Notes under the pieces: generated by a model
Told to the model about the DNA's origin: nothing
The model's input: the letters and a program-made list of their open reading frames with translations, nothing else
Databases searched by the model: none
Made by a program: the position numbers and the translations under genes
Part shown: positions 1-21,486 of the stretch, piece by piece
Layout of the letters: each line of letters starts with the position of its first letter
Position numbering within the stretch: the first letter of the stretch is position 1
IMG/VR virus record: IMGVR_UViG_3300042522_001785
Coordinates: 1 to 21,486 of that record
Length of the DNA: 21,486 nucleotides
Source: a virus
Strand: one strand, 5' to 3'

Positions 1-472
1 CGTAGAGGTTGGTTATGTCAAGGGTGGAGGTGCCGGAGATTAGCGTGGAGCCATCGACCTGGAGCCGGGTGGTAGGCGACGTAGTGCCGATGCCGACATT
101 TCCACTGGAGTCGATGCGAACACGTTCGGTGTTATTTGTTCCAAAAGCAAACGGTCCATTTAATACGTTTTGAATGACCAGCTCATTGCTTGATCCGTAA
201 CCCTGATAAATCTGAGCGCCCAGTGTTGTGCGATCGTAAAAAGTTATCTGAGAAAAATTACTAGCAGTTAAAGTTTGCAGCGAGAGTTGTCCGCGAAACG
301 CCGTGTTATCTCCCGCAAGATTAAGAAGATTACTAGGCGCACTCGTGCCAATCCCCACCCTGTGGTTTACCGCATCGACCTTGAGCGTCGGGGTCCCGGC
401 CTGGTCGTCGAAGGTGATCCCACCTAGCGAGTCCAGGTCCACTAAGTACGAGTCGATACGGGTCAGGGCCAT
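1..472 (-). CDS. Tail fibre protein, N-terminal part (cut by window edge)
   Basis: This frame opens with ATG at 472 and stays open for 157 codons to the left edge, so only the N-terminal part is present. It begins MALTRIDSYLVDLDSLGG. It carries two fibre-shaft motifs of the GxVGIGTTxPxxxLxV kind (HRVGIGTSAP near residue 37 and GNVGIGTTSP near residue 124), which mark trimeric cyanophage tail fibres. The 'ERVRIDSSGNVGIGTTSP' context is typical of such shafts. It follows the 441-residue S74 fibre after a 58-base gap that holds a small hairpin and a leader almost identical to that of the 1152-residue fibre. The expected role is a virion tail fibre or adhesin at the cell surface. The C-terminal part, which would show the binding tip and any chaperone domain, lies outside the window. 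Confidence 0.85.
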   Translation of the reverse strand, partial: MALTRIDSYLVDLDSLGGITFDDQAGTPTLKVDAVNHRVGIGTSAPSNLLNLAGDNTAFRGQLSLQTLTASNFSQITFYDRTTLGAQIYQGYGSSNELVIQNVLNGPFAFGTNNTERVRIDSSGNVGIGTTSPTTRLQVDGSTLISGTSTLDITNLY

Positions 473-506
473 GCGCTTACTATATTCCTAATACACCCTT
501 AAACCC
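473..506 (-). repeat. Conserved fibre-gene leader, copy 1
   Basis: The 34 bases directly before the ATG of the partial fibre gene match the 34 bases before the 1152-residue fibre gene (9308-9341) at 30 positions. Read on the minus strand, it runs GGGTTTAA, then GGTGTA, then TAGGAATATA, then a purine-varied stretch ending in CGC just before ATG. The TAGGA could act as a distant ribosome binding site. The ATATA-rich part resembles a phage late -10 element but lies too close to the start codon to be an ordinary promoter. It may be a shared translation or regulatory leader, or a scar of gene duplication or recombination. Confidence 0.6.
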
Positions 507-510
507 ACTC

Positions 511-525
511 AGCCTCGGTCAGGCT
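511..525 (-). other. Small hairpin between two fibre genes
   Basis: The bases form a perfect 5-bp stem (AGCCT/AGGCT) around a 5-base loop just after the stop codon of the 441-residue fibre. There is no real T tract after it on the minus strand, so it is a weak candidate for a terminator or RNA processing site and could be chance. Confidence 0.25.
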
Positions 526-530
526 CGATA

Positions 531-1856
531 TTAACTAGGTGGAGTGCTGAGGGTCTGAAGCTGTGCTTTCAGGCCATCGATCTCCGCTGCTAGTTCTTTA
601 ACCGCGTTGACCAAAACTGGAATCAGGGCAACGTACTCCATACCGAGTTTGGTCTCGGCATCCTCGGGCTCGTCAGGGATCACCTCTTTTGTGTCAAATA
701 CAGCCTCGGGGACTAAGGGACGAACTTCGTGCGCTAGGAAGCCCAGTTTTTCTTCGTCGGGCTGCGTTTTTAACGCGTACCGGACCGGGTTGAGACTCTT
801 AATCTCGTTCAGTCCGTACTCCACGGGACCGGATACATTTTTGAGTCTTGCGTCGGACGTCTGAGTTCCAACCACCGTTCCGCTGGTCGTGCCAATATGC
901 GCAGAAGAACTCGAGATTCGGAAGTTTCCGCTCGTGTCGGTCCAGTAGAGGTACCCCACATTGGCCGTGTTCTCCAGGTTCATATACGCTGAGGGAGAAG
1001 TGATTCCACTATGCTTGTATACGCCGAGTTCGGCTTGACACGATCCGCCCGCTGCCCAGATGTAGGAGAGTTGGCCATCGGCTAGAGAGCCGGACTCAAC
1101 GTAAAGCTCAACGTTTCCACTGGTGGCGGATACTTTCACGTTTCCCGCCACGTGAAGCTTTGCCGTAGGAGAGGTTGTTCCGATGCCAACATTGCCGGAG
1201 CTTACCAGCCTCATCACCTCCCATCCAGCTACTTGGAAATAAGTATATTGAGTGTTAAAGGTTCCATTACCGTTGTAATGATATAGAATATAATTGGATC
1301 CTTGACCGTACCCAACAAATCCTATATTGCCATAGGAATTAAATAAAGTGAAATTTCTTAAGTTATCGGTAGTATTTAAAAAAATTCGCGATTCAGTATT
1401 TGCAGTTATATCAAGAGAAGTGTAGTTTCCATCAAAAATTTTAATTTTTGGTCCTTCAGTTGTAGTGGTGCCAATTCCGACACTTCCACTTACATAGGCA
1501 CCACCAGTAACCTGAAGTCTTTGCGATGCGGTTCCTGTGCTTGTTTGCGCACCAATTAATACATTACCACTAAATGGAGCAAGTTTGACAGTTCCATTGG
1601 CATCCACATCGATACTAGGAATACCAGAAATATCGTTAACAGAAAAAATACTTCCAGATGTTAAATTATTTGTTATACTAAAAAGTTGCCCAGCGGATCC
1701 TTCGAAGCTTACGGTGCCGTTGGATAGCGGGTACGCTCTCAGTGTGATTGTCTGCGGCCCGAGGGAGGAGCTGGCGCCCTTAAACTCGATCTTAGGATCG
1801 TCAGTTGCGGATCCTCTATTCGCGGTTATGAGGATGTCCTTGTCGGAATTCGCCAT
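531..1856 (-). CDS. Short tail fibre with C-terminal S74 autochaperone domain
   Basis: This 441-residue protein is a short trimeric fibre. Its N-terminal region (about residues 8-130) has the cyanophage module with 'GQLFSITNNLTSGSIFSVND' and 'SVGIGTT'. A second shaft motif, GNVGIGTTSPTAKLHV, is at 221-236. The segment at about 250-333 ('LYVESGSLADGQLSYIWAAG') is the region that commonly precedes an S74 domain in marine phages. The last 108 residues are an S74 intramolecular chaperone. The motif SDARLK places the expected Ser334/Lys339 dyad, so self-cleavage before Ser334 would release the folding domain after trimer assembly. A helical, probably coiled-coil end (about 415-435) fits this. Residues about 135-215 are encoded by AT-rich DNA (18 G+C in the 60 bases 1381-1440) while the chaperone part is richer (32 in 60 at 781-840), suggesting that the recognition part was exchanged. 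The start is weakly supported by ACAAGA upstream. Confidence 0.85.
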   Translation of the reverse strand: MANSDKDILITANRGSATDDPKIEFKGASSSLGPQTITLRAYPLSNGTVSFEGSAGQLFSITNNLTSGSIFSVNDISGIPSIDVDANGTVKLAPFSGNVLIGAQTSTGTASQRLQVTGGAYVSGSVGIGTTTTEGPKIKIFDGNYTSLDITANTESRIFLNTTDNLRNFTLFNSYGNIGFVGYGQGSNYILYHYNGNGTFNTQYTYFQVAGWEVMRLVSSGNVGIGTTSPTAKLHVAGNVKVSATSGNVELYVESGSLADGQLSYIWAAGGSCQAELGVYKHSGITSPSAYMNLENTANVGYLYWTDTSGNFRISSSSAHIGTTSGTVVGTQTSDARLKNVSGPVEYGLNEIKSLNPVRYALKTQPDEEKLGFLAHEVRPLVPEAVFDTKEVIPDEPEDAETKLGMEYVALIPVLVNAVKELAAEIDGLKAQLQTLSTPPS

Positions 1857-1879
1857 TCTTGTAGTACGGGCCTATATAG

Positions 1880-3256
1880 CTATAAACCGAATCTCCCCCT
1901 GAGGGAGTTGAAGTTTTGTTGAATTTCTGTTGCTGTGAGTACTCTGTTGTACATTTGTGTTTGAGATATTCTTCCCTGAAAATACCTACTGTTAAAAAAT
2001 CCTCTTCCGATGTTCAAATTATTAAACGTACCGGCGAATCCGCTAGGACTTCCAAATGCACTTCTAGATAATCCAGTTTCATTTCCGTTGTAATAAGTAG
2101 TCGAAGTACTTGTTCCTCCATTGTATGTAATTGCAGCACAATGCCAAGTATTTGCCATTAATCCGCTACTTACAACATTATGAAAATAAAATTGACTGTT
2201 ATCTCCAGTTATATTTGAGTACGCCCAAGCAAGATTGCCCGAACTATTCATCTCTAATCTTGGTCCTACGTTTCCAGACGAATAATAACCAGAGTTGCAG
2301 TCTAGTACATTGTTATAATTTGCAACCGCTGTTGGATAGAACCAGGTGATTATTGTAAATGAGGAAAATGATCCAGATACTGCCCCACAATTTACATAAT
2401 CATCAATTCCATCAAAAAATATAGATCCTCCGCTAAAACTGTTGTAAACAGGAGAGTTTACCAATCTCCCGACGACACTATCATTGTTGTAATTTGTCAG
2501 TCTGCTCGCAGTAGCTCCGGATAGTAGCGACGCTATGGAAGGCTCTGTTCCGTCAATCGCGTCGATCCTTGGGTCAAAGAGTTGCAATCTTGTTGTATTA
2601 TCACCACAGTAATAATGATAACACCTATGAATTGCCAGAGATACATCACTTCCCGCCCATTTAACGTCCGCTCCAATATTGCAACCGTTGATCGACATTA
2701 CCTTTGTAATACCGCCAGAGGTCGTGTATATTCCAGTTTCGGGATGCTGTCCGGTGTACGTAGTATTGTAGGGGTAGCAGTGTCCTACTACTAGGTACCA
2801 GGTGTCTTGGTTGAATCTGCTGGTCCCGCTGCACTCCCAGTATGGGTTTCCCTCATAAGCGCTATTATCAGTTCTTCTAATACCACTCGAATTTCCATAC
2901 AATCCCAGATAAAATGTTCCTCCAGTCGTCGTAGAGGTCCTTTTTACCCAAACAGAAAATCTATAGAGCTTAGTGTTATCGATATTAAACCAATCGCTAT
3001 TCCAACCACCGTCATCCGCAGTGTTTCCTTGGGGTCTTGTCTCCCAAATCGTCGAAGATTTTCCAAATGGGTCCGTAGCAGTTACTCTTTCGTTTTCGGC
3101 AGTAGCGCCATTTTGATTATATCCGGTTGCTCCGCCAGAACCTAAACCCCAAGAGGTCGAGTTAATCACGGAATTTGCGAAACACTTTCTATTTGCCGCG
3201 TCAAAAGCCACTATTAGTCCACTTTCGCTTGTATCAGGGCCGGAATAAACTCCCAC
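1880..3256 (-). CDS. LamG/jelly-roll adhesin, copy 2
   Basis: This 458-residue protein probably binds glycans on the virion. After a start shared with the other LamG protein here ('SGLIVAFDAANRKCF', residues 12-26), residues about 85-225 form a first sandwich-like module ('LYRFSVWVKRTS', 'NPYWECSG', 'WYLVVGHC', 'HRCYHYYCGD') seen in cyanophage structural proteins. Residues about 260-455 are a concanavalin/LamG-like domain: FDGIDDYVNC, FTIITWF, WHCAAITYNG, LNIGRG, and the ending MYNRVLTATEIQQNFN..RGRFGL. The start codon is GTG, one base after the TGA of the 111-residue gene, behind a purine-rich GGGAGGGGAG, so translation is probably coupled. It has eight cysteines, most between residues 141 and 290. 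The ligand cannot be predicted. A non-binding structural role is possible. Confidence 0.8.
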   Translation of the reverse strand: MGVYSGPDTSESGLIVAFDAANRKCFANSVINSTSWGLGSGGATGYNQNGATAENERVTATDPFGKSSTIWETRPQGNTADDGGWNSDWFNIDNTKLYRFSVWVKRTSTTTGGTFYLGLYGNSSGIRRTDNSAYEGNPYWECSGTSRFNQDTWYLVVGHCYPYNTTYTGQHPETGIYTTSGGITKVMSINGCNIGADVKWAGSDVSLAIHRCYHYYCGDNTTRLQLFDPRIDAIDGTEPSIASLLSGATASRLTNYNNDSVVGRLVNSPVYNSFSGGSIFFDGIDDYVNCGAVSGSFSSFTIITWFYPTAVANYNNVLDCNSGYYSSGNVGPRLEMNSSGNLAWAYSNITGDNSQFYFHNVVSSGLMANTWHCAAITYNGGTSTSTTYYNGNETGLSRSAFGSPSGFAGTFNNLNIGRGFFNSRYFQGRISQTQMYNRVLTATEIQQNFNSLRGRFGL

Positions 3257-3257
3257 T

Positions 3258-3593
3258 TCACTCCCCTCCCTTTGGCATAGGTGTGGTCCACTCGGGCCCG
3301 CTCAGGATACTCAGCATCTCCTCGTAAGTGTAAGGGCCCTCTCTTGTCTCTAGATTGTCTATAAAACTTGGAGGAGTCGACTCCTGCGGTGTGATGACCT
3401 CTTGTAGGCCCGTCTCGGCGTTCACAATCGTGTACGGAGCAGGGTCGAATTGCGCCTGGTCCCACTTGACAAAGGTCCTAGTTCCGTTAGTGGATCTTCT
3501 CAGGGTCTCTGGTGAGGACTCCAGAACGGTGCTGAAGTCGACTTTATCGATTTCTTCCACGGAGAAGATTATGAAGTTTCTTGATTCGTACAT
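3258..3593 (-). CDS. Small cyanophage-type protein of unknown function (111 aa)
   Basis: I do not recognise a named family, but the pattern is familiar from small proteins near cyanophage fibre genes: 'RRSTNGTRTFVKW' (residues about 32-44), a proline-rich middle, and an ending 'EGPYTYEEMLSILSGPEWT' followed by a short basic/acidic tail. It has no signal peptide, membrane segment or cysteine. It lies between the 69-residue gene (13-base gap, no clear ribosome binding site) and the second LamG gene (one-base gap), so it is probably translated together with them. Its position between adhesin genes would fit an accessory virion protein or a folding helper, but this is inference from context only. 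Confidence 0.7.
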   Translation of the reverse strand: MYESRNFIIFSVEEIDKVDFSTVLESSPETLRRSTNGTRTFVKWDQAQFDPAPYTIVNAETGLQEVITPQESTPPSFIDNLETREGPYTYEEMLSILSGPEWTTPMPKGGE

Positions 3594-3606
3594 GGTTTTA
3601 GAGTAT

Positions 3607-3816
3607 TTAGATGAACCTTTCCACTTCTACAATGTTGAAGTGAGGGTTAGATTTTATCTGGTTTTCCCACTCGTCGAAGTACGCTTTAATTATCATCTCT
3701 GGGAAGAGTTTCAACCCTCTTTGCTCGAAGATAATGTTCCCGTTCAAGTCGGTGATAACTTTATCCCAAGTATCGCCATCTCTTGAGATGGTGAGTTTCA
3801 TGTCTTTAAGTCTCAT
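3607..3816 (-). CDS. Small unknown protein (69 aa)
   Basis: This is a short acidic and basic mixed protein: 'MKLTISRDGDTWDKVITDLNGNIIFEQRGL' is likely beta-rich, followed by a helix-like 'LFPEMIIKAYFDEWENQIKS'. No known domain is recognised. AGGAG sits 7 bases before the first ATG at 3816, which supports that start over the internal Met at residue 6. It lies 10 bases after the fibrinogen-like gene. The close spacing suggests it is co-expressed with that adhesin and may assist it, but nothing in the sequence proves a function. Confidence 0.65.
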   Translation of the reverse strand: MRLKDMKLTISRDGDTWDKVITDLNGNIIFEQRGLKLFPEMIIKAYFDEWENQIKSNPHFNIVEVERFI

Positions 3817-3826
3817 CTAAGCGCTC

Positions 3827-4555
3827 CTATTTAATGTAAACGGCGCCGTATTGGTAGTAGTCCGCGCCAGAACTGTACCAGTATGGATAATCTGGATATC
3901 CGCCCCCAGCAAAATAGTTTCCGTCCCAACAAGCACCGTACCACCAGGGATTATTGCCATACATCGAAGAGCAGTTAGTTCCATAAGCATCCTGATCGTT
4001 ATCAAATGTAGTCAAATTAAACCCGTTTGCCGCGTGGTAACCATAGAATCCAGGAGCACCGGTCCCCGTCTCGTCGCTCACTGCCTCAGCGCCGGACATT
4101 GCGTAAGCGGAGGTAAAGGAATTAAACCTCCACCTATATCTTTTTGTATGAGAACCACTTAACGCGGTCCCGTTTGTTCCCGATACGAACTGAACTACAG
4201 TGATCTTTCCAGCGGTCGCTCTGTTTGCCAGAGCTGACCAGAACTTAGTCCCGACCCAGATATTGTAGTCCGCGAGACTCCTCGAACCGCTTCTCGGGTC
4301 CGCCACGGCATTCGCCGCGGCATTCGCCCCGGTTCTATAATTCACACTATGAACCGCGTTCGAGTAGGTTAGGTTGTTCATGCCTCCAGTGGCACCACGA
4401 TTTGCTAGTACGCAGACCCATCCTCCGCCACTGTAGTCCTGGTTAACGTAGACAAACTGACGATTGCCGTCGCCAAGGATGTCCAGGCTATAGAACCCGG
4501 ACGGTCCTTTTATCTGCGATATGGATGTGTAATTAGCGTTGTAGTATACACTCAT
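3827..4555 (-). CDS. Fibrinogen C-terminal-like (FReD) adhesin
   Basis: This 242-residue protein looks like a stand-alone fibrinogen-related globular domain, a fold best known from animal lectins such as ficolins. Residues about 19-53 match the family's opening: 'SGFYSLDI', then 'FVYVNQDYSGGGWVCVLANRG', which parallels the usual VYCDMxxxGGGW motif (GGGW at 43-46). The C-terminal half has the calcium-loop signature LTTFDNDQDAYGTNC (181-195) followed by WWYGAC (204-209) and a Tyr/Gly/Asp-rich end. Cys195 and Cys209 correspond to the family's last disulphide; the first conserved cysteine of VYCD is replaced by Val. In animal members this region binds acetylated sugars next to the calcium site, so surface-glycan recognition is inferred. 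There is no phage anchoring domain, so it may attach to another fibre. A good ribosome binding site (AAGGAG, 8-10 bases upstream) supports the start. It lies between a LamG gene and two small unknown genes. Confidence 0.75.
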   Translation of the reverse strand: MSVYYNANYTSISQIKGPSGFYSLDILGDGNRQFVYVNQDYSGGGWVCVLANRGATGGMNNLTYSNAVHSVNYRTGANAAANAVADPRSGSRSLADYNIWVGTKFWSALANRATAGKITVVQFVSGTNGTALSGSHTKRYRWRFNSFTSAYAMSGAEAVSDETGTGAPGFYGYHAANGFNLTTFDNDQDAYGTNCSSMYGNNPWWYGACWDGNYFAGGGYPDYPYWYSSGADYYQYGAVYIK

Positions 4556-4584
4556 GTTCTTTCATCTCCTTGTTGTTTTTCCAT

Positions 4585-5844
4585 TTAAACCCCGAACCTC
4601 CCTCTAAAAGCATTAAAGTTTTGGTTGACTTCTGCTGCCGTAAGTGCTTTCGCGTACATGGCAACAGATGAAACTCTGCCATTTACATAAAAAGAATTAA
4701 GGCCGATATCTCCTCCTATTGAGAGCGGATTTGTGTTATAATAATTTCCACCACTTGGAGTTACTGTTGATACTTCATCGTATTTATTTTTAATAATAGT
4801 TTGAGTATTTGTATTTCTGTCTAAAATGGCAGTATACATTGCCCAGGTATTATAAGTATAAGTTAAGTACCCAGTGTCTGTTCTAGAATTTGCGTCATTT
4901 CCCACCATAAATCTGACACCTAATGGATTATTTACACCTAAGTAATATCCGTTAGAACCGTTTGAGCGTTTTGCGACCCATAAATCCCAGCCATCTCCGG
5001 CATTACTTGGATCAGAATTTACCCATACGATGATAGTAAATGAACCTGTGCCTGGATTTACTGAAACAGAATTTGGAATAGAAATATAATCATTAGTTCC
5101 ATCAAAAACTAAAGAACCCCCATTGGAACTATTATAAATTGGCCCATTTACAAGTTCTCCGTTATTTCCGCTTCCAGTTAAATCTGCCCAACCACCACCT
5201 GTTGCCACCGTAGTCCCTCTAACTTGTCCAGAAGTGAGCATGTGCTCCGGCGGAATGATGTAGGTCCCCTGGTACAACGCAGCGCGGTATACATACACGC
5301 GGTTTGGTGTCGCGTATTCGTAGTGAAAAAGGTGCGTGCTTAGAGTCACTGTTGACGGACCCGTGGTAAATTGCCCCCAGGCGAACCACCAATCTCCTCC
5401 TAGAGATGTCCTGTTGCTTGTGCTATGTACCCCCGCCTCCCCGGCGTAAGCCCCAGTGTTTGTATACTCGTACCGGTACATGTAGTTTGGGTGGCTATAT
5501 CCCGTGGTGGTTTTATAGATTATCGAGTAAGTGTAGGTAGTGCTGGGGGAAACTGCCAGTCCGCTACCGTAGTTGTATAGACTCGGACAGCATTGCCCAG
5601 AGCCTCCACTGTAGTCGTTGTAAAAATCAACGTACTTGGAAGTCACGGTTCCTAGCGCCGGTATGTAGACAACCTCCTCTCCATTGGAGACTTTGTACAC
5701 AGAAGAACTCTGGTTGCTTTGGGCATAGGATACGGTGGTTAGGATGTTGGTTGCGTTAACACCCTTGAAACTCTTGTAATTTGCAGCATCTAAGCAGAGG
5801 GCCAGGCCGCTGGTAACAATAGATGGTGAGTGTCCTAGTGACAT
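4585..5844 (-). CDS. LamG/jelly-roll adhesin, copy 1
   Basis: This 419-residue protein is a paralogue in layout of the LamG protein further left. It starts with 'SGLALCLDAANYKSF' (residues 12-26), has a first sandwich-like module at about 60-200 ('TTYTYSIIYKTT', 'WWFAWGQFT', 'VYVYRAALYQG'), then a LamG-like domain at about 220-410: 'DLTGSGNNGELVNGPIYN', 'LVFDGTNDYISIP', 'FTIIVWV', 'LSIGGD', and an ending LTAAEVNQNFNAFRGRFGV nearly the same as the other copy. It is expected to be a virion glycan-binding protein. GGAGGGATGATCTC precedes the ATG, and this ribosome binding site overlaps the end of the 1152-residue fibre gene, so the two are probably coupled. The LamG half is AT-rich (20 G+C in the 60 bases 4681-4740) while the N-terminal half is not (31 in 60 at 5281-5340), a sign of domain shuffling. 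Confidence 0.8.
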   Translation of the reverse strand: MSLGHSPSIVTSGLALCLDAANYKSFKGVNATNILTTVSYAQSNQSSSVYKVSNGEEVVYIPALGTVTSKYVDFYNDYSGGSGQCCPSLYNYGSGLAVSPSTTYTYSIIYKTTTGYSHPNYMYRYEYTNTGAYAGEAGVHSTSNRTSLGGDWWFAWGQFTTGPSTVTLSTHLFHYEYATPNRVYVYRAALYQGTYIIPPEHMLTSGQVRGTTVATGGGWADLTGSGNNGELVNGPIYNSSNGGSLVFDGTNDYISIPNSVSVNPGTGSFTIIVWVNSDPSNAGDGWDLWVAKRSNGSNGYYLGVNNPLGVRFMVGNDANSRTDTGYLTYTYNTWAMYTAILDRNTNTQTIIKNKYDEVSTVTPSGGNYYNTNPLSIGGDIGLNSFYVNGRVSSVAMYAKALTAAEVNQNFNAFRGRFGV

Positions 5845-5848
5845 GAGA

Positions 5849-8800
5849 TCATCCCTCCAGTTCTACCTCTAGTCTATCTACATCGGCTCGTTCGGCAAAT
5901 ACCGTATAAAAGTACTCCACCTCGGAGCACTCTGATCCAACATATACCCTATTCCCCTCGATGCTTTCAACCCAGAGCGTCTGAGTTTTGCCTATCGGGG
6001 TCAGATTCACCGTGATGGAGTCAGGGTCCACGAGCTTCGTCCAGTACTCAGGTAGTTCGATGGTTGTCGAGTTGTTCCGGCCACGAACATAGACGCCATT
6101 CTCAGGGCCTTCGAGGCTTCCGTAGCGAAGGCGATAGCCCTCCTTGGTCGGGTGGGGGATAACAAAGCTCTTCGTAGTAGCGGCAAATGACCCACTGACC
6201 TCAAGTTTGTACGCTGGGTTAGTGATTCCTATTCCAACATTTCCAGAATTATTCCAGGTCATTACGTCACCACCACCAGTCAAGTACATTCTTAACTGGT
6301 TTGATATTGAGGCGGGACGATACAGAACTGCCATCTCGGACCCAGCCTGACTAAACTGAATACCACTTTGATTGGACAGGATATTATCCAATGTCAATCT
6401 TCCGCCATATACATGCAATTTATCAGTTGGATTTGTTGTTCCTATGCCAACATTACCAGTAACAGTTAAATTTCCTGCACCAGTTAGGGTTGCAATATTA
6501 GTAGTTCCTGCATACCACTTGAATTGTCTAGAAGTATTTGGTACAGAGCTCCATAAAGTATCGAATTCATAACCAATAGCATAATCTACCGCAACCGAAG
6601 ATATGTTTGGATATATTGTGATTTTGGTTCCAGCACTTCTTGTTCCGAATGTAGGAGGCCCGTCACCATTTTGGTTAAAGTCTATTCTATTTCCGTTTGA
6701 ACCGTTTAGATAAATTTGCCCACCGCCAGTTGCTGTGGAGTTTGATTGTGTAGATTGAATTTGCCCAGGGAAAGAGATTGTTCCTCCACTGTAACTCAGA
6801 GAACCTTGGTATGAGAATAAGAAATAATCAGTCGGACTAGAATCACTTCCTCCTCCAGGTGCAATATAAGCACCTCCAGTATAACTACCACCATTTGCTC
6901 TATAAGAACCAATGCTTAAAATTTGTCTATATCCACCAGTTACTAGGGTTCTCTGAAGTAAAAACGGAGTAAATCCACCAGAACCAGCATTTACTTCAGT
7001 GCAGTAAATTGGATAACTGTTTCCAATACCGATGCCTGTAATTGCTGAATATGTAGATGGGTTCGCTGTTTGTAACTGACCTGTTACATGAAGTTTAGAA
7101 AGCGGATTTGTTACTCCGATTCCAACATTTCCAGCAACATATAACCCACCAACTCCTAATTTTGCATTTGGATCAGTAACTACCGAATTGCCCGTAAGAC
7201 TAAATCTAAAGTGTCCTTTACCGCCTTCATTTGGATAATATGATAAATCTCCCCATGAAACATCGGCTCCATTAAATCTGATTGATGTGCTATATTGATC
7301 CCCTGTTAAAGAACTTACCGAAGCGACATTACCAAAAAATGCTGAAACTGTCTGTAATGGAGTATCTGCCCAAATAGCAGTGTTTGAAATAATAGAAGAA
7401 GCCGAAGAACTATTAGTAAATCTTGCGCCTCCATTAACATTCAATTTTGTAGTTGGAGCATTAGTTCCAATTCCAACATTACCATTTGAAGCTACTACTA
7501 ATGACGGAGAGGAATAAGATGGTCCTATCCAAAAATACGTGGTTGTATCATTGTTTCCGTATATACCAAATCCGCCTAGATCGGTACTACTGGAACCTCT
7601 AAAATAATAACCTTCGACCCATCCACCCAATTCGCCTTTGATATAGACGCTGGTATCAATTGTAGTGCTTCTGCCCGTATTTGATCCTACAAAATAAGCA
7701 GGACCTCTGACATCTAGTTTTGCGGTGGGGCTAGTAGTGCCGATCCCGACGCGGCCGAAGCTGTCAACCGTAACAGCCGTGCTTGTGCCAACTACAAGCT
7801 GGTGAGACGAGCCCTGAAGGACTAAGTTTGCAAAAGCTGATTCGTTACCATTTGTAGCGGCCAACTTAACGCCGGCACCCGTTTCGAACGGGAGGATCCT
7901 AAAGATGCCATTAGTGCTCTTAAATCGAGCGGCAATAGTGTTATCGGATGTTGCACAAGTAAATAACGTATCTGGCGCAGAAGTCCCCACCCCCAAGCGG
8001 CCACTGGAGTCGATGACAAGGCTATTAACAGGTGCGCTGCCGTTGAAGCTGACGGCTTGAGTGACGCCTGCGGTGCCAGCGCCTTTGAACTGGAAGCCGC
8101 CACTTGCGTCGATCCTGGCAACTTCAGTTCCGCCTTGATAAATCTGAATTGGTGCGCCACCGTCCATGCGCAGACCACCAGACATCAGCGCCATTGATTG
8201 CGTAGCCCCACTATTGGTTGCACGGATAACAGGATCCGTGACAGTTGACCCACCGATCACTTGAAGTGGGACATTAGGCCCAGTGGTACCAATGCCGACG
8301 CGGCCAAGGTAATCAATGCGTACTTTTTCAACACAAGCAGAGGTATCATCTCCAGTACTAAATGCAATTTCACCTCTGTTTACAAAAGCTCCGGTAATAA
8401 ATGAAATTCTTGTTGTTTCAAACTGATTGGCAGAACCAGCAAAAGAACTAACGCTTCTAATTAAAGAGTTTGCTGTGGTAAAAGCTGCACCATTTGTAAG
8501 CCTAAAATTACCGGATGCTAAATGCAGTGCATCAGCAGGCACAGAAGCCCCCACCCCCAAGCGCCCACTCGCATCCACAAACAACCGCCCCGTGCCGGCG
8601 GTGCTGAGAGCTAGCTGATCTGCGCCGGGGGAGTAGATGCCGGTGTTGGGGTCACCGGTAAAAGTTAGCGCCGGAGCTGCAGCGCTACCTAAAGGGTAAC
8701 TAAATCGCTCACTGCTGGTCCAAGCGTCCGTGGCATCGATCCAGTTAATAGTTTTATCCGTAGCGCCTTTCAGCGTGATGCCACCTCCATCTGCTAGGGC

Positions 8801-9307
8801 ATCGGTCGGCGAGGCTGAATCACCAAGGACGATATTCTTATCGTCAACTGTCAGCGTTGTGGAGTTAATAGTGGTGGTAGCGCCCTGGACGGTCAGGTTG
8901 CCCTTAATAACCACGTCGCCCGTATCATCACCCACTGTCGCTGGGTCGATGATGAAGGTGCTGGGGCCACGAAGTTGGCCGGTGAGAGTTAGGTTATTGG
9001 CGCCCAAGTCACCCTGCTGGGAGGAGCCTATGCCCGCACCGTACTCGCTATAGAGCAGGATCCAGCACTCGGTGCCTGTCTGCGGTGCCTCGGAAAACAC
9101 AATTGTGTCCGATGATGCATAATAGGCCTGCCCGGGTTCCTGTAGCACACCTCCAAGGCTAACGATCAGTGACTCGGAGAGTGTCGGGTAGGTGGGTACT
9201 CCACCATAACGCAGGTCAAAGGTGGTTAGGACGCCGTTAAACTGAGACTCGATTGAGTCCAGCATTTTCTGTGTTCCAACAGCAGGATTACGTCCTAAAT
9301 AGGCCAT
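5849..9307 (-). CDS. Long tail fibre with 'HP...LRYGSLEGPE' C-terminal domain
   Basis: This 1152-residue protein is a long tail fibre. Residues 1-90 form a cyanophage attachment module ('MAYLGRNPAVGTQKMLDSI', 'LGGVLQEPGQAYYASSDTIVF'). Residues about 130-200 carry 'TTTINSTTLTVDDKNIVLGD', common in T4-like marine phage structural proteins, followed by 'LTFTGDPNTGIYSPGADQLALS'. Eight shaft motifs of the G(N/R)(V/L)G(I/V)GTTxPxxKLxV type follow. Instead of an S74 domain, the last 106 residues (about 1047-1152) form another conserved tip: FVIPHPTKEGYRLRYGSLEGPE, then ELPEYWTKLVD, then ITVNLTPIGKTQTLWV. The part encoded at about 6200-7700 is AT-rich (20 G+C in 60 bases at 7381-7440), while the N-terminal shaft is GC-rich (37 in 60 at 8521-8580). 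The tail assembly chaperone gene lies directly upstream, and its leader is shared with the fibre gene at the left edge. Confidence 0.88.
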   Translation of the reverse strand: MAYLGRNPAVGTQKMLDSIESQFNGVLTTFDLRYGGVPTYPTLSESLIVSLGGVLQEPGQAYYASSDTIVFSEAPQTGTECWILLYSEYGAGIGSSQQGDLGANNLTLTGQLRGPSTFIIDPATVGDDTGDVVIKGNLTVQGATTTINSTTLTVDDKNIVLGDSASPTDALADGGGITLKGATDKTINWIDATDAWTSSERFSYPLGSAAAPALTFTGDPNTGIYSPGADQLALSTAGTGRLFVDASGRLGVGASVPADALHLASGNFRLTNGAAFTTANSLIRSVSSFAGSANQFETTRISFITGAFVNRGEIAFSTGDDTSACVEKVRIDYLGRVGIGTTGPNVPLQVIGGSTVTDPVIRATNSGATQSMALMSGGLRMDGGAPIQIYQGGTEVARIDASGGFQFKGAGTAGVTQAVSFNGSAPVNSLVIDSSGRLGVGTSAPDTLFTCATSDNTIAARFKSTNGIFRILPFETGAGVKLAATNGNESAFANLVLQGSSHQLVVGTSTAVTVDSFGRVGIGTTSPTAKLDVRGPAYFVGSNTGRSTTIDTSVYIKGELGGWVEGYYFRGSSSTDLGGFGIYGNNDTTTYFWIGPSYSSPSLVVASNGNVGIGTNAPTTKLNVNGGARFTNSSSASSIISNTAIWADTPLQTVSAFFGNVASVSSLTGDQYSTSIRFNGADVSWGDLSYYPNEGGKGHFRFSLTGNSVVTDPNAKLGVGGLYVAGNVGIGVTNPLSKLHVTGQLQTANPSTYSAITGIGIGNSYPIYCTEVNAGSGGFTPFLLQRTLVTGGYRQILSIGSYRANGGSYTGGAYIAPGGGSDSSPTDYFLFSYQGSLSYSGGTISFPGQIQSTQSNSTATGGGQIYLNGSNGNRIDFNQNGDGPPTFGTRSAGTKITIYPNISSVAVDYAIGYEFDTLWSSVPNTSRQFKWYAGTTNIATLTGAGNLTVTGNVGIGTTNPTDKLHVYGGRLTLDNILSNQSGIQFSQAGSEMAVLYRPASISNQLRMYLTGGGDVMTWNNSGNVGIGITNPAYKLEVSGSFAATTKSFVIPHPTKEGYRLRYGSLEGPENGVYVRGRNNSTTIELPEYWTKLVDPDSITVNLTPIGKTQTLWVESIEGNRVYVGSECSEVEYFYTVFAERADVDRLEVELEG

Positions 9308-9341
9308 GCGTTTATTATATTCCTACTACACCTTTAAACCC
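9308..9341 (-). repeat. Conserved fibre-gene leader, copy 2
   Basis: This is the second copy of the 34-base leader described at 473-506, directly before the ATG of the 1152-residue fibre. The four differences are three C/T changes and one A/C change. The two downstream coding regions do not share their N-terminal protein sequence beyond the first residues MA, so similarity stops at the start codon. Confidence 0.6.
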
Positions 9342-9353
9342 TTCCGGTCTTGA

Positions 9354-9809
9354 TCAGGGGGCTACGGGCCACTCCACCTGCCACGGGAACCCACTCTGAC
9401 CGGGAACGTCGCGAAGCTGCTGCCGGTACGTGGCCCATACGCTGGCGTCTACAGGCGCGTCAGCGAGTTGTGTCCAGTCGGAGGTGGCGAGAAGCTCGTT
9501 TCTCTGCTTACGTACCTCGTCGGATTTTCTCTGAGTCCTGAACTGTAGTTCCGCCTCAGTGGCATCCTCGATCGCCCAGACCCGCGTCCAAACCCCCTCA
9601 ATCTGAGCCGGAGGCTTTTCCCTAAGTATCTTTGTGTGGTCCTGAGGAACTTCCGGAAAGGGCGCGTCCTCCACCTCAACGTAGCCTTCGGGCGGAGTGA
9701 ACTCCTGACCGCTGGCGTCGTCGAATCCAGCAAGGACTTTGAGATCTCCTTGATAGATCGGAAACTCAACGACCTCGTTGTTCTCTATTCTGGCATAGTA
9801 GCAAAGCAT
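9354..9809 (-). CDS. Tail fibre assembly chaperone (PF16778-like)
   Basis: This 151-residue protein matches the phage tail assembly chaperone pattern in its C-terminal third: 'RNELLATSDWTQLADAPVDA' followed by VWATYRQQLRDVP and FPWQVEWP (residues about 103-148). Proteins with this ending help fibre subunits fold or trimerise and are usually encoded beside the fibre they serve. The N-terminal half ('YYARIENNEVVEFPIYQGD', residues 4-22, and VWTRVWAI at 73-80) also fits small fibre-assembly proteins. It lies between the beta-propeller gene (about 23-base gap) and the 1152-residue fibre gene (46-base gap), so either could be its client. No strong ribosome binding site precedes the ATG; a TTATAATAG stretch overlaps the upstream stop codon. 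Confidence 0.8.
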   Translation of the reverse strand: MLCYYARIENNEVVEFPIYQGDLKVLAGFDDASGQEFTPPEGYVEVEDAPFPEVPQDHTKILREKPPAQIEGVWTRVWAIEDATEAELQFRTQRKSDEVRKQRNELLATSDWTQLADAPVDASVWATYRQQLRDVPGQSGFPWQVEWPVAP

Positions 9810-9832
9810 AATTTTGATTGATAGGGTTTCTA

Positions 9833-11239
9833 TTATAACGTAGTCACCGTTGGGCTGATAGTCCTAGCGGCGTCAGCGTACGAAGAAGCAGCGCTGGTCA
9901 ATGTTCCAGCCGCGTCAGTTAGTGTGGCTGTAGCATTTGTAGCACTTGGAGTAGAGTAAGTTTTATTTGCTACAGCATAAGTATAGATTCCGTAGGTGCC
10001 GGTTACGGACCCATCTCCTCTTAGTTTAATAAACAGACCTTGTGAACTATAATTACTATCATATGACAATGCAACGCAGTACATATTAGAGGAGGAATCT
10101 ACTGACATATCCGCTGCGAGCCAACTTGCCGTAATATAATAGGGTTGATTGTCTCTAAGGTATCTCTGCCACTGGAGGGTTCCACTTGTATCAATTTTAG
10201 CAAAAACAAGAACGTAGTATAGTGTAGATCCCTCAGTCACCTCGCTTAGTGCAGCAGTGTAGGAATTGCCACTCGAGTCCACAGCTATAGCCCCAAAATT
10301 ACAACCGCTTAAACTTCTCTGCCACTGCAGATTTCCGTTAGTGTCATATTTAACTATGGTGTCAACGTTACTACTAGCGTATAGATTCCCCGAAGCATCG
10401 GCTGCTACCGAGAAAAAGTACCAACCATTACCGGAGCCAAAATTCCTCTGCCACTGGAGAGTTCCGCTTGAGTTATACTTTGCAATAAACGCGGTTCCAG
10501 GGCTTAGACCGTAACCGGCTCCGCAGATGTAGACATTTTCAGAAGAGTCTATTGTGGCATCCCAGAGGGACTCCGAGCTAGCTGATGATAAGGTTCTCTG
10601 CCACTGAAGATTACCATTTGTGTCGTACTTGGCGGTCAGTATGTTACTGTTGGCTCCTGCAGCTTCAGTTGTCCCTGAGAAATAAACGTTACCAGCAGAG
10701 CTTACCGCTAGTTTAAAAGCTAGGTCGTTATACGGACCGCTAAGAGTCCTCTGCCACTGGAGGGTTCCACTAGAGTTATACTTTACCAGTAAAACATCAC
10801 TGCCTCCTTGACCCGCAACGTAAACGTTACCAGAGCCGTCGTAGCCTACTCCATTGCCCCAAGTAACAGTGTAAGCGCCCAGGGACCTCTGCCACTGAAC
10901 AGTTCCGTTGGCATCGGCCTTTACTATATACGCCCCCGCACTTTCACTACCCGCCGAACCCGCTAAATAGACGTTTGTTGACGAGTCCCTAGCAACAGCT
11001 GCGAGCTCAGTACCGTTGCCGTAGTTTCCGTACGTACGTATGAAGTACGTGTGGGTGAAGGAGGATTTACCGTAGAAGTTGCTCAGCGATATAGTGCCGG
11101 AACTGATGCCAGCGAGGCTTCTCAGAGCGGTCTCATTGAGCGAGGAGTTGGCACCTGCGGCTCTACCCAACTCGAGGTTGATCGAGCGGTTCGTCGTCGA
11201 GCCACCAATACTGATCTCACCGGACGATACTAGGGGCAT
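9833..11239 (-). CDS. Beta-propeller adhesin with phage N-terminal anchor
   Basis: Residues 1-60 form a phage/tail-associated module ('ISIGGSTTNRSINLELGR', 'LRSLAGISSGTISLSNFYGKSS') seen at the start of various tail proteins. Residues about 61-430 are SBBP-like propeller repeats: each has '(N)VYxAG', '(L/A)KYNSSGTLQWQR' and a loop. Six WQR motifs are visible and the C-terminal 'GLFIKLRGDGSVTGTYG' looks like a seventh, so a seven-bladed propeller is plausible. The last 40 residues are Ala/Thr/Ser-rich. Such propellers usually bind surface ligands, so this is probably a receptor-binding virion protein. The ATG overlaps the TAA of the previous gene by one base (TAATG), which implies coupled translation. 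The assembly chaperone gene follows. An enzymatic role is not excluded, but no catalytic motif is seen. Confidence 0.8.
   Translation of the reverse strand: MPLVSSGEISIGGSTTNRSINLELGRAAGANSSLNETALRSLAGISSGTISLSNFYGKSSFTHTYFIRTYGNYGNGTELAAVARDSSTNVYLAGSAGSESAGAYIVKADANGTVQWQRSLGAYTVTWGNGVGYDGSGNVYVAGQGGSDVLLVKYNSSGTLQWQRTLSGPYNDLAFKLAVSSAGNVYFSGTTEAAGANSNILTAKYDTNGNLQWQRTLSSASSESLWDATIDSSENVYICGAGYGLSPGTAFIAKYNSSGTLQWQRNFGSGNGWYFFSVAADASGNLYASSNVDTIVKYDTNGNLQWQRSLSGCNFGAIAVDSSGNSYTAALSEVTEGSTLYYVLVFAKIDTSGTLQWQRYLRDNQPYYITASWLAADMSVDSSSNMYCVALSYDSNYSSQGLFIKLRGDGSVTGTYGIYTYAVANKTYSTPSATNATATLTDAAGTLTSAASSYADAARTISPTVTTL
10166..10897 (-). repeat. Propeller-blade DNA repeat (six units)
   Basis: The plus-strand word ctgccactg, encoding the conserved QWQ of each blade, occurs at 10166, 10319, 10448, 10598, 10751 and 10889. 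The spacings are 153, 129, 150, 153 and 138 bases, all multiples of three (43-51 residues per blade). Flanking bases are also similar, for example 'ggagggttccac' at two copies. Confidence 0.85.
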
Positions 11240-11637
11240 TATTCCGCACTAGGAGTAAAGACAGGAGTTATGGTGGCGTCAGTAGGTTGCCACGGGAACT
11301 TTCCGTCGGATACCTGGTGGATGATGATTTTCTTATTCTCGATCTGCTCAGCAACACGAGCGTTTACCTGACGTTCGTAGTCACCTACAACAACCTCCTC
11401 GATCCAACCAAGAACCCGCTCTTCGGTCAGATCTTCGAACGCGGTGAAGTTCTCCGGATCGACAGTTTTAGGATCGAAGTTGGTGGTACCTAGGAATTCC
11501 CCGGTATCGCCGCTTGCGTCCGTGCCGATCTTCTTCCAGTCGATCTGGAAGACAACGCCCTGGAGGTCCGAAGTGTCGACTCTTTTAATACTGATGATCT
11601 TCCAGGAATACGAGATGGACATGTGCAACCGGCGCAT
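11239..11637 (-). CDS. Small cyanophage-type protein of unknown function (about 127-132 aa)
   Basis: I recognise the general look of a small protein found beside cyanophage fibre genes but cannot name the family securely. It starts beta-rich ('SYSWKIISIKRVDTSDLQGV', 'VFQIDWKKIG') and contains 'FTAFEDLTEERVLGWIEEVV', a helix rich in Glu, Arg and Gln ('RQVNARVAEQIENKK'), and FPWQP near the end. The first ATG at 11637 gives 132 residues, but the ATG at 11622 (MSISYSWKI) is the more natural start because the conserved-looking sequence begins there; neither has a clear ribosome binding site. A TATATA stretch lies just before the first ATG. It follows the giant fibre and overlaps the propeller gene, so a structural or assembly role is likely. 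Confidence 0.7.
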   Translation of the reverse strand: MRRLHMSISYSWKIISIKRVDTSDLQGVVFQIDWKKIGTDASGDTGEFLGTTNFDPKTVDPENFTAFEDLTEERVLGWIEEVVVGDYERQVNARVAEQIENKKIIIHQVSDGKFPWQPTDATITPVFTPSAE

Positions 11638-11668
11638 AGAGTATATAGTAATTTAAACCATTTTAAGG

Positions 11669-14600
11669 CTATCTCCCAGCCCGGATCTGTTTAATCTCCT
11701 CCCTGAGCTCATCGATCTGCTTCTGTTGCTCCTTAATCGCCTCCAGGAGAACAGGAACGAGCTTATCGTACGCCACCGTCTTGTACGGATCCCCATCCGG
11801 AGATTCGTGAGCCGACTGGTGGATTACCTCGGGGAATACTTTTTCGACTTCTTGCGCGATGATTCCGAAGTCCTTCTTACCCGGATGGCCGACAACTTCG
11901 GGCAGGTCCTTCCACCTGAAGGACACCCCGTTTATCTGCATCAGCTTCTCTAGGGAGTTTTGCAGAGGCTCGATCTCCTCCTTGAGTCTGATGTCGGAGT
12001 ACGCGGTGACGTTACCAGCAGCGGTCATGTCGCCGTTTGTCATGTTAACGTACCAGCGCCAGGTCGAAGCGGACCATCCGCCGGCACCGAAGTAACCGTC
12101 GTGGCGGAGATGCAGGTGGACTCCATAGCTGCCTGCGCAATGGAAGGATATCGCTGCTACGTTGCCATCTCCAGTACCACCAGAGTTCAGCATCTCAAGA
12201 CCTGCTTGGTTTCCATTGCTTGTAGATCCAGCATACGGACCGACTCTTACCCTGTACAATTGTGACGAGCCGTTAGGATCTAAGTAATAATTGGTCGGAT
12301 CGTTGGAATCGCGGAAAACGTTCGCGTACAGGTCACCTGAGAAGCTATTGTTATAGAGAGCTACTCTCGACCACCCAGTGCCTCCGTTTCCGTTGGTCGA
12401 TCTGTAGTACAAATCGTTGGCGTAGAAGCTAGCGGCAAACTGCATGGAGTAGTAGTTTGCGTCGTTGGCGTGAGTGCACGCGAGTAGGTGCGCCCAGCTT
12501 CCATTGTAAGGCCAGCCATTTGCCGTAGTTGGACTGCTCTGCTGGTAAAAGCCGGAGTCTATTCTTGAAGTTATATTCGCAACATCGACCGAGTCGCCGG
12601 AGAAGACTGGATAGGGAGTAGAAGCTGCACCTCCAGCATAATCAGCGTAGGCGACCTCTACGGCCGCGGGGGTGGCGGGAGCTACCTGGAATCTCCACCT
12701 ACTATTCCCGCCGATATAAGTCAGGTACCCGTAGTACGGGTTAGAGGAACCGTAACTATAAACGCTATCAGTGGAGTACAATCTAGAGGAACTATCGGCG
12801 AATCCCGCGCTAATCTTTCTCCAGGATGTAAAGTTATTTCCCTCATTATACCTCACAGATAGGTAAGGTACCGCCACGTTCCTATCAACAGCGAACATGG
12901 CGCCGTAGGAAGTGGCGCCGGTTGGCCCGTAATCCGACCCTAGACCGATGTACCAAGAGTAGAACTGAGTACCTCCTGTCCCCGGACCATTAGTCGCTCC
13001 CTGCACGTACCGGTAGCCAAACCCGTAGCTGGGGGACGTGGCGTCAAAACTCGATCTAGCGGTGTGAGTCGCGCCCATATTGTTGAATAGGGCCCCATCG
13101 TTACCGGCATGCCAGACGGTGTTTCCGTTGACTAGAACAACAGCAACGCCGGAATTCTCGCTTGTCGGAGAGACAAAATTAAACTGACCGCTGGAGTTCA
13201 GCAGTAGGTGCCTTGTGGCGATGCCTTCATAGTGGAATGTTAGGGCCGGAGGGTTAGCGGTCTGAGCGCTACGGACCTCGGCTACGGAGTTGAGCGTGAG
13301 GCCGGCAGTATTGCCTCCGTAGGTCGTGCCGTTAGTCCGCGTTCCTAAAGTGGTCAGAACAGAGGTGGTATTCGCTATTATCGTCCGTCCTCCACTGGTT
13401 CCATCCACCGTATTGACGTAAAGATCCGCCCAAGCGCTAAAGGCGTGGTTATGACAGAACACACCACCCACCCCGGCGTACGTCCCCAGGAACGAGGTCC
13501 TATCCGCCGAGGAGTTGGTCGATCTGATCACTCCCCTCCAGGCGTTGGAAGTCCCGCTCTCCGAGGCGATAATGTTATCCTGTGCGCCATTGACAACGAT
13601 TCCCCGCCCAGCGTTTATCTGGAGGAGGGAGGCAGCGGCGGTCGCGGTGCCGAAGTGGAAGCCGATAGTATCCCCGCCAGCTGAAGGGCTTACGCCCGCT
13701 GTGCCTTGGAAGTAGCTGAGGCCGTAGGCGTCGGCGTTGCCGAATCTCCAGATGGGGTTTCTAGCATTGATGGCAAAAGTGGTGTTTAGGAACCCTCCGG
13801 TACTAGAGGCTGCCACCGCCCCATCGACCTGGAGCCTTACTGTGGGGTTGGTGGTACCTATACCGACATTACCCCCACCGTCGTTGATAATAATATTCCC
13901 CCACCCAGTTCCGGTAATATAAGATCCTATGCGGAACGTATTAGATGTGGAAACTCCCATAAATCCGTAGATGTTGGCGATATCCGATCTACGGATGTAT
14001 AGGGATTCAGCGGTACTGCCTCTGATATCCAGAGTTGTTACAGGATTTTCCGTGCCGATTCCTACATGTGTAGCCCCGCCCTTAATAAAGATGCCATCGT
14101 TGCTTGTGGCTTGGAGCCGTAGCGACCCTCCGTCGTTTCTCAGTGTGGAGGTGGATACTCCTCCATCGGCGCTTCTATTCTGCGAATTCACCCACCACCA
14201 CGCTTGGGTACTTCCGGCTCTTATTGTGAACGCGGAGAAAGCATTGGTCCCAGTACTCGCGTTTTGGGTGTATGTGACAGAGCTGCTGTCAGTGTTGTCG
14301 TAGATATGAAGCTTAGTTCCGGGGGCTGTTGTTCCGACTCCGACGTTTCCGCCATCGTTATTTAGTACCAGAGGCCTGTAGGAAACGCTCTGTTCCACGG
14401 CCTGGATCCTCCAGTAGGAGTTTGTGGCGTGGGAGAATAACAACTCCATTCTGTCGGTGGAGTCGGTGGTAGAGAGCCTGAGACTCTCCCCCGTTGTAGC
14501 CTTTGTCCTTGAGGCAATATTAGCCACTCCTCCTCCAACATCGAACTTGTACGCTGGAGTTGTTCCAATGCCAACATTACCGGAGGCATCAATCATCATC

Positions 14601-16300
14601 GCTTGGTTATTACTCCCGGTGTTCCATCTGTAGGTGATATTGTTACTAGTATCTACAGATGTGATATATCCGTTACTAACGCCGTTAATAGAACTTAGTA
14701 GTGTATCTCCTCCAGCACCGGAGTTTAAAGTCGATCTAAAGGTCCCAGCAACATGTAAAGTTGACTCGGGATTTGTACGGCCAATGCCAACATTGCCGTT
14801 ACTTACCACTCTAACGTACTCGGAACCTCCCTGACCTAGCGCGATACTACTTGGAGCCCCGTCAGCGTTGAATTCGATGTACCCCTGGTAGGTTACGTCG
14901 GTTACGTTTACGATCTTAGTTGACGCACCAGTCCAGTTCTGCGTGGAAGAGTTCCTGCGCGAGATTACTCGCAGGTAGGAAACGTTGCCACCATTATTAT
15001 GTACAAAATCCGCCAGTGTAACCGTGTCGCCGATATTGGCTCCTAGATTGGGTGCGGAAATAAGTATACCGCTCGAGGTGGTTTCGAGTCGCTTCGTGTT
15101 ATTATGATAGAGCTCAACCGCTCCACCCCGGATCAGCCTTACCGCGCTATGGAAGGAAGTACTTCCAGAATCCACTAGTCTCAGATTAGCTGTTTGACCG
15201 GTGTTGGTGTAGAAATCTACGAATTTATCGCTAACATTGTAGAAGTTAAGTTCACCCCCCAAACTCATATCAGAGGTGGCATTTATGGTCCCAGAGACGT
15301 GGAGAGTGTCAGATGGGTTTGTTATGCCAATGCCAACGTTACCCGTGTTTGTGATCCGCACCTTCTCCGTGGGATCGGAGTCTGTAGTTCTGGTGGAGAA
15401 AGTGAGATAATTTCCGGCTGAAGAATCCTGGTTGTAGGAGTACGCCGAGATAAAAGCTACGTTCTTTCGCGTTCCTACAGTATCCGTAAGCCTAAACCTG
15501 ATTCTGGCCCCTTTAGTGGTGTTGACGCCAGTATTCGCGTTGGTGATTGTCAGATCGGTGTTAGAGGTGGTATCCTCTTGGGTCTCGAATCGCGAGGTAG
15601 GATTGGTTGTGCCTATGCCAACATTTCCCTGCGTAATTTTTACTGGACCCCCACCGCCTTTTATCTCCACACCATAGGTTTCTCCGCTTCCACCGTCAAT
15701 TATAATTCCGGCATTATTTGTTAATTCAATACTGTTTCTTGTACTTTGACCTCCACCACCTCTGAGTAAAATTCGACCACCAGGCCGAAGAATATCTTGA
15801 CCAGAATTAGATATTTCTAAAGAATTAGATGACGATGAAGTTCCTCCAACATATAGAGTGGAGGTAATTATACCAACACCTTGTACATGAAGCTTTTCCT
15901 CTGGGTTCGTAGTACCAATGCCTACATTTCCACCGATCTTTATATTAAGCCGATCAGCAACTCCGCTCTCACGTACTACAAAGGCGCTATCAGCGTTTAG
16001 ATTGCTTGTTACGCTCCATTTGTTGACTCCATTTTCCGACCACCAGATCGCTGGATAGCCCGAACCCGCATCAACACTGATCCCACCATTAGAGGCAGCT
16101 CTTACGTGAAGCGAAGAGATAGGAGACGTGGTGCCAATGCCAACTCGACTAACATCCTCGTCAATAAACAGAGTCCCGCTATCGAAGTTGACATCGCCCC
16201 CGGTCTGGGTAAGCGCCCCTCCTGTGATAGTCAAGTTTGTTGAGGTGTTAACGCTCCCAGGGATAAAAATTGCGTCTACGTCGTTGCCAAGATACGCCAT
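11669..16300 (-). CDS. Giant tail fibre with knob-like modules and C-terminal S74 autochaperone
   Basis: At 1543 residues this is the largest protein in the window. It starts MAYLGNDVDAIFIPGSVNTS, with an opening like that of the other long fibre. Residues about 50-850 are a shaft with nine motifs of the GNVGIGTTNPxxxLHV type. Near residue 1063 comes VWHAGN, common before fibre tips. Two modules follow that resemble pyocin-knob/fibre-tip domains: about 1087-1165 ('FGYRYVQGATNGPGTGG', 'SWYIGLG', 'PYLSVRYNEGNNFTSWRKI') and about 1247-1315 ('SGFYQQSSPTTANGWP', 'YYRSTNGNGGTGWSRV'). The last 109 residues are an S74 chaperone with SDIRLK (Ser1435 and Lys1440 as the expected self-cleavage dyad, codons from 11998 down), FGIIAQEVEKVFPEV, and a long terminal coiled coil (LLEAIKEQQKQIDELREEI). 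It is predicted to form a trimer that cleaves off its own chaperone. GGTAGGGAG upstream supports the start. Confidence 0.9.
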   Translation of the reverse strand: MAYLGNDVDAIFIPGSVNTSTNLTITGGALTQTGGDVNFDSGTLFIDEDVSRVGIGTTSPISSLHVRAASNGGISVDAGSGYPAIWWSENGVNKWSVTSNLNADSAFVVRESGVADRLNIKIGGNVGIGTTNPEEKLHVQGVGIITSTLYVGGTSSSSNSLEISNSGQDILRPGGRILLRGGGGQSTRNSIELTNNAGIIIDGGSGETYGVEIKGGGGPVKITQGNVGIGTTNPTSRFETQEDTTSNTDLTITNANTGVNTTKGARIRFRLTDTVGTRKNVAFISAYSYNQDSSAGNYLTFSTRTTDSDPTEKVRITNTGNVGIGITNPSDTLHVSGTINATSDMSLGGELNFYNVSDKFVDFYTNTGQTANLRLVDSGSTSFHSAVRLIRGGAVELYHNNTKRLETTSSGILISAPNLGANIGDTVTLADFVHNNGGNVSYLRVISRRNSSTQNWTGASTKIVNVTDVTYQGYIEFNADGAPSSIALGQGGSEYVRVVSNGNVGIGRTNPESTLHVAGTFRSTLNSGAGGDTLLSSINGVSNGYITSVDTSNNITYRWNTGSNNQAMMIDASGNVGIGTTPAYKFDVGGGVANIASRTKATTGESLRLSTTDSTDRMELLFSHATNSYWRIQAVEQSVSYRPLVLNNDGGNVGVGTTAPGTKLHIYDNTDSSSVTYTQNASTGTNAFSAFTIRAGSTQAWWWVNSQNRSADGGVSTSTLRNDGGSLRLQATSNDGIFIKGGATHVGIGTENPVTTLDIRGSTAESLYIRRSDIANIYGFMGVSTSNTFRIGSYITGTGWGNIIINDGGGNVGIGTTNPTVRLQVDGAVAASSTGGFLNTTFAINARNPIWRFGNADAYGLSYFQGTAGVSPSAGGDTIGFHFGTATAAASLLQINAGRGIVVNGAQDNIIASESGTSNAWRGVIRSTNSSADRTSFLGTYAGVGGVFCHNHAFSAWADLYVNTVDGTSGGRTIIANTTSVLTTLGTRTNGTTYGGNTAGLTLNSVAEVRSAQTANPPALTFHYEGIATRHLLLNSSGQFNFVSPTSENSGVAVVLVNGNTVWHAGNDGALFNNMGATHTARSSFDATSPSYGFGYRYVQGATNGPGTGGTQFYSWYIGLGSDYGPTGATSYGAMFAVDRNVAVPYLSVRYNEGNNFTSWRKISAGFADSSSRLYSTDSVYSYGSSNPYYGYLTYIGGNSRWRFQVAPATPAAVEVAYADYAGGAASTPYPVFSGDSVDVANITSRIDSGFYQQSSPTTANGWPYNGSWAHLLACTHANDANYYSMQFAASFYANDLYYRSTNGNGGTGWSRVALYNNSFSGDLYANVFRDSNDPTNYYLDPNGSSQLYRVRVGPYAGSTSNGNQAGLEMLNSGGTGDGNVAAISFHCAGSYGVHLHLRHDGYFGAGGWSASTWRWYVNMTNGDMTAAGNVTAYSDIRLKEEIEPLQNSLEKLMQINGVSFRWKDLPEVVGHPGKKDFGIIAQEVEKVFPEVIHQSAHESPDGDPYKTVAYDKLVPVLLEAIKEQQKQIDELREEIKQIRAGR

Positions 16301-16320
16301 AATAAGTACTACTCCCTACC

Positions 16321-16701
16321 TTACGAAGTGATTTCTAGTGCGTTTACGATCACATCAAGTGACGAAGCGGTGTCCGATGTAACCACGATCTTATCCCCTG
16401 CCACCGCGGTGCTATTGTACTCCAGGATAAGTTTCTGACCAGCCATAACCTCCAGGGTGCTCCCGCTAGGAATGGGGATGGCCTTGGCGAGATAGACGTC
16501 ATCCGAAGGCGCTGCCGTAGTGCCAGCGGCAGGCCGATCGATCTGCACGTCCACGTTGATGGGTGTTGCAGCTCTGTTAGCCAGGGAGATGCCGATCACG
16601 ATAGCGGTTTTACCTGTCGCCGCACCCAACTCAACCTGGTAAGCCGTTGTTGGTGTAGTGCCTACTGACGCTTTAGAGTAGGCTTTGAATGTATTTGCCA
16701 T
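16321..16701 (-). CDS. Small virion structural protein (126 aa)
   Basis: This small, low-charge, probably all-beta protein ('YQVELGAATGKTAIVIGISLANRA', 'INVDVQIDRPAAGTTAAPSD', 'IPIPSGSTLEVMAGQKLILE', 'DKIVVTSDTASSLDVIV', quoted in separate pieces) resembles a widespread small structural protein of cyanophages and other tailed phages. It has no cysteine, signal or membrane segment. AGAAGGA lies about 10 bases upstream of the ATG and supports the start. It precedes the giant fibre by about 20 bases. It may decorate the tail or head or bridge fibres to the baseplate, but the exact location is not deducible. Confidence 0.75.
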   Translation of the reverse strand: MANTFKAYSKASVGTTPTTAYQVELGAATGKTAIVIGISLANRAATPINVDVQIDRPAAGTTAAPSDDVYLAKAIPIPSGSTLEVMAGQKLILEYNSTAVAGDKIVVTSDTASSLDVIVNALEITS

Positions 16702-16726
16702 GAGTTATATTTCCTTCTCTACCCTA

Positions 16727-16957
16727 TCAGCCCAACGCGATCGCTAACGCGATGATGTCATCGATTGTCGCGGCGTTAGAAGCTTTAGTATTAACTTCAT
16801 TGATCGCCGCTACAGCGTTTATCTTTGTCAGCGTGGTGAGATTAGTGAGCACTCCCACATCCAACACCTCACCTACGTCACTTACAATGTCGCGCTGAGT
16901 TGTACCCGTTCCAGCACTCAGTCCGTGCCGGACATTAAACTTACGATTTGTCGCCAT
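16727..16957 (-). CDS. Small fibre-like protein (76 aa)
   Basis: The start 'FNVRHGLSAGTGTTQRDIVS' and the segment 'LTNLTTLTKINAVAAINEVN' are typical of phage fibre and appendage proteins, where LTTxxKxxxVxAINE is a short trimerising helix. The protein is therefore probably a small virion component or a connector that oligomerises with larger fibres. It lacks a clear ribosome binding site at the normal distance; GGGGGAAC lies about 13 bases upstream inside a short palindrome. A 48-base gap with TATATAG separates it from the 658-residue gene. Confidence 0.7.
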   Translation of the reverse strand: MATNRKFNVRHGLSAGTGTTQRDIVSDVGEVLDVGVLTNLTTLTKINAVAAINEVNTKASNAATIDDIIALAIALG

Positions 16958-17005
16958 AGTGGGTTCACAGTTCCCCCGAACTATATACTAGTGTGTCTTT
17001 TGACT

Positions 17006-18982
17006 TTAAACTAATATCGCGGTTCGGAGGGATCTGATCGAGACGTTATTGGGTATCCAGGGATGCTTACGGAACGTCAGTCTGCACTCACCTCCGGGCA
17101 TGATCTGAGCATCAAACTCGCCGAATCTCTCAGCTGCTTCCCTCGTGCTCACCGTGCCGTACTGTGTGAGATGAGCTATGGTACCGTTGTGGACGATGAG
17201 TATCTCCGAGACCTCGTAGTCGTCGTTGGGAATGAGGCAGGATATCTGCACCAGGAACTTTGCGGAGCGGTAGGACAGAGCGTCAAAGCTGGCCACCACT
17301 ACAGGATCGAAGATAGTGGATCCAACGGCTGCTGTGGAGACTTTATTCTGTACTTTGGAGTTTGCGTTACCATCGTAGAGAAACTCGTACCCTCCAAACT
17401 TTACGTTAGAGGCTAGAGCTAGCTCCAGAATGCCCCCGGCCGCAACTCTGATCTGGAATGAGTCGTAGTCGAGGCGGTGGGCAGTGGCGATATTGTCACT
17501 GTCCCCCACCCACACGTACCCTTCCGGCAGAGGAGGCTGACCCGTAAACGCTGACGGGTTGTTTACTACGACGGAGCCAAGAGTTGCGTTCTGTCGGACC
17601 AAAACTGCGATGGCCTGAATGCCCTCCCCAACAGCCGGAGGAGGCGTAAATGTCAAACCGCCATTAGCTCCGACGTAGAGCACTCTGCCCTCATCGGCTG
17701 GTGAAGCTCCGTTCGAGCCGGGGAGAGATGCCGTGTTGAGGTTATCTATACGCCCTAGAAACACAACATAACCCTTAGCGCCTGGTGCGATAGCCTCCTT
17801 GGCTACCGCGACAGCGGGCATGGTGGCAGGATCGTTGCTCTTCGACAGGCCGACTTTGGCCACTTTGCTCAGAGCATCGTACCCTACCACGTACACCGGC
17901 GACCCAGCTGGAATAGCCTCAGTAGTAGAGGAGTTCTTAGCCTCGATAGACAAACCGGGTCCCTCCGGCTCTATCAGAGTGTTGCCATTGCGGGCAAAGA
18001 TGCGAAGGTTACCATTTACCGGGTTATGATACACATCCCAATGGCCATCTTCGATCTGCCCGTCCGCGGGAGCAAATCTCAGATCCTTGTACGCAAAATT
18101 CCCAGTGGCGAAGTAGTTTGCCTCAGCGTCAATCTCGATCTCCTCGTACGGGGCGAGGTAGACGTTTCCGGTAGAGGTGATTGCGGTAGAACCGTTGGAG
18201 CTGAGCTGGAAGGTGTCGTTGGTGGCGTTGAGGATGTAGTAGTCGCCTGTCGCCACGGGACTGGGTGTAGTCTCATCGGCCAGCTCCGGGTACACATACA
18301 CCCTCTCGCCACTGAACATGCCATGGGCTACGTACGTGAAGACGTTACTCGTGACAGAGTCGGTCTGGAAGGGAGTCATGGTCTGGGAGACCAGGCTCAC
18401 TCCACTCGAGCTTACATCCAACTGAGCGGCGTTGACGGTTACGCCATTGGCGAACTCGTTTCCCTCGTTTATTATGAGTCGGTTTCCTGAAATGGTCGAC
18501 AGACCACGAAGGGCGGTTTTGTTATTGATCTTGAGGCGAGTGCGATCAGTGTGGATGTAATCCGATCCGTCAGTTGCGTCCTTGAACTGATCGAGGTAAT
18601 CGTCCACTCTACCGTACACATCTCCAACCTCGATCCAAGCGCCCGCTCCGGAGTTTGCCGCTTGATTCCACACTTTGAGCAGGTACTTATCCACCCCGGC
18701 CGAAGTATCCACCCAGGCCTCGCCGTTAGACAGCGCCACTGGAAACCCGTAATTGCTAGCCGTGGAGTTAGGAGCCGCTGAACCGAAGTGGATGGGCCCA
18801 ATCTTCCTAATCCGCCTATTCCCCTGGTCGTCGAGGTCGCGGATGAAGAGCCCCGGCTCGTTAGTGTTGAAGTTTACGGCTAACTCACCATCCTCCAAGT
18901 CATAGACCTGAGGACGCTTAGTGAAGACGGGCGAGCGTCTTAGGCGAACCTTGTCGCGTGGGGGAGTGGGAGTCTGAGTCAT
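17006..18982 (-). CDS. Multi-domain fibre or baseplate-associated structural protein (658 aa)
   Basis: This looks like a mosaic virion protein. Residues about 19-66 ('FTKRPQVYDLEDGELAVNFN', then EPGLFIRD and IRKIGPIHFG) form an N-terminal attachment module of the kind seen in phage tropism or fibre proteins. Residues about 206-275 ('FTYVAHGMFSGERVYVYPEL', 'YYILNATNDTFQLSS') are a small beta domain. Residues about 355-475 ('IPAGSPVYVVGYD', 'MPAVAVAKEAI', 'GRVLYVGANGGLTFTPP') are a fibre-type beta domain. Residues about 560-658 ('SAKFLVQISCLIPNDDYEVS', 'EILIVHNGTIAHLTQYG', 'FGEFDAQIMPGGECRLTF') match a C-terminal domain common in cyanophage structural proteins. It probably forms part of the tail or a fibre hub. 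The end of the gene provides the TTTAAA of the following gap. TAAAGTAAGAT precedes the ATG as a modest ribosome binding site. Confidence 0.8.
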   Translation of the reverse strand: MTQTPTPPRDKVRLRRSPVFTKRPQVYDLEDGELAVNFNTNEPGLFIRDLDDQGNRRIRKIGPIHFGSAAPNSTASNYGFPVALSNGEAWVDTSAGVDKYLLKVWNQAANSGAGAWIEVGDVYGRVDDYLDQFKDATDGSDYIHTDRTRLKINNKTALRGLSTISGNRLIINEGNEFANGVTVNAAQLDVSSSGVSLVSQTMTPFQTDSVTSNVFTYVAHGMFSGERVYVYPELADETTPSPVATGDYYILNATNDTFQLSSNGSTAITSTGNVYLAPYEEIEIDAEANYFATGNFAYKDLRFAPADGQIEDGHWDVYHNPVNGNLRIFARNGNTLIEPEGPGLSIEAKNSSTTEAIPAGSPVYVVGYDALSKVAKVGLSKSNDPATMPAVAVAKEAIAPGAKGYVVFLGRIDNLNTASLPGSNGASPADEGRVLYVGANGGLTFTPPPAVGEGIQAIAVLVRQNATLGSVVVNNPSAFTGQPPLPEGYVWVGDSDNIATAHRLDYDSFQIRVAAGGILELALASNVKFGGYEFLYDGNANSKVQNKVSTAAVGSTIFDPVVVASFDALSYRSAKFLVQISCLIPNDDYEVSEILIVHNGTIAHLTQYGTVSTREAAERFGEFDAQIMPGGECRLTFRKHPWIPNNVSIRSLRTAILV

Positions 18983-19012
18983 ATCTTACTTTAACCCTAG
19001 AACCGCCCTGGC

Positions 19013-19852
19013 TTAGTAAACAAGGCAGTCGATGTCGTAAGCGTCATCCTCGCCCTGCTGGATGTTATCGATAACCTCGACAATATAATCCTCCATGTAC
19101 TTCTTGTTCACAGCGTCTAGAAGGTGGATGGGGTCGGCCACGCCACTAATCCGGCGGATATTGGCGTCAAGAGCAGGTCTCCAGCTCTCGATGTTCTGCC
19201 CTACCACCAGGTGACCATAGAACTCCACTCGGCCCGACGTTCTCACTCGACCAACCGAATTGGACTGATTGTCTACCCAGTGCTGGATGGTGGTAATGTC
19301 AGAGTCGGTTGAGGCGATGAGGGTGAGAGGGACGGCCTCATTGGCCCCAGGGGAGATGGTGTTATCGGCTGTTGAGGCTGGTTGCTTAAGAACGAATCCG
19401 TCGCCTACCTCAACAGAGGCGATGAGCGTATCTACCTGACTCTTACTGTATGTCTGGGATCTATTATAGTAGTTCTGAGCAAGGTAGGAGAGGATGCTAT
19501 CGTACGAAGCTGAGACTTTCGCATCCACCTCGGCCTCAGTAATAAACTGAACTAGAGAAACGCCGATCTCCGACTCCAGGTCGGCGAACTTGGCGTCCAC
19601 TTCGGCTTTGGTGTATACCGAAGAGATATCCGCCTTAGTCTTGAGCAGGCGATGGATATCGGATTTGGTGTAAAAATCCTGTAGGTTTGCCTCGCCCGTG
19701 GCCGAGCGAGTCTTGGAGTAGACGTTAGGACTCGATGAGAAGGACTGGGTCTGTGAGGTATTAAGCGCTTCCTGGGAGGTAGGTAGAACGCGACTGATTC
19801 CGCTATCACCGCAGGATGAGCTACTTCCTCCACCTCCGAATACTTTTGCCAT
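19013..19852 (-). CDS. Fibre-like protein with YTKxEVD repeats (279 aa)
   Basis: After a Gly/Ser-rich start with one cysteine, four repeats resembling the phage fibre 'YTKAEVDxxL' motif appear: FYTKSDIHRLL (60-70), VYTKAEVDAKF (79-89), FITEAEVDAKV (103-113) and TYSKSQVDTLI (134-144). These form trimeric coiled-coil or beta-helix shafts in tail fibres. Near the C-terminus 'ISGVADPIHLLDAVNKKYME' (235-254) matches the 'adPxxxxDAVNKxY' motif typical of fibre ends. It is probably a trimeric tail fibre or baseplate protein. AGGAGGA 9-10 bases upstream gives a strong ribosome binding site, and this site begins at the stop codon of the 353-residue gene, so translation is likely coupled. Confidence 0.8.
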   Translation of the reverse strand: MAKVFGGGGSSSSCGDSGISRVLPTSQEALNTSQTQSFSSSPNVYSKTRSATGEANLQDFYTKSDIHRLLKTKADISSVYTKAEVDAKFADLESEIGVSLVQFITEAEVDAKVSASYDSILSYLAQNYYNRSQTYSKSQVDTLIASVEVGDGFVLKQPASTADNTISPGANEAVPLTLIASTDSDITTIQHWVDNQSNSVGRVRTSGRVEFYGHLVVGQNIESWRPALDANIRRISGVADPIHLLDAVNKKYMEDYIVEVIDNIQQGEDDAYDIDCLVY

Positions 19853-19864
19853 CTACTAATCCTC

Positions 19865-20926
19865 CTATTGTGGTTGGTTTAGGGCGTCTATTTCCGCCTG
19901 TGTTAGGACTCTAGGAGGTGCTACTACCTCCACTTTTTCGTTAAGTGACTGCGTTTGAGGCTTCAGTCTGTAGGGGACTGGGACTTCGACAAAGTGGCCT
20001 TTAGACCCAATCTCAACCACGTCGTAACCTAGCGCAGGCTCCTTCTTCCTCTGGTACTCGAGGCACTTATTACGCCCTGTAGGTGCGCAGTAGATCTTCT
20101 GCCACAAAGTGCTTCTAGGATCGAAGACGGACTGGGTTCTCAGAGTTTCCTCAGTAGCCGGGATGTTCTGCTTAGCAATATAGACGCAGATGACATCCTC
20201 GCATTCCCCGCTGACTAGGACGATGTCTCCAGCCCTGTAGAAGAAGTCCCTGCGGATCCTAGCGCTGTCCCACTCATCCGAGGACTTTAGATCGAGGCAG
20301 TTCTGCAGATCGTTTAGAGTCAGACCCTGCTGCACGCAGGATTCAAGGCTCTGGGTCTTAAGCGCTTCGTCCCAACTCCGGCTATATTTTCCCCACTCGG
20401 TATCAAAAAGCTTTAACTCGTAGAAATCGTAGCGCTCCAGCAGTTCCTCGATGGAGGGTACCCCAGCCGGTTCCGTCGTCTCCACGTGGCAGATTTTATT
20501 CCATTTGGAGTAGTCGAACGCTCCGGTAATCGCGAGGATGTCCTCGTCCGCTTCGTAAAGGCTTACTCTGTACCCGTCGTCTTCTATGAGCAGGACTCTT
20601 GATCCCTCGGTATACGCCACTAAAGCTCTGTACTGCGCGACGCTCCACTTATCGTCTGTCCCTGACAGCAGAAGGTTAGGTGTTAGACTACTAATCTGCC
20701 AGGGGAACTCGATGTCCCCCCATGACTTATATAGTCCTTTCTGCGGATTGTAAATACTGTAAGTGCTAAAGAGCCGCTCGATGCTCATGCCGCAAGTGTT
20801 AATACTTGCTCTGGAGCAGCTCTTATCCGCCACTTCGGCTATCCCACCAGCCTCCTCGATGGCGTCCTTCTGATCTTCCGAGGGTTGCTCAAAGCACCCC
20901 CTAAAGTAGAGGTTGGAGAGCGTCAT
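19865..20926 (-). CDS. Cysteine-rich virion protein with two possible CBM5/12-like modules (353 aa)
   Basis: I do not recognise the whole protein. Two stretches follow the pattern of small chitin-binding-type (CBM5/12) modules, with Tyr, a Gly-Asp or Gly-Ser turn, a second Tyr and a Trp: residues about 104-147 (AYTEGSRVLLIEDDGYRVS, then LYEADEDI and YSKWNKICHV) and 230-280 (YRAGDIVLVSGECEDVICVY, then IAKQNIPA and LWQKIYC). Ten cysteines occur (11, 37, 45, 146, 197, 210, 242, 247, 280, 288), unusual for its neighbours. The C-terminus is proline-rich and ends in a short helix. It lies in the structural operon between a tube-like protein and a fibre-like protein, so it is probably on the virion and may bind glycans. 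GAGGT lies about 8 bases before the ATG. The module assignment is tentative. Confidence 0.65.
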   Translation of the reverse strand: MTLSNLYFRGCFEQPSEDQKDAIEEAGGIAEVADKSCSRASINTCGMSIERLFSTYSIYNPQKGLYKSWGDIEFPWQISSLTPNLLLSGTDDKWSVAQYRALVAYTEGSRVLLIEDDGYRVSLYEADEDILAITGAFDYSKWNKICHVETTEPAGVPSIEELLERYDFYELKLFDTEWGKYSRSWDEALKTQSLESCVQQGLTLNDLQNCLDLKSSDEWDSARIRRDFFYRAGDIVLVSGECEDVICVYIAKQNIPATEETLRTQSVFDPRSTLWQKIYCAPTGRNKCLEYQRKKEPALGYDVVEIGSKGHFVEVPVPYRLKPQTQSLNEKVEVVAPPRVLTQAEIDALNQPQ

Positions 20927-20949
20927 ACTTCAACCTCACCGTGTTAGGA

Positions 20950-21378
20950 TCAGTTGTATGTGAAGGTATCCATCACGAACGTTAGTTCGAGAGTGGAAAC
21001 GTTAGAGGAGGTACGGTCAGCGGCTCCGAAGTTCAGGCTTGTCATCTGAGCATCAGGGATAGTGATCGTGCGCTGGCCGACGGGCTGGGGATCCTCTCCG
21101 CAGGAGACAGGAGTGATGGTCAGGGTCACAAATTCGCAACCGTAAGCCTTCCAGAAGTCGACGATGTCGGCGTGCTTCTCAGGATCGAAAGGCACAGTCA
21201 CTGTTACCTCGGAGAGTGTGCGAGGGCCGCGAAGGTTGAAGATACGTCCGCGAACGCCGTCGGCGTACTGGGATGTCCCGGCGGTATCACGGATTCCGCT
21301 GAAGTTGGTGAAGTAGTGCTGGAAAGGGGACGCTTGGATCCAGAACTGCGACTGAGTTACCGGCTTGTAAGAGAGCAT
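20950..21378 (-). CDS. Virion structural protein, possibly tail-tube-like (142 aa)
   Basis: This small beta-rich protein contains 'TVPFDPEKHADIVDFWKAYG', 'CEFVTLTITPVSCG' and 'MTSLNFGAADRTSSNVSTLE', with an aromatic C-terminus. Its size and pattern recall proteins of tail tube or minor tail type in cyanophages, but I cannot assign a specific T4 counterpart. Two cysteines (in YGCEF and VSCG) are present. No clear ribosome binding site precedes the ATG. A TTTAAATA element, resembling the T4-like late promoter, lies 31-38 bases upstream, which would make this the first gene of a late transcript. Confidence 0.7.
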   Translation of the reverse strand: MLSYKPVTQSQFWIQASPFQHYFTNFSGIRDTAGTSQYADGVRGRIFNLRGPRTLSEVTVTVPFDPEKHADIVDFWKAYGCEFVTLTITPVSCGEDPQPVGQRTITIPDAQMTSLNFGAADRTSSNVSTLELTFVMDTFTYN

Positions 21379-21408
21379 GGCAGGATAGCTACACTAATAT
21401 CTAACCAG

Positions 21409-21416
21409 TATTTAAA
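21409..21416 (-). promoter_or_regulatory. Candidate phage late promoter
   Basis: On the minus strand this reads TTTAAATA, one base different from the T4-type late promoter TATAAATA. It lies in the 57-base gap before the 142-residue gene, at a distance that would leave a leader of roughly 25 bases. No -35 element is expected for such promoters. Short AT-rich words arise easily, so the call is tentative. Confidence 0.3.
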
Positions 21417-21435
21417 CTAAGCCCACCTGGCCAAA

Positions 21436-21486
21436 TTACATAAAGTACGGAGCAAACCACTTCCAGTAACCGGCCCTTCTGCAATC
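21436..21486 (-). CDS. C-terminal end of an upstream gene
   Basis: Reading in from the right edge, 16 codons followed by TAA are open: DCRRAGYWKWFAPYFM. The aromatic- and basic-rich ending looks like real coding sequence, and the stop is followed by a 57-base gap before the next gene, in line with the layout of the operon. The protein cannot be identified from so few residues; a structural phage protein is likely by position. Confidence 0.5.
   Translation of the reverse strand, partial: DCRRAGYWKWFAPYFM

Follow-up and report, generated by a model that had tools for sequence, protein, structure and literature searches.

What is a fibrinogen C-terminal (FBG) domain doing among the fibre genes of a phage, and what does the small gene directly after it contribute? 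The locus that raises these questions lies in a 21,486-base virus record, referred to below as the window (the whole stretch of DNA that was analysed). Its 142-aa and 126-aa proteins share 82-86% identity with those of Cyanophages S-TIM5, S-TIM54, and S-TIM61, members of Aurunvirus with Synechococcus hosts, and the gene run that follows the portal (142-353-279-658-76-126) is syntenic between the window and these phages. On these sequence grounds, the window is an S-TIM5-like (Aurunvirus) phage. Beyond the syntenic run, the fibre genes of the window diverge from those of S-TIM5, S-TIM54, and S-TIM61, and neither the FBG gene nor its small partner was found at the syntenic locus of the three phages; the FBG gene therefore lies in a variable host-recognition region. 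The preliminary description had placed it in an adhesin locus, which is supported by its position within the following run of fibre genes:

531-1856, minus strand: 441-aa S74 fibre (Pfam Peptidase_S74)
1880-3256, minus strand: 458-aa LamG adhesin (Pfam Laminin_G_3, E 4.4e-22)
3258-3593, minus strand: 111-aa small accessory gene (relatives in L002, L034, and L038)
3607-3816, minus strand: 69-aa partner, proposed dedicated chaperone/assembly factor of the FBG domain (pairing, copy number, AlphaFold2)
3827-4555, minus strand: stand-alone FBG-domain protein, 242 aa, proposed receptor-binding tip (PF00147, PDB profile, AlphaFold2, Foldseek)
4585-5844, minus strand: 419-aa LamG-like adhesin, directly upstream of FBG (PHROG 24074/8510)
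5849-9307, minus strand: 1152-aa fibre protein, sharing mainly its N-terminal 163 aa with S-TIM5 gp127

The 419-aa LamG-like protein is 27% identical over 320 aa to the 458-aa LamG protein and did not itself match any Pfam family significantly. The C-terminal domain of the 1152-aa fibre is found, in several other phages, at the end of the gene directly upstream of FBG. The relatives of the 111-aa gene lie near LamG/S74 adhesins and are not specific to FBG; this is possibly another adhesin-specific accessory gene. S-TIM5 gp125 (80 aa, after a fibre) was considered as a counterpart of the small partner and rejected, its sequence being charged, helix-like, and without a match. A promoter and terminator scan gave no more signals than shuffled sequences. 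The fibre region also holds a beta-propeller-repeat protein (9833-11239; SBBP/PQQ_2 Pfam matches), in a place comparable to that of an unmatched 471-aa gene in S-TIM5. Another contig, L009, matches the window at 100% identity over 6460 nt and at ~99.8% after; inside the 1152-aa fibre gene, however, ~214 nt (window 7764-7978) give way to an unrelated module of 333 nt (L009 6461-6793) flanked by VGxGTxSP repeats, which looks like a recent exchange of modules between sister phages.

The 242-aa protein is a genuine FBG domain. Its stand-alone reading frame, with an AAGGAG ribosome-binding site ahead of the ATG, is confirmed at 3827-4555 on the minus strand, and the motifs by which it had been recognised (VYVNQDYSGGGW, FDNDQD, NC, and WWYGAC) are all there in FBG order. 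Pfam PF00147 (Fibrinogen_C) matches the protein with an E of 1.5e-5 (25.4 bits, for a cut-off of 22); the same record searched as six-frame fragments gives 20.3 bits, below this cut-off, and NCBIfam GGGWT_bact gives 25.1 bits, below its own cut-off of 30. PF00147 is also matched by 25 of 34 aligned relatives (E<=0.01), for which no other Pfam family is reported. In PDB searches, the single sequence retrieves fibrinogen-420 (E 5.9e-5), and the family profile retrieves ANGPTL6 (1.5e-10), tenascin, and ficolin-3 (4.9e-10). The AlphaFold2 model (pLDDT 85.6, pTM 0.89), used as a Foldseek query, is matched to fibrinogen, angiopoietin, and ficolin (E ~1e-8 to 1e-9, probability 1.00, TM 0.6-0.7), and such TM values point to a shared fold in which loops have been remodelled. 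The profile search and the structure prediction, both proposed at the outset, return FBG proteins, with ficolin among the matches.

The calcium loop and the cysteines depart from what had first been described. The former is located as follows:

3971-4006, minus strand: calcium-loop segment FDNDQDAYGTNC, residues 184-195, predicted Ca ligands Asp187 and Asp189 (fibrinogen gamma alignment)

Asp184 and Asp186, previously named as the calcium residues, were wrongly numbered: residue 184 is a Phe, and the fibrinogen gamma alignment points to Asp187 and Asp189, which would be the calcium ligands of the window protein. Both are kept in 39 of the 41 full-length relatives, the exceptions being L047 and L088. 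The variant without the DxD calcium motif in L088/L089 (1742-2716) has kept its partner, and follows a ThyX-like gene (assigned by eye), not a fibre gene. The loss of the first canonical cysteine holds, but it is not the only one, as both cysteines of the N-terminal disulfide are absent from the window protein. This pair (NKC...FYCD) is retained only in some relatives, e.g., L012/L045/L050; considering the fold and profile matches, its absence is a variable feature and no ground for exclusion from the FBG family. The cysteines of the C-terminal disulfide, Cys195 and Cys209, are present in 41/41 full-length relatives. Trp210, which directly follows the fourth cysteine, is just as invariant (41/41), and gives CW where the alignments show CH in the ficolin/tachylectin lectins. 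In these lectins, the His after the fourth cysteine lines the acetyl pocket; ficolin-type acetyl-sugar specificity should, therefore, not be assumed for phage FBG domains.

The 69-aa gene, missed in the preliminary description, tells more about the locus than any other part of it, and its start is interlocked with the end of the FBG gene:

3817-3829, minus strand: stop codon (TAG) of the FBG gene, overlapping the TAGGAG ribosome-binding site of the 69-aa gene (sequence)

The stop codon is separated from the ATG of the 69-aa gene by 10 nt, and the overlap suggests that translation of the two genes may be coupled. The 69-aa protein belongs to a previously undescribed family. It matched none of the Pfam and PHROG families searched, nor any PDB entry in a profile search. 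AlphaFold2 predicts a compact beta-beta-beta-alpha-beta domain (pLDDT 94.8), for which Foldseek returned nothing significant from the PDB (best E 0.017). Comparison with Tfa, gp38, gp57A, and Pam3 gp25 revealed no sequence or fold kinship, and the only candidate relative in cultured phages, a weak match in Aeromonas phage Aeh1 (E 0.2), was disregarded.

In this phage family, the gene for this same uncharacterised protein of ~70 residues almost always comes directly after FBG. Two IMG/VR scans yielded 59 FBG loci (45 unique FBG genes once later loci were added), many of them stand-alone genes directly after a long fibre gene. A small open reading frame lies directly 3' of nearly every one of these genes. 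To avoid circularity, IMG/VR was also scanned with the small protein alone, using as a query the closer subset of the partner alignment. This gave 24 loci, spread over several myovirus lineages, and FBG was directly upstream in all 23 that had enough upstream DNA (such scans recover relatives of the query only, and the contigs are fragments). Two further scans with divergent partners showed FBG upstream at 25/25 loci, mostly on the same contigs as before, including two loci on one contig where only a 73-aa FBG remnant is left. The partner is present as a single copy in 25 of 29 whole records, including records of 103-310 kb, and FBG is single-copy in an overlapping set of 30 records, save for one tandem pair. 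Among 30 unique pairs, the gap between the two genes ranges from -7 to +11 nt, often with ATGA overlaps. The pairwise identities of FBG and partner are correlated (r 0.71, a value reached in 0 of 2000 permutations), which partly reflects shared ancestry.

There are exceptions to this pairing. L043, L046, L053, and L016/L017 carry a non-homologous gene downstream of FBG (hhalign probability 0.3%), and L010/L047/L055 merely a remote relative of the partner (hhalign probability 91%). The genes found after FBG in the former group (from 10661 onward in L043) constitute a second, unrelated family (A6; 81-133 aa), possibly a replacement partner. No partner accompanies the bacterial FBG proteins (five proteins from MAGs). 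In L018 (9995-10216; contig shared with L111 and L126), no more than the last 73 residues of an FBG frame are left, beside fibre-like sequence, and an intact partner gene follows them; this locus reads as a decaying or recombined cassette.

FBG domains are also swapped between adhesins. In L043, L046, and L053, FBG is fused, in place of S74, to the head domain of the 441-aa S74 fibre of the window (31-35% identity, E 1.7e-9 to 5e-11), and in L052/L056, it takes the place of LamG on the N-terminal domain of the 458-aa LamG protein of the window (55-57% identity, ~217 aa); these heads are, thus, found with S74, LamG, or FBG ends. At many loci, FBG comes directly after a long fibre gene, with which it overlaps at some. 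An exchangeable tip, as first proposed, is supported by these swaps and by the location of the gene in a variable fibre region that S-TIM5, S-TIM54, and S-TIM61 each fill differently; the FBG protein is probably a swappable host-recognition tip. Carriers of the two genes include phages with T4-type portals (228 to 633 bits), contigs as long as 310 kb, and the Aurunvirus-like window; among the other carrier contigs, only L009 has the 142-aa protein of the window. Given these differing portals and the Aurunvirus-like window, the cassette spans several lineages. The partner gene is present after the fused FBG of L052/L056 as well, which ties it to the FBG domain rather than to FBG as a separate protein. 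This dependence on the domain itself favours a chaperone over an adaptor.

We consider it somewhat probable that the locus, situated where the fibre genes of this S-TIM5-like cyanomyovirus vary, is a two-gene host-recognition cassette, associating an FBG receptor-binding tip with a dedicated chaperone of ~70 aa. The first gene would encode the tip, placed on the virion and presumably binding a receptor with the help of calcium; it would usually be a separate small protein, translated with the neighbouring fibre or adhesin gene, and would sometimes form the C-terminal part of a larger adhesin. The second would act on the FBG domain, as a chaperone in the folding of the tip or its loading onto the fibre, and its role for FBG tips would be that of the S74 domain built into the neighbouring fibres. 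The partner is, in our opinion, probably a dedicated folding helper of FBG. This tip/chaperone reading, modelled by analogy on the Pam3 gp24/gp25 and Alteromonas V22/A5 pairs, appears the most likely one, and the locus has the arrangement of tail-fibre chaperone pairs, with a cognate gene directly downstream of the proposed receptor-binding gene. Against it stands the result that the 69-aa partner resembles no known fibre chaperone in sequence and fold searches. A more far-reaching version, to which we give slightly less than an even chance, is that FBG and its partner, the latter representing a new chaperone family, form a mobile and self-contained cassette for host recognition. The two genes would travel together between cyanomyovirus and jumbo-phage lineages that are unrelated, with FBG either stand-alone on a fibre or fused to various adhesin heads.

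The main rival to a chaperone is a virion co-subunit, in which case the 69-aa protein would be an adaptor plugging the stand-alone FBG onto the fibre. The stand-alone protein has only ~18 residues before its domain and no obvious anchor, and a compact, confidently folded partner would suit such a role; nevertheless, an adaptor would be needless in L052 and L056, where the partner is found although a covalent fusion already joins FBG to its carrier. We, therefore, regard the co-subunit as unlikely, if worth keeping in view. The missing fibre anchor of the window gene, together with the fact that animal FBG lectins are often soluble, could also point to a late soluble lectin acting off the virion (e.g., coating host debris or blocking superinfection) and regulated by the partner. 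This appears improbable, as FBG sits inside a fibre gene run, often directly after a fibre gene, and also occurs fused to adhesin heads, while a search by eye for a signal peptide in the window protein revealed none.

Targeting of the FBG gene by a diversity-generating retroelement, which would account for the C-terminal substitutions between close relatives, is very improbable and was rejected. The differences between L001 and L008 do fall mostly in the C-terminal half, but many are synonymous and they are not adenine-specific; moreover, no template repeat was found within the flanks (up to 10 kb) of FBG genes and no reverse transcriptase in 29 records.

In environmental phages, the parts that bind the receptor are difficult to spot, and expressing them often fails unless their chaperone is present. 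If the tip/chaperone reading is true, it provides both a recognisable tip domain and the partner needed to make it, as well as a means of following the exchange of tips among uncultured phages, whose hosts are probably picocyanobacteria. Viruses would then also be using, to bind bacteria, a fold familiar mainly from the innate-immune lectins of animals, with a remodelled pocket whose ligand is directly testable.

Among known systems, a receptor-binding gene with a cognate chaperone gene is described for Pam3 gp24/gp25, Alteromonas V22/A5, and Mu Tfa (PMC9608196, PMC10579305). Pam3 gp25, at 162 aa, combines a beta-sandwich with a helical trimerisation domain, whereas the window partner has 69 aa and a beta-beta-beta-alpha-beta fold; no sequence or fold match links the partner to Pam3 gp25, the V22/A5 chaperone, or Mu Tfa. 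The FBG domain had been presented as a mainly animal fold, a view not borne out by the annotation of the cultured phage PaBG, by five bacterial MAG proteins, and by an NCBI bacterial FBG model. Little literature was found on phage FBG proteins, and tblastn with four FBG subfamilies against ~50,700 phage records found no cultured-phage relatives, although more divergent FBG domains do occur in cultured phages. Pseudomonas phage PaBG gp217 (YP_008433589.1, putative fibrinogen domain-like protein) is a stand-alone FBG of ~223 aa beside a putative adhesin, but its sequence is too divergent for tblastn, and the next annotated gene, 10 nt on, is the adhesin instead of a small partner. The C-terminal region of Prochlorococcus phage P-SSM4 gp5 offers an FBG-like domain in a cyanophage virion protein; this is a baseplate hub/lysozyme protein with a weak FBG match (E 0.0012), and no partner gene was found. 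Marine metaviromic islands contain 'fibrinogen-like' genes, proposed as variable host-recognition genes of marine phages (PMC3909814); in the part of that source consulted, these are labelled only 'fibrinogen-like coiled coil', without description of a partner, structure, or architecture. With PaBG gp217, P-SSM4 gp5, and these island genes, the FBG domain was, thus, already known in phages. Ficolins, tachylectin-5A, and FIBCD1 have the FBG fold, a DxD motif (a predicted calcium site in the phage proteins), and the C-terminal disulfide in common with the phage FBG family, which differs from them by a shorter loop after the fourth cysteine, by the invariant Trp210 in place of the usual His, and, in most members, by the loss of the N-terminal disulfide. 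While the FBG domain itself has precedents, its linked, undescribed partner family and its swapping between adhesin heads are new.
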